A DNA stretch of 64,000 nt, taken from the NCBI RefSeq assembly GCF_947503465.1, contig NZ_CANNDN010000001.1, positions 1,364,001-1,428,000 on the forward strand, given 5' to 3'. The position numbers and the translations under genes are program-made. This stretch comes from an uncultured Tateyamaria sp. (GTDB lineage Bacteria; Pseudomonadota; Alphaproteobacteria; Rhodobacterales; Rhodobacteraceae). Of this stretch, positions 1 to 64,000 are shown in pieces. Below the pieces are notes generated by a model. It saw nothing but the letters and a program-made list of their open reading frames with translations. It ran no database searches and was not told the DNA's origin. The stretch's first letter is position 1; every line of letters begins with the position of its first letter.

Positions 1-43
1 TTTCTTCTTCTTCAAGTACATCAGCCAGGAGGAAGGGCTGTGA
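1..43 (+). CDS. 3' end of a sugar ABC transporter permease (partial)
   Basis: The reading frame that begins at base 2 codes for 13 residues ending in KYISQEEGL and stops at TGA 41-43. The run of Phe residues before a short polar tail fits the last membrane segment and cytoplasmic tail of a MalF-type permease. The second permease, a glycosidase and the ATPase follow on the same strand, so this is most likely the first permease of that importer. The rest of the gene lies outside the window, and the call rests mainly on context. Confidence 0.5.
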   Translation, partial: FFFFKYISQEEGL

Positions 44-93
44 TGTTGGGTGCCGCAAAACAAGTTTGCGTCTCGCCTGCGGCGGGCGGGGCT

Positions 94-151
94 GAGGGGC
101 GCTGCCCCTCGGCCTGCGGCCTCACCCCGGCATATTTTGCGAACAATGAAG
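94..151 (+). repeat. Dispersed repeat, copy A (hairpin plus A/T-rich tail)
   Basis: A perfect stem GAGGGGC-GCT-GCCCCTC at 94-110 is followed by GGCC-TGC-GGCC, then CACCCC and an A/T-rich tail ending AACAATGAA. Two related copies lie at 22927-22987 (minus strand) and 47334-47390 (plus strand). This copy sits between the two permease genes of the sugar importer, just before the ribosome-binding region of the second. Confidence 0.7.
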
Positions 152-161
152 GGACGGGGCG

Positions 162-1376
162 ATGAGCATGATCCGTCAAGGTTCTGTGACCGGAGCCGTG
201 ATCGGGCTGTTCTGGGCCTTTGTCATGGCGATCACAGTGTCAGTTACCCTGTCCTTTGCCTCGGGCCTCGGGTTTCGGCCCGGCAGTCTGGGGTGTCTGA
301 TCCTTGGAATCGGTGGTGGTTTGGCCCTGGTGTATCTGCGCGATGCGCGGATGGTGATCGGTGGGTTTGTGCTGCTGTGCGTGGCCCTCATGGTGACGCC
401 GTTGTCGCCCATCCTGTTTGGCGAGACCGTGCCGGTCCTGTGGCAGGTGGTTGCTGCCGTGTCGTTCGGTGTCTTCACCATCTGGCCGCTGAACGTGATG
501 CTGGTCGAGGCACATCCAGGCCCGCTGACCCGCCACGCGTTCGAGGACGCGGTGATCCGGTTTCTGACCGGGTTCGGCTACATCGTGTTCACCGCTGTCG
601 TGCTGATCCCGTTCTATGTCATGGTCATGACCAGCCTGAAGTCACAGCAGGCTCTCCTCAGGAACCCGCTGGACTTCTCGATCGAGCTTGAGCGCGGCTG
701 GGACCTGTTCCGCAGCTATGCGGAGCTGTTTGGGCAATTCAATTTCGGCAGCTACCTGTGGACCAGCTTTTATGTCTCGGTCCTGACGGTCCTTATCACC
801 CTGCTGTTTTCCGTGCCCGGTGCCTACGCCGTGGCGCGTCTGCGCTTCCAGGGGCGGGCGGCGTTTTCGCGCTCCATCCTGCTGATTTACATGGTGCCGA
901 TGATCGTGCTGGCCCTGCCCATCTACATCGTCTTTTCCATGACGGGTCTGCGCAACACCATTCCGGGGCTGTTGATGATCTATCCGGTCACCACCATTCC
1001 CGTCGCCCTTTACATGCTGCAGGGCTATTTCCGCGGCCTGCCGGTCGAGGTCGAGGAGGCGGGGCTGATGGACGGGCTGTCGCGCCTGCAGGTGATCTGG
1101 AAGATCACCTTGCCCCTGTCGCTGCCTGCGATGGTGTCGGTGTCGCTGTATGTCTTCATGATTGCCTGGAACGAATTCCTGCTGGCCTTCATGCTGCTGG
1201 ACGATCCGTCGAAGTTCACCCTCACGCGGGGGGTGGCGATGCTGAACTCTTCTGAAATTCCACGCCAGCACCTGATGGCAGGCGCCGTGATCGCGACATT
1301 GCCGATCATGGCCCTGTTTTTGGGGCTGGAACGGTTCATGACAAAAGGGCTGACCGCCGGGTCGGTAAAAGGATGA
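162..1376 (+). CDS. Carbohydrate ABC transporter permease (MalG type) with extra N-terminal membrane segments
   Basis: Inner-membrane subunit of a CUT1-type sugar importer, 404 aa. The C-terminal 270 residues are a standard MalG-like permease with a cytoplasmic EAA loop near residues 296-315 (EEAGLMDG, then IWKITLPL) that should dock on the ATPase encoded two genes downstream. MalG-type permeases are usually about 280 aa. Here roughly 125 extra residues precede the core and contain about four hydrophobic segments. It overlaps the glycosidase gene by ATGA, so the two are translationally coupled. The substrate cannot be read from the permease; the hydrolase next to it suggests a glycoside. The ATG follows a G-rich Shine-Dalgarno-like stretch. 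Confidence 0.85.
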   Translation: MSMIRQGSVTGAVIGLFWAFVMAITVSVTLSFASGLGFRPGSLGCLILGIGGGLALVYLRDARMVIGGFVLLCVALMVTPLSPILFGETVPVLWQVVAAVSFGVFTIWPLNVMLVEAHPGPLTRHAFEDAVIRFLTGFGYIVFTAVVLIPFYVMVMTSLKSQQALLRNPLDFSIELERGWDLFRSYAELFGQFNFGSYLWTSFYVSVLTVLITLLFSVPGAYAVARLRFQGRAAFSRSILLIYMVPMIVLALPIYIVFSMTGLRNTIPGLLMIYPVTTIPVALYMLQGYFRGLPVEVEEAGLMDGLSRLQVIWKITLPLSLPAMVSVSLYVFMIAWNEFLLAFMLLDDPSKFTLTRGVAMLNSSEIPRQHLMAGAVIATLPIMALFLGLERFMTKGLTAGSVKG

Positions 1377-2638
1377 TGCGAGACATGACATCGGCCGAGA
1401 TGCGCGACGAAGAGGCGCGCGCGATCCTGAAACGCAACGACAAGGGCGGCTATACCATCCCCACCTCGGGCCTCTACCCCTATCAATGGAACTGGGACAG
1501 CGCTTTTGCCGCGGTGGGTTTTGCCGAATTCGATGTGGACCGCGCCTGGGCCGAGATCGAGACGCTGTTTTCCGGCCAGTGGGACAATGGCATGGTGCCC
1601 CATATCCTGTTCCACGTGCCCGATGACGGGTATTTCCCGAACCATGATGTGTGGCAGGGCACGGGGCCAATCCCGTCCTCGGGCATCAGCCAGCCGCCCG
1701 TGGCCGCGACCATGGCGCGGATGGTGCTGGACAAGGATGCGCAGGCGGGGCGCGCGCGCATGGCGACGCTGTTTCCCAAGATGGTCGCATGGCACCGCTG
1801 GTTCATGGACTGGCGGCTGGATCGCGGCGCGGTTTGCATCACCCACCCGTGGGAGGCAGGCCGCGACAATGCCCCCGACTGGGACGCGGCCATGGCAGCG
1901 ATCACCCCCAACGGTGTGGGCGACTACACCCGCCGTGACACGACCCATGTGGACAGTTCCATGCGGCCCACGAAATACGACTACGACCGCTATATCTGGC
2001 TGGTGCAGCGCGGGGCGCGGCTGGGCTGGGACGAGGCGGCGATGCTGCAGGACACGCCCTTCCGCGTGGCGGACCCGACGATGACCTTTATCCTTCTGCG
2101 CGCCACCCGCGACCTGATCGCCATGGGCGAAAGCTTGGGCGAAGACGTGACCGAATTGCAGGGCTGGGTGACGACGCTGGAGGCGGGCGCGCAGACGCTG
2201 TGGAACCCGGCACTCGGATGCTTTGATGGCCGCGATGCGGTGGGGGGCAGTTGGGCCGGGTCAATCTCGAACGCGTCGTTCCTGTGCTGGTACGCGGGCA
2301 TCGACCACCCCGACATGCGCACCCGTCTGAGCGAGGTCATGGCCTTGTCCAAATACGGCGTACCGTCGCTGACGCCAGACGACGCCCGCTTTGACGGCAA
2401 GCGGTACTGGCGCGGGCCGGTCTGGGCGATCATGAACATGATGATCGCCGAAGGGTTGATGGAGTTTGACCTGCCGCAAGGGGCCGCCTTGCGGAGCAAC
2501 ACCGCCGATCTGATCGCCGAGCATGGCTTTGCCGAATATTTCGACCCGCGCGATGGCGCACCCGCCGGTGGCAGCACCTTTACCTGGACCGCCGCCGTGT
2601 GGCTGGCCTGGGCCTCCCCCTCTCGTCAAGGAGCATGA
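1373..2638 (+). CDS. GH63/MGH1-like glycoside hydrolase
   Basis: Predicted cytoplasmic (alpha/alpha)6-barrel glycosidase, 421 aa, without a signal peptide. The N-terminal motif [11 protein letters not shown], followed by [12 protein letters not shown] and later [13 protein letters not shown], is typical of MGH1-like members of GH63, the family that includes bacterial glucosylglycerate and mannosylglycerate hydrolases and trehalase-like enzymes. It lies between the permease (4-nt overlap) and the ATPase, so the imported glycoside is probably cleaved after uptake. Hydrolysis of a compatible solute such as glucosylglycerate is an inference; the exact substrate is not determined by the sequence. 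Confidence 0.8.
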
Positions 2639-2640
2639 AG

Positions 2641-3693
2641 ATGGGCGCGATCACACTGAATGCTGTCGAAAAGTGGTATGGCGAGGTGCAGGTCATCAAG
2701 GGCGTCGACCTTGAGATCAAGAATGGCGAGTTTGTCGTCTTTGTCGGCCCGTCCGGCTGTGGCAAGTCCACGCTGCTGCGCATGATCGGCGGGTTGGAGG
2801 ATATCAGCCGGGGATCGCTGGACATTGACGGCACGGACGTGACGGACCAGCCGCCGTCCAAGCGCGGTTTGTCCATGGTGTTCCAGTCCTATGCGCTCTA
2901 TCCGCATATGTCGGTGCGCGACAATATGGGGTTTTCGTTGAAGACCGCAGGCGCGCCCAAGGCCGAGATTGCCGAGAAGGTGAACACCGCCGCCGACACC
3001 CTGAAGCTGGACCAGTATCTGGATCGCCGCCCCAAGGACCTGTCCGGCGGGCAGCGCCAGCGGGTGGCCATTGGCCGGTCCATCGTGCGCGACCCCACGG
3101 CGTTCCTGTTTGACGAGCCCCTGTCGAACCTTGACGCCGCCCTGCGGGTCGAGATGCGCTACGAGATTTCCAAGCTGCACCAGGCGCTGTCGGCCACCAT
3201 GATCTATGTCACCCATGATCAGGTCGAGGCGATGACGCTGGCCGACCGCATCGTGGTGCTGGACGCGGGCCGGATCATCCAGGTCGGCACCCCACGTGAC
3301 CTCTATAACCGCCCCGGCAACGTGTTCGTGGCCCAATTCATCGGCAGCCCGAAGATGAATGTGTTTGCCTGTGCGACGGACAGCGGCAGCTATACCGTAC
3401 CCGGCGGGCGCGGTGGACCGTACGCCTTGGGTGGTGTTGCCACACACATGGGCATCCGGCCCGAACACATCACGGTTGGCGCGCCCGGCAGCGGCCAGTG
3501 CGATGGCACCGTTGACGTGATCGAATATCTGGGCGCCGATACGTTTGTGCTGCTGGATTGCGGTGCGGCGGGTCAGATCAACGTGCGGATTTCAGGCGAC
3601 GCGGATTTGACTGTGGGCGATCTGGTGGGCCTCACCTTCGCCCCAGAGCGCACGCACTTCTTTGATGCGGACGGAAACACGATCAAGGCTTAG
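2641..3693 (+). CDS. Sugar ABC transporter ATP-binding protein (UgpC/MsmK type)
   Basis: ATPase of the CUT1 importer, about 350 aa. Walker [10 protein letters not shown] is at residues 36-44, followed by the signature LSGGQRQR, Walker B FLFDEP, the D-loop LSNLDAALR and the switch His in [10 protein letters not shown]. The C-terminal hundred residues form the TOBE-type regulatory domain usual for this group. I chose the ATG at 2641 because AAGGAG at 2628-2633 is seven bases upstream; an ATG at 2635 overlaps the hydrolase stop and is the alternative. It is the last gene of the importer operon. Confidence 0.92.
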
Positions 3694-3716
3694 GCGCGCT
3701 TTGCCATGGGGGGCAT

Positions 3717-3778
3717 GCATATTTGAAGAACAATGAATACAAGGGCACAACTGCACCTTCATTGTTCCAAAAATATGC
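3717..3778. terminator. Imperfect inverted repeat between convergent genes, possible bidirectional terminator
   Basis: Arms 3717-3737 and 3758-3778 match in 18 of 21 positions as inverted repeats, each starting or ending GCATATTT and containing GAACAATGAA. Both arms resemble the A/T-rich tail of the dispersed repeat at 94-151. The position between the ends of the ABC ATPase gene and the otnC gene suits a transcript-ending hairpin serving both strands. There is no clean T run, so the terminator role is inferred. Confidence 0.45.
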
Positions 3779-3824
3779 ACTGTGTACGGCCCGACCCGGG
3801 CGCAAGGGTCGCGGCAATGCGCGC

Positions 3825-4475
3825 TCAGGCGTCCCAGTCCACGTCAAACCTTGTCACAACCGCCTGCACCTGATCCGGCGTCAACCCCTGTGCGCCCATC
3901 CCGCGGGTCATCAGCGCCAAGCGCGCCGTGTCCTCCAACTCCTCGATGGCGTTGCATGCCGCCTCCACATCCTTGCCCGCCACGACCGGGCCATGGTTCG
4001 CCAGCATCACCGCTGACCGCTTGCCGGCCAGCCCCCGCACGGCCGCGCCCATCGCCGGATCACCGGGCAGGAAGAATGGCAACAACTGCACCTTGCCCAG
4101 CTTCATGATCCCGTAGGGCGTCAGCGGTGGCAGGAAATTGTCCGCATCGGCCGCCGGCAGCATCGACAGCGCCACCGAATGACACGCATGCAAATGCACC
4201 ACCGCTCCGGCACTGCTGCGCGTGTCGTAAAAGGCCGTGTGCAACGGCATCTCCTTGGTGGGCGCATCCCCCGCCACATGCACACCCGCCGGATCAAACC
4301 GCGCAAGCCGCCCCGGATCCAGCCGCCCGAAACTCGTACCCGTGGGCGACACCAGCACCCCGCCATCCTCGGTCCGGGCCGAGATGTTGCCGGTGCTGCC
4401 ATGGGTCAGCCCCCGGTCAAACAGCGACTTGGCCAGCAGGCACATCTGTTCGCGCAACGCGGTCTCGGTGCTCAT
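3825..4475 (-). CDS. otnC: 3-oxo-tetronate 4-phosphate decarboxylase (class II aldolase family)
   Basis: Zinc-dependent class II aldolase/adducin-type enzyme, 216 aa. It is expected to decarboxylate 3-oxo-tetronate 4-phosphate to dihydroxyacetone phosphate in the catabolism of four-carbon acid sugars. Visible motifs are GSTGNISAR near residue 25, the metal-binding stretch VVHLHACHS, and ANHGPVVAG. Its start overlaps the stop of otnK by ATGA, so kinase and decarboxylase are coupled. The kinase-decarboxylase pairing is the main reason for preferring OtnC over L-fuculose-phosphate aldolase. Confidence 0.85.
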   Translation of the reverse strand: MSTETALREQMCLLAKSLFDRGLTHGSTGNISARTEDGGVLVSPTGTSFGRLDPGRLARFDPAGVHVAGDAPTKEMPLHTAFYDTRSSAGAVVHLHACHSVALSMLPAADADNFLPPLTPYGIMKLGKVQLLPFFLPGDPAMGAAVRGLAGKRSAVMLANHGPVVAGKDVEAACNAIEELEDTARLALMTRGMGAQGLTPDQVQAVVTRFDVDWDA

Positions 4476-5704
4476 GCCCCCAGCACCCTGTCGGCTTTTT
4501 CAAAGAAATCCTCGGCCCCGAAATTGCCGGACTTCAGCGCCACAACCAGGTCAGGTCCCGCGCGCAGGGCCGGCACGCCGGGGTCGATCTCGGGCCCGAT
4601 GTCCAGCGTGGTCAGGCCCAGCCCTTCGACCACCGCGCCCGATGTCTCGCCGCCTGCGGTGATGATCCGGGTTGCGCCGCCCGCGCGCACGCTGCGCGCC
4701 ACATCGGCAAAGAACGCTTCCAAGGCCGTTGCCGACGCCGCACGTCCGAACCGATCCTGCACATCGCGCACGACGTCCGGGTCCGCCGAGGAATACAGCA
4801 GCGGCAGATCGTCCTGCCCCAGCGCCCACTCCGCCGCCTGCGCAGCCGTCAATCGCCCTTCGATCACATCCGCGGCCAGCACCTCGCGCACCGGATGGCG
4901 GGCCGCGTGATGGGCGACTTGCGCCCGCGTCGCGATGGAACAGGACCCCGACAGGGCCACCGCCTTGCCGCCCTGCCCGGTCCACGGCACAGCGCCCGCA
5001 ACACAGCCGAAATTCGCAGGCAGGCCCAGCGCCACGCCGGACCCGCCGGTGATCAGCGGCAACTCCGCCGCCGCCGTCCCGATGGCGCGCAAATCCTCAT
5101 CCCGGATCGCATCGACCACAATGTGGCGCTTGCCCGCCGCGTGTTCACCCTGCAGCGCGTCCCGGATCGCACCTGCCCCCTGAAACACCGCACCTGCCCC
5201 CACATGCCCCACCTCGTACCGGGTCTGCAGGGCCAGCCACCGGCGCAGGTCCGGATCCGTCATCGGCGTCAGCGGATGGGACTGCATGCCGCTCTCGCTC
5301 AGCAACACGTCATTCACGAAAAGATGGCCCTGATAGACGGACCGCCCCGTGCCCGGAAAGGCCGGGCAGACAATGACCTGATGGGCGTCCAGCGCCTCGG
5401 CGAGCGCATCGGCGACGGGGCCGATATTGCCCTCCGGCGTGGAATCGAAGGTCGAACAATACTTGAAAAAGACCTGCGTGCAGCCCTGCGCCAGCAACCA
5501 GTCCAGCGCCTCAAGCGACCGCGCCACGGCGGCGCCGGGATCAATCGACCGGGACTTCAACGCCACGACACCGGCCTCGACCGACGGGTCGGCGTCACCC
5601 GCAGGCACGCCCGTATACTGCGTCACCCGCATGCCTTCCTTGGCCAGCGTGTTGGCCAGGTCACTCGACCCGGTAAAATCGTCCCCGATACATCCCAGTT
5701 TCAC
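4472..5704 (-). CDS. otnK: 3-oxo-tetronate kinase (four-carbon acid sugar kinase family)
   Basis: Kinase of the OtnK/DUF1537 family, about 410 aa, predicted to phosphorylate 3-oxo-tetronate for the adjacent decarboxylase. The N-terminus carries GDDFTGSSD, the centre FFKYCSTFDSTPEGNIG, and the C-terminal nucleotide domain TAGGETSGAV, all typical of the family. I start at GTG 5704 because the family begins directly before the KLGCIGDDFTG segment; an open frame continues further upstream but with no similarity. No dehydrogenase or transporter for the pathway is adjacent. Confidence 0.88.
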   Translation of the reverse strand: MKLGCIGDDFTGSSDLANTLAKEGMRVTQYTGVPAGDADPSVEAGVVALKSRSIDPGAAVARSLEALDWLLAQGCTQVFFKYCSTFDSTPEGNIGPVADALAEALDAHQVIVCPAFPGTGRSVYQGHLFVNDVLLSESGMQSHPLTPMTDPDLRRWLALQTRYEVGHVGAGAVFQGAGAIRDALQGEHAAGKRHIVVDAIRDEDLRAIGTAAAELPLITGGSGVALGLPANFGCVAGAVPWTGQGGKAVALSGSCSIATRAQVAHHAARHPVREVLAADVIEGRLTAAQAAEWALGQDDLPLLYSSADPDVVRDVQDRFGRAASATALEAFFADVARSVRAGGATRIITAGGETSGAVVEGLGLTTLDIGPEIDPGVPALRAGPDLVVALKSGNFGAEDFFEKADRVLGA

Positions 5705-5888
5705 GGCACTGCCCCCCTGTTTGCAGGCAAACAAGCATCCACACGCCCGCAATGGCAAGCCCATGCGCCGCGCAGCCCGAAATTTCGGAATTTCCCGGGC
5801 GGCACATCGCCCCGCGCCCTCTTGCGGACACCGGGCGCGCGCCTGTAGGTTTGCGCAAACATCGACAACCCTGAAAGGGGGCGCATCC
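5705..5888. promoter_or_regulatory. Divergent promoter region with a 12-bp palindrome
   Basis: This 184-bp gap separates otnK (minus strand) from the KAS III-like gene (plus strand). It contains the perfect palindrome CCGAAATTTCGG at 5777-5788, a plausible operator for a dimeric regulator acting on either gene. No regulator gene is adjacent, so the role is speculative. Confidence 0.3.
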
Positions 5889-7016
5889 GTGGCTTTCTCC
5901 CCAGCGATCACCGGCACAGGCGTGTTCACGCCGGAACAATCCATCTCCAACGCTGAACTGGTCAAGGCATTCAACGCCTATGCGGACCTCTACAATGCGG
6001 AACACGCGGACGCGATCGCAGCGGGCACAACCCCCGCCAAGGACCATTCCTCCGAAGACTTCATCGTGAAGGCGTCCGGGATCGAAAGCCGCTACGTGAT
6101 GAACAAGTCCGGCGTGCTGGACCCCACGGTCATGCACCCGCTTTTGCGCCAGCGCAGCGACGACGAACCGTCGATCATGGCCGAAATGGCGGTGGATGCC
6201 GCGCACAAGGCGCTGGCCCAGGCGGGCAAGACAGCGGCGGACGTGGATGCGGTCATTTGTGCTGCGTCGAACCTGGAACGCGCCTATCCCGCCGTCGCCA
6301 TCGAAATTCAGGACCTGCTGGGGATCGAAGGGTTCGCCTTCGACATGAACGTCGCCTGCTCGTCCGCCACCTTCGGCATCCAGGCCGCGGCCGACATGGT
6401 GCGCTCAGGCTCCATCCGCTCAGCGCTGGTGGTGAACCCTGAAATCTGCTCGGCCCACCTGGAATGGCGCGACCGCGATTGCCACTTCATCTTCGGCGAC
6501 GTGGCGACGGCCACCCTGATCGAACGGGCCGAAGACGCAAAAGGCCCCTATTTCAAGATCAGATCGACCCGCTGCGGCACCGCCTTTTCCAACAACATCC
6601 GCAACAACAACGGCTATCTGCGCCGGTCGCGTCCCGACGGGATGGCCGACCGCCGCGACATGCAGTTCATGCAGAACGGGCGCAAGGTGTTCAAGGAGGT
6701 GCTGCCGCTGGTCAGCAAGCACATTGCCGACCACATGGGCGACGAAGGCGTGACAGCCGCAGACCTGAAACGGCTGTGGCTGCACCAGGCCAATAAATCC
6801 ATGAACGACTTTATCGGAAAGAAAGTACTGGGGCGCGATCCCGCCCCGGGCGAACAGCCCAACATCCTGCAGGACTATGCCAACACGTCGTCCGCCGGGT
6901 CGATCATCGCGTTTTCAAAGTATTCCGATGATCTGGGCGATGGGGACAAGGGCATCATCTGCTCGTTCGGGGCCGGCTATTCCGTCGGGTCCGTCCTGGT
7001 CGAACGGCACGGGTAA
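5889..7016 (+). CDS. Beta-ketoacyl-ACP synthase III-like protein (FabH-like)
   Basis: Thiolase-fold condensing enzyme, 375 aa. The catalytic triad is visible: Cys157 in NVACSSATFG, His in WLHQANKSM, and Asn in YANTSSAGS. It is longer than canonical FabH (about 320 aa) and resembles the subgroup that includes the Pseudomonas beta-ketodecanoyl-ACP synthase PA3286, with an insertion after the first strand. It could therefore condense medium-chain acyl-CoA with malonyl-ACP; the acyl specificity is an inference. The GTG start at 5889 has an AAGGGGG ribosome-binding site and matches the family N-terminus ITGTGVFTP. Confidence 0.82.
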   Translation: MAFSPAITGTGVFTPEQSISNAELVKAFNAYADLYNAEHADAIAAGTTPAKDHSSEDFIVKASGIESRYVMNKSGVLDPTVMHPLLRQRSDDEPSIMAEMAVDAAHKALAQAGKTAADVDAVICAASNLERAYPAVAIEIQDLLGIEGFAFDMNVACSSATFGIQAAADMVRSGSIRSALVVNPEICSAHLEWRDRDCHFIFGDVATATLIERAEDAKGPYFKIRSTRCGTAFSNNIRNNNGYLRRSRPDGMADRRDMQFMQNGRKVFKEVLPLVSKHIADHMGDEGVTAADLKRLWLHQANKSMNDFIGKKVLGRDPAPGEQPNILQDYANTSSAGSIIAFSKYSDDLGDGDKGIICSFGAGYSVGSVLVERHG

Positions 7017-7052
7017 GGCTGCCACCGTCCCGCCCGGTGGCAGCCTCCGGGG

Positions 7053-7523
7053 TCAGCCCTTGTGCCGCAGCCGCAAGGTTTCGACCCCGACCGCTGCGCC
7101 CACGCCGATCTCCCCTGATACGGACACGGGCTGCAGGGTAAACGAGCGGTCCAAACCGCCAATCAGGGCATGCACACCGGCACCGGCGCCCACGGACGCA
7201 TCTGCCGATGCCCCGATATATCCGCCTTCCAGTGCGCCCTCTTTCACACCGCTTTGCGGCGCGAAGACGTACCAGACCAGCGTCTGTTCGTTGCTGGTGG
7301 ACAGGTCCACGCCAACCTTGCGGATGGTGCCGGTGAACCGGTCGGTGCGCCCGCTGGCCGATGTGAAGTCGCAGTCATACTTGGCGCTGGAATAGACGAC
7401 AAAATTGGCCTCGTTGGATTGGTGGCAGGTCAGCACACCGGTGGCCACACCCCCGGCAGAGGCCGCCATCGGGGCGACAACGGATGCGGCGGCAAGGGCA
7501 ATCAGCTTCAGGTTGGACGTCAT
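7053..7523 (-). CDS. DUF992 family exported protein
   Basis: Exported protein of 156 aa with a Sec signal peptide (hydrophobic core LIALAAASVVAPMAASA, cleavage near residue 23). The mature part has the DUF992 pattern: GVLTCHQS, YDCDFTS, FTGTIRKVGVDL, and a glycine/alanine-rich C-terminal half. The two Cys could form a disulfide in the periplasm. The function is unknown. It is a single gene that converges on the KAS III-like gene. Confidence 0.8.
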   Translation of the reverse strand: MTSNLKLIALAAASVVAPMAASAGGVATGVLTCHQSNEANFVVYSSAKYDCDFTSASGRTDRFTGTIRKVGVDLSTSNEQTLVWYVFAPQSGVKEGALEGGYIGASADASVGAGAGVHALIGGLDRSFTLQPVSVSGEIGVGAAVGVETLRLRHKG

Positions 7524-7750
7524 GGATCAGGTTCCTTGGGTTAAGACCGCCCGACAGGGGCGGCGTCGTCTTGATGCATCACCACGTAATGGGGACCATT
7601 CGGTTCACAACCCTGGAAACCTGTAACATCGAACACGTCTGGGAAACCGCCCGTTACCGGGCGCGGCGCGCGGCGCCCGTCACGGGGGGGCGTGTCGCGG
7701 GTCCATATGGTGGGGCGGGCCCGGGGCGGACCCCGGGGCGCGGGCGGCGT

Positions 7751-8332
7751 CTACCCGTCGCCCACCGCATCGCGCCAATGCTTGCGGCACAGCGATACAT
7801 AGGTCTCGTTGCCGCCGATCTGGACCTGCGCGCCATCGGTGATCGTGCGCCCCGTCGCATCCTGCCGGATCACCATCGTGGCCTTCCTGCCGCAATGGCA
7901 GATCGTGCGCACCTCGCGCATCTCGTCGGCCAAGGCCAGCAGCGTGGCCGATCCGGGAAACAGCTTGCCCTGAAAGTCGACCCGCAGGCCATAGCACATG
8001 ACCGGCAGGCCCAGGTCATCCACGGCGCGAGCCAGTTGCCACACTTGCGGTTCGGTCAGGAACTGCGCCTCGTCCACGAACACGCACGCCACGGGACCCT
8101 CCGACCGGCGCGCCATCAGCCTGGCGAACAGATCGTCGTCGCGGGTGAATGTATCCGCCTCTGCGCCGATCCCGATACGCGAGGCGATGCGCCCGGCCCC
8201 GGCCCGATCATCGAAGGACGCGGTCAGCAGATAGGGCTGCATGCCCCGTTCGCGGTAATTGTGCGCGGCCTGCAACAGCACGGTCGATTTGCCCGCATTC
8301 ATGGTGGAGTAATGGAAGTACAGCTTGGCCAT
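7751..8332 (-). CDS. tdk: Thymidine kinase
   Basis: Salvage enzyme that phosphorylates thymidine to dTMP, 193 aa, type II thymidine kinase. The P-loop STMNAGKST is at residues 9-17, the Walker-B-like stretch VFVDEAQFL is present, and the C-terminal lasso domain carries zinc ligands in CHCGRK and CRKHW. I start at the ATG before AKLYFHYST, which matches the family N-terminus; an upstream in-frame start adds 12 residues without similarity. It appears monocistronic. Confidence 0.93.
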   Translation of the reverse strand: MAKLYFHYSTMNAGKSTVLLQAAHNYRERGMQPYLLTASFDDRAGAGRIASRIGIGAEADTFTRDDDLFARLMARRSEGPVACVFVDEAQFLTEPQVWQLARAVDDLGLPVMCYGLRVDFQGKLFPGSATLLALADEMREVRTICHCGRKATMVIRQDATGRTITDGAQVQIGGNETYVSLCRKHWRDAVGDG

Positions 8333-8777
8333 GAAGCGGTGATTAAATGGCCCGCCCCCCGGCGGCAAGGGGCCGCAAGGGCAAGCCCCCCAGGTGGGCG
8401 CAAGGGTCTGCGCGTGGTCTTGTCGCCCGCGTCAGTGAACCCCTGCTGCCGCTTCGGCACTGGGTGAATGTGGAACAGGCCGTGGGCGCGTGATACGCCC
8501 GATTGGGGATGGAGCCTGCCCCGATACGCAAAAACCTCCGACGGATCCGCCACCCCTGCTGCCGGTTGCCCGGCCTGTCGCCCCCACGGGACAGAGGATG
8601 TGACGAACCCCACCCGGACCCGGCGGTTGGGGCCGCCAGGCACTTGTTACGTCCCGAAAACCGTAGGGACGCTTTTAGAAATGACATTTGAGAGCGGGCG
8701 CATTAATGGGAAAAGATGGACCCGGTTCCCCCACACCGAAAGTTGAAACCGGACCGCATGTAAGAAGGGCAGTGCGT
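8333..8777. other. Non-coding interval between tdk and an HTH-like gene
   Basis: No convincing coding frame is present in these 445 bp. It is very G/C-rich on the left. It includes a small inverted repeat CGTCCC...GGGACG near 8647-8670 followed by CTTTTAG, which could act as a weak terminator or operator. The promoters of tdk and of the downstream HTH-like gene should lie here, but I could not assign boxes. Confidence 0.4.
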
Positions 8778-9233
8778 ATGAGCGTTGGCAGTTATCTGAA
8801 GAAGCACACGGAATCCCTGGTCAAGGATGTCGGGATTGAACCCGCCTGCGCGCTGACCGGCAAATCCAAGGCCACCCTGGGCCGCTACTATTCGGACAAT
8901 CCCGAACATGCCGACCGCTTCATGCCCGTCGATGCCGTCATCGCGCTGGAAGAGGCGGCCAGCTATCCGCATGTCACCAGCGCGCTGGCCGAATTGCAGG
9001 GCATTTCCCTCAGCCATGATGACCGGCGCCCCAACACCGAACGCGCGGGCGGCGTGAACGCGGACGTGATCGCGCTCAGCCAGCGCTTTGCCATGCTGAT
9101 GACCGAATACCAGCAGTCGATCGAAGACGGGGTGATCACCGTGAACGAGGCCAAGCGCCTGCTCAAGGAAACCACGTTGCTGCAACAGGTGCTGATCGAC
9201 ATGAAGCTGCACCTGGAAGACGAAAGTGGCTGA
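8778..9233 (+). CDS. Small HTH-like conserved hypothetical protein
   Basis: Predicted soluble protein of 151 aa. The first 75 residues are helical and resemble the DNA-binding core of phage regulatory proteins ([15 protein letters not shown] followed by [14 protein letters not shown]). The C-terminal half is a long helix with heptad character that could dimerise. The ATG at 8778 follows AAGAAGGG with eight bases between. Its stop overlaps the GTG start of arsH, so the two proteins are co-produced. A regulatory role is an inference. Confidence 0.65.
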
Positions 9234-9939
9234 GGATCTCCCGGCCCTCGTGGCCGAGGCGCTGCCACAGATCGACACGGCCCTTTACCGCGCACCGGAT
9301 GACCCCGGCCACCCGCCCCGCATCCTGCTGCTGTACGGATCGCTGCGTGCGGCCAGCTATTCGCGCCGCGCGGCCGAAGAATCCGCCCGCATCCTGCGCC
9401 ACCTGGGCTGCGAAACGCGGCTATTCGATCCCGCGGGCCTGCCCCTCGTGACCGACACGGATGACGACCACCCCAAGGTCACGGAACTGCGCGACCTCGC
9501 CACCTGGTCCGAAGGGATGGTCTGGTCCAGCCCGGAACGGCACGGCGCGATGACCGGCCTGATGAAGACCCAGATCGACTGGCTGCCGCTGTCGCTCAAG
9601 GGGGGCATTCGGCCCACGCAGGGCAAGACGCTGGCCGTCATGCAGGTGTCGGGCGGATCGCAAAGCTTCAATGCGGTCAACCAGATGCGCATTCTGGGCC
9701 GCTGGATGCGCATGGTGACCATCCCCAACCAATCCAGCATCGCCAAGGCGTGGCTGGAATTCGACGGCGACCGCCTGCCCGAAGGCCCGTTCTATCGCCG
9801 CGTCGTCGATGTGATGGAGGAACTGGTCAAATTCACCTGGATGGTGCGCGGACGCAAGGACACGCTCGTGGACCGCTATTCCGAACGGGTGGAAAGCGTC
9901 GAGGATGTGCACAAAAGGGTCTCGCTCAAGAAAACTTGA
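9226..9939 (+). CDS. arsH: ArsH-type NADPH-dependent FMN reductase
   Basis: Flavodoxin-fold oxidoreductase of 237 aa. Characterised ArsH proteins use NADPH and FMN to oxidise trivalent organoarsenicals and can reduce quinones. Typical stretches are [18 protein letters not shown] (phosphate-binding loop of FMN), [12 protein letters not shown] and IDWLPLS. The GTG start lies inside the last codons of the preceding gene. No arsR, arsB or arsC gene is nearby, so arsenic resistance is not demonstrated by context and a general redox role is possible. Confidence 0.88.
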
Positions 9940-10105
9940 AGACAGCGCTTTAATTTACCTCTCGCATTCAATTGACAGGACACGGTCCCGCTGACGTCAT
10001 GGCCACAGTGCGCACCCTCGATGTCCACCCGTGGCGGGACTGATCCGTGGTTTGGCACGGATCACGTTCCGTCCTGAAAACGAACGATGATCTCAAAGCT
10101 TCACC

Positions 10106-10696
10106 ATGAAACGCGCACGCCTATTCCTTCTTTTTGCGACATATGTGCTGTCTGCGGCCAGCATCACTGCAGAACCATTGACCACCCCCATTGATCCAAC
10201 CCAACTGCCGCAGGTGAAACGGACGCCACAGCAGAAATACCTGACCTCGATCGACGCCTACCGCCTGCTGGAACGCGATCCCGACATCCTGTTTGTGGAT
10301 GTCCGCGACCCGGTCGAGGTGATGATCTACGGCCATCCCCGGTTTATCGACGCCATCGTGCCCGTCCGCGCGCAAAGCACGGAATTCGACGACGACCTCA
10401 AGCAATGGGTGCTCAAGGATAACCCGAACTTTGTCATGTATATGGACCAGGCGCTGGACCATTACGGCAAGACGCGGGACGACATGATCATCGTGACCTG
10501 CGGATCGGGCTGGCGCTCGGCCGAGGCAGCGCGCCAGCTTCACGAGGCGGGCTTCACGGATGTCTGGCACATCCCGGACGGCTACGAAGGCGAAGACCGG
10601 AAAGGCTTCAACATCCACAACGCATGGCAACTGGCTGGCCTGCCCTGGTCCTATGACCGCGTGCACGGGTCACAAAGGTTGCGCATCATCAGGTAG
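10106..10696 (+). CDS. Exported rhodanese-domain protein
   Basis: Periplasmic protein of 196 aa with a signal peptide (MKRARLFLLFATYVLSAAS, cleavage about residue 22-23). One rhodanese domain follows, with the entry motif DILFVDVRDPVEV and the catalytic loop CGSGWRS; the Cys is residue 132. A six-residue loop of this kind suits sulfur transfer rather than phosphatase activity. The domain has inserted segments, including YMDQALDHYG. It stands alone and converges on the MocR gene. The sulfur acceptor is unknown. Confidence 0.82.
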   Translation: MKRARLFLLFATYVLSAASITAEPLTTPIDPTQLPQVKRTPQQKYLTSIDAYRLLERDPDILFVDVRDPVEVMIYGHPRFIDAIVPVRAQSTEFDDDLKQWVLKDNPNFVMYMDQALDHYGKTRDDMIIVTCGSGWRSAEAARQLHEAGFTDVWHIPDGYEGEDRKGFNIHNAWQLAGLPWSYDRVHGSQRLRIIR

Positions 10697-10712
10697 GGGA
10701 CCGGGGCGCGGG

Positions 10713-12089
10713 CTAGCCCGACCAGCCCACCCCCGACAGGCTGCCCGCAAGGGCCTGCAATCCCGTCTCCAACGTGGGCCGCGACACCGGACCACCCAAA
10801 CAGACGCGGACACTTTCAGCAGGCGCGCCCGCCACGGTAAAGGCGTCGCTGGGCACAATCCCCAGCGGTTGGCGCGCCATCGCCGACAGAACGGCGGCGC
10901 GCGTCACCCCCGCAGGCAGGGTCAGCCAGATGTTATAGGCCAGCGGGTCGGACAAGACCGCGTACCCGTCAAGGACGCGCGCGGCCATGGCCTGACGATA
11001 CCGGGCCTCGGTTCGCACAAAGCGTTGCAATGCCGTCGCGGTGCCGTCCTCCATCCAGGTACTCAACAGGGCCAGGCTGACCGGGTTCGTCATCACATGC
11101 GTTGCCCGCAGCGCCTGCACAAAGGCGCGCACCATCGTGGCATCGGGCACCTGCACATAGGCCAACCGCAACCCGGCCCCGAACACCTTGGAAATGCCGG
11201 AAACCCGCCAGGCCAGATGCGGCACATGGCCCGACAGTGCGGGCGGCGCCGCCGCCGCCACAAAGTGATAGGCGTCATCCTCGATCAGCGGCACGCCGTG
11301 TCCGTCCAGGATCGCGGCAATCTGCCTGCGCCGCGCGTCCGGCATCGTCTGCGTGGTCGGATTGCGCAATGTCGGGTTCAGATACAGGATCGCTTTCGGA
11401 TGCGCCGCAATGGCTTGGTCCAGCGCGTCCGGGCGCACCCCGTCGCCATCCTCGGCCAGTCCGACCAGCGGCAGGGCCAATCGGCCCGCAATGGCGCGGA
11501 TACCGGGATAGGTCACCGCCTCGCTCAGCACCACGGTGTCCGGGCCGCGCAGGACGGACAAGGCCGCCTCGATCGCGGCATGGGCACCGGCGGTCACGAC
11601 CAACCTGTCAGGTGCGCAGGCCGCGCCGTTGGCCTGCATCCACCGGGCCGCGATCTCGCGGTCCTTGGCGCTGCCCGTGGGGGTCTGATAGCGCAGCAGG
11701 GATATGATATTGGCCGACACATGGGCCAGCCCGGCCTGCATCCGGCCAATCAAATCGGCGTCGTCCGGCTCGGGCGGCATGTTCATGTGCGGATCTTCTT
11801 CCAGCGTGCGCCGCGGGTCGGGTGCCAGTCCCGTGGCGTGCGGGTCTTTGACAAATGTGCCCCGTCCCACATGGGCCTCGACCAGGTCACGGCGCACCGC
11901 CTCGGCATAGCCGCGCGAGATGGTCGACACATCCAACCCCGTGGCCGCGGCCACCCGGCGTTGCGGCGGCAACCGGTCACCGGTGGTCAGGCGGCCCGAT
12001 ACGATGTCCGCCGCAATGGCGTCGGCGATGGCTGCATATAGCGGTCTGTCCGAACCCGCGATGTCAGGCGTCCAATCGGCAGAAGTCAT
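10713..12089 (-). CDS. MocR-type transcriptional regulator (GntR HTH plus aminotransferase domain)
   Basis: Protein of 458 aa. Residues 15-80 form a GntR winged helix (PLYAAIADAI, then GDRLPPQRRVAAATGL and VSTISRGYAEA). The rest is a fold-type I PLP domain with YLNPTLRNPTTQTM, the Asp in VPLIEDDAYHF, and the PLP lysine in SGISKVFGAGLRL. Proteins of this build usually control PLP, GABA or amino-acid genes. The GTG/ATG region at 12089 has a divergent gap of 297 bp in front, where it may bind. Its target is not apparent. Confidence 0.88.
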   Translation of the reverse strand: MTSADWTPDIAGSDRPLYAAIADAIAADIVSGRLTTGDRLPPQRRVAAATGLDVSTISRGYAEAVRRDLVEAHVGRGTFVKDPHATGLAPDPRRTLEEDPHMNMPPEPDDADLIGRMQAGLAHVSANIISLLRYQTPTGSAKDREIAARWMQANGAACAPDRLVVTAGAHAAIEAALSVLRGPDTVVLSEAVTYPGIRAIAGRLALPLVGLAEDGDGVRPDALDQAIAAHPKAILYLNPTLRNPTTQTMPDARRRQIAAILDGHGVPLIEDDAYHFVAAAAPPALSGHVPHLAWRVSGISKVFGAGLRLAYVQVPDATMVRAFVQALRATHVMTNPVSLALLSTWMEDGTATALQRFVRTEARYRQAMAARVLDGYAVLSDPLAYNIWLTLPAGVTRAAVLSAMARQPLGIVPSDAFTVAGAPAESVRVCLGGPVSRPTLETGLQALAGSLSGVGWSG

Positions 12090-12363
12090 GCAGGCGCGGC
12101 GCTCCGTCTGGTCGGTGATCGGATCACGTTAAAAACCGGGCGGATGGGTTACAAGCAAAAGCCACGTTTGAATGCATGCAATCTGCGGTGGGCGCTGCCC
12201 TCGACCGGGGCGGGGCGTGGTTTTGGGCATGCCGAACGGCGTCGGGGCGCAGCATGCCATTTCGCCGGTTAACATTGGCGTAATGCAGCGCGCGGCGCGC
12301 AAGTGATTGAAAACGGGGCCGGACGTCAAAGGGATGAAGATCGGGTAACGGCCCCGAACGCCG
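12090..12363. other. Intergenic region upstream of the MocR gene
   Basis: I see no credible gene here. The region separates the start of the MocR gene from the end of the hydroxyacid dehydrogenase gene, both on the minus strand, so it should hold the MocR promoter and the terminator of the proC-csaA-dehydrogenase run. Confidence 0.4.
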
Positions 12364-12379
12364 TGTCCCCGCGGGGACA
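12364..12379. repeat. Perfect palindrome TGTCCCCGCGGGGACA
   Basis: A 16-bp perfect palindrome lies 7 bp beyond the stop of the hydroxyacid dehydrogenase gene. The same 16 bases occur twice more, at 26952-26967 and 26982-26997, where the first copy is a textbook terminator. Here no T run follows on either strand, so it is either a decayed terminator or a site recognised in its own right. Confidence 0.6.
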
Positions 12380-12386
12380 AACCACC

Positions 12387-13337
12387 TCACACCGCGTTGG
12401 GCAGCGGTTTTCCCTCCAGAAAGGCGGCGATATTGTCCACCGCCATCTCCCCCATCGCCACCCGCACCTCCAGCGCAGCGGTGCCCAGATGCGGCAACAA
12501 CGTGACCGTGTCGTGCGCCCGCAAAGCGTCCGGTATCCGGGGTTCATGCTCATAGACATCCAGGCCCGCACCGCCAATGGACCGCGTGTCAAGCGCCGCG
12601 ATCAGGGCTGCCTCGTCCACAACATCGCCGCGCGCGATGTTCACCAGATGGGCATGGTCCTGCATCGCCCCCAGCACCGCCCCATCAATCAGGTGCCGCG
12701 TGTCCGTCCCCCCGGGGACAGCGACAACCAGCACGTCCACCGACGCCGCCAGCGCCGTCAGGTCAGTGACCCGCGTCGCCGCAAACCCCAGCGCCTTCTC
12801 CGACCGGTTGAAATAGGACACCGCCATCCCGAACCCGAAATGACAGCGCCGCGCGATGGCCTGCCCGATCCGGCCCATACCCACGATGCCAACATGTTTG
12901 CCCGTGACGTGCAGGCCCAGCATCTGCGTCGGATGCCAGCCCGGCCAGTCGCCTGCCCGCACCAACCGTTCGCCCTCGGCCGCGCGGCGGGCCGACATCA
13001 GGATCAGCATCATGCCGATGTCCGCCGTGGCATCCGTCACCGCGCCCGGCGTGTTGCTGACCGCGATGCCCCTGGCCCGCGCCGCCGCCACGTCGATGTG
13101 GTTGTACCCCACCCCGAAATTCGCCAGCAGCGTGCAACGCGGATCGGCAACGGCAGTGATGAGATCGCCGGAAAAGGCATCCCCGAGCGTGAGCAGCACC
13201 ACGTCAAAGTCGGTCAACGCGCGGCGCAGTTCGTCCTGCGTCAGCGGCAGCGTCTCGTCCCGCACCTCGACCTCGCACAGCGCACGCGCCGCGTCGATCA
13301 CCGGGTCCGGCAGGGGGCGGGTGATCCACAGCTTCAT
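12387..13337 (-). CDS. 2-hydroxyacid dehydrogenase (D-isomer specific, glyoxylate/hydroxypyruvate reductase-like)
   Basis: NAD(P)-dependent cytosolic oxidoreductase of 316 aa. The Rossmann motif HVGIVGMGRIGQA is present, with the catalytic Arg in VNIARGDVVDE, the Glu in DVYEHEPRIP and the His in LLPHLGTAA. The pattern matches the GhrB/GyaR branch that reduces glyoxylate and hydroxypyruvate. Its ATG overlaps the stop of csaA by one base (TGATG), so it is the last gene of the proC-csaA-dehydrogenase unit. Confidence 0.88.
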   Translation of the reverse strand: MKLWITRPLPDPVIDAARALCEVEVRDETLPLTQDELRRALTDFDVVLLTLGDAFSGDLITAVADPRCTLLANFGVGYNHIDVAAARARGIAVSNTPGAVTDATADIGMMLILMSARRAAEGERLVRAGDWPGWHPTQMLGLHVTGKHVGIVGMGRIGQAIARRCHFGFGMAVSYFNRSEKALGFAATRVTDLTALAASVDVLVVAVPGGTDTRHLIDGAVLGAMQDHAHLVNIARGDVVDEAALIAALDTRSIGGAGLDVYEHEPRIPDALRAHDTVTLLPHLGTAALEVRVAMGEMAVDNIAAFLEGKPLPNAV

Positions 13338-13678
13338 CAGTGCATCCGCCCCCCGACGGGCACATCCTTGTCGGAGGTTGCCAGCACGATATCGCCCTTG
13401 TCATCGGGAAATCCCAGTACCAGAACCTCGGACATGAAGGGGCCGATCTGGCGCGGCGGGAAGTTCACCACCGCCATGACCTGCTTGCCCACCAGGGCCT
13501 CGGGATCATAGTGCACGGTCACCTGGGCCGAGGTCTTGCGTTCGCCGATCTCGTCGCCGAAATCGACCCACATCTTGATCGCGGGCTTGCGTGCTTCGGG
13601 GAAGGGTTCGGCGCGGATCACGCGGCCGACACGAATGTCGACTTTCATAAAGTCATCGAATGAAATCTCATCAGCCAC
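13337..13678 (-). CDS. csaA: CsaA-type tRNA-binding/chaperone protein
   Basis: Small OB-fold protein of 113 aa. It has the tRNA-binding domain signature VDIRVGRVIRAEPFPEARKPA, then QVMAVVNFPPRQIG and MSEVLVLGF. CsaA proteins bind tRNA as homodimers and have been linked to protein export in Bacillus. The length is usual for the family. It overlaps the end of proC by 8 bp and the start of the dehydrogenase by 1 bp. Confidence 0.9.
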   Translation of the reverse strand: MADEISFDDFMKVDIRVGRVIRAEPFPEARKPAIKMWVDFGDEIGERKTSAQVTVHYDPEALVGKQVMAVVNFPPRQIGPFMSEVLVLGFPDDKGDIVLATSDKDVPVGGRMH

Positions 13679-14483
13679 GGGACAGTTCTTTCGATCGTTC
13701 GGTTGCCGCTTTGACAGCGCGCGGCAACAGGTTGGGAAAGCCCGCGTTTTCGTCCATCAGAACCTCGAGCGCGGCCTGCGTTGTCCCGTTGGGGCTGGTC
13801 ACATTCACGCGCAACTGCGCAGGGGTTTCTTCGGCGTCCATCGCAAGTTGCCCGGCCCCCGCGACCGTGGCCTTGGCAAGCTGCATGGCAAGGTCCCCGG
13901 GCAGCCCCTGCGCCACGCCACCGGCAGCCAGAGTTTCAATCATGTGAAAGACATAGGCCGGGCCGGAGCCGCTGACGCCGGTGACCGCGTCCATCTGATG
14001 CTCGCCCTCCAACCGCACCACGTCGCCGACGGCCGAAAGCAGCATTTCGGCCTCGTCAAGGGCGGCCTGACCGGCTGCGTTTGCGCAAATGGCGGTGATG
14101 CCGCGCCCCACGGCGGCGGGGGTGTTGGGCATGGCGCGCACGATGGGGGTGGCGGCACCGAACACATCCTCGAACGCCGACAGGGGCGTACCCGCCGCGA
14201 CCGAGACAAAGACCGTGTCGCCGCCACCAAACGCCGCGATGGCAGGCAGGGCATCGCCCATCATTTGCGGCTTGACCGCGATCAGAACAATGGCCGGACC
14301 CGCGGGCAGGACGGCATTCACGTGGACGCCCGTGGACTGTACCCACGGGGACGGCGCAGGGTCCTGCACCCAGACCGAGGACGCGGGCAACCCGCGTTCC
14401 AACCACCCGGCAAGCATCGCCGAGCCCATCTTGCCGCAGCCCAGAAGCAAAAGGCCCCGGGCTGCAATCCGACTGTCCTGCAT
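13671..14483 (-). CDS. proC: Pyrroline-5-carboxylate reductase
   Basis: Last enzyme of proline synthesis, reducing 1-pyrroline-5-carboxylate with NAD(P)H; 270 aa. The N-terminal Rossmann motif is LLLLGCGKMGSAML, followed by AVKPQMM, RAMPNTPAAVG and the C-terminal dimer-domain signature VSGSGPAYVF. The ribosome-binding AGGGGG lies in the 3' arm of a short hairpin 6-23 bases upstream of the ATG. It is co-directional with the upstream YbjN-like gene, 30 bp away. Confidence 0.94.
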   Translation of the reverse strand: MQDSRIAARGLLLLGCGKMGSAMLAGWLERGLPASSVWVQDPAPSPWVQSTGVHVNAVLPAGPAIVLIAVKPQMMGDALPAIAAFGGGDTVFVSVAAGTPLSAFEDVFGAATPIVRAMPNTPAAVGRGITAICANAAGQAALDEAEMLLSAVGDVVRLEGEHQMDAVTGVSGSGPAYVFHMIETLAAGGVAQGLPGDLAMQLAKATVAGAGQLAMDAEETPAQLRVNVTSPNGTTQAALEVLMDENAGFPNLLPRAVKAATERSKELSRG

Positions 14484-14489
14484 GAAAAC

Positions 14490-14507
14490 CCCCTGATCGT
14501 TCAGGGG
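14490..14507 (-). promoter_or_regulatory. Hairpin covering the proC ribosome-binding site
   Basis: CCCCTGA at 14490-14496 and TCAGGGG at 14501-14507 form a 7-bp stem with a 4-base loop. On the minus-strand transcript the second arm contains the AGGGG Shine-Dalgarno of proC, so folding would hide it. It may instead act as a weak attenuating or mRNA-processing element between the YbjN-like gene and proC. Confidence 0.4.
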
Positions 14508-14513
14508 CGCAGG

Positions 14514-15014
14514 TTAGGCGCGGCCATAGGCCTCCGCAATAGCGACCTGCATCGCGTCCTTGGGCGTCCGATCCCCCCAGACCAGAAGCTGAAGCGCGGG
14601 ATAGTACCGCTCGGCGCTCATCACGGCGGCGCCGATCATGGTGTCGATCTGTTCGGCGCTGGCCATCTGGCCGCCCGCAAGAACAAGGCCATAGCGATAG
14701 ACCATCAGCTTTTGTTCTTCCCAATAGGTAAAGCTGCCCGCCCAGCATTGATCATTCACGTGGTTCAACAGCTCGTAAAGACCGCCAAGCTTTTCCTCGG
14801 GCGGTTCCATTTCAAAGGTGCAGACCATGCGCAGCGTTTCGTCATAGCCCGACCACGCAAGCGTGATGGAATAGGTGCGCCACTGCCCTTCGACCGCCAT
14901 GGCGATCTGATCATCGGCGATGCGGTCGAAATCCCACTCGTGGTGTTCGGCCAGGTGTTCGACGATGTCGATGGGATGAATTTCATCTTCCAGGAACTGC
15001 TCGGAAAGGGCCAT
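14514..15014 (-). CDS. YbjN domain-containing protein
   Basis: Cytosolic protein of 166 aa with the YbjN/type III chaperone-like fold. Visible features are YSITLAWSGYDETLRM, the LLNHVNDQCWAGSFTYW stretch and LMVYRYGLVLAGG. YbjN members act in stress-related and motility phenotypes in E. coli, but the biochemical role is not settled. A strong AGAGGTGG ribosome-binding site precedes the ATG. It is probably first in the unit that includes proC. Confidence 0.82.
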   Translation of the reverse strand: MALSEQFLEDEIHPIDIVEHLAEHHEWDFDRIADDQIAMAVEGQWRTYSITLAWSGYDETLRMVCTFEMEPPEEKLGGLYELLNHVNDQCWAGSFTYWEEQKLMVYRYGLVLAGGQMASAEQIDTMIGAAVMSAERYYPALQLLVWGDRTPKDAMQVAIAEAYGRA

Positions 15015-15877
15015 GGTGCCACCTCTTTTTCGCTGGTAGCGCGTGGGGCTGGCAGCGCCCCAAGCGCTAGGTGCCTGCTCTAGAAACCGGGGCGATCCCC
15101 CGTGCCTCTACCAGATATGGTGACGGTGGGGTGCGCGTCTGGCAACCCTTTATTTGGGGATAACCGCAATAAGTTGGGGAGAAGTGCGCGTGAGGCGCAA
15201 AATGGGGGCGGTGAGTGTGAGGGGGAACTGTAAGTCCATGCCGGCGGACGGAGACCATGCGGACGAAGCCCGCGGCCAAAACACCACCCACCGGGAGCCA
15301 TGCATCGCAAGACCGCGGGCGGGCGATGCCACAGATAGTCAGCAGCGCTTTATGGTGGCCAAACACATCTGCGGGTCATATGGCGCGCCAAGCCCAGCCA
15401 TATCGCCAGCCCGGGGCGGTCTGGCGATGCACGGCGGTTGCGTTTTGAATCCGTGCAAGCACTTGGGGTGGTGGCCTTGAGCTTGGAGCGGAGAACAGAT
15501 GCTTTGCGATGAAAGAAAAAGGATTGCACGGGATTAACATTGGACCAGAGTATCCCAATGGCTGGCTTGCGGGACGAAGCGCCAATTCGCTGCGGCTGCG
15601 CCAAAGTCGGCTCTCGAGAAATCTGGCAGGCCAAAATCGGTGATTATAGCCGGTAACTAGCACGGTCTAGTTTTCCACACTCCTGAATCACAAACGCAAT
15701 TTTGGGATGAACACTGGGCAATAATTGGGCGTGAACGTCTTGTCGCCAAAACAGAAAAACCTTTGTGATGGCGAGTTCAATGCGTGGCATAGCGCGATCC
15801 ATCTTTCCCTAACGTTCCAGATAGTTAGGTTTTACACCCATCTGCCACCAATAGTGGCAGAACAAACATGGCATAGC
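15015..15877. other. Gene-poor stretch leading into an AT-richer island
   Basis: No conserved coding frame can be supported in these 863 bp. GC content falls clearly from about 15480 rightwards. A 13-bp direct repeat CGGTCTGGCGATG at 15417-15429 recurs at 16737-16749, bracketing the AT-rich genes in between. This may mark a small insertion, but there is no integrase or tRNA target. Confidence 0.45.
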
Positions 15878-16375
15878 TTACGGTAGTACAGTAGCATAGC
15901 GATCAAATTTAGCATAAAAGTTTGTTCGTGGTTGATAAATATATGCACTATCGAAGAAATTTCGATCAAAAACAAGAAAATCTACTAGACCATGCCTAGT
16001 GGCTTCACCAAACCCAAAACCTCTCTTAGTTAGAAATATTGAGGTGTCTTGACGTGCCGTTATTGGATTAGTAGAAATATATTCTTCGGTCGCCGATATA
16101 TTCCAATTCCTCTCATATACAGCACGTGGTATTGCAATGTGGAAAACGTCACCCGCGTTTTCTTGCACGAGTAATATTACACAAAGATAGTCTTCAAGAG
16201 GTTGCCCCGAATCTGTATAGAGGTCATATGATCCAATTTTTCGGGGTCCGCGCTCAGGATCGGTTGATACCTTAGGTTCAAGAATTTTGTAGGCTGCTTC
16301 TTCAAATGGCCTCATCGCTTTCAAATCACGTTTTGGTCGAACAAAGGGTTCAAGTAGATCACTAAGGTTTGACAT
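15878..16375 (-). CDS. Hypothetical protein in an AT-rich island
   Basis: Soluble protein of about 165 aa that I do not recognise. It is rich in Phe, Tyr and Asn, with stretches IGSYDLYTDSGQPLEDYLCVI and AIPRAVYERNW, and has no signal peptide or membrane segment. I chose the ATG at 16375 because GGAGGA lies directly upstream at optimal spacing. Base composition and codon choice differ sharply from the neighbours (many A/T-ending codons), which suggests recent transfer. Confidence 0.6.
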   Translation of the reverse strand: MSNLSDLLEPFVRPKRDLKAMRPFEEAAYKILEPKVSTDPERGPRKIGSYDLYTDSGQPLEDYLCVILLVQENAGDVFHIAIPRAVYERNWNISATEEYISTNPITARQDTSIFLTKRGFGFGEATRHGLVDFLVFDRNFFDSAYIYQPRTNFYAKFDRYATVLP

Positions 16376-16423
16376 TTTTCCTCCAAGAGATTTAGGGGCG
16401 AAAGCACACACACTTTGAGCATT

Positions 16424-16621
16424 TTACAACTTTTTTTCGAATGTGACTAGATCGGCGATTAAGCGTTCAAATACCGTCGTTTTGGTCCTTCGCTTCATGG
16501 CCACATGAAACGTTGGAAAGTCTTGTGCCACAAACCCTTCGTAAAACTGCCTCAGGTTTTGTCGCCTTTTTTGACCTGCCAATGAAGAGAGGACGTTCGC
16601 ACACAGCGCAGCATCAGTCAA
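16424..16621 (-). CDS. Small hypothetical protein or gene fragment
   Basis: A 65-codon frame with a TTG start, upstream of and co-directional with the AT-rich hypothetical gene. The sequence is basic and helical (QKRRQNLRQFYEGF, AMKRRTKTTVFERLI). An in-frame stop lies about 15 codons before the TTG and no ATG is available, so this may be the 3' end of a degraded gene rather than an intact one. Confidence 0.3.
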   Translation of the reverse strand: MTDAALCANVLSSLAGQKRRQNLRQFYEGFVAQDFPTFHVAMKRRTKTTVFERLIADLVTFEKKL

Positions 16622-16758
16622 AAAGGGCTCATACCTGCCATTCGCTTTGCCCGTCCGGGATCAAACTGAAAGCGCATCGCCGGTGGCGCTCGGACCAATG
16701 GAGCATCGATGGCAACCAACGCCAGAGCGCCCCACCCGGTCTGGCGATGTCCGACGGG

Positions 16759-16791
16759 CCGTTTGAGCGGGCGGCTTACCGTTTGAGCGGG
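16759..16791. repeat. Short tandem repeat, CCGTTTGAGCGGG twice
   Basis: CCGTTTGAGCGGG occurs at 16759-16771 and again at 16779-16791, with a 20-bp period. It lies just outside the AT-rich island and before the ubiK terminator. No function can be assigned. Confidence 0.5.
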
Positions 16792-16804
16792 TCTCGTCCG
16801 CCAC

Positions 16805-16832
16805 CAAAAAAGCCCGGTATCGACCGGGCTTT
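16805..16832 (-). terminator. Rho-independent terminator of ubiK
   Basis: On the minus strand AGCCCGGT-CGAT-ACCGGGCT forms an 8-bp stem (16811-16830) followed by six T residues. It lies 22 bp after the ubiK stop. Confidence 0.88.
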
Positions 16833-16854
16833 CTTCATCTCAGCGCGAATGCGC

Positions 16855-17094
16855 CTATTTCCCCTCAAGCGCCTCGATCCGGGCCTTGAGGGCTTCGTTC
16901 TCTTCGCGGGCCTTTTGCGCCATGGCGCGCACCGCGTCGAATTCCTCGCGCGTCACGAAATCACGGTCCGCCAGCCAGCGGTCCATCATGGATTTCATCG
17001 CAGTCTCGGCCTCGTCCCGGGCGCCCTGGGCCACGCCCATCGCGTTGGTCATCAATTGCGAGATGTCATCGAAAATCTTGCCGCGTGCTTGCAT
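16855..17094 (-). CDS. ubiK: Ubiquinone biosynthesis accessory factor UbiK family (BMFP domain)
   Basis: Short helical protein of 79 aa. The N-terminal half carries FDDISQLMTNAMG and the C-terminal third is a coiled coil (ALKARIEALEGK), the standard BMFP/YqiC pattern. UbiK supports the soluble ubiquinone-synthesis complex in E. coli and binds membranes. The ATG at 17094 precedes MQARGKIF; longer upstream frames have no similarity. It is divergent from lgt and has its own terminator. Confidence 0.85.
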   Translation of the reverse strand: MQARGKIFDDISQLMTNAMGVAQGARDEAETAMKSMMDRWLADRDFVTREEFDAVRAMAQKAREENEALKARIEALEGK

Positions 17095-17190
17095 GATGTC
17101 GTGTTCCTTTGAAACCTGTCCTCTATATGGGCATAGGCAAAGCAGGGGGCAAGGTTGACGTGCCCCGAGAGCAGAGGCATTCAGACGCAG

Positions 17191-18084
17191 ATGACAGGCG
17201 CCCTTCCCTTTCCCGATATCTCGCCCGAGATCTTCTCGATCTCGGTCTTCGGCTTCGAACTGGCCCTGCGCTGGTATGCGCTGGCCTATATCGTCGGCAT
17301 CATCATCGGCTGGCGGCTGGTGGTGATGGCGCTGAAGGCGCCGCGGCTGTGGCCCGCACGGACCCCGCCGCTGTCGCCCGGCCAGACCGAGGACATGCTG
17401 ACCTGGATCATCCTGGGTGTGCTTTTGGGCGGGCGCATCGGCTATGTGCTGTTTTACCAGCCCGGTGCCTATCTGGACGACCCCCTGTCCATCATCGCGA
17501 TCTGGGAGGGGGGCATGTCCTTTCACGGCGGCATGCTGGGCGTGATCCTGGCCTTCTGGCTGTATACGCGCCGGCATGGCGCGCCTTTGCTGACCACGGC
17601 GGATGCGGTGGCGTTGGGGGTGCCGCCGGGGCTGCTGCTGGGCCGGATTGCGAATTTCATCAATGCCGAACTGTGGGGCCGACCGACCGAGGTGCCCTGG
17701 GGTGTGGTGTTTCCCGGACAGGCGGCGCAGTTCTGTCCGGATGTCGTGGGGGCCTGTGCGCGGCATCCGTCGCAATTATACGAGGCGTTTCTCGAGGGGT
17801 TTGTCCTGCTCATCGTCCTGTTGTGGCTGGCGTGGCGACGCGAGGGGTTCAAGCGGCCCGGGTTTCTGACGGGCGTGTTTCTGCTGGGCTATGGTGCCAG
17901 CCGGTTTGTGGTCGAGTTCGTGCGCCAGCCGGACGCGCAGTTCATCTCGAACGGCAATCCGCTGGGGCTGGCGTGGCATGTGGGTGGCTATGGCCTGACG
18001 ATGGGTCAGATCCTGTCGCTGCCGATGATCCTGCTGGGGATATGGCTGATCGCGCGGGCGCGGCGGCGTGCCGTTGTGGCATGA
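17191..18084 (+). CDS. lgt: Prolipoprotein diacylglyceryl transferase
   Basis: Integral inner-membrane enzyme of 297 aa that transfers diacylglycerol from phosphatidylglycerol to the lipobox Cys of prolipoproteins. The Lgt signature [14 protein letters not shown] is near residues 151-164, followed by HPSQLYEA and about seven membrane helices. I chose the ATG at 17191 because the protein then lines up with the E. coli N-terminus; a TTG 12 codons upstream is possible. Its stop overlaps the midA-like start by ATGA. Confidence 0.93.
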
Positions 18085-19142
18085 GCCTGCGCGACCTGCT
18101 GACGGCGCGCATCGCGACCCAGGGGCCGATCACCGTTGCCGACTACATGGCCGAGGCGCTGCTGCATCCCGAACATGGCTATTACTGCACCCGTGATCCG
18201 TTGGGCGCGCAGGGCGATTTCACCACCGCGCCCGAGATCAGCCAGATGTTTGGCGAACTGGTCGGGCTGAGCCTGGCCCAAAGCTGGGTGGACCAGGGGG
18301 CGCCCGCGCCCTTCACGCTGGCCGAGTTGGGGCCGGGGCGCGGCACGTTGATGGCGGATATCCTGCGTGCGACGGCACGGGTGCCCGGCTTTCACGCGGC
18401 GGCACAGATCACCCTGATCGAGGCCTCGCCCCCCCTGCGCGCGGCCCAGGCCAAGACGCTGGCAGGCCACGACATCACCTATGTGGACAGCGCGGAACAC
18501 CTGCCCGACGCCCCGCTTTGGCTGGTCGCGAACGAATTTTTCGACGCCCTGCCCATCCGCCAGTTTCAGCGTGACGGCAGCGGCTGGCGCGAGCGCTGCG
18601 TGGGCGTGCAGAAGGGCGCGCTGACCTTCGGGCTGTCACCCCTTGGGCCACAAGCCAGCCTGGAGCATCGGCTGGCAGACACCGAGGATGGACAGCTGGT
18701 CGAGACCTGCCCGGTCGCGCGTCCGATCCTTGCGGCCCTTGCGTCCCGTATCGCGTCGCGGGGGGGGGCCGCGCTGATCATCGACTATGGCGATTGGCGG
18801 TCGCTGGGCGACACGTTGCAGGCCCTGCACGCGCATGCCCCTGTCGATCCGCTGGCGTCCCCCGGCCAGGCCGACCTGACGGCGCATGTGGATTTCGAAA
18901 CGCTGTGCACGGCCGCCGCGCCCGCCGCCCACAGCCGCGTCACGCCGCAGGGGGTGTTCCTGGAACGGCTGGGCATCACCGCCCGCGCGCAGGCGTTGGC
19001 CGCAAAATTGGAAGGTCCGGCGCTTGAGGCCCATGTCGCGGCACATCGGCGGTTGACGCACCCGGCGGAAATGGGAAACCTGTTCAAGGTGCTGGGGCTT
19101 TTCCCCAACCATGCTGCCCCGCCGCCCGGACTGGAACGATGA
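18081..19142 (+). CDS. SAM-dependent methyltransferase, MidA/NDUFAF7 family
   Basis: Class I methyltransferase of 353 aa. The family signature [28 protein letters not shown] spans the N-terminal region in the usual order, with the SAM motif [11 protein letters not shown] and the [12 protein letters not shown] stretch after it. The mitochondrial homologue NDUFAF7 methylates an Arg of complex I subunit NDUFS2; whether the bacterial protein does the same is not established. It is coupled to lgt and pgeF by 4-bp overlaps on both sides. Confidence 0.88.
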
Positions 19143-19894
19143 CGCTGGAAATTCTGACCGCAGACAGCCTTGCGCCCCTGCGCCATGGCTTTTTCACCCG
19201 GAAGGGCGGCGCGTCTTCGGGCATTTTCGCGGGGCTGAACTGCGGGACCGGCAGTTCGGACCAGACCGAGATTGTCGCCATCAACCGCGCCCGCGTCGCC
19301 GAGGCGATGGGCGTGGCGGCCGATCAACTGACCGGCGTCCATCAGGTCCATTCAAGCGACGCGGTCAGCATCACCGCCCCGCTTGATCCCAAACCCAAGG
19401 CCGACGGGCTGGTGACGGCGACCCGGGGCGTGGCGCTGTCCGTCCTGACAGCGGATTGCCAGCCTGTCCTGTTTGCCGACGCGCAGGCGGGCGTGATCGG
19501 CGCGGCCCATGCCGGATGGAAGGGCGCGCAGGCGGGTATTCTTGAGGCCACGATCGACGCCATGACCGATCTGGGTGCGGCACGCGAGAACATCCACGCG
19601 GTGATTGGCCCCACGATCAGCCAGCGCGCCTACGAGGTTGGACCGGAATTCTTTGATATCTTCCTGGATGAAGACCCGGAAAACACCCGCTTTTTTGCCG
19701 GAGGCGATGGCGACCGGATGCACTTCGACCTGCCGGGCTATGGCCTGATGCGGTTGCGCGCGGCGGGCATCGCATCCGCCGAGTGGACGCGTCACTGCAC
19801 CTATTTCGATCCCGACCGCTTCTATTCCTATCGCCGGTCCGTGCATCACAAAGACCCCGATTATGGCCGGCTGATTTCGTCCATCGTTCTGTGA
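19139..19894 (+). CDS. pgeF: Peptidoglycan editing factor PgeF (multicopper polyphenol oxidase/YfiH family)
   Basis: Cytosolic protein of 251 aa of the YfiH/DUF152 family. Conserved metal-site motifs are HGFFTRKGGAS, VHQVHS, LTADCQPVLF and AAHAGWKG. E. coli PgeF hydrolyses mis-made UDP-MurNAc-L-Ser and so protects wall synthesis; related proteins are purine nucleosidases or phosphorylases. It closes the lgt-midA-pgeF string and overlaps the upstream gene by ATGA. Confidence 0.9.
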   Translation: MTLEILTADSLAPLRHGFFTRKGGASSGIFAGLNCGTGSSDQTEIVAINRARVAEAMGVAADQLTGVHQVHSSDAVSITAPLDPKPKADGLVTATRGVALSVLTADCQPVLFADAQAGVIGAAHAGWKGAQAGILEATIDAMTDLGAARENIHAVIGPTISQRAYEVGPEFFDIFLDEDPENTRFFAGGDGDRMHFDLPGYGLMRLRAAGIASAEWTRHCTYFDPDRFYSYRRSVHHKDPDYGRLISSIVL

Positions 19895-20129
19895 TTGGGG
19901 CACAATTCGGGCATGCCTTGCCCCAGCTTGGCCCGATTGTTTCCGGTTCGCGATCAATGGCGGCACACGCCCCCTGAAAAACAGGGGGCTGCACCCCGCC
20001 ACATTTGATCCGGCACATCCCGCACATTTTTCAAAAATTGTATGCGACGGCCCAAAACCTGCCCGATTGCCACGCCATCCTTGTCTTCAACGGGCGCAGA
20101 GACCCACCCCATTGAGCAGAGGACAGACC
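19895..20129. other. Intergenic region with a G/C hairpin after pgeF
   Basis: GCCCCCTG (19969-19976) and CAGGGGGC (19982-19989) form a perfect 8-bp stem with an AAAAA loop. No T run follows, so it may stabilise the mRNA end rather than terminate. The promoter of the small 46-aa gene should lie downstream of it. Confidence 0.45.
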
Positions 20130-20270
20130 ATGACAAACACACGCTTCATCAAATCCGTGACCGACGCCGCCAAGACCGACACCCCCCAGATGCCGTGGGC
20201 CCGCGGGACGCGGCGCGCCATGTTCATCTCGCGGCGCAAGGCGGCGGCGGACCTGCGCAAAAGCGCCTGA
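20130..20270 (+). CDS. Conserved small basic protein (46 aa)
   Basis: Short protein with a strongly basic C-terminal half (ARGTRRAMFISRRKAAADLRK) after a polar N-terminus. The ATG is preceded by AGAGGACAG, a good ribosome-binding site. Similar very short proteins with a PWARGTRR core are, from memory, common hypotheticals in Rhodobacteraceae. There is no membrane segment. The function is unknown; the charge would suit nucleic-acid binding. Confidence 0.6.
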   Translation: MTNTRFIKSVTDAAKTDTPQMPWARGTRRAMFISRRKAAADLRKSA

Positions 20271-20487
20271 TCCCGAATCGAAATGTGGCGCTTTGGCCCA
20301 CATCGAAGTGAACAATCCCCCTGATCGGCGCGCCATTGGTGCGCCATCTGAGGTTTATGTCCCCAATTCTTTGACAATTTGCGGCAATTTTCGGAAATGT
20401 TGTCCATAAACTTGACACATGGACATGTTCCGTCTGTCGTCGTCGGTGGGGGCCGACACAGATGTGACCAGTATTTCGAGGTTACAT

Positions 20488-21234
20488 ATGACGTCCCCAG
20501 CTGCCTTGCGCCTACCGCGCGCGCCCTACGACCGCTATACGACTCCCATGGCCCAGCCCGACTCCATACCCGTGCGCACGTTCGAAGTTGCTGCGCTGCG
20601 TGCGGATGGGTCGCGCAGCATTGCCACGTTCAAGGCCCCGGCCCTGCCGCTGTTCGAGGCCGCGTTTTCCGCCTTTGCGCGCGGTGTTGTCCTTGCCGGT
20701 CCCGGCGGCGGTATCGCGATCGAGGACCTGCAACCGGGCGATTGGCTGAACACCACCGCGGGTGACCCGGCCCAGGTTGTCTGGATCGGATCGTCCAGCT
20801 TCGTGCCGTCGGACACGGGCCGCCGCATGCCCTTGATCCGCGTCATGGCCGACAGTTTCGGCCAGAACCGCCCAAGTTCGTTTATCACCGTGGGCCCCGG
20901 TGCCCGCCTGCTCCAGACGCCGGCGCATCTGCGCGGCACCACCGGCGGCGGGCCCGTCCTGACACCGGCCGCGGCATTTGTGGACAACGTGAACGTGATC
21001 GAGGTGACGCCCCCCACGCCGATCCGTCTGTTCCACATCTGCCTGACGCGCCATGCGGCGGTGGATGTGGGCGGCATTGCCGCCGAGACGTTCCACCCCG
21101 GCCTGAGCGCAACCCGGCAGGTGACCCATGCCCAGCGCGATCTGTTTCTGTCGATGTTCCCGCACATCGCCCATGTCACGGATTTCGGCCCGCTTGCGCA
21201 TCCCCGCGCCCCCGAGCAGGACGTCGTGGCCTAG
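20488..21234 (+). CDS. Hint (Hedgehog/intein)-domain protein with a degenerate catalytic start
   Basis: Protein of about 248 aa with a Hint_2-type domain of the kind frequent in Rhodobacteraceae. The block IAIEDLQPGDWL followed by VVWIGSSSF is diagnostic, and RHAAVDVGGIAAET resembles the C-terminal Hint strands. In family members the domain opens with a Cys (CFxxGT); here the aligned position reads AFARGV, so the nucleophile is missing. I chose ATG 20488 for its GAGG ribosome-binding site; ATG 20419 is in frame but lacks one. It overlaps the lrp-type gene tail to tail by CTAG. Confidence 0.72.
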   Translation: MTSPAALRLPRAPYDRYTTPMAQPDSIPVRTFEVAALRADGSRSIATFKAPALPLFEAAFSAFARGVVLAGPGGGIAIEDLQPGDWLNTTAGDPAQVVWIGSSSFVPSDTGRRMPLIRVMADSFGQNRPSSFITVGPGARLLQTPAHLRGTTGGGPVLTPAAAFVDNVNVIEVTPPTPIRLFHICLTRHAAVDVGGIAAETFHPGLSATRQVTHAQRDLFLSMFPHIAHVTDFGPLAHPRAPEQDVVA

Positions 21235-21731
21235 GCCGACTTTGCCAGCCGCTCTTCCAGCACATCAAACGGCACGCCGGGGGCATCCTTGGCCTGCCGG
21301 ATCACCAGCGACGTCTTGACCGACGCCACGTTCGGCGTGGTCAGCAGTTCGCCCGTCAGAAAGCTTTGGAAGCTGGACAGGTCGGGTGCGACGCATTTGA
21401 GGATGAAATCCACCTCGCCGTTCAGCATGTGGCATTCACGGACCAGCGGCCAGGCGCGGCACTTGTTCTCGAAGGCGCTCAGGTCGGCTTCGGCCTGGCT
21501 GGCGAGGCCCACATTGGCGAACACCTGCACTTCGAACCCCAGTTCGTGGCTGTCCACATCCGCGTGGTAGCCGCGGATATAGCCGCTTTCCTCGAGCGTG
21601 CGCACCCGACGCAGGCAGGGCGGAGCCGAGATTCCCACCCGCTTGGCCAATTCCACATTGGTCATGCGCCCGTCGGCCTGCAGCTCTGCCAGGATTTTTC
21701 GGTCAATCGGATCGAGTCGCGTACTTGCCAT
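21231..21731 (-). CDS. Lrp/AsnC family transcriptional regulator
   Basis: DNA-binding protein of 166 aa. The N-terminal HTH reads LDPIDRKILAELQADGR then VELAKRVGISAPPCLRRVRTLEESG, and the C-terminal RAM domain spans the last 90 residues. Members sense amino acids and form octamers. The gene is divergent from trxB with a 191-bp gap, an arrangement that suggests it may control trxB as well as itself. Confidence 0.92.
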   Translation of the reverse strand: MASTRLDPIDRKILAELQADGRMTNVELAKRVGISAPPCLRRVRTLEESGYIRGYHADVDSHELGFEVQVFANVGLASQAEADLSAFENKCRAWPLVRECHMLNGEVDFILKCVAPDLSSFQSFLTGELLTTPNVASVKTSLVIRQAKDAPGVPFDVLEERLAKSA

Positions 21732-21922
21732 GGACAGCCCCCGTGAATTTTGCGGTTGTTATAACAGCAATGCGCGCGTGCGCAATAAAGTTTCACAGAT
21801 GCGCAATATTCCGAAATGCAGACCCGGCGTGCGGTGCAACCCGGCTGCCCAAATCGCCGCTTCAAACCCGGGCCTGCCGCGTCTATATCAGACGGGCTTT
21901 CACTTCACCGATGGGGGTCAAA
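21732..21922. promoter_or_regulatory. Divergent lrp-type/trxB promoter region
   Basis: Short AT-rich parts here (for example GTTGTTATAACAGCAATGCG near 21757-21776, which contains the palindrome GTTATAAC) contrast with the surrounding GC-rich sequence and suit overlapping divergent promoters with an Lrp-family site. Individual boxes are not certain. Confidence 0.35.
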
Positions 21923-22918
21923 ATGGCTGAGACGAAGCGCACCAAGGTTCTGATCATCGGGTCCGGCCCCGCAGGGTACACCGCAGGCGTGTATGCCAGC
22001 CGCGCGATGCTGAAGCCGATCCTGGTCCAGGGTATCGAACCCGGCGGGCAGCTGACCACAACCACCGAAGTCGAGAACTGGCCCGGCGACACCGAGGTCC
22101 AGGGCCCCGACCTGATGATCCGCATGCAGGAGCACGCAGCGGCGATGGGCACCGAAATCATCGGTGACATCATCACCTCGGTCGACTGGTCGAAACGTCC
22201 CTTCGTCGCACAGTCCGACAGCGGCACCGAATATGTGGCCGATGCCGTGATCCTGGCCACCGGCGCCCGCGCCAAGTGGCTCGGCATGGCGTCCGAAGAG
22301 AAATTCAAGGGCTTCGGCGTGTCGGCCTGTGCCACCTGCGACGGCTTCTTTTATCGCGGGCAGGAGATCGTGGTGATCGGCGGCGGCAACACGGCGGTGG
22401 AAGAGGCGCTGTTTCTGACCAACTTCGCCTCGAAGGTCACGCTGGTGCACCGCCGCGACGAACTCAGGGCCGAAAAGATCCTGCAGGACCGGCTGTTCAA
22501 GAACCCCAAGATCGAACCGCTGTGGTTCCACCAGCTTGAAGAGGTCTATGGCACCGACAACCCGCTGGGTGTCGAGGGGGTCAAGGTCAAGAATGTGCAG
22601 ACGGGCGAGATCACGGACATCCCGGCCAAGGGCGTGTTCATCGCCATCGGTCACGCGCCGTCGAACGAGTTGGTCAAGGATGTGCTGGACACCCATATGG
22701 GCGGCTATGTCGTGACCAAACCCGACAGCACCGAAACGTCGATTCCGGGCGTCTTTGCCGCGGGCGACATCACCGACTGGCAATACCGCCAGGCGATCAC
22801 ATCCGCGGGCATGGGCTGTCAGGCAGCGCTCGAGGCCGAACGCTTTCTTGCCGAACACGACCTCGACGCGGGCAAGGACATGACCGCACCGCTGGGCTAT
22901 GGCGCCGTGGCGGAATAG
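21923..22918 (+). CDS. trxB: Thioredoxin-disulfide reductase
   Basis: Flavoprotein of 331 aa that reduces thioredoxin with NADPH. The FAD motif LIIGSGPAGYTAGVYASRA is at the N-terminus, the redox pair is C136-A-T-C139-D-G, the NADPH motif VVIGGGNTAVEEALFL follows, and the second FAD motif is GVFAAGDITDWQYRQA. I start at the ATG before AETKRTK, which fits the family. It is slightly longer than E. coli TrxB at the C-terminus. Confidence 0.95.
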   Translation: MAETKRTKVLIIGSGPAGYTAGVYASRAMLKPILVQGIEPGGQLTTTTEVENWPGDTEVQGPDLMIRMQEHAAAMGTEIIGDIITSVDWSKRPFVAQSDSGTEYVADAVILATGARAKWLGMASEEKFKGFGVSACATCDGFFYRGQEIVVIGGGNTAVEEALFLTNFASKVTLVHRRDELRAEKILQDRLFKNPKIEPLWFHQLEEVYGTDNPLGVEGVKVKNVQTGEITDIPAKGVFIAIGHAPSNELVKDVLDTHMGGYVVTKPDSTETSIPGVFAAGDITDWQYRQAITSAGMGCQAALEAERFLAEHDLDAGKDMTAPLGYGAVAE

Positions 22919-22926
22919 GTCCGCGC

Positions 22927-22987
22927 CTTCTTCTGACCAGAAATACGACGGGGTGAGGCCGCAAGGCCGAGGGGCAGCGCCCCTGCC
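22927..22987 (-). repeat. Dispersed repeat, copy B
   Basis: Read on the minus strand, this is a GGGGC...GCCCC hairpin followed by GGCC-TTGC-GGCC, then CACCCCGTCGTATTTC and a tail TGGTCAGAAGAAG. It matches copy C at 47334-47390 closely and copy A at 94-151 in the hairpin part. It lies in the gap between trxB and the adenylate cyclase gene. Confidence 0.7.
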
Positions 22988-23049
22988 CCGGCTTGACCCA
23001 CAGCGCACATGTCGCCAGCTTGGGCGCATATTGCAGGGAACGGGCAAAC

Positions 23050-24738
23050 ATGGCGCAGGCAATCTGGCGTGGCAGTTGGGCGACACGTGTCAGGATCATA
23101 AGCGGACTGATCCTGATGCTGTACCTGACCCTGCACATCATGAACATCGCCGCGATCCTGATCTCGCCCACGGCGTTCGACCTGTTCCAGGCCGCGCGGT
23201 TATGGGTCACGCGGTCCGACGTGGGCACCGTGATCGTGGTCGGCGCGATGCTGTCACACATGATCCTGTCGCTGGGCAAGGTCGTGGTCTCGCGCACCTT
23301 GCGCATGCCCCTGACCGACTGGGTGCAGCTTGTGCTGGGCCTGCTGATTCCGCTGATGCTGGTGGATCACCTCGTGTTCACGCGCGCCGCACACGAGATG
23401 TTGGGCGTCAACACCATGCTTGGTTACGTCACCCGGTTGATCTGGGACACGACCGATGGCTGGGGCCAGGCGGCGCTGCTGATCATCGCGTGGGTCCATG
23501 GCTGCATTGGCATGCATATGTGGCTGCGGCTGACAGACTGGTGGCAGCGCTGGGTGCCCTGGCTGATCGGCGTGGCCGTGACGCTGCCCATTCTGGCCCT
23601 TGTGGGCTATGTCACCTTTGCCCGCACCATCGATGGATTGCTGAGCAATCCGCAGGGGGAACAGGTGGCCCATGCCGCCTGGAACTGGCCGGATGCCGAC
23701 GGCTTTGCCGCACTGACCACGGCAGCCACGAACATGACCTATGCCGTGTGGGCGGTGCTGGGCCTTGCCATTGCCGCCTTCCTTGTGCGCCGCATCTATG
23801 CCGCGATCGCGCGGCCCATCCGCATCCATTATGTGGACGGGCCCAGCGTGCGGGCCCCGCGGGGCCAGACCATCCTGCAAACCTCGCGCATCAGCGGCGT
23901 GCCCCATACCGCGCTGTGTGGCGGACGGGGTCGCTGCACGACCTGCCGCGTGATCGTCGAGGATGGGTTGGACGACCTGCCCGCCCCGTCCGAGGCCGAA
24001 GCGCGCAGCCTTGCGGCCGTGGGCGCGCCGCCAAACGCCCGGCTGGCCTGTCAGGTCCGCCCCGGGCAATCCGTGCGCGTCTTTCGCGTCTTCGACCGGG
24101 ACGGCAAGCAAAGCCGCGCCCATGCAAGCCAGGGGAAAGAGGCGCAACTGGCGGTTCTGTTCCTGGACATGCGCGGGTTTACCGCGCGCACGGACGGGCA
24201 GCTGCCCTATGATGTGGTGCACCTGCTGAACCGCTTTTTCGACGAGATCGTGCCCCCGATCAACGCCGCCGGCGGCACGGTGGACAAGTATATGGGTGAC
24301 GGGTTGATGGCCGTATTTGAACAGAACAGCGCCAAGGCATCGGCCAAGGCCGCGATCGACGCGGTGCAAGGGGTCGGCACTGCGCTGCGCGGCTTCAACT
24401 ACAAGCTGGCCGGTGAAGGCAGCGCGCCCGTTGCCATCGGCATCGGCGTGCATCTGGGCAATGTGGTGTTGGGTGAAATCGGAGCCGCCGGGCAAGCGCC
24501 GCGCACGTTGATCGGCGATACGGTGAATATCGCGTCGCGTCTGGAGAGTGAAACCAAGACCTTGGGCGCGCAGGCGTTGATCTCGATTGATGTCATAAAT
24601 GCCGCAGGGATGACTGCGCCTCACAGCGCGCGAATCTCGTTGAACCTGCGTGGGCGCGATGCACCGCTTGGCGCCGTCGCGCTTGAGGACGCCGCGGATG
24701 CGCGTGTGTTGAGGTCGGGCATGTCCCGCACCGCCTGA
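23050..24738 (+). CDS. Membrane class III adenylate cyclase with a cytochrome-b-like anchor and [2Fe-2S] ferredoxin domain
   Basis: Protein of 562 aa in three parts. Residues 15-250 hold about six membrane helices with His at 29, 70, 107, 115, 150 and 155, resembling the SdhC-like dihaem b anchor. Residues 257-345 are a plant-type ferredoxin with Cys 290, 296, 299 and 334 (C-x5-C-x2-C-x34-C). Residues 364-555 are a class III cyclase with metal Asp373 and Asp417, adenine-selecting Lys413, and Asn493/Arg497 in GDTVNIASRLES, so it should make cAMP. The architecture recalls Sinorhizobium meliloti CyaC, described as quinone-responsive. The ATG at 23050 begins the first amphipathic segment. Redox control of cAMP synthesis is an inference from the domains. 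Confidence 0.88.
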   Translation: MAQAIWRGSWATRVRIISGLILMLYLTLHIMNIAAILISPTAFDLFQAARLWVTRSDVGTVIVVGAMLSHMILSLGKVVVSRTLRMPLTDWVQLVLGLLIPLMLVDHLVFTRAAHEMLGVNTMLGYVTRLIWDTTDGWGQAALLIIAWVHGCIGMHMWLRLTDWWQRWVPWLIGVAVTLPILALVGYVTFARTIDGLLSNPQGEQVAHAAWNWPDADGFAALTTAATNMTYAVWAVLGLAIAAFLVRRIYAAIARPIRIHYVDGPSVRAPRGQTILQTSRISGVPHTALCGGRGRCTTCRVIVEDGLDDLPAPSEAEARSLAAVGAPPNARLACQVRPGQSVRVFRVFDRDGKQSRAHASQGKEAQLAVLFLDMRGFTARTDGQLPYDVVHLLNRFFDEIVPPINAAGGTVDKYMGDGLMAVFEQNSAKASAKAAIDAVQGVGTALRGFNYKLAGEGSAPVAIGIGVHLGNVVLGEIGAAGQAPRTLIGDTVNIASRLESETKTLGAQALISIDVINAAGMTAPHSARISLNLRGRDAPLGAVALEDAADARVLRSGMSRTA

Positions 24739-24855
24739 AGGCGTCGTTACGCATTTACCACAATTGCGAATATCTGCCGTGAGGCAAAGTTCGTTCTGGC
24801 ATGAACAAACATTTTGTGAGATGCGTTCACGCGTGAACAAAGTCAGCCAGTCCAG

Positions 24856-26931
24856 ATGCCCACCGCAGTGAAACCCAACCCAGACAGCGATGACCAGCTG
24901 TTCCGCCTGTTGCGCCAACTGGATGAGGCCCCCGGTGCCACGCAACGCGCGATGGCGCAGGGCATCGGCGTATCGCTTGGACGCCTGAACGCCCTGTTGC
25001 GGCAGGCAACGCAAGCCGGATTTGTCGCGGTGGGCGCGACGGATGGTCCCGACAAACGCCAACGCTTTTCCTATGCGCTCACCTCGCGTGGGGCCGGAGA
25101 GAAGAACCGCCTCACTGACCAGTTTCTCGCCCGCAAATTTGCGGAATACGACGCCCTCTATGCCGAGTTGACCGGCACCACGTCAGGGCTTAACCCCCTG
25201 AAACACAGGACTAAATTGATGGAAAACAACCTCGCTCCGATCTCTGAGCTCTATGTGTCTTACGACAGTGCCCAGAAGATGAAACTGGACGCAGCCGACC
25301 TGGTCAGCTGGGATCTGACGCCGCGCCAGATCTGTGATCTGGAACTGTTGATGAACGGTGGTTTCAACCCGTTGAAAGGGTTCCTGTCCGAGGCCGATTA
25401 CAACAGCGTTGTGGACACCATGCGCACCGCCGATGGCGCGCTGTGGCCCATGCCCATCACGTTGGATGTAAACGAAAAATTTGCGGATACCCTCGAGATC
25501 GGACAGGACATTGCCCTGCGCGATCAGGAAGGCGTGATCCTTGCCACCATGACTGTGACCGACCGCTGGACACCCAACAAGGCGCACGAAGCCGCGCAAG
25601 TATTTGGCGCGGACGATAGCGCGCATCCGGCCGTGAATTACCTGCACAACACCGCTGGCGACATCTATCTTGGCGGTCCCGTGACCGGCATCCAGCAGCC
25701 TGTGCACTATGATTTCCGTGGTCGTCGCGACACGCCCAACGAATTGCGCGCCTATTTCCGCAAGATGGGCTGGCGCAAGGTCGTGGCCTTCCAGACCCGC
25801 AACCCGCTGCACCGCGCGCACCAGGAACTGACCTTCCGCGCCGCGCGCGAGGCGCAGGCCAACCTGTTGATCCACCCCGTCGTGGGCCTGACCAAGCCCG
25901 GCGATGTGGACCATTTCACCCGCGTGCGCTGCTACGAGGCGGTGCTGGACAAGTATCCGCAGGCCACCACTTCCATGTCCCTGCTGAACCTGGCCATGCG
26001 TATGGCTGGCCCCCGCGAGGCGGTGTGGCACGGTCTGATCCGCAAGAACCACGGCTGCACCCATTTCATCGTGGGCCGCGATCACGCGGGCCCCGGCAAG
26101 AATTCCGCCGGCGAGGATTTCTATGGCCCCTATGATGCGCAGGACCTGTTCCGCGAGCATCAGGAAGAGATGGGCATCGAGATGGTCGACTTCAAACACA
26201 TGGTCTGGGTGCAGGAACGCGCCCAGTATGAGGCCATCGACGAGATCAAGGACAAGGATGACATCACCATCCTCAACATCTCGGGCACCGAGCTGCGGCG
26301 TCGCTTGCAGGAAGGGCTTGAGATCCCCGAATGGTTCTCGTTCCCCGAGGTGGTCAAGGAATTGCGCAAGACCAAGCCGCCGCGGTCGCAACAGGGCTTT
26401 ACCGTGTTCTTCACCGGCTTTTCCGGGTCAGGCAAGTCGACCATTGCCAACGCGCTGATGGTCAAGCTGATGGAGATGGGCGGGCGTCCCGTGACCCTGC
26501 TGGATGGCGACATCGTGCGCAAGAACCTGTCTTCGGAACTGGGCTTTTCCAAGGAACACCGCGATCTGAACATCCGCCGCATCGGCTATGTCGCGTCCGA
26601 GATTACCAAGAATGGCGGGATCGCGATCTGTGCGCCCATCGCGCCCTATGCCACGACCCGCCGTGCCGTGCGCGAGGATGTGGAGGCCTTCGGGGCCTTT
26701 GTCGAGGTGCACGTGGCCACGTCCATCGAGGAGTGCGAGCGGCGGGATCGCAAGGGGCTTTACAAGCTGGCGCGCGAGGGCAAGATCAAGGAATTTACCG
26801 GCATTTCGGACCCCTATGATGTGCCCGCAAATCCCGAATTGAGCGTCGAGACAGAGAATGTGGACGTGGACAATTGTGCGCACCAGGTCCTGCTGAAACT
26901 GGAGAGCATGGGGCTGATCGCGGCGCAATAA
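24856..26931 (+). CDS. Bifunctional sulfate adenylyltransferase/APS kinase with an in-frame MarR-like N-terminal domain
   Basis: One uninterrupted frame of 691 codons. Residues 13-105 match an EPS-associated MarR-type winged helix (ATQRAMAQGIGVSLGRLNALLRQA, then LTSRGAGEKNRLTDQFLARK). From Met122 (ATG 25219) the remaining 570 residues are a complete Sat-CysC enzyme: ATP sulfurylase with QTRNPLHRAHQEL and GRDHAGPG, then APS kinase with P-loop GFSGSGKST. It makes APS and PAPS from sulfate. The shorter product would match the usual length, and ACAGGA lies eight bases before ATG 25219, so internal initiation is possible. Whether the cell makes a true fusion, two proteins, or both is open. A strong terminator follows. 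Confidence 0.85.
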   Translation: MPTAVKPNPDSDDQLFRLLRQLDEAPGATQRAMAQGIGVSLGRLNALLRQATQAGFVAVGATDGPDKRQRFSYALTSRGAGEKNRLTDQFLARKFAEYDALYAELTGTTSGLNPLKHRTKLMENNLAPISELYVSYDSAQKMKLDAADLVSWDLTPRQICDLELLMNGGFNPLKGFLSEADYNSVVDTMRTADGALWPMPITLDVNEKFADTLEIGQDIALRDQEGVILATMTVTDRWTPNKAHEAAQVFGADDSAHPAVNYLHNTAGDIYLGGPVTGIQQPVHYDFRGRRDTPNELRAYFRKMGWRKVVAFQTRNPLHRAHQELTFRAAREAQANLLIHPVVGLTKPGDVDHFTRVRCYEAVLDKYPQATTSMSLLNLAMRMAGPREAVWHGLIRKNHGCTHFIVGRDHAGPGKNSAGEDFYGPYDAQDLFREHQEEMGIEMVDFKHMVWVQERAQYEAIDEIKDKDDITILNISGTELRRRLQEGLEIPEWFSFPEVVKELRKTKPPRSQQGFTVFFTGFSGSGKSTIANALMVKLMEMGGRPVTLLDGDIVRKNLSSELGFSKEHRDLNIRRIGYVASEITKNGGIAICAPIAPYATTRRAVREDVEAFGAFVEVHVATSIEECERRDRKGLYKLAREGKIKEFTGISDPYDVPANPELSVETENVDVDNCAHQVLLKLESMGLIAAQ

Positions 26932-26948
26932 TGGCGTGACGGCACAGG

Positions 26949-26975
26949 AACTGTCCCCGCGGGGACAGTTTTTTT
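26949..26975 (+). terminator. Rho-independent terminator of the sat-cysC gene
   Basis: AACTGTCCCCG-CGGGGACAGTT is a perfect palindrome (26949-26970) that runs straight into a tract of T residues to 26975. It begins 17 bp after the stop codon. Confidence 0.92.
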
Positions 26976-26978
26976 CGG

Positions 26979-27000
26979 GCCTGTCCCCGCGGGGACAGGC
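26979..27000. repeat. Second palindrome with the TGTCCCCGCGGGGACA core
   Basis: GCCTGTCCCCG followed by its exact reverse complement repeats the core of the preceding terminator 30 bp downstream, without a T run. A third copy is at 12364-12379. Confidence 0.65.
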
Positions 27001-27146
27001 TGTGCGATGGGGTCAGCGGACGTTAACCGGTCTGTGGTTCGTCCATGATCGCAACCGCTTGGGCGGCGCGCGGTGGGTTTGCCGGATGTTAACCACGCAA
27101 AACGCACACTGCGCGACGACCGCAGGCGGCGCCAAATCACGCGGCG

Positions 27147-28016
27147 TCAGAGGTGCAATGTGCCGCTGATCAGCACATGCGCCTGCCCTTCGACCACCAC
27201 GCCGGTGATGGCGTCGCGGGGGCCCAGCACCTCGACCTGTGCCTGTCCGGGGCGGCCAAGGCCGTGACCCTGTTCCGCGGTGAAGGTCGGGCTGTCGATC
27301 ACCCCTTCGGACCAGAGATAGGCGGCCATGGCCCCGGTGGCCGATCCGGTAAACGGATCCTCGGCCGGGCTGGGCGGGGCCATGAGCAGGCGGGCAAAGG
27401 TGTCGCCCGCTTCGGTCGCGCCTTGAAGGATGCACCAGAACGGCTCCATCACGTCGGTGCCGTGCGCGCCCAACGTGTCGAGATAGGCGCGGAACGCCTG
27501 CATGTCGAAGCGGACGCGGTCGAGCGTCGCGCGGTCCCTGAGAACGGTGATGGTGAAAGGCAGCCCGGTCGAGGTCACGCGTGGGGGATGCAGGATGTCA
27601 TCGACGCCGAGACCGCCCACGGCTGCCACAAGTGCCGCATCGGGGCGCGCGCCGAAGGTCGGGGCGACTTGCGTCATACGGACGGACATGCCGGTGCCGT
27701 CCACGGGGACGATCCCTGCCCCGGTCTCCAACGTGACGGGGCCATCGCCAATCAGCCCGCGGTGGCGCAGCGCCGCGACGGTCGCGACGGTCGGATGCCC
27801 TGCAAACGGAATTTCACGACTTGCCAGGAAGTAACGCACGCGGATGTCGGCCACGTCCGAGGGGCCGGTGAAGGTGCATTCGACAAGCGAGGTTTCGCGG
27901 ACGACGGCCATGCAGGTGGCATCATCCAAGCCCGCGCCATCATGCACGACGGCGCAGCCATTGCCGCCAAAGGCCCGGTTGGTGAAGGCATCGACCCAGT
28001 CGACGTTGAATGGCAT
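27147..28016 (-). CDS. PhzF family isomerase
   Basis: Diaminopimelate-epimerase-fold protein of 289 aa. Family hallmarks are VDAFTNRAFGGNGCAVV at the N-terminus, SLVECTF with the catalytic Glu, the phosphate-like loop FAGHPTVATVAAL, and DPFTGSATGAMAAYL in the second half. PhzF itself isomerises a phenazine precursor, but most members outside phenazine clusters have unknown substrates and no phenazine genes are nearby. The ATG at 28016 has AAAGGGGAACC upstream. Confidence 0.85.
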   Translation of the reverse strand: MPFNVDWVDAFTNRAFGGNGCAVVHDGAGLDDATCMAVVRETSLVECTFTGPSDVADIRVRYFLASREIPFAGHPTVATVAALRHRGLIGDGPVTLETGAGIVPVDGTGMSVRMTQVAPTFGARPDAALVAAVGGLGVDDILHPPRVTSTGLPFTITVLRDRATLDRVRFDMQAFRAYLDTLGAHGTDVMEPFWCILQGATEAGDTFARLLMAPPSPAEDPFTGSATGAMAAYLWSEGVIDSPTFTAEQGHGLGRPGQAQVEVLGPRDAITGVVVEGQAHVLISGTLHL

Positions 28017-28120
28017 GGCTGGTTCCCCTTTTGCCGGTGTCCCGGCGCAGCTTAGGATGGACCGGTTCGGGCGGGAAGGGAATGTATGCTTGTCAGCGCA
28101 CGGCGCTGTGTGATGCGCAT

Positions 28121-28159
28121 GCCTCCCCCTCGGTCCCCCTCCGTGCCGGAGGGGGAGGC
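28121..28159. repeat. Strong inverted repeat downstream of the AraC-type gene
   Basis: GCCTCCCCCT (28121-28130) pairs perfectly with AGGGGGAGGC (28150-28159), and an inner CCCCTCC/GGAGGGG pairing extends the stem. It lies between the AraC-type gene and the PhzF gene, both on the minus strand, so it probably ends the araC-type transcript; it lacks a clear T run. Confidence 0.5.
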
Positions 28160-28225
28160 GGTCGCCTCTCCCGGCGGGACAGGGGTTGGGGGCAGAGGGG
28201 GGAGGCGCACTGTGTCGGGGCGCTG

Positions 28226-29140
28226 TCAGTGCCGGTTCCGGTAGACGCCCGGTGTTGTGCCCAACGTCTTGCGGAACACTGTCGTCAGGTGCGCCTGGCT
28301 GGAAAAGCCGCAGGCATAGGCGATTTCGACCAGCGGCAGGTCGGTCGCGGCCAGCAGGTCGCGCGCGCGGTCGAGGCGCATCCAGATCAGGAATTTGTAG
28401 GGCGCGACCCCGGCCCGCAGGCGGAACGCCCGGCTGAACTGGTAGACATCGCGCCCGCTGAGGCGCGCAAGGTCGGTCAGCGTCACCCCCTCTTCGATCC
28501 TGTCGTGCATGAGGTCGAGCACGCTGGAGAATTCGGCGTCGGACAAGGGCGCAGGGGTTCCGGGATAGCGCGTGACCTTGCCCGCCTTGTCGACCAGCAG
28601 GGCCGCGATGCCGAAGGCGGCGTGATCGACGGCCAACGCGTCGGTGCTGCCGCCCGAGCGCGCATTTTGCGCGATCGTGGTGCACATGGTCTCGATCCGC
28701 GGATCGCGGAAGGCCATCGTGTGCAGACGTTCCAGATCGGGCTTGTGCGCCCCGTTGAAGGCCCGCATCGCTTCGTCAAAGAGCGGCAGAGGCAGGCCGA
28801 CATTGATCAGCGAAAAGGAACTCTCCAATATGTAGTCGCAGTCCGCACCGGGGGGCGCCAGGATCGCCGTGCCGCGACCGAATGTGGTATGAAAAGGTCC
28901 TGCGCCAAGGTCGAATTCAGCCCGTGCAGCTTTGGCAGTTGCCAGTTGCAGGCTGTATTCAGCGAGCGGAGGATCCGGGTATGCACCCGCCGGATTGTTC
29001 ACGACGTCAAATACGCCGATTTTCTGTGACCCGAGCGTGGCTGCGTGCCGGATAAACTGCCCTTGCACGTAATTGGCGTCACCAGCCAGTTCAACAACCC
29101 GGACTGCGTCAGGCTTCGTTTCTGTCTGAGCAATTGTCAT
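28226..29140 (-). CDS. AraC family transcriptional regulator
   Basis: Regulator of 304 aa. The C-terminal hundred residues hold the two-HTH AraC domain: LTDLARLSGRDVYQFSRAFR and LVEIAYACGFSSQAHLTTVFRKTLGTTPGVYR. The N-terminal 190 residues show no recognisable cupin pattern; they should hold the effector or dimer domain. It may act on the downstream PhzF gene, which is co-directional, but no site is evident. Confidence 0.9.
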   Translation of the reverse strand: MTIAQTETKPDAVRVVELAGDANYVQGQFIRHAATLGSQKIGVFDVVNNPAGAYPDPPLAEYSLQLATAKAARAEFDLGAGPFHTTFGRGTAILAPPGADCDYILESSFSLINVGLPLPLFDEAMRAFNGAHKPDLERLHTMAFRDPRIETMCTTIAQNARSGGSTDALAVDHAAFGIAALLVDKAGKVTRYPGTPAPLSDAEFSSVLDLMHDRIEEGVTLTDLARLSGRDVYQFSRAFRLRAGVAPYKFLIWMRLDRARDLLAATDLPLVEIAYACGFSSQAHLTTVFRKTLGTTPGVYRNRH

Positions 29141-29254
29141 AAGCGGTTCCGTCCCAAGCGATGCAGCAGCCTAGCACAGGACGCGCCTGGCCCGTTCCAC
29201 ATTTTTGCGGACGGTATCCGGAGCAGGCGTGCGCGCGGCGCGCACGCCCTGACA

Positions 29255-29479
29255 TCAGTGCAGCGGCTGCGGCGCGTAGTCGTGTTGCCGCGCCAGCGCG
29301 TAGGCCAGCTTGCGATCCGCGACCAGCGCCAGTTGCTGTCCTTCGGCATCGTGCACGGCAAAGAGCTGGTCCAGCCCTTGGGCCTGGTCCTGCACCTCTT
29401 GCGGCAGCGCCTCGATGTCGATGGGTTTGACATAGACCATCCGGCCCACATCGGCGTTCAAATCAAAGGGCGTGTTCAT
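29255..29479 (-). CDS. DUF1150 family protein
   Basis: Small soluble protein of 74 aa. The DUF1150 pattern is RMVYVKPIDIEALP followed by LFAVHDAEGQQLALVADRKLAY. It begins 3 bp after the hsp20 gene ends, the pairing usual in alphaproteobacteria, so it is presumably co-induced with the small heat-shock protein. The molecular role is unknown. Confidence 0.88.
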   Translation of the reverse strand: MNTPFDLNADVGRMVYVKPIDIEALPQEVQDQAQGLDQLFAVHDAEGQQLALVADRKLAYALARQHDYAPQPLH

Positions 29480-29482
29480 GAC

Positions 29483-29893
29483 TCATCCTTTCCTGATGTT
29501 GATCGTCTGGACGATTGTCTCGGGCTTGGCTTGTGTCAGGTCGACATGCAGCAAACCGTTTTCCATCACCGCTTCGCCAACCTCGACCCCGTCGGCCAAC
29601 ACAAAACTGCGCTGGAACTGGCGCGCGGCAATGCCGCGATGCAGGAAGACGCGGTTTTCCGTGTCTTCGCCCTGGCGTCCCCGGATCACCAGTTGGCGGT
29701 CTTCGACCGTGATGGACAGGTCATCCTCGGCAAATCCGGCCACGGCCAGGGTGATGCGGTACGACAGGTCCGCCGTCTGTTCGATATTGAACGGCGGATA
29801 GCCTTCGGCACTTTTGGCCGTGCGTTCCAGCAGGCGTTCCAGTTGCTCGAACCCCAGCATGTGGGGGTATGAGGCAAGGGTCATCTTCGTCAT
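29483..29893 (-). CDS. Hsp20/alpha-crystallin small heat-shock protein
   Basis: ATP-independent holdase of 136 aa. The alpha-crystallin domain covers about residues 30-130, with FNIEQTADLSYRITLAVAGF, the L-I-R-G-R core and GLLHVDLTQAKPE. The N-terminal GFEQLERLLERTAKSA is typical of the IbpA-like class in this group. I chose the ATG at 29893 because AAAGGA is nine bases upstream. It is first in a two-gene unit with the DUF1150 gene. Confidence 0.9.
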   Translation of the reverse strand: MTKMTLASYPHMLGFEQLERLLERTAKSAEGYPPFNIEQTADLSYRITLAVAGFAEDDLSITVEDRQLVIRGRQGEDTENRVFLHRGIAARQFQRSFVLADGVEVGEAVMENGLLHVDLTQAKPETIVQTINIRKG

Positions 29894-30050
29894 GCGACAC
29901 GTCCTTTTGGTCAAGCGACAGTCAGGTTTCCGCCCCTGTTGCGGCAGCGGATAGGGTAAATATGGGCAGAAATGTTGACCGGAACAAGGTCTAGGCGGTT
30001 GGGATGGTTGTGATTATATTAAAGGCTCTGCAATTGCTTGGAATCGCGCC

Positions 30051-30275
30051 ATGAATGCCCCTTCGGACATTTCGATGAAGACAGACGAAGTGTTGCGCGT
30101 TGAACTGGAGGTGTTCAAGCGTGAGCACCGCGATCTGGATGAAGCCATCGCCGCATTGCAGGAAAAGGCCACGGGCGATCAGTTGACCCTTCAGCGGCTC
30201 AAGAAGAAGAAGCTGCGTCTCAAGGACCAGATCGCCATTATCGAAGACCGCCTGACCCCTGACATCATCGCCTGA
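30051..30275 (+). CDS. YdcH family (DUF465) protein
   Basis: Helical protein of 74 aa rich in charged residues, with the YdcH core FKREHRDLDEAIAAL and LKKKKLRLKDQIAIIED, which forms a coiled-coil hairpin. The function is unknown; the family is widespread in Proteobacteria. It precedes purE by 121 bp on the same strand. Confidence 0.88.
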   Translation: MNAPSDISMKTDEVLRVELEVFKREHRDLDEAIAALQEKATGDQLTLQRLKKKKLRLKDQIAIIEDRLTPDIIA

Positions 30276-30396
30276 TCCTTTCGCCCCGGCCATGCTGCGA
30301 CGCAGCATCGTGTCCGGTGAATCCGGTTGGGGCGGCATTGCCTATGGGTCTGATCTGGCTATAGTGCGCGCTTCTTGAACATGAGGGCGGCAAGAC

Positions 30397-30885
30397 ATGA
30401 CCCAGACCCCTGTTGGCATCATCATGGGCAGCCAGTCCGATTGGCCCACCCTGCGCGAAGCCGCCGAGATGCTGGACGCGCTGGAGGTGCCATATGAGGC
30501 ACGGATCGTGTCGGCCCACCGGACGCCGGACCGGTTGTGGGACTATGGCAGGACGGCCGTGGACCGGGGATTGAAGGTGATCATTGCCGGTGCCGGGGGT
30601 GCCGCGCATTTGCCGGGTATGATGGCATCGAAGACGCGTGTTCCGGTGATTGGCGTGCCGGTCCAGACCAAGGCCCTGAGCGGGGTCGACAGCCTGTATT
30701 CCATCCTGCAGATGCCGCGTGGGTTCCCCGTGGCAACCATGGCGATCGGCGCGGCCGGTGCCGCCAATGCCGGGTTGATGGCGGCGGGCATTCTGGCCGT
30801 GTCCGACGACGCGTTGGCCGCGCGGCTGGAGGCATGGCGCGACGCGTTGTCGGCGTCGATCCCGGAGGTGCCGCAGGATGACTGA
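30397..30885 (+). CDS. purE: 5-(carboxyamino)imidazole ribonucleotide mutase
   Basis: Class I PurE of 162 aa. It moves the carboxyl group of N5-CAIR to make CAIR in purine synthesis. The nucleotide-binding motif [12 protein letters not shown], the catalytic SAHRTPDRL and the loop [12 protein letters not shown] are all present. It overlaps purK by 8 bp, and the two enzymes act in sequence. Confidence 0.95.
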
Positions 30886-31945
30886 ACCGCTGGCACCGGG
30901 GTCGACCATCGGCATTCTGGGCGGCGGTCAACTGGGCCGGATGCTGTCAGTTGCGGCCAGCCGCCTGGGCTTTCGCACCCATGTCTTTGATCCGTCCGAC
31001 CTGCCCCCTGCGGGCGATGTTGCGCATTTGGTGACGACGGCCCCCTATGAAGACAACGACGCGCTGTTTGCCTTTGCCACCACGGTGGATGTCGTCACAT
31101 ATGAATTCGAGAATATCCCGACCCTGACGCTGGATGCGCTGGAAGATCACGCACCGATCCGCCCGGGCCGCGAGGCGTTGCGGGTGAGCCAGGACCGGCT
31201 GGTGGAAAAGGAGTTCCTGCAGGGTCTGGGCCTGAAGACCGCGCCCTTTGCGGATGTGCCGGACATGGCGGCCCTGGCGACGGCCCTGCCCCAAATCGGA
31301 GCGCCCGCCATTCTGAAGACCCGCCGGTTTGGATATGACGGCAAGGGGCAGGCCCGCATCACGGACCCCGGTGACGCCGAGGCCGCATGGGCCGAAATGC
31401 AGGGCGCACCCGCCCTGCTGGAAGGGTTCGTGGATTTCAGCCACGAAGTGTCCGTCATTGCCGCACGTGGACCGGACGGGTCTGTCGCCTGTTTCGACCC
31501 CGGCGAGAATGTGCACAAGGATGGCATCCTGCACACAACCACCGTTCCGGCCCGCCTGACCCCGTCGCAGCGCACCGATGCCGTCCTGTTGGCTGCCAAC
31601 ATTCTGAATGCGCTGGACTATGTGGGGGTTCTGGGTGTTGAACTGTTTGTCACGCCGCAGGGTTTGATCGTGAACGAGATTGCGCCGCGCGTGCACAACT
31701 CGGGCCACTGGACCCAGCAGGGCTGTGTCGTGGACCAGTTTGAACAGCATATTCGTGCCATAGCCGGGTGGCCCCTGGGCGACGGCAGGCGGCACGCGGA
31801 TGTGGTGATGGAGAACCTGATCGGCGACGACATGGACCGGGTGCCCGAACTGGCCCGCACCCCTGCGACGGCCCTGCATCTTTATGGCAAGGCCGAGGCC
31901 CGCACGGGCCGCAAGATGGGCCATGTGAACCGGATTGTCGGCTAG
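30878..31945 (+). CDS. purK: 5-(carboxyamino)imidazole ribonucleotide synthase
   Basis: ATP-grasp enzyme of 355 aa that makes N5-CAIR from AIR, ATP and bicarbonate. Visible motifs are [38 protein letters not shown] and [14 protein letters not shown]. It is the substrate-supplying partner of PurE. The stop overlaps that of phnM on the other strand by 4 bp. Confidence 0.95.
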
Positions 31946-33087
31946 GCTGCGGCAACGAAACGCTGTGCGATATCGCCCGACATGTAGCTGACGCGCCCAC
32001 CGGACAGCGTGGCCGCCACCCGGTCGTGACTGTCGAGGATCACAAGGTCCGCCCGTTTGCCGGCGTCCAACGTGCCGCGGTCCGACAGGCCCAGAACAGC
32101 CGCCGGGCCCGATGACACAAGCGCCCAGGCCCCGGCCAGGTCCATCAGCCCGCTTTTGGCCAACATCAATGCCGCACGCCGGGGCGACGGATAATGATAA
32201 TCCGATGCGATGGCGTCACAGAACCCCATGGCAATCAGGTCGAGGGCGGACGCGTTGCCCTTGTGGGACCCGCCCCGCACCACGTTGGGAGAGCCCAGGA
32301 CCACCAGATCGCCCGCGTCATGTGCCGCCTGCGCCGCCTCGGGCGTTTCGGGGAATTCGGCCACGGTTGCGCCGCGCGCATGCCACGTGGCGCGCTGTGC
32401 CTGGGTGTGGTCGTCGTGGCTGCCGATTATCACACCGGCCTTTTGGAGCGCGGCGCACAGCGTGTCGAGCGCGGCGGGCACCTCGCCCCCGCGCGCATGC
32501 AAATCCAGCAGCATCCTGAAATGCACATCCGGATTGCGCCCGGCCTTGAGCGCCTGCCCGGTCAGGCGCGGCGGTTTGCGCCCGTCGGCCAGCCGGTCAT
32601 GCGGCAAGTGGTCGTTGAACACGACATAGCCCACATTCCAATCCGCAATCCGGGCGGGCAGGTCGGAATAGAGGTCGAGCATGTGGGTTTCGAACCGCAA
32701 TTGCGGGCGCAGGTCGGTGACAACCTTGTCGCGTGTCGCACTGAGCGCGCCAAACACCTGATCGGCAAAGTCGAGCCCGCGTAGCCCGCCTTCCCAACTG
32801 ACGAACTGGGCCATGACGGCGGTGGTGATGCCGTTGGCCGCGATCTCGGCCTCGGCGGCCACGATGCCGTCGTTCATCTGTTTCATCGCGCCCCGGCGCG
32901 GGGCCATGTGCCGTTCGAACCCGTCGCCGTGCACATCGACAATCCCGGGCAGAATCCGGTAACCGCGCAAGTTAACCGCACGGCCGACCGGCGCATCGGC
33001 AACCACGCCGCCCGCAATCGAAAGGCGGGTGTCTTCGACGCCGGAGGGCAGCAACACTTCTGCCGCGACGAGGTCAATCTCGATCAT
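31942..33087 (-). CDS. phnM: PhnM-like alpha-D-ribose 1-methylphosphonate 5-triphosphate diphosphatase
   Basis: Amidohydrolase-fold enzyme of 381 aa. The metal motif is [13 protein letters not shown], with SHDDHTQAQ and [10 protein letters not shown] further on, all as in PhnM. PhnM releases pyrophosphate from ribose 1-alkylphosphonate 5-triphosphate in the C-P lyase pathway. No other phn genes are in the window, so the rest of the pathway must lie elsewhere or the enzyme serves another substrate. ATG 33087 has an AGGAA ribosome-binding site; a GTG one codon upstream is possible. It overlaps the upstream lipase gene. Confidence 0.85.
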
Positions 33088-33844
33088 CACCGTTTCCTGT
33101 CAAACAGTCCCCGTCGGGACAGCCGAGCTGTTCCAACACCGCATCGACCCAGCGCAATTCGCGGTCGAAGGATCCGTTTTCCAAAAAGGTGAGCACCTGC
33201 GCAATGACATTCGGGTTGTTCATCATGAATGTGTGCGTGACCGGCAACACGATATGGTCCTGCATACCGGCGACGGGGGTCGAGACCACCGACACCTTGC
33301 CGTCATCCCGCCCCGGCAACAGCGACGAGAAATAGGGGTTGAGCGATTGTTCCCCCGCGATCACACCGACCGGATAGGTCACGGCGGGCAAGCGGCGCGG
33401 CAGGCTGTCGGGCCCTGTGCCCAATTGCCGTCCCGCCGGGCCATTGAACCAGCCAAACGCTTCGAGATCCCCGAGTTCATCCACCACCTCGCTGCCGCGG
33501 TTGGGCGGGGCCAGCATCACCGTGCGCCCCATTCGGGCCGGTGTCGGATTGTTGGCAAACCAGTGGCGCACCAGAATGCCCCCCATGGAATGGGTCACGA
33601 AGTGCACGGTGTCGGTGCCGCACGCCTTGATCGCGCGCGGCATGACATCCTGCGCCAGGGTCTGGACCGTTTCGGACGTCGAGGGGTAGCCGGGCCGCAC
33701 GACCCGGTAGCCATCCGCAAGCAGCGCCTGTTCCAGCACCACCAGCGACGCTTCGGTTCGGGCAAGCCCGTGCAAGAGCACCACGCAATCCGCGCGGGCC
33801 GTGGTGGCAAGAAGGGACATGACAAGGGCAGTAATCCATCTCAT
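33074..33844 (-). CDS. Exported alpha/beta-hydrolase (triacylglycerol lipase-like)
   Basis: Predicted periplasmic hydrolase of 256 aa with a short signal peptide ending TTARA at about residue 18. The nucleophile elbow is THSMGG, preceded by the oxyanion strand [12 protein letters not shown], and DGKVSV and the late His in VTHTFMM complete a likely triad. Related proteins are annotated as PGAP1-like or lipase-like acyl hydrolases. It overlaps the start of phnM by 14 bp. Confidence 0.82.
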
Positions 33845-33914
33845 GGCTTTCAGATAGCCCCTTGGGTGCGGTTATGGAATGATGACGCGTCGTCGAAATT
33901 TCAAAGGCCCGAAC

Positions 33915-34367
33915 ATGCGTCCCAAATCCCCCCGCCTTGCCGTGCGTGCCGTCATTGTCGAAGACGGACGGTTGTTGATGGTAAACGCCTGGCATACGTC
34001 CAAAAGCGATCTGATGTGTGCGCCGGGCGGCGGGGTCGAGGTGGGCAGCAGCCTGCCCGCCAACCTGGCACGCGAGGTGCACGAGGAGACGGGTCTGACC
34101 ATCGAAGTGGGCGCGCCCTGTCTGGTGAACGAATACCACGATGCGCCCAGCCAGTTTCATCAGGTCGAGGTGTTCTTTCGCTGTCGGGTGGTGCCCGGCA
34201 CCCCCCGCCCGGACGTGTGGCATGATGCCGAAGCCGTCGTGACCGAGCGGCGCTGGCTGACGCGCGAGGACCTGGCGGCGGTGCCGCACAAGCCCGACAG
34301 TCTGGGCCGCGTGGCGTTTGGGGAGGGGGCCGTCAGCTATGACCCGCTGGAACCTTTGGCGCGGTAA
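33915..34367 (+). CDS. NUDIX hydrolase with an altered Nudix box
   Basis: Protein of about 150 aa. The Nudix box GGGVEVGSSLPANLAREVHEETGL keeps REVHEETGL, but the first conserved Glu of G-x5-E is replaced by Ser. The remaining catalytic Glu residues are intact, so activity is likely but not certain. I chose ATG 33915 because AAAGG is seven bases upstream; ATG 33879 would add 12 basic residues. The end overlaps the EamA gene tail to tail by 35 bp. Confidence 0.8.
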   Translation: MRPKSPRLAVRAVIVEDGRLLMVNAWHTSKSDLMCAPGGGVEVGSSLPANLAREVHEETGLTIEVGAPCLVNEYHDAPSQFHQVEVFFRCRVVPGTPRPDVWHDAEAVVTERRWLTREDLAAVPHKPDSLGRVAFGEGAVSYDPLEPLAR

Positions 34368-35184
34368 CCGCCACTGCAATCCCGCCGACAACCAGGGCCG
34401 CGGACAGGCCCAGCAGCACCGAAAGCGTCTCTCCCAACAGCAGCGCCCCGGCCACGATGGCAATGATCGGCACGCTGAGTTGCACAACCGCGGCCGTTTG
34501 TCCGGCCAGCCGGGGCAGGATGCTGTACCACAGCGCGTAGCCCAGCCCGGATGTCACGGCCCCTGACAGAATGGCCAGGGCGATACCCGAGGGCGCCGCA
34601 TGCAGGCCAGTCCCCAAAAGCAGCATCGCCAGAAGTGGCAGCGTCCAGACAAAGTTGGCAGCCGTGGCTGCCAACGGGTCGCGCGCGCCCTTGCCCGCCA
34701 GCGTGTAGGCGGCCCACCCCAGCCCGGCGATGACCATGAGCATCGCGCCCGTCAGATCGCCGCCGCCGCCATCCCTGGGCCAGAGCGCCAGCAGCAGGCC
34801 TGCAAACGCGATGCCGGCCCCGGTGATTTGCCGCACTGTCGGCGCGCTGCCGCGCAGGGCGGACCAGCCGAACATGGTGACCTGGACCGTGCCAAAGAGG
34901 ATGAGCGCCCCAAGCCCGGCATCAAGCGTCACATAGGCGAGCGAGAACCCGATCATGTACGCCCCGAGGCTGAGCGCGCCGACGATGCGGCCGCGGTCCA
35001 GCATCGGCAGCGCCCCACCCCGCACCGTCAGGATCATGCACAGCGCCACCGCGCCCGCCAGCACCCGGATCATGGCAAAGCTGGACGGGTCAATTGCGCC
35101 ACTGTCCACGGCCATGCGGTTCAGGACCGAATTGGCGGCAAAGGCGATCATGGTCAGGCAGACAAGCAGGGGCAAAGGCATCAT
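34333..35184 (-). CDS. EamA-family (DMT) transporter
   Basis: Inner-membrane protein of about 283 aa with ten predicted helices in two EamA repeats; ANSVLNRMAV opens the first and GWAAYTLAGKGARD the second. Members export amino acids, metabolites or drugs; the substrate is unknown. I start at ATG 35184, one base after the stop of the upstream P-loop gene, which implies coupling. Confidence 0.85.
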   Translation of the reverse strand: MMPLPLLVCLTMIAFAANSVLNRMAVDSGAIDPSSFAMIRVLAGAVALCMILTVRGGALPMLDRGRIVGALSLGAYMIGFSLAYVTLDAGLGALILFGTVQVTMFGWSALRGSAPTVRQITGAGIAFAGLLLALWPRDGGGGDLTGAMLMVIAGLGWAAYTLAGKGARDPLAATAANFVWTLPLLAMLLLGTGLHAAPSGIALAILSGAVTSGLGYALWYSILPRLAGQTAAVVQLSVPIIAIVAGALLLGETLSVLLGLSAALVVGGIAVAVTAPKVPAGHS

Positions 35185-35185
35185 G

Positions 35186-35731
35186 TCAGCGATGTGGAAT
35201 GCCAAGGTTGCCAATGGCAAGGGCGGTTCCAAGGTCTGACAGAAAGGTGTTCACCTGTGCAGCGGTCGTAAAGCGGTACGTGGTCTTGTCCGCCGGGGCC
35301 GTGTCGTAGAGCGCCTGCAGTTTCGCCCGCGACCGGTGCCGGGTGCGCCAGATGAACGCGAGGAATTCAAGGCTGAACTGTTCCGGACACCCCTGCGGCA
35401 GGTCGGGCCGGGTGTGCCCGTAGTGGCGCACGGTCCGCCACAGCACCCGGCGCAGGCGCAGCATGAGCGGCAGGTCAAGCCAGATCAGCGTGTCCGCGCG
35501 CGCCAGCCGCTGCGCATAGGTCGCGCTGTGCCCGCCTTCGAAGATCCACTGCGGCTCTGCGATCACATCAAGGGTCATTTGCGATTTCTCGGCCCTGTCC
35601 CGTTCGACCCAGCCCGCTGTCCAGTGGATGTGATCCATATGGATGACCGGCAGGAACGTCTTTTCGCCCAACCGCCGGGCGAGTGTCGATTTCCCCGACC
35701 CCGGTTGGCCTATGATCATCACGCGTTGCAT
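35186..35731 (-). CDS. P-loop NTPase (adenylate kinase/FlaR-like)
   Basis: Protein of 181 aa with the Walker A loop GQPGSGKST at residues 8-16, HMDHIHWTAGW after it and WLDLPLMLRLRRVLWRT in the lid region. This is the pattern of adenylate kinase-like proteins often labelled topology modulation protein. Real substrates are unknown. I start at the ATG before QRVMIIG; an upstream extension is Arg-rich and not conserved in appearance. It is coupled to the EamA gene. Confidence 0.8.
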   Translation of the reverse strand: MQRVMIIGQPGSGKSTLARRLGEKTFLPVIHMDHIHWTAGWVERDRAEKSQMTLDVIAEPQWIFEGGHSATYAQRLARADTLIWLDLPLMLRLRRVLWRTVRHYGHTRPDLPQGCPEQFSLEFLAFIWRTRHRSRAKLQALYDTAPADKTTYRFTTAAQVNTFLSDLGTALAIGNLGIPHR

Positions 35732-35868
35732 GGCGGGACGTTCGCCGAAGGCGCGGGCGCGTGCAAGAGGTGCGGTGCGACACGCGACCTGCGGACAGGG
35801 ATACGACAGGCCGGACCATGTGTGCGCCTGATCCGCCCTGTCGTGTCGCCGGGGCCGCAGCCAGTCCG

Positions 35869-36660
35869 TCACGCAAGGATGTCCTTCAGCAAAAGCTGCC
35901 CCATCAAAGGCCCCGCGTGCATGACGTCATCGGCCCTGTGCAAATCATCCGTGCCGAATTTTGTTGCGCCCACGCGGTAGTCTTCCTTGGTCAGGCAGGC
36001 CCGCGTTATGGTTTCGGCGGGCTGCGGCACCACGGTCACGTCGGTCACATCCGCAAAGGCAGCAACATGTGCATCGTTGTAGGCGCGCGCAAGGTTGGCA
36101 CCGTCCTTGCGGTTCAGGATACGCTTGAGACCGTTCAAGTTGGGACGATGGGTCAAAGTGCCCTCTGCCAGAAAGGGGGCGGGCAGCACGCAGATTGGCA
36201 CAGCGCAGTGCGCGCGCGCCTCGGCCGCGATGCGAAAGGCATAGTTGCTTGTTATTATGCCTTTCAGACACTCGTGGAAGGCCGCAGAGGTCAAAAGCCG
36301 CCGTCTGTTCGGGGGCGCATTTAGGGAATTGACCGCCTCGACAACAAGAGCGCCGCCATTCCAGTCGGAAACAACATGGTCCCTCAGAATATTGAAGATA
36401 TTGAACATCGTGACGGTGTGAGACACGAATACGATCTTGTCGAACTTCGTAAGTTCAATTCTGTCGGAATATCCGCCACTTTTCCAGAACGCGGCCAATT
36501 CCGGGCCCATCGCCATCAATTGCGATCCCTGATAGGAGAATTGATCTTCGAATTGGCGTGGCCAGGTCACGGCGGTAATGTCACACTCTGACTTGGAATA
36601 TGCCTTGGCCGCTTCCATCATCATCGCAAGATGGCTGTCGCCGATCATACAAATCTTCAT
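35869..36660 (-). CDS. SGNH-hydrolase-like protein paired with a GSCFA protein
   Basis: Soluble protein of 263 aa, no signal peptide. The start MKICMIGDSHLAMM carries a GDSH block I, and DDLHRADDVMHAG near the end resembles the D-x-x-H block V of SGNH/GDSL enzymes, so an esterase or acetyltransferase-like fold is likely. Its ATG overlaps the stop of the GSCFA gene by ATGA, suggesting joint action on a surface or polysaccharide substrate. Base composition is a little lower in GC than the surroundings. Confidence 0.65.
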   Translation of the reverse strand: MKICMIGDSHLAMMMEAAKAYSKSECDITAVTWPRQFEDQFSYQGSQLMAMGPELAAFWKSGGYSDRIELTKFDKIVFVSHTVTMFNIFNILRDHVVSDWNGGALVVEAVNSLNAPPNRRRLLTSAAFHECLKGIITSNYAFRIAAEARAHCAVPICVLPAPFLAEGTLTHRPNLNGLKRILNRKDGANLARAYNDAHVAAFADVTDVTVVPQPAETITRACLTKEDYRVGATKFGTDDLHRADDVMHAGPLMGQLLLKDILA

Positions 36661-37715
36661 TTGTCTGCAAAAACCTCAAGCAGCATTTCTTCGCAGATCA
36701 GAGCATCGTCCGCGTCCAGATCGTCGAACCCGGGCGCGGCGATGGGCTGGGGATCCTCCATGTCGGGTTTGCGTATTTCCGCGTGGGCCTCAAAGAAAAC
36801 CGACATCACCCGATCCACGGCAGAGCGCCCAACGGTCCGCAGGTTCGCAGTGTAGGACCCGGACACGAACGGCACGCCGCATACCAGTTCGTAGGACGGA
36901 AAGTAATCGACATTGGGATGGCTCAACGCGAGCTCTTCTGCTGCGGCCCGCAACACGGACTTGGAGTACGTCGTGGCCGCAAGCACATGTGTGTCGGTCG
37001 CGGTTGCGGTCAGCGGAACAGGGGACACCGTCAGCAAGAGGCTGATGTCCGGTGCGATGTCGCGCATCAGTTCGAAGGCGATGTTCATGTCCTCGACCAC
37101 CTCGTTGAAGCGGAAGTTGACGAAGGAATGGCGGGCCGGGTCATAGGTGCCCGCAACGACACCCGGCGCCGTGGGAAACGCCAAACCGGTCCTGGTATCT
37201 TGCCATGCTTCGGTCAAACCCAGAGTGAAGATGAACATGTCCGCCGTCTCGAAGATGGAGCGCACGCGGTCGAGGTGATCGCGCCGGTGCGCCTTCAGCG
37301 CGTCAACGCTGGCGTATCCGTGGGGTTCGATGCCCGGTCGCAGGCCGTCAAAAAAGGCGCCGTCCTGACCCCAGATCGCTTCTTTGTGCACGTCGCCCGT
37401 GACGGCGTCGGTCAGCAATTGCCGCAATTGCCGGGCCGTGTAGATGTTTCCGTATCGGGCCGAAAACAGGTCATACCCGTATCTCTTGGCGACGTCCGGT
37501 GGCATGCCGTAGGGGGCAGGTTCGACGTCTACGAGGGTCAAATCGGATTTCTTGATATAGGCGCCGATATTCTGGGCAAAGCAACTTCCGGCCGTCGCGA
37601 TCTGATCCCCCGTCTTCAACTGGCGTTTCGGGCGAAACATCTGATTGGAAAGAAAGTCTTGGCTGTCGCGACAGATTTTCCAGAAGGCCGATTTCTGCTG
37701 GGACGAATAGGGCAT
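36657..37715 (-). CDS. GSCFA-domain protein
   Basis: Protein of 352 aa. The motif GSCFA is at residues 43-47 and is followed by FSARYGNIYTARQL and FTLGLTEAW, all standard for the GSCFA family, a branch of SGNH-like hydrolases. Members often sit in polysaccharide or capsule loci, but activity is unproven. ATG 37715 has an AAGGCAGG ribosome-binding site. It is the first gene of the pair with the SGNH-like gene. Confidence 0.85.
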   Translation of the reverse strand: MPYSSQQKSAFWKICRDSQDFLSNQMFRPKRQLKTGDQIATAGSCFAQNIGAYIKKSDLTLVDVEPAPYGMPPDVAKRYGYDLFSARYGNIYTARQLRQLLTDAVTGDVHKEAIWGQDGAFFDGLRPGIEPHGYASVDALKAHRRDHLDRVRSIFETADMFIFTLGLTEAWQDTRTGLAFPTAPGVVAGTYDPARHSFVNFRFNEVVEDMNIAFELMRDIAPDISLLLTVSPVPLTATATDTHVLAATTYSKSVLRAAAEELALSHPNVDYFPSYELVCGVPFVSGSYTANLRTVGRSAVDRVMSVFFEAHAEIRKPDMEDPQPIAAPGFDDLDADDALICEEMLLEVFADK

Positions 37716-38062
37716 TGACCTGCCTTCCGGGCACAAGGGTTTTCCCAGAGTGCGGATTAGTCCGGCGCTTCGTCAAGTCCGAATGTCCGTGGGTCTGGCA
37801 CTTGCGGCACGGGCACGGACAGGGGCGTGACATGGCCCCTGGCCGTAGGGGTCACGCCATGCGGTTCAGCCTGATGCAAACACTCTGCCACGCCCGAAGT
37901 ACTGCCGCGACGCATCCCCGATCTGACCAAAGCCGAAGGCGCAAGGGCGGCCTTGGTGTGCGGGCAGCGCCGCGAGCCGGCACCGGATCATCTGGTCGCG
38001 TCGGTGCCCAAGCGGACAAAGGCGTCCTCCTTGACCCGCCAATGGGCCCGTACCGTATGCGC
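37716..38062. other. Intergenic region without a recognisable gene
   Basis: These 347 bp separate two minus-strand genes. I see no conserved frame and no clear hairpin terminator. The promoter of the GSCFA gene is expected next to 37716. Confidence 0.4.
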
Positions 38063-38899
38063 TTAGCCAACCATGCCAAGCAACGGCAGAAGTGGCAGCA
38101 GGAACAAGATCGCTTCGAAGCCAAAGCCGCCGTCATCCCCGTCTTCTTCTGCGCCGTCCGCTTGCATGTCGTCCAGCGGCGGGCCCTCGTCCGTGACCGG
38201 CAACGTCGGGAATGGCGGCACGGGGGACCCATCACCGTCGTCCCCGACCTCTGGCGGCGAGAACGCCAGCGTTTGCACCAGTTCGTCGGCCAGGATGGCC
38301 CCAAAGTCATCCTCGTAATGCAGCCCATCGCGAAACATGTCCGATGCAGCGACATCTGCATCTTGGGCAACGGTGTCGGGGTCCAGCGTTTGTACCGTCG
38401 GATCCGCGTCCGCGACCTCCCGTTGTTCGGCAATGACGGTGTCCCAGCCAACGCGGTCCGGGGCGTCTGGCGCGTTCTCTGACAATTCGAGAATGGTCAC
38501 GTTTGCAGTATTCATGCCCACGTCGATGTCGCCCATTGCGGTCGAAACATCGTCCCGGAACCCGTCAATCAATTCGTCCAGCGTTTCGCCATATCGGTCG
38601 GCGCCGCCTGCGAAAAACGTGTCCGCCTCGCCCTGGACCCAGATCATGCCGCCAAAGACCCGATCATCGTCAGCAAGCAGCGCGTTGATCGTTTCGACGG
38701 TCAGGTCCTCTCTCAATTCATCTGGATTGCTCCAATCCAGTTGGTTTTCCCGTTCCCGGGTCAACGGTGCGCCCGCATCGAAAACGCGAATAAGTTCGTA
38801 ATTGCCCAAACCATATTCATCGTCGAATGCCTGTTCGATTTCGCTGGACAGGAAGCCAACATTACTTTGGCCTGCCAAAACAAATACCGGTGTTGTCAT
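38063..38899 (-). CDS. Sialate O-acetylesterase-like SGNH protein with a C-terminal hydrophobic tail
   Basis: Protein of 278 aa. The catalytic block VFVLAGQSNVGF puts the nucleophile at Ser12, with IWVQGEADTFF and DGLHYEDDFG supplying the other SGNH blocks of the SASA family. After residue 215 comes a Pro/Asp/Glu-rich linker (GDDGDGSP, DGAEEDGDDGG) and a last 20-residue hydrophobic stretch ending LLPLLPLLGMVG. There is no N-terminal signal. The acidic linker plus tail could anchor the protein or act as a sorting signal. ATG 38899 is 10 bases after GGAGGTG. Confidence 0.75.
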   Translation of the reverse strand: MTTPVFVLAGQSNVGFLSSEIEQAFDDEYGLGNYELIRVFDAGAPLTRERENQLDWSNPDELREDLTVETINALLADDDRVFGGMIWVQGEADTFFAGGADRYGETLDELIDGFRDDVSTAMGDIDVGMNTANVTILELSENAPDAPDRVGWDTVIAEQREVADADPTVQTLDPDTVAQDADVAASDMFRDGLHYEDDFGAILADELVQTLAFSPPEVGDDGDGSPVPPFPTLPVTDEGPPLDDMQADGAEEDGDDGGFGFEAILFLLPLLPLLGMVG

Positions 38900-39130
38900 A
38901 GCGCGATGCACCTCCGTTTGAGCAAAGAGGTACGCGCACTTGGTTAAATCCGGGCTAACACTGTCAGCCCAGGTTTCGGTGATGGAAGTATGATTTTACA
39001 AATTGAAATTTCACATCAAGTCAATAAAGGTGAATTTTTTCCTAATTTCACAACCCGGGGACATTCCTGTTGGGTGTGGATTGCGTAAAAAGGGGTCGCC
39101 GCGCCGCCACCCCTGCGCAGGTGCCAACGC
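38900..39130. other. AT-rich intergenic region
   Basis: No gene is visible. The part around 38985-39060 is markedly AT-rich and suits a promoter for the esterase-like gene on the minus strand; I could not assign boxes confidently. Confidence 0.35.
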
Positions 39131-39158
39131 AAAAGGGGCCGCCCGAGGCAGCCCCTTT
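39131..39158 (-). terminator. Rho-independent terminator of groESL
   Basis: On the minus strand AAAGGGGC (39158-39151) pairs with GCCCCTTT (39139-39132) over an 11-base loop, followed by TTGCG. It lies about 70 bp after the groEL stop. Confidence 0.75.
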
Positions 39159-39227
39159 CATCCATCCGGTCAAGCGGTTGCTTGCCCTTTCGTGGTCGCA
39201 CAAGTCGGCTGAACGCCGCCTTGTTGC

Positions 39228-40904
<1,677 letters not shown>

Positions 40905-40922
40905 TCAGAGAAGCGGGGCCGC

Positions 40923-41210
40923 TTACTCGATGATCCCCATGATGTCGCTTTCTTTCATCATCAGCAGCTCTTCGCCGTCGATGTTGACTTCGGTGCCGGA
41001 CCACTTGCCGAACAGCACCTTGTCGCCGGCTTTGACACCCATTTCGATCAGCTCGCCGCTGTCCTTGCGGGCGCCGGGGCCTGCGGCCACGATTTCGCCT
41101 TCGCTGGGCTTTTCCTTGGCGCTATCGGGGATGATCAGCCCGCCAGCGGTTTTCTCTTCGCTTTCCGTGCGGCGTACCAGCACGCGGTCATGAAGCGGTT
41201 TCAATGCCAT
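40923..41210 (-). CDS. groES: Co-chaperonin GroES (10 kDa)
   Basis: Lid of the GroEL cage, 95 aa. [19 protein letters not shown] opens the protein, the mobile loop is [14 protein letters not shown], and [17 protein letters not shown] closes it. I start at the ATG before ALKPLHDR; the longer frame upstream runs into the operator region and is not coding. Regulated with groEL through CIRCE. Confidence 0.97.
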
Positions 41211-41266
41211 CTTTGCAGCTCCTTGAGGCTCAAAGTTACTCTCCCTTGACCCCGGATTCGGGGCCG

Positions 41267-41293
41267 TTAGCACTCATTACGTGCGAGTGATAA
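41267..41293 (-). promoter_or_regulatory. CIRCE operator (HrcA binding site) of groESL
   Basis: TTAGCACTC (41267-41275), a 9-base spacer, then GAGTGATAA (41285-41293). This differs from the consensus TTAGCACTC-N9-GAGTGCTAA by one base. It sits just after the predicted -10 box and before groES, so HrcA should block transcription at normal temperature. Confidence 0.95.
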
Positions 41294-41300
41294 CGTGGCG

Positions 41301-41329
41301 TAGGTAAGGAAGCGCCCGCGCCGAGTCAA
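41301..41329 (-). promoter_or_regulatory. Predicted housekeeping-type promoter of groESL
   Basis: On the minus strand TTGACT (41329-41324) and TACCTA (41306-41301) are separated by exactly 17 bases. The CIRCE operator begins 7 bases downstream, over the expected start site. Confidence 0.7.
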
Positions 41330-41426
41330 GCACCGCCAACACCAAAAAATGCACGGCTTTGTCCGCACCTGTCTTGGCAAGCTTTGCCCCTGCCCCTAGC
41401 CTGCCGAAAACAAGAGCGAGGCGACA

Positions 41427-42422
41427 ATGCACACATTTGTTCGATCCTGTCTGGCCGCCTGCGCCTTTGTGCTGCCGGGCCTTGCCATGGCAGCCTGCAC
41501 CGGCGCCGATCTGAGAGAAACGCTCACCCCGCAGGACAAGGCAGAGATCGCGTCACAGGTCGCGTCGATGCCCTATCCCGAAGGCAACCATTGGCAGGCA
41601 ACGCGGGGCGATCAGACCATTGCCCTGATCGGCACCATGCATCTGCACGATGCGCGGATGGGGGCCATCGTCGATCGCCTGAGACCGACCATCGCTGGCG
41701 CGGACCTGCTGTTGGTCGAGATCACGTCGGACGAGGAAGCGGCCATGCTGAACGCCATCGCAACCGATCCTTCAATTGCCTTTCTGACGGACGGGCCCAG
41801 CCTGATTGATCTGGTGGCCCCGGACGTGTGGACCGAGCTGGCAGCTGCCGTGCAGAAGCGCGGTGTGCCACCTTTCATGGCTGCGAAGTATCAACCGTGG
41901 TTTTTGTCACTGACCCTGGCCCTTGCGCCCTGTGCCGCGGCGGACGTGCAGGCAGGCAAACCCGGTCTCGACAAGCAGATCATCGGTGCGGCGGACGCCG
42001 CGGATGTCCCTGTTGCGGGCCTCGAGACCTTTCGCGAGGTGTTTGACCTGATGGCGTCTGACCCGCTGGAAGAGCAACTGCGCTTTCTGCCGCTGACCAT
42101 ACAGATGGAGCGGACGGTGAATGATGCGACCGCCACGACTATCGCAAGCTATTTCGAAGAACGACATGGTGAGTTGTTGGCCTTTTCGCAGGTATTCACG
42201 CGCGGACAGATCGATATTGCCGCAGATGAGTTTGACGCCCTGTTTGACGAGATGATGGGTATGCTGCTTGATCAGCGGAACCTGATGTGGATGGACCGGA
42301 TCGATCAACGCACAGAGCGCAACATCGTCATCGCTGTGGGGGCCGCGCATTTGTCGGGCGAAACCGGGCTGCTGAACCAACTGGCCCTGCGCGGGTACAC
42401 TGTGGAACGCCGCCCCTTTTAG
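41427..42422 (+). CDS. TraB/GumN family exported protein
   Basis: Protein of 331 aa with a signal peptide (cleavage near AMA-AC at residue 23; the Cys could be lipidated, though the lipobox is not classical). The TraB/GumN pattern is ALIGTMHLHDARM, LLLVEITSDEE, DKQIIGAADAADVPVAGLET and AVGAAHLSGETGL. Members are predicted metal-dependent hydrolases or proteases of the Tiki fold; no substrate is known for this one. It stands alone downstream of the divergent groES promoter. Confidence 0.85.
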   Translation: MHTFVRSCLAACAFVLPGLAMAACTGADLRETLTPQDKAEIASQVASMPYPEGNHWQATRGDQTIALIGTMHLHDARMGAIVDRLRPTIAGADLLLVEITSDEEAAMLNAIATDPSIAFLTDGPSLIDLVAPDVWTELAAAVQKRGVPPFMAAKYQPWFLSLTLALAPCAAADVQAGKPGLDKQIIGAADAADVPVAGLETFREVFDLMASDPLEEQLRFLPLTIQMERTVNDATATTIASYFEERHGELLAFSQVFTRGQIDIAADEFDALFDEMMGMLLDQRNLMWMDRIDQRTERNIVIAVGAAHLSGETGLLNQLALRGYTVERRPF

Positions 42423-42578
42423 GTCCTGGACGTCTCGGTCGGTGCAAGACAGAGCGTAACCCTTTGGCCCATGCGGTCGGGTGACGGTCGACCGTCCAAT
42501 TCTGCACATGTCCCCGGCGCCACAGGTCATCCCCAGCCGTCCGCACCGCTGCGCGCAAAAGTCCGGACGGAGGTGACT

Positions 42579-42917
42579 ATGACCCACCTGACCAAACCCG
42601 TTTCTCAGGCTGTCCTGATCGTACGCGGTTTCGCCCTTGCGGGCGTTGATGTGGGCCAGTCGCTGGGTACAGCCGAGGCCGATATGCGCGCCGCGCTTTG
42701 CCGCACGCCAAGGCGCCTTAGGCCCCAAGCACCCGCCCGGACTGCGCCACCGCCTCGGCCCCCTTGGGCGTCAGACCGTAGACACCTTTTTCCACCTTCT
42801 CGAACCAACCGTAATGATCATCGCGCATCATTGTCGTGGCGCGGGCCACACCGGTTTCGCGCGCGACATCCGCGCCCTTGCTCGCGCCAACCTCGAACAG
42901 ATACATCGCAAGTTTGA
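42579..42917 (+). CDS. Possible small protein overlapping the DUF2161 gene
   Basis: The ATG is preceded by a very strong GGAGGTGACT ribosome-binding site. The first 46 codons (MTHLTKPVSQAVLIVRGF and onward) look natural, but the remaining 65 codons run antisense to the 3' end of the DUF2161 gene and become Pro/Arg-rich, as shadow frames do. Either a short true gene has lost its stop, or the start is spurious. Confidence 0.3.
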   Translation: MTHLTKPVSQAVLIVRGFALAGVDVGQSLGTAEADMRAALCRTPRRLRPQAPARTAPPPRPPWASDRRHLFPPSRTNRNDHRASLSWRGPHRFRARHPRPCSRQPRTDTSQV

Positions 42918-43392
42918 CAGCATCCTGCCTGTACGCCGTGACCAGCCCGACACGGGTCTGACCACCGTCATTCGGATCCCCTTGCCGCGCCGCAAATTCG
43001 CGCAGCAATTGCCCCTGTCGCCTGGTGTTCTTGCGGGGCGCATAGGGTCCGGGGTCGCAATGCACCTGCACCAGATCATCGGACAGTCGCACCGTCATCA
43101 GCCCCAGCCCAAGACGGCGACACAGCCTGGTCATGTCCCTGGCCGCTTTCTGAAACCGTTTGCCCTTGCCGCGTTCAACGGCCATGTAAACATCATCACT
43201 GACCGCAAGCCGGGCGACGCATTGATGCACCAAGGCGAGGGAGAACCCGGTTTTCAACTCGACAATGACGGGAGGTTCACCGCCCCGCACCGCCACCACA
43301 TCTGCCGCGCCAACTTCGGATTTCACCACGTACCCCTGCCCTTCGAGGAAGGTTTTGACAGCAGGATAAAGATCGGTTTCGCGGGTGGTCAC
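42718..43392 (-). CDS. DUF2161 protein, putative PD-(D/E)XK nuclease with C-terminal winged helix
   Basis: Protein of 224 aa. The N-terminal half carries a restriction-endonuclease-like core with Asp31 in GAADVVAV and Glu45-x-Lys47 in VIVELKTG. The C-terminal segment (VARETGVARATTMMRDDHYGWF, then GVYGLTPKG) looks like a DNA-binding winged helix. The family is annotated as a putative phosphodiesterase, so DNA repair or defence is possible. The GTG start at 43392 gives the family N-terminus TTRETDLYP. Confidence 0.8.
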   Translation of the reverse strand: MTTRETDLYPAVKTFLEGQGYVVKSEVGAADVVAVRGGEPPVIVELKTGFSLALVHQCVARLAVSDDVYMAVERGKGKRFQKAARDMTRLCRRLGLGLMTVRLSDDLVQVHCDPGPYAPRKNTRRQGQLLREFAARQGDPNDGGQTRVGLVTAYRQDAVKLAMYLFEVGASKGADVARETGVARATTMMRDDHYGWFEKVEKGVYGLTPKGAEAVAQSGRVLGA

Positions 43393-43453
43393 GTCGGCGG
43401 TCCAGGCATTTGGCCTGTGCGAAGAAACCCCCGCACGGACCAGTTGGCAAGTC

Positions 43454-43621
43454 CTATCGCCCGCCGGTGCGGCCCGGGAACCGTGGCGGGCGGCCACCGC
43501 GCACTTGCATGCGCAGGGTCTGGCCAGGCCTGCGGTTCAGGTCAGGACGTGCAGGTGGACGGGCCTTGGATGGCGTGCGGATGGTGCCCGGCTTGCGGGC
43601 TGGGGGTTTCGATCTGGGCAT
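43454..43621 (-). CDS. Possible small Pro/Arg-rich basic protein (55 aa)
   Basis: An ATG with AAGGGG upstream opens a 55-codon frame of unusual composition (MPRSKPPARKPG, then RPDLNRRPGQTLRMQ). It is 61 bp upstream of and co-directional with the DUF2161 gene. Two five-codon mini-ORFs lie in its leader. The composition could also arise from GC-rich non-coding DNA, so this is tentative. Confidence 0.35.
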   Translation of the reverse strand: MPRSKPPARKPGTIRTPSKARPPARPDLNRRPGQTLRMQVRGGRPPRFPGRTGGR

Positions 43622-43688
43622 GAGGTGCCCCTTCTGTCTGAAATGGATGGGACTGCGCGACGCGCAGCACGATCCCCGCGGATGCGGG

Positions 43689-43795
43689 TCAGGCAGGCTT
43701 GTCCATTGAAAAACACTCCTCTGAAAACAGGGCGCGCGGGGCGCGCGGAACACTTTGGCGGTCAGACCAGGCTGTTCATTTTCAGAGCACTCCTC
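43689..43795 (-). other. Duplicated leader module with two five-codon mini-ORFs
   Basis: On the minus strand GAGGAG (43795-43790) precedes ATG at 43779 and codes MNSLV-stop (43762-43779). A second GAGGAG (43721-43716) precedes ATG at 43706 and codes MDKPA-stop (43689-43706). Spacings are 10 and 9 bases and both frames are 18 nt. A GC-rich hairpin (GCGCGC...GCGCGC around 43732-43746) lies between them. The arrangement suggests a regulatory leader for the small basic ORF or the DUF2161 gene. Confidence 0.35.
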
Positions 43796-43926
43796 GGGAT
43801 GTGTAAGCGCCCAGTTTACCGCAATACGCACGGCGCGACAATTGCACTCTGTCCGTCCCCCGTGACACGGCAGGCAAGGTTGCTATAAGGGCGCGAAATT
43901 GACGCTTTCGGTAAGGACGCACCGCC

Positions 43927-44847
43927 ATGACCACCCTTGTTTTCGGCCACAAATCACCAGACACGGATTCAACCGGATCAGCCATCATCTGGGCCTGGTA
44001 CCTGAACGAGATCAAGGGCGTGGCCGCCGAACCCGTTCTGCTGGGCGAGCCCAACACCGAAGCGGCATTTGTTCTGAAGAAGTGGGACCTGCCCAAGCCG
44101 CGCATCATTGATGGCGTGGATGCGGATCAACCCGTGGTTATCGTGGACACGAACAACCCGGCCGAGTTGCCCGATGCGATCAATGATGCCGACATCACGG
44201 CCATCATCGACCATCACAAGCTGGTGGGCGGGCTGGAGACCAAGGGCCCGATCGACATCCGTATCGAGCCGCTGGCCTGCACGGCCACCATCATGTGGAA
44301 GATGATCGGCAAGGACATGGCCCAGATGCCCACGGGCATCAAAGGCGCAATGCTGTCCTGCATCCTGTCCGATACGCTCGAATTCCGCTCGCCCACCACG
44401 ACACAGGAAGACACCGCCATTGCCCATGACCTGGCAAAGGATCTGGGGGTGGACCTGTCGGCCTATGCATTCGAGATGTTCGAGGCGAAGTCTGACGTGT
44501 CTGCGTTTTCGGACGCTGAATTGCTGCGCATGGACAGCAAGGAATACGAAGTGGACGGCACGCAGTTCCGCGTATCCGTGTTGGAAACCACCGCACCCAA
44601 GCTGGTGCTGGACCGCAAGGACAGCCTGATGGCGTCCATGGTGGATGTCGCCAAGGAAGACGGCGCGGACGAAGTGCTGCTGTTTGTGGTCGACATCCTG
44701 AACGAAGAGGCCACCATGCTGATCCCGAACGACCGGGTTAAGGGCGTGGCAGAGAAGAGCTTTGACGCCACCGTGTCCGGCGACACGGTCGTGCTGCCCG
44801 GCGTCATGAGCCGCAAGAAGCAGATTATTCCGCACCTCAAAGTTTGA
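43927..44847 (+). CDS. ppaC: Manganese-dependent inorganic pyrophosphatase (family II)
   Basis: DHH-family phosphatase of 306 aa that hydrolyses pyrophosphate. The N-terminal metal motif is VFGHKSPDTDSTGSAI, the DHH motif is at residues 96-98 in IIDHHKLVGG, and the C-terminal substrate domain ends with VLPGVMSRKKQIIPHL (the SRKKQ signature). The length is typical. A terminator follows. Confidence 0.95.
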   Translation: MTTLVFGHKSPDTDSTGSAIIWAWYLNEIKGVAAEPVLLGEPNTEAAFVLKKWDLPKPRIIDGVDADQPVVIVDTNNPAELPDAINDADITAIIDHHKLVGGLETKGPIDIRIEPLACTATIMWKMIGKDMAQMPTGIKGAMLSCILSDTLEFRSPTTTQEDTAIAHDLAKDLGVDLSAYAFEMFEAKSDVSAFSDAELLRMDSKEYEVDGTQFRVSVLETTAPKLVLDRKDSLMASMVDVAKEDGADEVLLFVVDILNEEATMLIPNDRVKGVAEKSFDATVSGDTVVLPGVMSRKKQIIPHLKV

Positions 44848-44892
44848 GCGCGCGGGGCGGAGGGCACCTGCGCCTTACGATTTAAGATGCGA

Positions 44893-44923
44893 AGGCGGGC
44901 AATTGGCCCGCCTTACCTTTTTG
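44893..44923 (+). terminator. Rho-independent terminator of ppaC
   Basis: AAGGCGGG (44893-44900) pairs with CCCGCCTT (44908-44915) over a 7-base loop and is followed by ACCTTTTTG. Confidence 0.82.
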
Positions 44924-44952
44924 TGCAAGCCTCCCGTCAAAGGGAGGACATC

Positions 44953-45831
44953 ATGCGCACCATCAAGACAGAGAAAGATGGCCGGATCGGTCGCATCATC
45001 CTGAACCGTCCGGAGGTGATGAATGCCATCGACGACGATCTGCCCCGCGAATTGCAGGCCGCCGTCGAAGCATTTGATGCGGACCGCGATGTGCATGTGA
45101 TGATCCTGTCGGGTGCAGGGCGCGCGTTCTGCGCAGGCTATGATCTGGCGCATTACGCCCAGGACCCCGACAACAGGATCACGCAGGACATGCCCTGGGA
45201 CCCCATGCAGGATTATCAGTTCATGTGGGCCAACACACAGTGCTTCATGTCACTGTTTCGCGCGATGAAACCCGTGGTCGCAAAAGTGCACGGGTTGGCG
45301 TTGGCCGGGGGGTCCGACATCGCGTTGTGTTGCGATATGGTGGTGATGGAGGATACGGCGCAGATCGGCTACATGCCGGCCCGCGTCTGGGGCTGCCCGA
45401 CAACAGCGATGTGGGTATACCGGCTGGGACCCGAGCGCGCCAAGCGGATGCTGTTGACCGGGGACAAGATCAGCGGCACCGAAGCGGAACACATGGGGCT
45501 GGTGTTGAAATCCGTGCCCGAGGACCGGCTTGACGCAGAGGTCGACGCCCTGGCGGCGCGAATGGCGTCGGTACCGATCAACCAGCTTGCCATGAACAAG
45601 ATGGTCATCAACCAGACCCTTGAGGCGACACTTACCCAGACCCAGCGCCTGGCCACCGTGTTTGACGGGATCACGCGGCACTCGCCCGAAGGGCTGAACT
45701 TCAAAGCCCGGTCCGAGGCCGTCGGGTGGAAACAGGCCGTCAAAGAGCGGGACGAAGGCCTGTATGACTGGACGCGGGATCATCCGTTGAATGATCCGGC
45801 GCGCCGCGTGGACAAGGGTCCGGCACGCTAG
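44953..45831 (+). CDS. Enoyl-CoA hydratase/isomerase family protein
   Basis: Crotonase-fold enzyme of 292 aa. The first oxyanion-hole stretch is GRAFCAGYDLAHY and the second is VHGLALAGGSDIALCCDM. The second catalytic acid position reads RVWGCPTT rather than the E-x-x-x-G of classical hydratases, so hydratase activity is not guaranteed and another crotonase reaction is possible. The ATG follows GGGAGGACATC. Possibly co-transcribed with the HAD gene 62 bp downstream. Confidence 0.85.
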   Translation: MRTIKTEKDGRIGRIILNRPEVMNAIDDDLPRELQAAVEAFDADRDVHVMILSGAGRAFCAGYDLAHYAQDPDNRITQDMPWDPMQDYQFMWANTQCFMSLFRAMKPVVAKVHGLALAGGSDIALCCDMVVMEDTAQIGYMPARVWGCPTTAMWVYRLGPERAKRMLLTGDKISGTEAEHMGLVLKSVPEDRLDAEVDALAARMASVPINQLAMNKMVINQTLEATLTQTQRLATVFDGITRHSPEGLNFKARSEAVGWKQAVKERDEGLYDWTRDHPLNDPARRVDKGPAR

Positions 45832-45893
45832 CCCCTTTCGCCCCCGCCCTGTCTGTGGCAGACCCCGGGCATTCCCTTGCTGCCGGAGACGTC

Positions 45894-46766
45894 ATGGCCC
45901 AGATCATCACTTCCCTGTCCGACATTTCGGACCGCTACGATGCGTTGTTTGTCGATCTGTGGGGCTGCGTGCACAATGGCGTGCATGCGCTGCCCGACGC
46001 GGTGGCCGCGTTGCGGACCTACCGTGCCAAGGGTGGCAAGGTTGTGCTGGTCACCAACTCTCCGCGTCCGCGGGCCGGTGTCACGAAACAACTGGTGCAT
46101 TTTGGCGTTCCGGACAATGCGTGGGACACCATTGCCACCTCTGGCGACAGTGCGCGTGCCGCGATGTTTCGGGGCATGGTGGGAACCAAGGTGCATTTCA
46201 TCGGCCAACCCGGGGAGGAGAAATTCTTTGACCCGATTGGCGTGATCAAGGACCCGGTCAAGATCGAGATCGTTCCGCTGCAGGAGGCCGAAGGGATCGT
46301 GTGCACCGGCCCGCGGGATCCGCTGGCCGATCCCGATGTGATGCGCCCCGAATTTCTGATGGCCAAACAGCTGGGGCTGAAGTTGCTTTGCGCAAATCCC
46401 GACATTGTTGTCGACCGAGGGGAGGTGCGCGAATGGTGTGCTGGCGCGCTGGCCAAGCTGTATACCGAGATGGGAGGCGAGAGCCTGTATTTCGGCAAGC
46501 CGCATCCGCCGATCTATGACCTGGCGCGCAGGCGGTTGGCAGAGCTGGGTGTGGACGTGCCGGGCAGCGGCATTCTGGCCATCGGTGACGGGGTTCTGAC
46601 GGACATTGCAGGGGCCATGGGTGAGGACATTGATTCTCTGTTCATCTCGGGTGGGCTGGCCGCGGCGGAAACCAAAACGTCGCATCAACCGGACGAAGAT
46701 GCGCTAAGAACCTATCTGGAAAAGGAAAAATCGGCCCCGACCTTTGCAATAGGGCATCTGCGCTGA
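45894..46766 (+). CDS. HAD-superfamily (NagD-like) hydrolase, TIGR01459 family
   Basis: Phosphatase of 290 aa of the HAD class IIA. The first motif is FVDLWGCVHNGVHALP, with VVLVTNSPRPRAG as motif II, KPHPPIY as the Lys motif and AIGDGVLTDIAGA as the acidic motif. This branch is predicted to act on small phosphorylated metabolites. I chose the ATG at 45894 for its CGGAGACGTC site; the frame extends 13 codons upstream without support. Confidence 0.86.
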   Translation: MAQIITSLSDISDRYDALFVDLWGCVHNGVHALPDAVAALRTYRAKGGKVVLVTNSPRPRAGVTKQLVHFGVPDNAWDTIATSGDSARAAMFRGMVGTKVHFIGQPGEEKFFDPIGVIKDPVKIEIVPLQEAEGIVCTGPRDPLADPDVMRPEFLMAKQLGLKLLCANPDIVVDRGEVREWCAGALAKLYTEMGGESLYFGKPHPPIYDLARRRLAELGVDVPGSGILAIGDGVLTDIAGAMGEDIDSLFISGGLAAAETKTSHQPDEDALRTYLEKEKSAPTFAIGHLR

Positions 46767-46855
46767 CCTTCTTTTCGCTTGATTTTCTGCGTGCGCAAAG
46801 TAATTACATTGCGTGAAGGCCGCGCTAGCGGTCAGAAAATTACCGGAGCCTTTCC

Positions 46856-47299
46856 ATGTTGGACAACCTGCCCCGCGGCACGATCTGCATCGAGGACATC
46901 GAAATGGGGATGTCCCGTCACCTGCGCAAAGTCGTCACGGACGAGGACATCGAGATGTTCGCGCAGGTGTCGACAGACCGGAACCCGGTGCATCTGGACG
47001 ACGATTATGCCCGTGACACCATCTTTGCGGGGCGCATTGCCCACGGGATGCTGACAGCTGGTTTGATCTCGGCCGTGATTGGGGAACAGCTTCCCGGCCA
47101 CGGCACCGTCTATATGGGCCAGTCGCTCAAGTTTCTGGCCCCCGTGCGGCCCGGCGACATGGTCTATGCCGAGGTGAAGGTCATCGATATCGATTTTGCC
47201 AAGCGCAGGGTCAGGTTGGACTGTCATTGTGCCGTCGATGGCAAGAAGGTGTTGATCGGCGAAGCCACAGTGCTGGCGCCATCGCGCAAGTTCGACTGA
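46856..47299 (+). CDS. MaoC family dehydratase ((R)-enoyl-CoA hydratase-like)
   Basis: Hot-dog-fold protein of 147 aa. The hydratase 2 motif runs FAQVSTDRNPVHLDDDYA and continues FAGRIAHGMLTAGLIS, with the catalytic Asp and His in place. Such enzymes hydrate 2-enoyl-CoA to the (R)-3-hydroxy form, often feeding polyhydroxyalkanoate synthesis or acting in the ethylmalonyl-CoA pathway. No PHA genes are adjacent, so the pathway is open. Confidence 0.88.
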   Translation: MLDNLPRGTICIEDIEMGMSRHLRKVVTDEDIEMFAQVSTDRNPVHLDDDYARDTIFAGRIAHGMLTAGLISAVIGEQLPGHGTVYMGQSLKFLAPVRPGDMVYAEVKVIDIDFAKRRVRLDCHCAVDGKKVLIGEATVLAPSRKFD

Positions 47300-47333
47300 T
47301 CCCAAGGACGCGCTGGCGCGCGACGACAAGTTC

Positions 47334-47390
47334 GAGGGGGCGCTGCCCCCGGCCTTGCGGCCTCCCCCGTCGTATTTCCGGTCGGAAGAA
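47334..47390 (+). repeat. Dispersed repeat, copy C
   Basis: GAGGGGG-CGCTG-CCCCC hairpin, then GGCC-TTGC-GGCC, then TCCCCCGTCGTATTTCC and GGTCGGAAGAA. It lies in the maoC-ribF gap and is the same family as the copies at 94-151 and 22927-22987. Confidence 0.7.
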
Positions 47391-47433
47391 ACTGCATCTT
47401 GCCCTTGTGACGGCGCGTGGCTAGGCAGGGCCC

Positions 47434-48366
47434 ATGAAGATCATCCGGGATTATCAGTATGTGGACGCCGCCGACCGGGGCGCAAGCGTGGCGATCGGCA
47501 ATTTCGACGGGGTACATGTCGGCCATCGTTCAGTTATCGAATTGGCGCAGAAAGCAGCCCCCCATGCACCGCTGGGCGTTCTGACGTTCGAGCCGCATCC
47601 GCGCGAATACTTTGCCCCCGACGCCCCCCCGTTTCGGTTGATGAGCCAGGCCGCACGTGCAAGCAGACTGGAAAAGATGGGGCTGCGTTATCTGTTTGAA
47701 TTGCCGTTTCACGCAGGCCTGGCGGGGCTGAGCCCCGAGGATTTCGCGCGTGATGTGATTTGTGAAGGCCTGGGCCTGGGTCATGTTGTCGTGGGGTCCG
47801 ATTTCTGTTTTGGCAACAAGCGGGCGGGCACGGCGCGCGACCTGGTGCAATTTGGTCAGGCCATGGGGTTCGGGGTCACGGTTGCGCCGCTTCTGGCACA
47901 CGAGGCGCGCACGGTGTCCTCGACGGCTATCCGCCAGGCCTTGACCGATGGTCGTCCGCAGGACGCTGCAGACATGCTGGGCCATTGGCACAGGATCGAA
48001 GGGCCCGTCATTGGCGGCGAACAGCGTGGGCGTACGTTGGGATACCCGACAGCAAACATGTCAATCGACGGGCTGCACCCGCCCGCCTTTGGTGTTTATG
48101 CCGTGTTGTTCAATGTTCTGGATGGGCCGCACAAGGGCGCCTATCACGGTGTGGCATCGCTGGGCGTCCGACCGATGTTCGGAGAAAACAAACCGAACCT
48201 GGAAACCTTTGTTTTCGACTTTTCAGGTGACCTTTACGGGGCACCGGTGTCGGTGGCTCTGGTCGCGCATCTGCGCGGCGAGGAAAAGTTCGACGGCCTG
48301 GAGACCCTGATTGCGCAGATGGATGCAGACAGTGCGCAGGCCCGTGCCATTCTGGCGAACCTATGA
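47434..48366 (+). CDS. ribF: Bifunctional riboflavin kinase/FAD synthetase
   Basis: Makes FMN and FAD from riboflavin, 310 aa. The adenylyltransferase half has VAIGNFDGVHVGHRSVI and SSTAIRQALTDG; the kinase half has GRTLGYPTANMS and GVASLGVRPMFG. It overlaps the YcgN gene start by 4 bp. No FMN riboswitch was seen upstream; the gap holds repeat copy C instead. Confidence 0.95.
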   Translation: MKIIRDYQYVDAADRGASVAIGNFDGVHVGHRSVIELAQKAAPHAPLGVLTFEPHPREYFAPDAPPFRLMSQAARASRLEKMGLRYLFELPFHAGLAGLSPEDFARDVICEGLGLGHVVVGSDFCFGNKRAGTARDLVQFGQAMGFGVTVAPLLAHEARTVSSTAIRQALTDGRPQDAADMLGHWHRIEGPVIGGEQRGRTLGYPTANMSIDGLHPPAFGVYAVLFNVLDGPHKGAYHGVASLGVRPMFGENKPNLETFVFDFSGDLYGAPVSVALVAHLRGEEKFDGLETLIAQMDADSAQARAILANL

Positions 48367-48833
48367 GCGATCCGATTGACCGCGCCGGTCTGCCCCCGCG
48401 ATTTTGGGAAAACAAGCCCATTCACCAGCTGACCCGCAAGGAATGGGAAGCGCTGTGCGATGGGTGCGGCAAATGCTGTCTGAACAAGCTTGAAGATGAA
48501 GACAGCGGCGAAGTGGCGTTGACCCGCGTGGCGTGCCGGTTGCTGGATGACGACACGTGCCGTTGCGCGCATTACGACACCCGTCACCAGTTTGTGCCCG
48601 ATTGCATTGTGCTCAAGCCCTCGAACATCGAGGAGCACCTGTACTGGATCCCGCAAACTTGCGCTTACCGCCTTGTATATGAACGCAAACCGCTTTTTGA
48701 TTGGCATCCCCTGATCTCGGGCACGGCTGAGACAGTGCATGACGCGGGTCTGTCCATGCGCGGGCAGACCGTCAGCGAGTTCGATGTCGCCGACGAGGAT
48801 TGGGAGGATCACATCATCGAAGAGCCGACCTGA
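48363..48833 (+). CDS. YcgN family cysteine-cluster protein (UPF0260)
   Basis: Protein of 156 aa with the CxxCGKCC-type cluster CDGCGKCCLNKLED and further Cys in RVACRLLDDDTCRCAHY, PDCIVL and PQTCAYRL, together able to bind zinc or an iron-sulfur cluster. The family is conserved in Proteobacteria without known function. It is coupled to ribF (ATGA overlap). Confidence 0.9.
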   Translation: MSDPIDRAGLPPRFWENKPIHQLTRKEWEALCDGCGKCCLNKLEDEDSGEVALTRVACRLLDDDTCRCAHYDTRHQFVPDCIVLKPSNIEEHLYWIPQTCAYRLVYERKPLFDWHPLISGTAETVHDAGLSMRGQTVSEFDVADEDWEDHIIEEPT

Positions 48834-48836
48834 CCC

Positions 48837-49634
48837 TCACGCGGTTTTCAGGAACCCGGCCCAGAGCGGCGCAACCCGGTCGGGATGTGTGACAGGCCCC
48901 ATGTGCCCCACCCCGTCCAGCGTTTCGGACTGGACCTGGGGCAGGCGCCGGGCGATGGCGCCATTCACGTCGGCCGCCCATGGGGACGTTGCGCCCGCCA
49001 ACACCAGTGCAGGCATGGTCGCCCGGGCAAAGCGGCCAGGCGTCAGCAAACCGGCGCTGTCATGCAACAGGAACGGCGCGCTGTCAGGGACAAACCGGAT
49101 GCGGTCTGTCATGTAGCGGCGGGCATTTGCCGGGATATCCTCCCATGCCGGCCCATCGCCCCACGCGCGATTGAAGGCGCGCGCTGCCCCCTCGTCATCC
49201 TGCGCCGCGAGTGCGGCATCGAAGTCGGCCGTGTCTGCGGCATAGCGATCCGCAAAGCCCGGATCATCCGCGAAGGCCGCTGCAAAATAGACCGGTTCGA
49301 ACAGTGTCACGCTGCGCACGCGGGTTGGATGTTCGATTGCAATCCGCAACGCAACCGTGCCGCCAAAGCTGTGACCGATGATGTCGATGGGGTCCGGGCC
49401 AATATCGTCCAGCACGCGCAGCGCCATGGCCGTGGCTGTATCATGCATGACCCCCTGCCCGTCCCAATCGCCGGACTGGCCGTGGTTTGGCAGGTCATAG
49501 GCGTGCAAAGTCACCAGATCCCCGACCACATCGCCAAAAGCGCGCCACATGCCCGAATGCGCCAACGAACAATGGATGGCGAGGGCCGGACGTTCACCGG
49601 CCCCAAAGGCCCGGGTGTTGATGTGGGGGATCAC
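48837..49634 (-). CDS. Alpha/beta-fold hydrolase
   Basis: Cytosolic hydrolase of 265 aa. The nucleophile elbow is IIGHSFGGTVAL, the first strand region AIHCSLAHSGMWR replaces the usual HG oxyanion motif with HC-S, and the His is in LDGVGHMGPVTHPD. The closest general class is esterase/haloperoxidase-like enzymes; the substrate is unknown. It overlaps the end of the isomerase gene by 4 bp and shares its transcript. Confidence 0.85.
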   Translation of the reverse strand: MIPHINTRAFGAGERPALAIHCSLAHSGMWRAFGDVVGDLVTLHAYDLPNHGQSGDWDGQGVMHDTATAMALRVLDDIGPDPIDIIGHSFGGTVALRIAIEHPTRVRSVTLFEPVYFAAAFADDPGFADRYAADTADFDAALAAQDDEGAARAFNRAWGDGPAWEDIPANARRYMTDRIRFVPDSAPFLLHDSAGLLTPGRFARATMPALVLAGATSPWAADVNGAIARRLPQVQSETLDGVGHMGPVTHPDRVAPLWAGFLKTA

Positions 49635-50230
49635 AGTTTTCCGGACAGGTGCAGGTCCAGATCTTCAAGCTTGTCCTGGCCCCAAAAGCGTTGATCCCCA
49701 TCGACGATGTAGAAAGGCGCACCAAAAACGCCCTTGTCCACCGCCTCTTCCAGATTGGCGGCATAGGTCTCTGCGCCGGAGAGCAGGCCGCTGTCGGCGA
49801 GAGATGGGTCAAATCCCGCTTCTGACAGGCAGGCCTTGATCACGTCATCCTCGGCGATGTCCTTCTGCTCGGCCCAGACCGCACGCAGGATCGCGTGCAC
49901 CAGCGCGCCCAGATCACCGCCGCCCGCGGTCTGAGCGGCAATGATCGCGTATGACGAGGGTGCCGCATTGGTGGGCCAATGCGCCGGTTGCAGGTTAAAC
50001 GGCAGATCGTGCTTTTTGGCCTGCCGCACCAATTCCTGTGCGCGGTATTCGATCCGGTTGATATGCCGATCCTTTGGCGGTGTGCCCCCGGTCCGGTCAA
50101 ACAGAGCAATCACATCCAGCGGTTTATAGGTCACCGTTGCGCCATGCGCCTCTGCCAGCGCCTCGAACCGTTTCCCGGCCAGATAGGTATAGGGCGACAG
50201 CGTCGCAAAATAGTAATCGATCTGGGCCAT
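49631..50230 (-). CDS. 2-hydroxychromene-2-carboxylate isomerase-like (DsbA family, kappa GST type)
   Basis: Thioredoxin-fold protein of 199 aa. The active-site region is YYFATLSPYTYLAG with Ser in place of the DsbA Cys pair, and GVFGAPFYIVDGDQRFWGQD is the C-terminal signature. Members are glutathione-dependent isomerases in aromatic degradation or kappa-class transferases. No aromatic pathway genes are near, so this is probably a general GST-like protein. Confidence 0.85.
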   Translation of the reverse strand: MAQIDYYFATLSPYTYLAGKRFEALAEAHGATVTYKPLDVIALFDRTGGTPPKDRHINRIEYRAQELVRQAKKHDLPFNLQPAHWPTNAAPSSYAIIAAQTAGGGDLGALVHAILRAVWAEQKDIAEDDVIKACLSEAGFDPSLADSGLLSGAETYAANLEEAVDKGVFGAPFYIVDGDQRFWGQDKLEDLDLHLSGKL

Positions 50231-50335
50231 TTTTGTCTCCGGCGGCAGGGTCTGCTGTTTCGCGCGACCGTACGCCCGTGCTAAGCGGAGTCAACATCAC
50301 GAATCTGTCACAATCGTGCTGCGCGGGGACACGAC

Positions 50336-51355
50336 ATGCCAACCATTCAAGAGCCCAAGCTGATTTCGGGCAACGCCAATCTGCCATTGGCAAATGCCAT
50401 CGCTCGGCGCATGTCGCTGCATCGCGGCGTCAATGTCGGCCTGGTCGATGCCCGTGTCGAACGGTTCAACGATGGCGAGATATTTGTCGAGGTGTTCGAG
50501 AACGTGCGCGGCGAGGACATGTTCATCATCCAGCCCACGTCGAACCCGGCCAATGACAACCTGATGGAACTGCTGATCATGTGTGACGCGCTGCGCCGGT
50601 CGTCGGCGGCCCGCATCACCGCGGTGATCCCCTATTTTGGATATGCGCGGCAGGATCGGCGGTCAAAGGCCCGTACGCCCATTTCATCCAAGCTGGTTGC
50701 CAATATGCTGGTCGGTGCAGGGATCGAACGGGTTTTGACAATGGACTTGCACGCGGCGCAGATCCAGGGGTTCTTTGATATCCCGGTCGACAACCTTTAC
50801 GCCTCTCCGGTCTTTGCGCTGGACCTGAAAACCCAGTTCGCGGGGCAGATGGACGACCTGATGATCGTGTCCCCCGACGTGGGCGGCGTGGCGCGGGCCC
50901 GTGATCTGGCCAAGCGTGTGAACGCCCCCCTGTCCATCGTGGACAAGCGCCGCGAAAAGGCCGGCGAAGTCGCCGAGATGACCGTGATCGGGGAAGTGAC
51001 CGGCAAGACCTGTGTGATTGTTGACGATATCTGTGACACCGCAGGCACATTGTGCAAAGCGGCCGAGGTTCTGATCGAAAATGGTGCAAAAGAGGTGCAT
51101 TCCTACATTTCGCATGGTGTGATGTCCGGCCCGGCGGTCGAGCGGGTGACAAATTCTGTCATGAAGTCACTAGTCATCACCGACAGCATCCAGCCGACCG
51201 ACGCCATCAAGGCCGCGCCCAACATCCGCATCGTGCCCACGGCCCCTGTCTTTGCACAGGCCATTCTGAACATCTGGCACGGCACGTCCGTGTCGTCCTT
51301 GTTCGAGGCCGAGACGTTGTCGCCCATCTATGACGGGATGTACGCGGCCGAGTAA
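50336..51355 (+). CDS. prs: Ribose-phosphate pyrophosphokinase
   Basis: Makes PRPP from ribose 5-phosphate and ATP, 339 aa. Typical motifs are [30 protein letters not shown] (ATP flexible region), [14 protein letters not shown] and the PRPP loop [14 protein letters not shown]. About 20 residues longer than the E. coli enzyme. It faces away from the isomerase gene with a 105-bp promoter region. Confidence 0.96.
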
Positions 51356-51367
51356 TGGGTCACCATC

Positions 51368-52110
51368 GTGCGTAGGCAACGCGATACGAGGCTACCCGCG
51401 CCTTACTTGCAAAGGGTCTTCATGGAAGATCCCGGTGCAGAACGCCCTGACCGCTACCCTTTCAACCTGCCGTGGCTGGGTGACGGTTTCGAACTGGAAT
51501 TCAGCACGCCCGTCACGATCTTCGTTGGCGAAAACGGATCAGGAAAATCCACATTGCTTGAGGCCATCGCCGTGCTTTCGGGGTTTTCTGCGGCAGGCGG
51601 CGGTGCCTGGGCGGGCGCACCTGATACCAGCAATGATGAAAATGCGGCGGATCTGGCGGCACATTTGCGATGTGGGTGGCTGCCCAAGGTGCAGCGGGGC
51701 TGGTTTCTCAAGGCACAAAGCTTTGCTTCAGTCGCCAACGTGACGGTGGGCGACTACCTTTCGGCATCGCATGGCGAAGGTTTTGCCGCCATGATTCAGG
51801 ACCGCATGTCCGGTCAGGGGTTTTCCTGTTGGATGAACCCGAGGCGGCGCTTTCACCACGCAAGCAAGCAGAATTGCTGGCTTTCTTGACCGAGATACAG
51901 ACAGATGCAAGCGCGCAGGTCATCATGGCCACGCACTCACCCATCTTGATGGCGATCCCGTCGGCGACACTGTTGCGTATCTCGCATCGCGGCATATCCA
52001 GCATCGGACTGCGCAAGACGGAACACTTCCGTCTCTGGGCGTCTTTCGCGGCGGACCCCGATGCGTTTGTGCAATCTGCATGCAAGGACGAACTTGATCT
52101 GCTGACCTGA
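51368..52110 (+). pseudogene. AAA-family ATPase gene interrupted by a -1 frameshift
   Basis: The first frame (GTG 51368 onward) has PDRYPFNLPWL and Walker [17 protein letters not shown], and continues to DRMSGQG at about 51819. The second frame, one base back, resumes with VFLLDEPEAALSPRKQ (Walker B) and ATHSPILM and ends at 52110. Joining them gives a complete ABC/RecF-like ATPase of about 246 aa. The switch falls at AGGGGTTTTCC: one extra G restores the frame. It could be an inactivating deletion, a sequencing error, or slippage on the homopolymer run. Confidence 0.8.
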
Positions 52111-52185
52111 GCAGGTGGCAACGATATGGACTCGACACCCCTGCCCCCTTGCCCGAATATCGCGGCAAATAATGGGGAGATCGTA

Positions 52186-53001
52186 ATGAAACCGTTTATC
52201 ACCGCCGCCATCCTCGCACTCACCGCCTCAGCCGCATGGGCCGACGGCCACTGTGCCGCTGGCAAGACGCTGACTGACGGCACATTGACCATCGCCACCG
52301 GCAACCCGGCCTATTACCCTTGGGTTCTCAACGATGCGCCGGAAGCGGGTGAAGGGTTTGAGGCTGCCGTCGCCTATGCGCTGGCCGAGGAAATGGGATT
52401 TTCCGCGGATCAGGTCACCTGGGTGCGCACGTCGTTCGACGAGGCGATCCAACCCGGCGCAAAGAATTTCGACCTGAACATGCAGCAATATTCGATCACG
52501 GAAGAACGTGACAAGGTCGTGGACTTCTCTGCCCCCTACTACACCGCGCCCCAGGCGGTGATGACGACGCAAACCGTGGTCGAAGGTGGCGCAGAACCCA
52601 CACTGGACAGCCTGAAGGGCCTGAAATGGGGGGTGGTGGCATCAACCACTGCCCTGCCCGTGGTCATGGAGCAAATCCAGCCCGATCAGTCACCGCTGGT
52701 CTATGACGACAATGCCAACATCACGGCAGCCATGCAGGCCGGCCAGATCGACGCAGCCTTGTTTGACCTGCCAACCGCGCTTTTTACTGCGGCCGTGCTG
52801 ATGGACAATGGCGTGGTGCTGGGCCAATTCGACCCGGCGGCTGCGGAAAACCCGGATCAGTTCGGTATGCTGATGCCCGAAGGGTCGGCCCTGAAGGCCT
52901 GCGTGGATGAGGCCCTGGCTGCCATGACGGACAGCGGCAAATTGGCCGAGATAGAAGCACAGTGGCTTCAGGAAGCCACCGGAGTTCCCCTGATCCAGTG
53001 A
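52186..53001 (+). CDS. Amino-acid ABC transporter substrate-binding protein
   Basis: Periplasmic receptor of 271 aa with a signal peptide cleaved after AWA (residue 19). It is of the family 3 solute-binding type: LTIATGNPAYYPWV, GFEAAVAYALAEEMG and DLNMQQYSITEERDKVVDFS. The ligand pocket suggests a polar amino acid or related compound; the exact ligand is unknown. I start at the ATG before KPFITAAIL, which has GGGGAGATCGTA upstream. It is first in a three-gene importer operon. Confidence 0.9.
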   Translation: MKPFITAAILALTASAAWADGHCAAGKTLTDGTLTIATGNPAYYPWVLNDAPEAGEGFEAAVAYALAEEMGFSADQVTWVRTSFDEAIQPGAKNFDLNMQQYSITEERDKVVDFSAPYYTAPQAVMTTQTVVEGGAEPTLDSLKGLKWGVVASTTALPVVMEQIQPDQSPLVYDDNANITAAMQAGQIDAALFDLPTALFTAAVLMDNGVVLGQFDPAAAENPDQFGMLMPEGSALKACVDEALAAMTDSGKLAEIEAQWLQEATGVPLIQ

Positions 53002-53807
53002 CACGGCGCGCCGCTTATGAGGCCCGGCAAAAGCGCCGGGCCAATACGATTGCGGGGGTCAGCACCATTGTCGTGCTGACCCTCGTCGTGCTTCTGGTCC
53101 CCCTCGCCCCGGGCTGGGACGCGGTACGTGCGTCTTTCTTCAATGGCGACGTGTTCCTGCGCGTCTTTCCCGATCTTCTGCGGGCCTTTACGCTGGATGT
53201 GGCGATCTTTGCCTGGTCGGTTCCGATGATCTTTGCGCTCGGACTTGCCATTGCGCTGGCACGCGGCAACACCAACCCGGCGCTGTTTCCGCTGCGGATT
53301 TTCGGGGCAATCTATGTCGATCTGTTTCGCGGCATCCCCGTGGTCTTGCTGGTCTATCTGGTGGGCTTCGGCATTCCCGGGCTGGGGCTGCCGCGCCCCT
53401 GGAATTCGCCCTATATCTGGGGCACCGTTGCGCTGGTCCTGACCTATTCCGCCTATGTGGCAGAGGTGCTGCGGTCCGGCATCGAAAGCATCCATGCCAG
53501 CCAACGCAATGCCGCCATCTGTCTGGGCCTGAACGAACGGGACACGATGCGCTACGTGATCCTGCCGCAAGCCATCCGGCGCGTGGTGCCTGCCAACATG
53601 AACATGTTGGTGGCGCTGCAAAAGGATGTCGCGCTTTTGTCCTTTATCGGACCGGTCGAAATTCTGCGGCAGGCGGGCATCTTCAAATCCCTGCTGGCGA
53701 ACTTCACACCCTATGTGGCCGCCGCCGTGATCTTTTTGTGCATTACAGTGCCCGCCACGCGGTATGCCGACTATCTGATGAACAGGGACCGCGATGCCCG
53801 ATCCTAG
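52998..53807 (+). CDS. Amino-acid ABC transporter permease
   Basis: HisM/GlnP-type permease of 269 aa with about five helices. [20 protein letters not shown] is the typical N-terminal block and [21 protein letters not shown] is the EAA loop region that contacts the ATPase. The GTG start overlaps the receptor stop (GTGA). A single permease gene implies a homodimer or a partner elsewhere. Confidence 0.9.
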
Positions 53808-54522
53808 ACTGTCGTTGCGTGGCGTGACCAAAAGCTTTGGCGACGTACAGGTGCTGAAGGGCATCGACATGGACATCGCAGCAGGCGAGATGGTGTGCCT
53901 GATCGGCGCATCCGGGTCGGGCAAATCGACGCTGCTGCGCTGTATGAACGGGCTGGAGCCGGTAGATGATGGCGAGGTGCGCCTGGACGGCGTCGACATC
54001 GCCGAGCCGGGGTTTGACCTTGGGCCGGTGCGTCAACGCATCGGCATCGTGTTTCAATCCTTCAACCTGTTTCCGCACATGACAGCCTATGACAACGTCG
54101 CCCTCGCCCCCCGCCGGGTGCTGGGCGAAGACGCGCGGGAGCGGATCGAGGCGCTGTTTGTCCGGTTTGGATTGGCCGATCACATGACGAAGTATCCCGA
54201 CCAGCTGTCAGGTGGTCAGCAACAGCGGGTTGCTGTGATCCGGGCACTGGCAATGCGACCCCAGACGATGCTGCTGGACGAAATCACCTCGGCCCTGGAC
54301 CCCGAACTGGTCGGCGAGGTTCTGGACGTGTTACGCCGCTTGCGAGATGACGGGATGACGATGGTGCTGGCAACGCACGAGATGGCCTTTGCCCGCGATG
54401 TAGCGGATCGCGTGGTGTTCATGGATCAGGGCGTAGTGGCCGAGGAAGGGGCGCCGGACCGTATCTTTTCCGCCCCCGAACGGGAGCGCACGCGCCAGTT
54501 CCTGGCAAGCGTGTTGCGCTAG
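53794..54522 (+). CDS. Amino-acid ABC transporter ATP-binding protein
   Basis: ATPase of 242 aa of the GlnQ/HisP class. Walker [10 protein letters not shown], signature [11 protein letters not shown], Walker [15 protein letters not shown] and the switch His in [10 protein letters not shown] are intact. The Glu after Walker B Asp is retained (LLDEITSAL). It overlaps the permease gene by 14 bp. Confidence 0.93.
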
Positions 54523-54601
54523 GCGCGACAGGGTCCGTTTGTTAAATGCTGGCTAACCTTGCTGTGCAAAAAAACGTGCGTGCCATGGAAAGATCAAACG
54601 A

Positions 54602-55213
54602 GTGACCACCGAACCGCTCAACTCCAAAGTAAAGACCATTCTGGAGATTGGCCCGGTCGCGGCATTTGTCGTGATCTACCTGATCCTGCGGAACGATGTC
54701 TTTGTGATCGGCGGCACCGAGTACACCGGTTTTGTCGTCGTCGTTGCCGCGTTCATGCCCGTCTTTCTTGCGGCCACTGCGGCATTGTGGGTCCTGAGCG
54801 GCAAGGTTGCGCGGATACAGGTTGCAACGGCAGCCATGCTGCTTGTGTTTGGCGGGTTGAGCATCTGGCTGAATGACCCGCGTGTGTTTCAGATGAAACC
54901 GACCGCGATTTATCTTCTGTTGGCGGCGGTGCTCGGCGTCGGTCTGATGTTTGGAAAATGCTGGCTCAAGTTCATCATGGACGACATGATCCCCCTGAAG
55001 CCAAAGGGGTGGATGATTTTGACCAAGCGGTTGGTCACGCTGTTTGTCCTGTCTGCGGCCGCCAACGAATTGGTGTGGCGCACGCATTCAGAGAGGTTTT
55101 GGGTGCTGTTCGAAACACTCGTTATGCCGGTGGTGGTCTTTGCCTTTTTCGTCCTTCAAATCGGCTTGATCATAGATCATGCCAAGCTGGGGCCGTCGAA
55201 GAAAAAACGATGA
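54602..55213 (+). CDS. yciB: YciB/septation protein A family membrane protein
   Basis: Inner-membrane protein of 203 aa with five or six helices. Family stretches are ILEIGPVAAFVVIYL, DPRVFQMKPTAIYLLLAAVLG and GWMILTKRLVTLFV. In enteric bacteria it influences septation and envelope integrity. The GTG start at 54602 aligns with the family N-terminus. It converges on the H-type lectin gene. Confidence 0.9.
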   Translation: MTTEPLNSKVKTILEIGPVAAFVVIYLILRNDVFVIGGTEYTGFVVVVAAFMPVFLAATAALWVLSGKVARIQVATAAMLLVFGGLSIWLNDPRVFQMKPTAIYLLLAAVLGVGLMFGKCWLKFIMDDMIPLKPKGWMILTKRLVTLFVLSAAANELVWRTHSERFWVLFETLVMPVVVFAFFVLQIGLIIDHAKLGPSKKKR

Positions 55214-55271
55214 TCTGGGGTGGACGCGGTCGGCCTGGAGATGCAGCCGGACACCGTGTCGAATTGGGCAG

Positions 55272-55622
55272 TCAGTAAAGGTCCCACTCGTCCGCCTGCC
55301 GCAATTCGCCCATGGCGAGCCACGCGACACGAACGCGCGCCACGCGCGTGTCGCCCCAGGTGCGGAACACCAGGTCAAAACCGGCCTGCGTGATGGTTTC
55401 GGCCACCACGTCCGCCCGCAACGGGGTTTCATTGTCGACATCCCACATCGAAATGGACACGTGCACGGACGGCTCCGTCCGGAACGGCTCGGAAAAGGCG
55501 ATGCGGCGACGACGCTCGCGTTGCCCGCGGCCGGTCCACATCTCCCCGCCATCTTCGAAATCGGAAAACAGGACGGTGTCGCCTTGGTCGATCCCTATCA
55601 GGTGATTGCGCAGTCGTTTCAT
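55272..55622 (-). CDS. H-type lectin domain protein
   Basis: Protein of about 116 aa, no signal peptide. The H-type lectin fold is shown by VSISMWDVDNETPLRADVVA and FDLVFRTWGDTRVARVRVAWLAMG, which include the sugar-facing Arg/Asp/Trp positions of the family. These domains bind GalNAc in snail agglutinin; the bacterial ligand is unknown. The start is uncertain: ATG 55622 lacks a clear ribosome-binding site and a TTG 12 codons upstream is possible. Confidence 0.78.
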   Translation of the reverse strand: MKRLRNHLIGIDQGDTVLFSDFEDGGEMWTGRGQRERRRRIAFSEPFRTEPSVHVSISMWDVDNETPLRADVVAETITQAGFDLVFRTWGDTRVARVRVAWLAMGELRQADEWDLY

Positions 55623-55682
55623 AAGTTCGGTCTTGGGTTCGTCACAATGTCGTAACACGTCGCAACGGGAATTTAAGGGGCA

Positions 55683-55713
55683 AAACGCAAAAGGCCCCGC
55701 AAAAAGCGAGGCC
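55683..55713 (-). terminator. Rho-independent terminator of the atp operon
   Basis: On the minus strand GGCCTCGC (55713-55706), loop TTTTT, GCGGGGCC (55700-55693) with one G-U pair, then TTTTGCGTTTTG. It begins 24 bp after the atpC stop. Confidence 0.85.
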
Positions 55714-55736
55714 TCGAACGTCTGTTCTACCTGACG

Positions 55737-56162
55737 TTACAGGCTGGGCTGCTTGGTGCTCAGACCAATTTCCCCGCCCATGGCGACCATGTCGGCCAGC
55801 AGCTTGGCGGCGTCATCCACAAGCCCGTTGTCGCCGTCCGCGACGTCCTTGGCGCGGGTGTAGGCATCCTGCACCTCATCGAACATCGCATCCATCTGCT
55901 CTTGGGTCATGTCACCCTTCGCCACCGCACGTTCGGCCAGAACGGACACGCCTGCGGCGCCGATCTCGGCAAAGCCGCCGGTCACGACATACTCATGTGT
56001 TTCACTGCCCGCCTCGACCTTCAGCACACCGGGGCGCAGGGTTGTGATTGTGGGGGCATGGTCGGCCATCACGGTCATGTCGCCATCCGCACCCGGGATT
56101 TGCACGGCGGACGCGTCCAGCGAGGCCAGGCTGCGCTCGGGCGATACCAAATCAAATTGCAT
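55737..56162 (-). CDS. atpC: F1 ATP synthase epsilon subunit
   Basis: Rotor subunit of F1, 141 aa. The beta-sandwich opens [26 protein letters not shown] and includes LRPGVLKV and [16 protein letters not shown]; a helical C-terminal arm follows. Last gene of the operon. It is separated from atpD by 86 bp that contain a perfect 23-bp inverted repeat. Confidence 0.95.
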
Positions 56163-56181
56163 CTTTGCCTCCTATCCGGGT

Positions 56182-56241
56182 GGTGGGCAGATTGCCCACC
56201 CTACCCTTGGGCGTTGTCGTAGGGTGGGCAATCTGCCCACC
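56182..56241. repeat. Perfect 23-bp inverted repeat inside the atp operon
   Basis: Arm 56182-56204 (GGTGGGCAGATTGCCCACCC then TAC) is the exact reverse complement of arm 56219-56241, with a 14-base loop. Each arm itself contains a near-palindrome GTGGGCA-GAT-TGCCCAC. This resembles the GTAGGGTGGGC repeats common in proteobacterial genomes. In the atpD-atpC gap it should form a very stable mRNA hairpin. Confidence 0.9.
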
Positions 56242-56248
56242 GCACTGT

Positions 56249-57691
<1,443 letters not shown>

Positions 57692-58564
57692 TTACAGCGC
57701 TTCCGCGCCGGAAATGATTTCAATCAGTTCGTTGGTGATCACGGCCTGGCGCGAGCGGTTGAACTGGATGGTCAGCTTGTCGATCATCTCGCCCGCGTTG
57801 CGGGTCGCGTTGTCCATGGCGCTCATCCGGGCGCCCTGTTCGGACGCTCCGTTTTCCAGCAGGCCGGAAAAGATCGCTGTGGCGACGCCGCGCGGCAGAA
57901 GATCGGCCAGGATGGCTTCCTCGTCCGGCTCGTAATCATAAAGCGTGTCGGACCCTTCGTAGTCCTCCGGGATCGCAAAGGGGATGATCTGTTGTGCGGT
58001 GGGGATCTGCGTCACGACATTCTGGAACTTCGCAAAGAAGATCGTCGCCACGTCAAATTCGCCCGCGTCAAAGCGGCCCAGCACATCCTTTGCCACACCC
58101 TGCGCATCCGCGTAGGACATCCGCTTGACCTCGGACATGTCCACGTGACCGACAAAGTCATTGCCGAAATCACGTTTCAGCTGGTCGCGGCCCTTCTTGC
58201 CAACGGTCAAGATCTTGACCTTCTTGCCGGCGGCTTTCAGTTCCGTGGCCTTCGCGCGCGCAAGTTTCGCGATGTTGGTGTTAAAGCCACCGCACAGTCC
58301 ACGTTCAGATGTCATCACCACCAGCAGGTGGGTCTGATCCGAGCCCGTACCGCTGAGCAGTTTGGGCGCGCTGTCAGAGCCGGCAGCAGCGGATGCCAGC
58401 CCCGCCATCACGGCTGTGAACCGTTCGGCATAGGGGCGCGACATCTCGGCCGCTTCCTGCGCCCGCCGCAGTTTCGCGGCGGCCACCATCTGCATGGCCT
58501 TGGTGATCTTCCGCGTGGATTTCACGCTTTCGATCCTGTTTTTCAGGTCCTTGAGATTTGGCAT
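57692..58564 (-). CDS. atpG: F1 ATP synthase gamma subunit
   Basis: Central stalk subunit, 290 aa. [21 protein letters not shown] opens it, [14 protein letters not shown] is the middle motif and [26 protein letters not shown] closes it. It follows atpA by 12 bp. Confidence 0.97.
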
Positions 58565-58576
58565 TGCCCGATCTCC

Positions 58577-60118
58577 TTATGCGAAGGTCGAAGCGTACTC
58601 GTCGAGGACCGCCTTCATCTTGTCGACATTCTCGCCGCTCTTGAACTTGGGATCTTCGTCTGCAATCCACTTGAGGAAGTCCGCCTTCTGCGAGCGCAGG
58701 AATTTCAACAGGCCGCTCTCGAACTTGCCCACATCGCTGACGGCGATGTTGTCCAAGTAGCCATTCGTGCCCGCGAAGATCACGCACACGATTTCGGCAT
58801 TGGTCAGGGGCGAGTATTGCGGCTGTTTCATCAGCTCGGTCAGGCGCGCGCCACGGTTCAGAAGCTGCTGGGTTGCGGCGTCGAGGTCCGAGCCAAACTG
58901 CGCAAAGGCAGCCATCTCGCGGTACTGCGCCAGCGACAGTTTCACCGGGCCGGCCACCGACGACATCGCGTCCGTTTGTGCCGACGAACCCACGCGGGAC
59001 ACCGACAGACCGGTGTTCACGGCGGGGCGGATGCCCTGGTAGAACAGTTCGGTTTCAAGGAAGATCTGGCCATCAGTGATCGAGATCACGTTGGTCGGGA
59101 TAAAGGCCGACACGTCGCCACCTTGGGTTTCGATGATCGGCAGCGCCGTCAGCGAGCCCGCGCCGTTGTCTTCGTTCAGCTTGGCAGACCGCTCCAGCAG
59201 ACGCGAGTGAAGGTAGAACACGTCGCCGGGATACGCTTCGCGGCCCGGCGGGCGACGCAGCAGCAGAGACATCTGGCGGTACGACACGGCCTGTTTCGAC
59301 AGGTCATCATAGATGATCAGCGCGTGACGGCCGTTGTCGCGGAAGAATTCGGCCATGGCTGTCGCGGCGTAGGGCGCCAGGAACTGCATCGGTGCCGGGT
59401 CGGACGCGGTCGCGGCCACGACGATCGAATAATCGATCGCACCGCTCTCTTCGAGCTTCTTCACCAGCTGCGCCACGGTCGAACGCTTCTGGCCGACGGC
59501 GACGTAGATGCAGTAGAGCTTCTTGCTCTCATCATCGCCGGCTGCGTCGTTATAGGATTTCTGGTTCAGGATCGCGTCAAGCGCCACAGCCGTCTTGCCG
59601 GTCTGACGGTCACCAATGATCAGTTCGCGCTGGCCGCGGCCAATCGGGATCATCGCGTCCACGGCCTTGAGGCCAGTCGCCATCGGCTCGTGCACCGACT
59701 TGCGGGGGATGATGCCCGGCGCCTTCACGTCTGCCACGCGACGCTCGGAGGCGTTGATCGGGCCCTTGCCGTCCAGCGGGTTGCCCAGGCCGTCCACGAC
59801 GCGGCCCAAGAGTTCGTCACCGGCGGGCACGTCCACGATGGAGTTGGTGCGCTTGACGGTGTCGCCTTCCTTGATGTCGCGGTCGGAGCCGAAGATCACG
59901 ACGCCCACGTTGTCGTTTTCCAGGTTCAGGGCCATGCCCTGAATGCCGCCGGGGAATTCGACCATCTCACCGGCTTGCACATTGTCGAGGCCGTAGACGC
60001 GCGCGATACCATCGCCCACCGACAAGACGCGGCCCACTTCGGCCACTTCCGCTTCCTGACCAAAGTTCTTGATCTGGTCTTTCAGGATCGCAGAAATCTC
60101 TGCTGCTTGGATACCCAT
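58577..60118 (-). CDS. atpA: F1 ATP synthase alpha subunit
   Basis: Non-catalytic nucleotide-binding subunit, 513 aa. P-loop [34 protein letters not shown] and the signature [14 protein letters not shown] are present. It starts directly after the atpH stop with no gap. Confidence 0.98.
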
Positions 60119-60679
60119 TTATCCGACCTCTTTCATTGCATTCTGGAGGGAAGCGAGCTTGGAGCGGATCGACGTGTCGATCATCTTCGAGCCCACTTTA
60201 ACGATCAAACCGCCGATGAGACTTTCATCGACGGAAGCATTGATGGTGACGTCCTTGCCCATGCGGGCCTTCAGCGTCTTGGCAAGCTTGTCGCTTTGCG
60301 TTTTGGTCAGCGCCTTGGCACTGGTCACGTCCGCGGTCACTTCGCCCTTGTCTTCGGCGATGACATCGCGCAGCGCCTGCACCAGCTGTGGCAAAACGAA
60401 CAGACGACGCTTTTCGGCCATCAGGGCCAGCGTGTTTGTCATCAGGTCTGTCAGCTTGGCTTTCTTGGCAATGGCGGTGATTGCGGCGGCCTGCTCTTCC
60501 CGGCTGTAGATGGGCGAGTGTATCAGGGCGTTGAAATCACTGCTGTCGGCCATGGCCTCAGTCAGTGTCGCGATGTCGCCTTCGAGGTTCTTTACGGCTT
60601 TGCCGTCCTTGGCAAGTTCATAGACAGCCGTAGCATAGCGCGCCGCGATGCCTGTGGAGATCGAAGCTGGTTCGGACAC
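60119..60679 (-). CDS. atpH: F1 ATP synthase delta subunit
   Basis: Peripheral stalk subunit, 186 aa. IAARYATAVYELAKD begins the helical N-terminal domain and SLIGGLIVKVGSKMIDTSIRSKLASL is the C-terminal signature. The GTG start at 60679 with AAAGGG upstream gives the family length. First gene of the operon; no F0 genes follow or precede, as is usual in this group. Confidence 0.94.
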   Translation of the reverse strand: MSEPASISTGIAARYATAVYELAKDGKAVKNLEGDIATLTEAMADSSDFNALIHSPIYSREEQAAAITAIAKKAKLTDLMTNTLALMAEKRRLFVLPQLVQALRDVIAEDKGEVTADVTSAKALTKTQSDKLAKTLKARMGKDVTINASVDESLIGGLIVKVGSKMIDTSIRSKLASLQNAMKEVG

Positions 60680-61105
60680 GTCCACCCTTTCGATGTCTTG
60701 GCCCGGGAGGATTGCACACGGGAAGTGTGGCCCGGGGTGTTGGACCGCCCTGATTTTGGCCAAGGCGTGAAAATCAGGGGGGATGTAGCAGAGGGTTTGC
60801 CACCCCGCAACATATGTTCGCGAACAGGCAATCGAGTGGTTATTGAGCCTTTTCAATTGGTTAACAAAACTGCGACCTATTGGCCCGCCGAAACTGCAAG
60901 AATTCTGTCACAAAACGCGCCCGATTGCGGGCGATTCCTCGCATTTTGCGTGCCCAGTACGTCCGGCGTCGCGAACGCATCTTAATATCGCGCGAGTCCT
61001 GCAACCGTTTCAACGTTGGCAACAGTTCAACCGCAAGAGTTGACTCTAAAGCGCGTCATTGTGCACATATCTCTCAGGTCTCAGCATTTTTTTAAGGAAC
61101 GTGAA
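60680..61105. promoter_or_regulatory. Divergent promoter region between atpH and the RTX-type gene
   Basis: This 426-bp gap holds no gene. The AT-richer centre (60840-60990), with TTCAATTGGTTAACAAAACTG, should carry the atp operon promoter on the minus strand and the promoter of the calcium-binding protein gene on the plus strand. Exact boxes are not assigned. Confidence 0.45.
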
Positions 61106-62653
61106 ATGGGCCCATTGGCTTTACTGGCTTTGCTGACCGGCACCTTTGTTCTTGGTGCAGTCGTAGACAATGACACATCGCCCGCTACGGATGACACGAC
61201 GCCGGAACCCGAAGATCCGGACCCGATCATCGAGCCGTCAGACCCTGATGTCCCGGCCGAACCGGACGTCGGTGCATCCTTTATGTTTGATGAGACCACA
61301 AACGCCGTCAGCATCGATGTCGGCGAGGATGAGACGGGCCGGATCGCCAGCATTATCTATGTCGACACCGAGGACAATGAGGAAAACTTTGTCGAAACCT
61401 ACGAGGCGCGGTTTTACCTTGTGCCCGAGGGCACCGATCTGACCGATGCAGATTTCGAAGCGCGAAGCGACATCCCCGGTCAGCAAGAGTATGGCGGTTC
61501 CCCGTTCAACTACCAGTTGGAAGACTTCGAAGCCTTTTTCGGCCTGGAACTTCTGGGAACCGTACCGCTGGATGTGCCCGAAAACGGTGGCATCCTTCCT
61601 GAACCAGGCACGATGCGCAGCGTACTGCCCGACATAGCGGCCAATGCAGAAGTTGCTGTTCACTATCTTGAAGCCAACACCGACGGAGACGACCTGATCA
61701 CCTTTCTAAACGAGGACTACGTTATCACCCGGGGTGGTGTGACCGAACAAGTGGTAACCGAAGACACCACCGGCACCAATGGCAACGACTGGATCACCAC
61801 CGGGGCAGAGAACCTGACCCTGGACGGTGGCGACGGCAACGACACGCTCGTTGCCGACCATGCAGGCACAACACTGATCGGAGGGGCAGGCAACGATATT
61901 TTCGAAGGCGTGTTTGCCGAGCGTGGGGCTGGGTTTTCGCTGTTGGATGGCAGCGAACCCGGCATCGTGATCGATGCTGGCGACGGTGACGATAACGTTC
62001 GCACGTCCAATGCGATCGTCGACGCAGGCACCGGAGATGATAGCGTACGCCTGTTTGGCGGTGAGGTGCGTGGGGGCGACGGAAATGACGTTTTGATGTC
62101 TTCCGGCCCAGGCGAAACCTCCCTTTTTGGCGACAACGGGAATGACCGCTTGACCATCGGCGGCGCAGGATCAGAAGCGTTCGGAGGTGCGGGAGACGAC
62201 TTTTTGTCCACAACGGGAAATGCGGGTGCGGTCGCATATGGTGACGCCGGCAACGATACGTTGCAGCTAAGCGCCGGAAGCGCGGGGTTCGGCGGCGAAG
62301 GCGACGATCTTTTCAACCTGTACAGTTTCTACGATGACGAGGATGGACCAACGACAATTACGGGAGGTGCGGGCGCAGACACGATCAATGCGCAGGTGCG
62401 CAATGCCTTTGGGACACCCGAGGCGATATATGCCGAAATCACCGATTTCGACACGACGGAGGATGTACTGCAAGTTGGATCGTTCAGCGGGGTCGGCATC
62501 ACGAATATCGACATAGAACAGAACGCGGATGCCGGTGTGACCGATATTCGCATCAGCTACGTGGACACCGGCAATACCGGTCCCGGCACGGCCATCATCC
62601 GTATCGACGGCCTGTCCGACATTACCGAAGATCAGATCATCATTGTAAGTTGA
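61106..62653 (+). CDS. RTX-type calcium-binding protein with an N-terminal hydrophobic segment
   Basis: Protein of 515 aa. Residues 1-19 (GPLALLALLTGTFVLGAVV) form a signal anchor. A Pro/Asp/Glu-rich linker follows to about residue 50, then an unclassified region to about 225. From there roughly ten GGxGxD-like nonapeptides occur (GGDGNDTL, GGAGNDIF, GDNGNDRL, GGAGDDFL, GDAGNDTL, GGAGADTI), which bind calcium as a beta roll. The last 65 residues match the common C-terminal block ending ITDFDTTEDVLQVG. It has no nearby type I exporter. ATG 61106 follows AAGGAACGTGA. Likely surface or secreted. Confidence 0.85.
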   Translation: MGPLALLALLTGTFVLGAVVDNDTSPATDDTTPEPEDPDPIIEPSDPDVPAEPDVGASFMFDETTNAVSIDVGEDETGRIASIIYVDTEDNEENFVETYEARFYLVPEGTDLTDADFEARSDIPGQQEYGGSPFNYQLEDFEAFFGLELLGTVPLDVPENGGILPEPGTMRSVLPDIAANAEVAVHYLEANTDGDDLITFLNEDYVITRGGVTEQVVTEDTTGTNGNDWITTGAENLTLDGGDGNDTLVADHAGTTLIGGAGNDIFEGVFAERGAGFSLLDGSEPGIVIDAGDGDDNVRTSNAIVDAGTGDDSVRLFGGEVRGGDGNDVLMSSGPGETSLFGDNGNDRLTIGGAGSEAFGGAGDDFLSTTGNAGAVAYGDAGNDTLQLSAGSAGFGGEGDDLFNLYSFYDDEDGPTTITGGAGADTINAQVRNAFGTPEAIYAEITDFDTTEDVLQVGSFSGVGITNIDIEQNADAGVTDIRISYVDTGNTGPGTAIIRIDGLSDITEDQIIIVS

Positions 62654-62656
62654 CGC

Positions 62657-63400
62657 CTACACCCGGCCGGCGATGGGTGCAGCCACCCCCTGGGGCACTT
62701 TCTGTCGCTTGGCATTGGACCGGGCCACCTTGCCCTTGGGTGGGTAGACCAGTTTCGATGCTTCAACCATGAACGCCCCTCCGGCCACCATGCCAGGCAT
62801 GAGGCGCCCCACCTTTTCGAACATCGGGGCGGATTTCATCCACACCCGCTTGGTGGATGGGAATTGGTACAATGCGCCCACATGCCGTTCCGGCAGGAAC
62901 TGATGCTTGCGCAATTGGGTTTCAAGCTGGCTGGCCGAATAGGGTCGGCCAAAGCCGAATGGCGTCCGGTCCCGACGGGACCAAAGCCCTGCGCGGTTCG
63001 GCACGATGAACAATGCCTTGCCACCCGGTCCCAAGACCCGCCACGCCTCTTCCAGAAGGTCATAGGCCCGCTCCGACGTCTCGAGCCCGTGCAACATGAT
63101 CAACTTGTCCACGTGACCGGTCTCCAGCGGCCAAAGCGTTTCCTCGGTCAGGACCGACACGTTGGGCATGTCAGTAGGCCAAGGCATCACCCCCTGCGGT
63201 CCGGGCATCAGGGCCACCACGCGCCGCGCCTGCTTCAGATACGGGCGCAACAAGGGGGCGGCGAACCCGAACCCCGCCACTGTCTGGCCCTTGGCTTCGG
63301 GCCACATCTCGACCAGACGCCGCCTGAGCGACGCCTGCGCCGCCCGCCCTAGCGCGCTGCGATAGTAGAAATTGCGCAGGTCCTGCACATCAAGATGCAT
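62657..63400 (-). CDS. Class I SAM-dependent methyltransferase
   Basis: Protein of 247 aa. The SAM-binding region has [15 protein letters not shown] in place of a classical G-x-G-x-G loop, followed by acidic and [17 protein letters not shown] strands typical of methyltransferase type 11. The C-terminal tail is basic ([13 protein letters not shown]). It is divergent from gloB with a 72-bp gap, a pairing that suggests a shared promoter region. The substrate is unknown. Confidence 0.8.
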
Positions 63401-63472
63401 GATCGTCTCTTGTCCATCCGGGCCCCGCGGGCCACCTTGCCCTTAACAGTAAGCACAAAGAGCCGAATTGCC

Positions 63473-64000
63473 ATGCCCCTCGACATCCGAACAATACCCT
63501 GCCTGTCCGACAATTACGCGTATCTGGCACACGACCCGGCGACGGGCGACACCGCCCTGATTGATGCGCCGGAGGCGGAACCGATCCTGACGGCCCTGAA
63601 CGACACAGGATGGCGATTGACCCATGTTCTGATCACACATCACCATTATGACCACATCGACGGCCTGCCCGGCATCCTTGCGCAATACCCGGCCCGGGTT
63701 ATCGGGGCCAGGGCCGATGCGCACCGCCTGCCAGCACTGGATGTACAAGTAGAAGAGGGGGACCCTGTAAACATCGGCGACGAAACAGGCACGGTCATCG
63801 ACGTTTCGGGCCACACCGTCGGACATATCGCATTTCACTTTCCGTCCTCCAAGGCCGTCTTTACTGCCGACAGCCTCATGGCGCTGGGATGTGGCCGCGT
63901 GTTCGAAGGCACCAAACCCCAGATGCACGACAGCCTGCAAAAGCTGGCCGCCCTGCCGGGCGACACGGTTGTCTATTCCGGGCATGAATACACTGCCGCC
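63473..64000 (+). CDS. gloB: Hydroxyacylglutathione hydrolase (glyoxalase II), 5' part
   Basis: Metallo-beta-lactamase-fold enzyme that hydrolyses S-lactoylglutathione to lactate. The zinc motif THHHYDHIDG is present, followed by VSGHTVGHIAFHF, FTADSLMALGCGR and YSGHEYT. The frame is open to the window edge, with about 176 of the usual 255 residues visible. Start at ATG 63473; the N-terminus IRTIPCLSDNYAYL is standard. Confidence 0.94.
   Translation, partial: MPLDIRTIPCLSDNYAYLAHDPATGDTALIDAPEAEPILTALNDTGWRLTHVLITHHHYDHIDGLPGILAQYPARVIGARADAHRLPALDVQVEEGDPVNIGDETGTVIDVSGHTVGHIAFHFPSSKAVFTADSLMALGCGRVFEGTKPQMHDSLQKLAALPGDTVVYSGHEYTAA

Follow-up and report, generated by a model that had tools for sequence, protein, structure and literature searches.

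Ferredoxin-linked adenylate cyclases have been described as cluster 1 by Beltz et al. 2016 (PMC4821796), which comprises 30 class IIIb cyclases from alpha and beta proteobacteria where the ferredoxin is located between a cytochrome-b-like anchor and the catalytic domain, as for example in R. palustris Q132R4. According to the same paper, the anchors of this cluster carry four precisely spaced intramembrane histidines and are predicted to hold two haems. For CyaC of S. meliloti, Klein et al. 2023 (PMC10463352) describe a dihaem-B cyclase that signals via cAMP, with haems that ubiquinone can oxidise or reduce and a hexahelical anchor like that of succinate dehydrogenase/fumarate reductase. Fig. 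6 of that paper marks a distal haem, a proximal haem and a [2Fe-2S] cluster in CyaC, and its legend states that the activity can increase upon oxidation by quinones.

The window, which is the whole stretch of 64,000 nucleotides analysed here, was found to contain a gene of this kind with the following parts:

23050..24738, + strand: cyaC-like gene of 562 aa, encoding in one chain a dihaem-type anchor with six transmembrane helices, a [2Fe-2S] ferredoxin and a class IIIb adenylate cyclase, in that order
23050..23814, + strand: membrane anchor, residues 1-255, with long helices at 10-37, 57-80, 88-118, 135-159, 163-198 and 216-253 in the AlphaFold2 model
23818..24087, + strand: plant-type [2Fe-2S] ferredoxin domain (Fer2), residues 257-346, with Cys290, 296, 299 and 334; limits taken from the AlphaFold2 model
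24136..24684, + strand: class III cyclase homology domain (Guanylate_cyc), residues 363-545, with a Foldseek match to 1wc1_B at E 3.9e-14

Translation probably begins with the ATG at 23050, where same-genus relatives also start (MAHAIWRGS... or M-THVLWRGS...). Both the Fer2 (residues 266-338, E 4.4e-8) and the Guanylate_cyc (residues 365-504, E 5.5e-13) matches of the 562-aa protein scored above the Pfam gathering score. The AlphaFold2 model of the full chain, built with 49 sequences, had a mean pLDDT of 89.5 and a pTM of 0.66, and that of the anchor alone had 94.8 and 0.89 respectively. Pfam and AlphaFold2 together confirm the union of six-helix anchor, ferredoxin and cyclase in one protein that was proposed in a preliminary description of this DNA, and the residue numbers given there for the four cysteines and Lys413 were correct and present in our alignment. 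The possibility that the 562-aa frame is a chance or wrong reading frame was ruled out by the E-values, the common start and the conservation across 77 aligned rows.

The cyclase domain carries D373, K413, D417, T486, N493 and R497. We take D373 and D417 to be the metal-binding residues, K413 and T486 to contact the purine and N493 and R497 to act on the transition state. Thr486 is presumably what gives the class IIIb label, where K413 together with T486 is assumed to be the usual adenylate pair. On its sequence, the window protein is a CyaC-type, ferredoxin-linked class IIIb adenylate cyclase, an architecture that has already been described: it has the domain order, the four histidines, a weak but consistent kinship of the anchor with SQR/QFR cytochrome b, the cysteine set and the class IIIb residues. 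These results support the earlier assignment of a dihaem-type anchor, a complete set of ferredoxin ligands and adenylate-type cyclase residues, while the "His-rich" anchor is better described by four invariant intramembrane histidines at positions 29, 70, 107 and 150. The iron-sulfur module had been presented as an addition beyond CyaC and this view had to be given up, as the ferredoxin defines cluster 1 in PMC4821796 and CyaC is drawn with a [2Fe-2S] cluster in Fig. 6 of PMC10463352. By its described features, S. meliloti CyaC has the dihaem-B hexahelical anchor, the [2Fe-2S] cluster and the class III cyclase in common with the window protein, and the quinone response is that of CyaC. Compared with cluster 1 of PMC4821796, we found nothing that differs in kind. 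That cluster consists of alpha and beta proteobacterial members, whereas our full-length rows also include some labelled Gammaproteobacteria, Nitrospinae, Rokuibacteriota and Spirochaetaceae, mostly metagenome-assembled genomes whose labels may be wrong.

Our alignment consists of 77 full-length rows, namely the window protein and 76 loci, of which 24 came from a draw of genus, family and class genomes and 52 (of 80) from a pattern scan. A row was kept if the match spans from residue 40 or earlier to residue 500 or later; loci matching the cyclase alone or Fer2 plus cyclase were left out, as was L086, which a contig end truncates. There are 76 distinct rows since L021 and L045 are identical. 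Full-length rows from other groups than roseobacters share about 30-40% identity with the window protein, and all 28 roseobacter rows cluster together in a tree built from the anchor and Fer2 (SH-aLRT 99). All 77 rows keep His29, His70, His107, His150, Cys290, Cys296, Cys299, Cys334, Asp373, Asp417 and Arg497, and Asn493 and Thr486 were observed in 75 and 68 of them respectively. The conservation of Cys290, Cys296, N493 and R497 is partly due to selection because the two scan patterns hold these residues (one Cys290 and Cys296, the other D490, N493 and R497), while Cys299, Cys334 and the four histidines are outside the patterns and hence unselected. In the window lineage, the anchor and Fer2 might serve to tether an active cyclase constitutively to the membrane, no longer acting as a redox switch. 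This is a most improbable reading as every cofactor residue is kept in 77/77 rows, the 28 roseobacter rows among them.

Lys413 is more variable and occurs in 61 of the 77 rows, with glutamine in 12, glycine in three and asparagine in one of the others; nucleotide specificity may therefore vary within the family. The 16 rows that differ at this position are L033, L055, L063, L074, L095, L106 and ten others. These substitutions, and the description of the close structural relative 2w01 as a guanylyl cyclase, would fit a guanylate or mixed cyclase in the window as well. Such a specificity is very unlikely for the window protein, which like all other roseobacter rows has both K413 and T486, and S. 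meliloti CyaC signals via cAMP (PMC10463352).

The four invariant histidines of the anchor are found one in each of helices 1 to 4, and their pairing is a prediction from the topology:

23134..23136, + strand: codon of His29, helix 1; predicted ligand of the distal (periplasmic) haem with His107; aligned with a histidine of 5xmj_C
23257..23259, + strand: codon of His70, helix 2; predicted ligand of the proximal (cytoplasmic) haem with His150; aligned with a histidine of 5xmj_C
23368..23370, + strand: codon of His107, helix 3; 77/77 rows
23497..23499, + strand: codon of His150, helix 4; 77/77 rows

The even number of helices and the positively charged loops suggest that both termini of the anchor are cytoplasmic. 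In this topology, helices 1 and 3 would carry His29 and His107 near their periplasmic ends, and helices 2 and 4 would have His70 and His150 in their cytoplasmic halves. This placement points to one distal and one proximal haem.

The kinship of the anchor with the dihaem cytochrome b of succinate:quinone and quinol:fumarate reductases (SQR/QFR) is weak but consistent. A profile of 62 anchors matched three chains among the PDB sequences at E<=10, where the best is the fumarate reductase chain 5xmj_C (E 0.036, or 0.14 for the aligned stretch alone), in which histidines align with His29 and His70, followed by the succinate dehydrogenase chain 6lum_C (E 0.06) and the repeat-like 8qag_A (E 0.21). 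The sdhC_b558 model (TIGR02046) matches 23 of the 62 anchors at E<=1 (best 1.5e-5) and the window anchor at E 0.012 with 15.2 bits, far below the cut-off of 96, and Pfam Sdh_cyt matches four of the 62 at E<=1. The window anchor itself had no Pfam match at E<=1. Foldseek with the anchor model found 1e7p_C, the cytochrome b of W. succinogenes quinol:fumarate reductase, with a TM of 0.52/0.53, an rmsd of 4.6, a probability of 0.80 and an E of 3.0. This was the only high-TM match among the 50 listed, the others having TM of 0.27 or less; by E it stands 43rd, after matches such as ABC transporters with TM of about 0.2, and none of the 50 listed reached E<=0.001. A new fold for the anchor was considered and dropped in favour of the fumarate reductase cytochrome b on the basis of 1e7p_C, the PDB profile matches and sdhC_b558. 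The window anchor is like dihaem fumarate reductase cytochrome b (1e7p chain C and 5xmj chain C) in fold (TM 0.52) and in the positions of His29 and His70, and differs from it in being fused to a ferredoxin and a cyclase rather than belonging to a respiratory enzyme, with weak sequence scores.

The window protein is very probably a redox-regulated cyclase of the CyaC type, in which the dihaem anchor, the quinone pool and the [2Fe-2S] cluster set the synthesis of cAMP. In the mechanism that we propose, two b haems would be held in the six-helix anchor, where the most likely ligands are His29/His107 for the periplasmic haem and His70/His150 for the cytoplasmic one, and the anchor would exchange electrons with the ubiquinone/ubiquinol pool. 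Directly after helix 6, the ferredoxin domain would bind a [2Fe-2S] cluster in redox equilibrium with the proximal haem, and the redox state of this haem-cluster chain would determine how the cyclase homodimer is arranged and thereby the rate of cAMP synthesis. Oxidation would raise this rate by analogy with the redox-regulated adenylate cyclase CyaC of S. meliloti (SMc01818), whose primary paper is Wissig et al. 2019. Our analysis shows the anatomy of the protein, the conservation of its cofactor and catalytic residues, the likeness of the anchor to dihaem QFR cytochrome b and the constant neighbourhood in roseobacters, and we infer the cofactor binding, the quinone exchange, the haem-to-cluster transfer and the direction of the response. 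The linker between Fer2 and the cyclase is short, with residues 352-360 below a pLDDT of 50. Because of this short and low-confidence linker, a conformational relay from Fer2 to the cyclase would be at least as plausible as an electron path. The link between the redox state of quinones and cAMP that was suggested earlier is supported by homology, and the window cyclase probably reports how oxidised the respiratory chain is by means of cAMP.

The neighbours of the gene in the window are as follows:

21231..21731, - strand: regulator of the Lrp/AsnC family, divergent from trxB
21923..22918, + strand: trxB, thioredoxin-disulfide reductase, upstream neighbour (TIGR01292, 394.8 bits, cut-off 343)
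24856..26931, + strand: bifunctional sulfate adenylyltransferase/APS kinase (sat/cysC), downstream neighbour, assigned by family match and synteny

As had been noticed from the sequence, the gene lies next to trxB, which is the upstream gene on the same strand. Its constant address in roseobacters between trxB and sat/cysC is new. In a first set of 27 roseobacter loci (L010-L029, L045-L050 and L054, with one genome present twice), all 27 have trxB upstream in the same orientation at a distance of up to about 0.55 kb, where short genes may intervene, and 25 have sat/cysC downstream within the available flank. Neither gene was found in the available flank of the 49 other full-length loci. Among the 12 loci from a draw of 120 family genomes, where the window is included and G024 recurs from the first set, trxB is upstream in 12/12, at up to about 1.3 kb, and sat/cysC downstream in 10/12; for the two loci lacking the latter, a genome search gave no sat match. 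Furthermore, sat/cysC was matched in 48 family genomes. The best 30 of these 48 loci comprise five with cyaC and 25 without, and in 20 of the 25 cyaC-free loci trxB is upstream within the 1.5-kb flank. The trxB and sat/cysC genes therefore look like a backbone, with cyaC being optional and its position fixed, which makes vertical descent with many losses an easier reading than repeated gain.

Thioredoxin gives electrons to PAPS reductase. The trxB-cyaC-sat/cysC order, with the high counts of both neighbours, would be explained by a thiol/sulfur-redox sensor that takes electrons from the thioredoxin/sulfur side, instead of or besides the quinones, and whose cAMP reports the reductant available for sulfate assimilation. 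We consider this unlikely: the 20 of 25 cyaC-free loci with trxB upstream of sat/cysC indicate that the order is perhaps merely the place of cyaC, the anchor belongs to a quinone-reactive type, and the 49 full-length loci outside the roseobacters have neither neighbour in the available flank. Under the preferred reading of quinone control, a quinone-sensing cyclase is now placed in marine roseobacters between thioredoxin reductase and sulfate activation. No earlier study of such a cyclase in marine roseobacters was found among the titles and abstract starts of open-licence papers.

A promoter scan of 21700-25200 found no promoter-like site. Terminator-like sites numbered five in the same region, compared with 2.5 on average (sd 1.6) in shuffled sequence, and one of the five is located at the stop codon of trxB (22910-22924). 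The N-terminus of sat/cysC (24856-25212) resembles a MarR_EPS-like winged helix (TIGR04176, 79.1 bits against a cut-off of 88). This winged helix is present in eight of the best 30 of the 48 family sat/cysC loci, the window included, and the other 22 matches begin after it.

In S. meliloti, cyaC is preceded by the TetR gene cycR, whereas the window gene is preceded by trxB and followed by sat/cysC. No TetR/cycR-like gene was present among the scanned window neighbours (trxB, Lrp/AsnC and sat/cysC) and hence the downstream wiring may differ from that of S. meliloti. Beside the gene in 19 non-roseobacter loci, no TetR was recognised by eye among the long open frames, some of which are in wrong frames. 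The window genome has nine cNMP_binding matches, eight of them above the cut-off, as candidates for a cAMP receptor like Clr of the S. meliloti CyaC-CycR-Clr signalling complex; a search for cAMP receptors by regular expression gave nothing usable. In the same genome, two more class III cyclase matches lie in a row at G000:C3:253964-256990 (L002, L003 and L040), in frames of 1230 and 1031 aa.

The full protein was found in 20/20 genomes drawn from the window genus, its own included, in 1/17 other family genomes drawn and in 4/24 from the class. The 20/20 result rules out that the fusion is unique to the window genome. With one genome per genus, at least 13 of 120 family genomes match a related query, 12 of them with the full cyclase protein and G098 without the cyclase. 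A larger family draw gave at least 50 of 394 matches at E<=1e-20, where, among those checked, G098 and G445 lack the cyclase, and among 398 phylum genomes at least 47 match the module profile, two of them over the ferredoxin alone. The counts from 120, 394, 149 (see below) and 398 genomes may be low as the first-look candidates of a genome were sometimes scored in part. In addition, Fer2 plus cyclase matches without an anchor match were observed at L094, L096-L105 and L110, which are labelled Planctomycetota, Cyanobacteria, Bacteroidetes groups, Mesorhizobium and others. A cyaC homologue of G693 (L237:2672-4513) has an in-frame stop giving frames of 402 and 203 aa, which reflects either gene decay or a sequencing error, and adjoins a winged-helix sat/cysC.

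A search among short open frames and in 68 loci for modules without a cyclase gave four anchor plus Fer2 proteins away from contig edges, from alphaproteobacterial genomes of two families by genome codes. Each of them is directly followed, on the same strand, by a gene for a large MscS-type channel:

L039 2871-4208: cyclase-free module of G016; with the channel 2871-6511, overlap 1 nt
L168 8095-6971: cyclase-free module of G098; with the channel 8095-4767, overlap 4 nt
L236 6674-5517: cyclase-free module of G445; with the channel 6674-3214, overlap 4 nt
L232 4920-6080: cyclase-free module of G198; with the channel 4920-8008, overlap 4 nt

We did not count L235/L180 and G368 (match at a contig edge), L233 (cyclase start present, 0.1 kb from the contig end), L234/L182 (frame change between module and cyclase) or L237 (in-frame stop). 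All four modules keep the four histidines and the four cysteines. The channels of G016, G098 and G445 have 50-86% mutual identity, and the G198 channel shares 40-41% identity with these three over some 310 residues. The close channel subfamily was found in only two of 149 family genomes, G098 and G445 (E 0 and 2.2e-228; the next match has 8.5e-93). In the tree, the modules of the window's own family (G016, G098 and G445) form one group (SH-aLRT 99) with long branches, G198 being left out. The pairing appears to be rare since G098 is the sole full module match in a short frame among the 398 phylum genomes, a count that may be low. G016 additionally has a full cyaC downstream of trxB (L028).

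The cyclase-free module that overlaps a channel gene is new, and nothing relevant to a pair of dihaem-[2Fe-2S] module and MscS channel was found among the titles and abstract starts listed. From these sequences, we tentatively suggest that the dihaem-[2Fe-2S] unit could be a portable quinone-redox receptor which is plugged into varied outputs, cAMP in the window and a redox-gated channel elsewhere. We hypothesise that the cyclase-free module gates the MscS channel, and the module beside the channel would provide a second output for testing the same redox receptor. In G098, a gene for FnrL (L168:4665-3922; TransRegFnrLRhodb, 399 bits, cut-off 300) follows the module and channel genes on the same strand.
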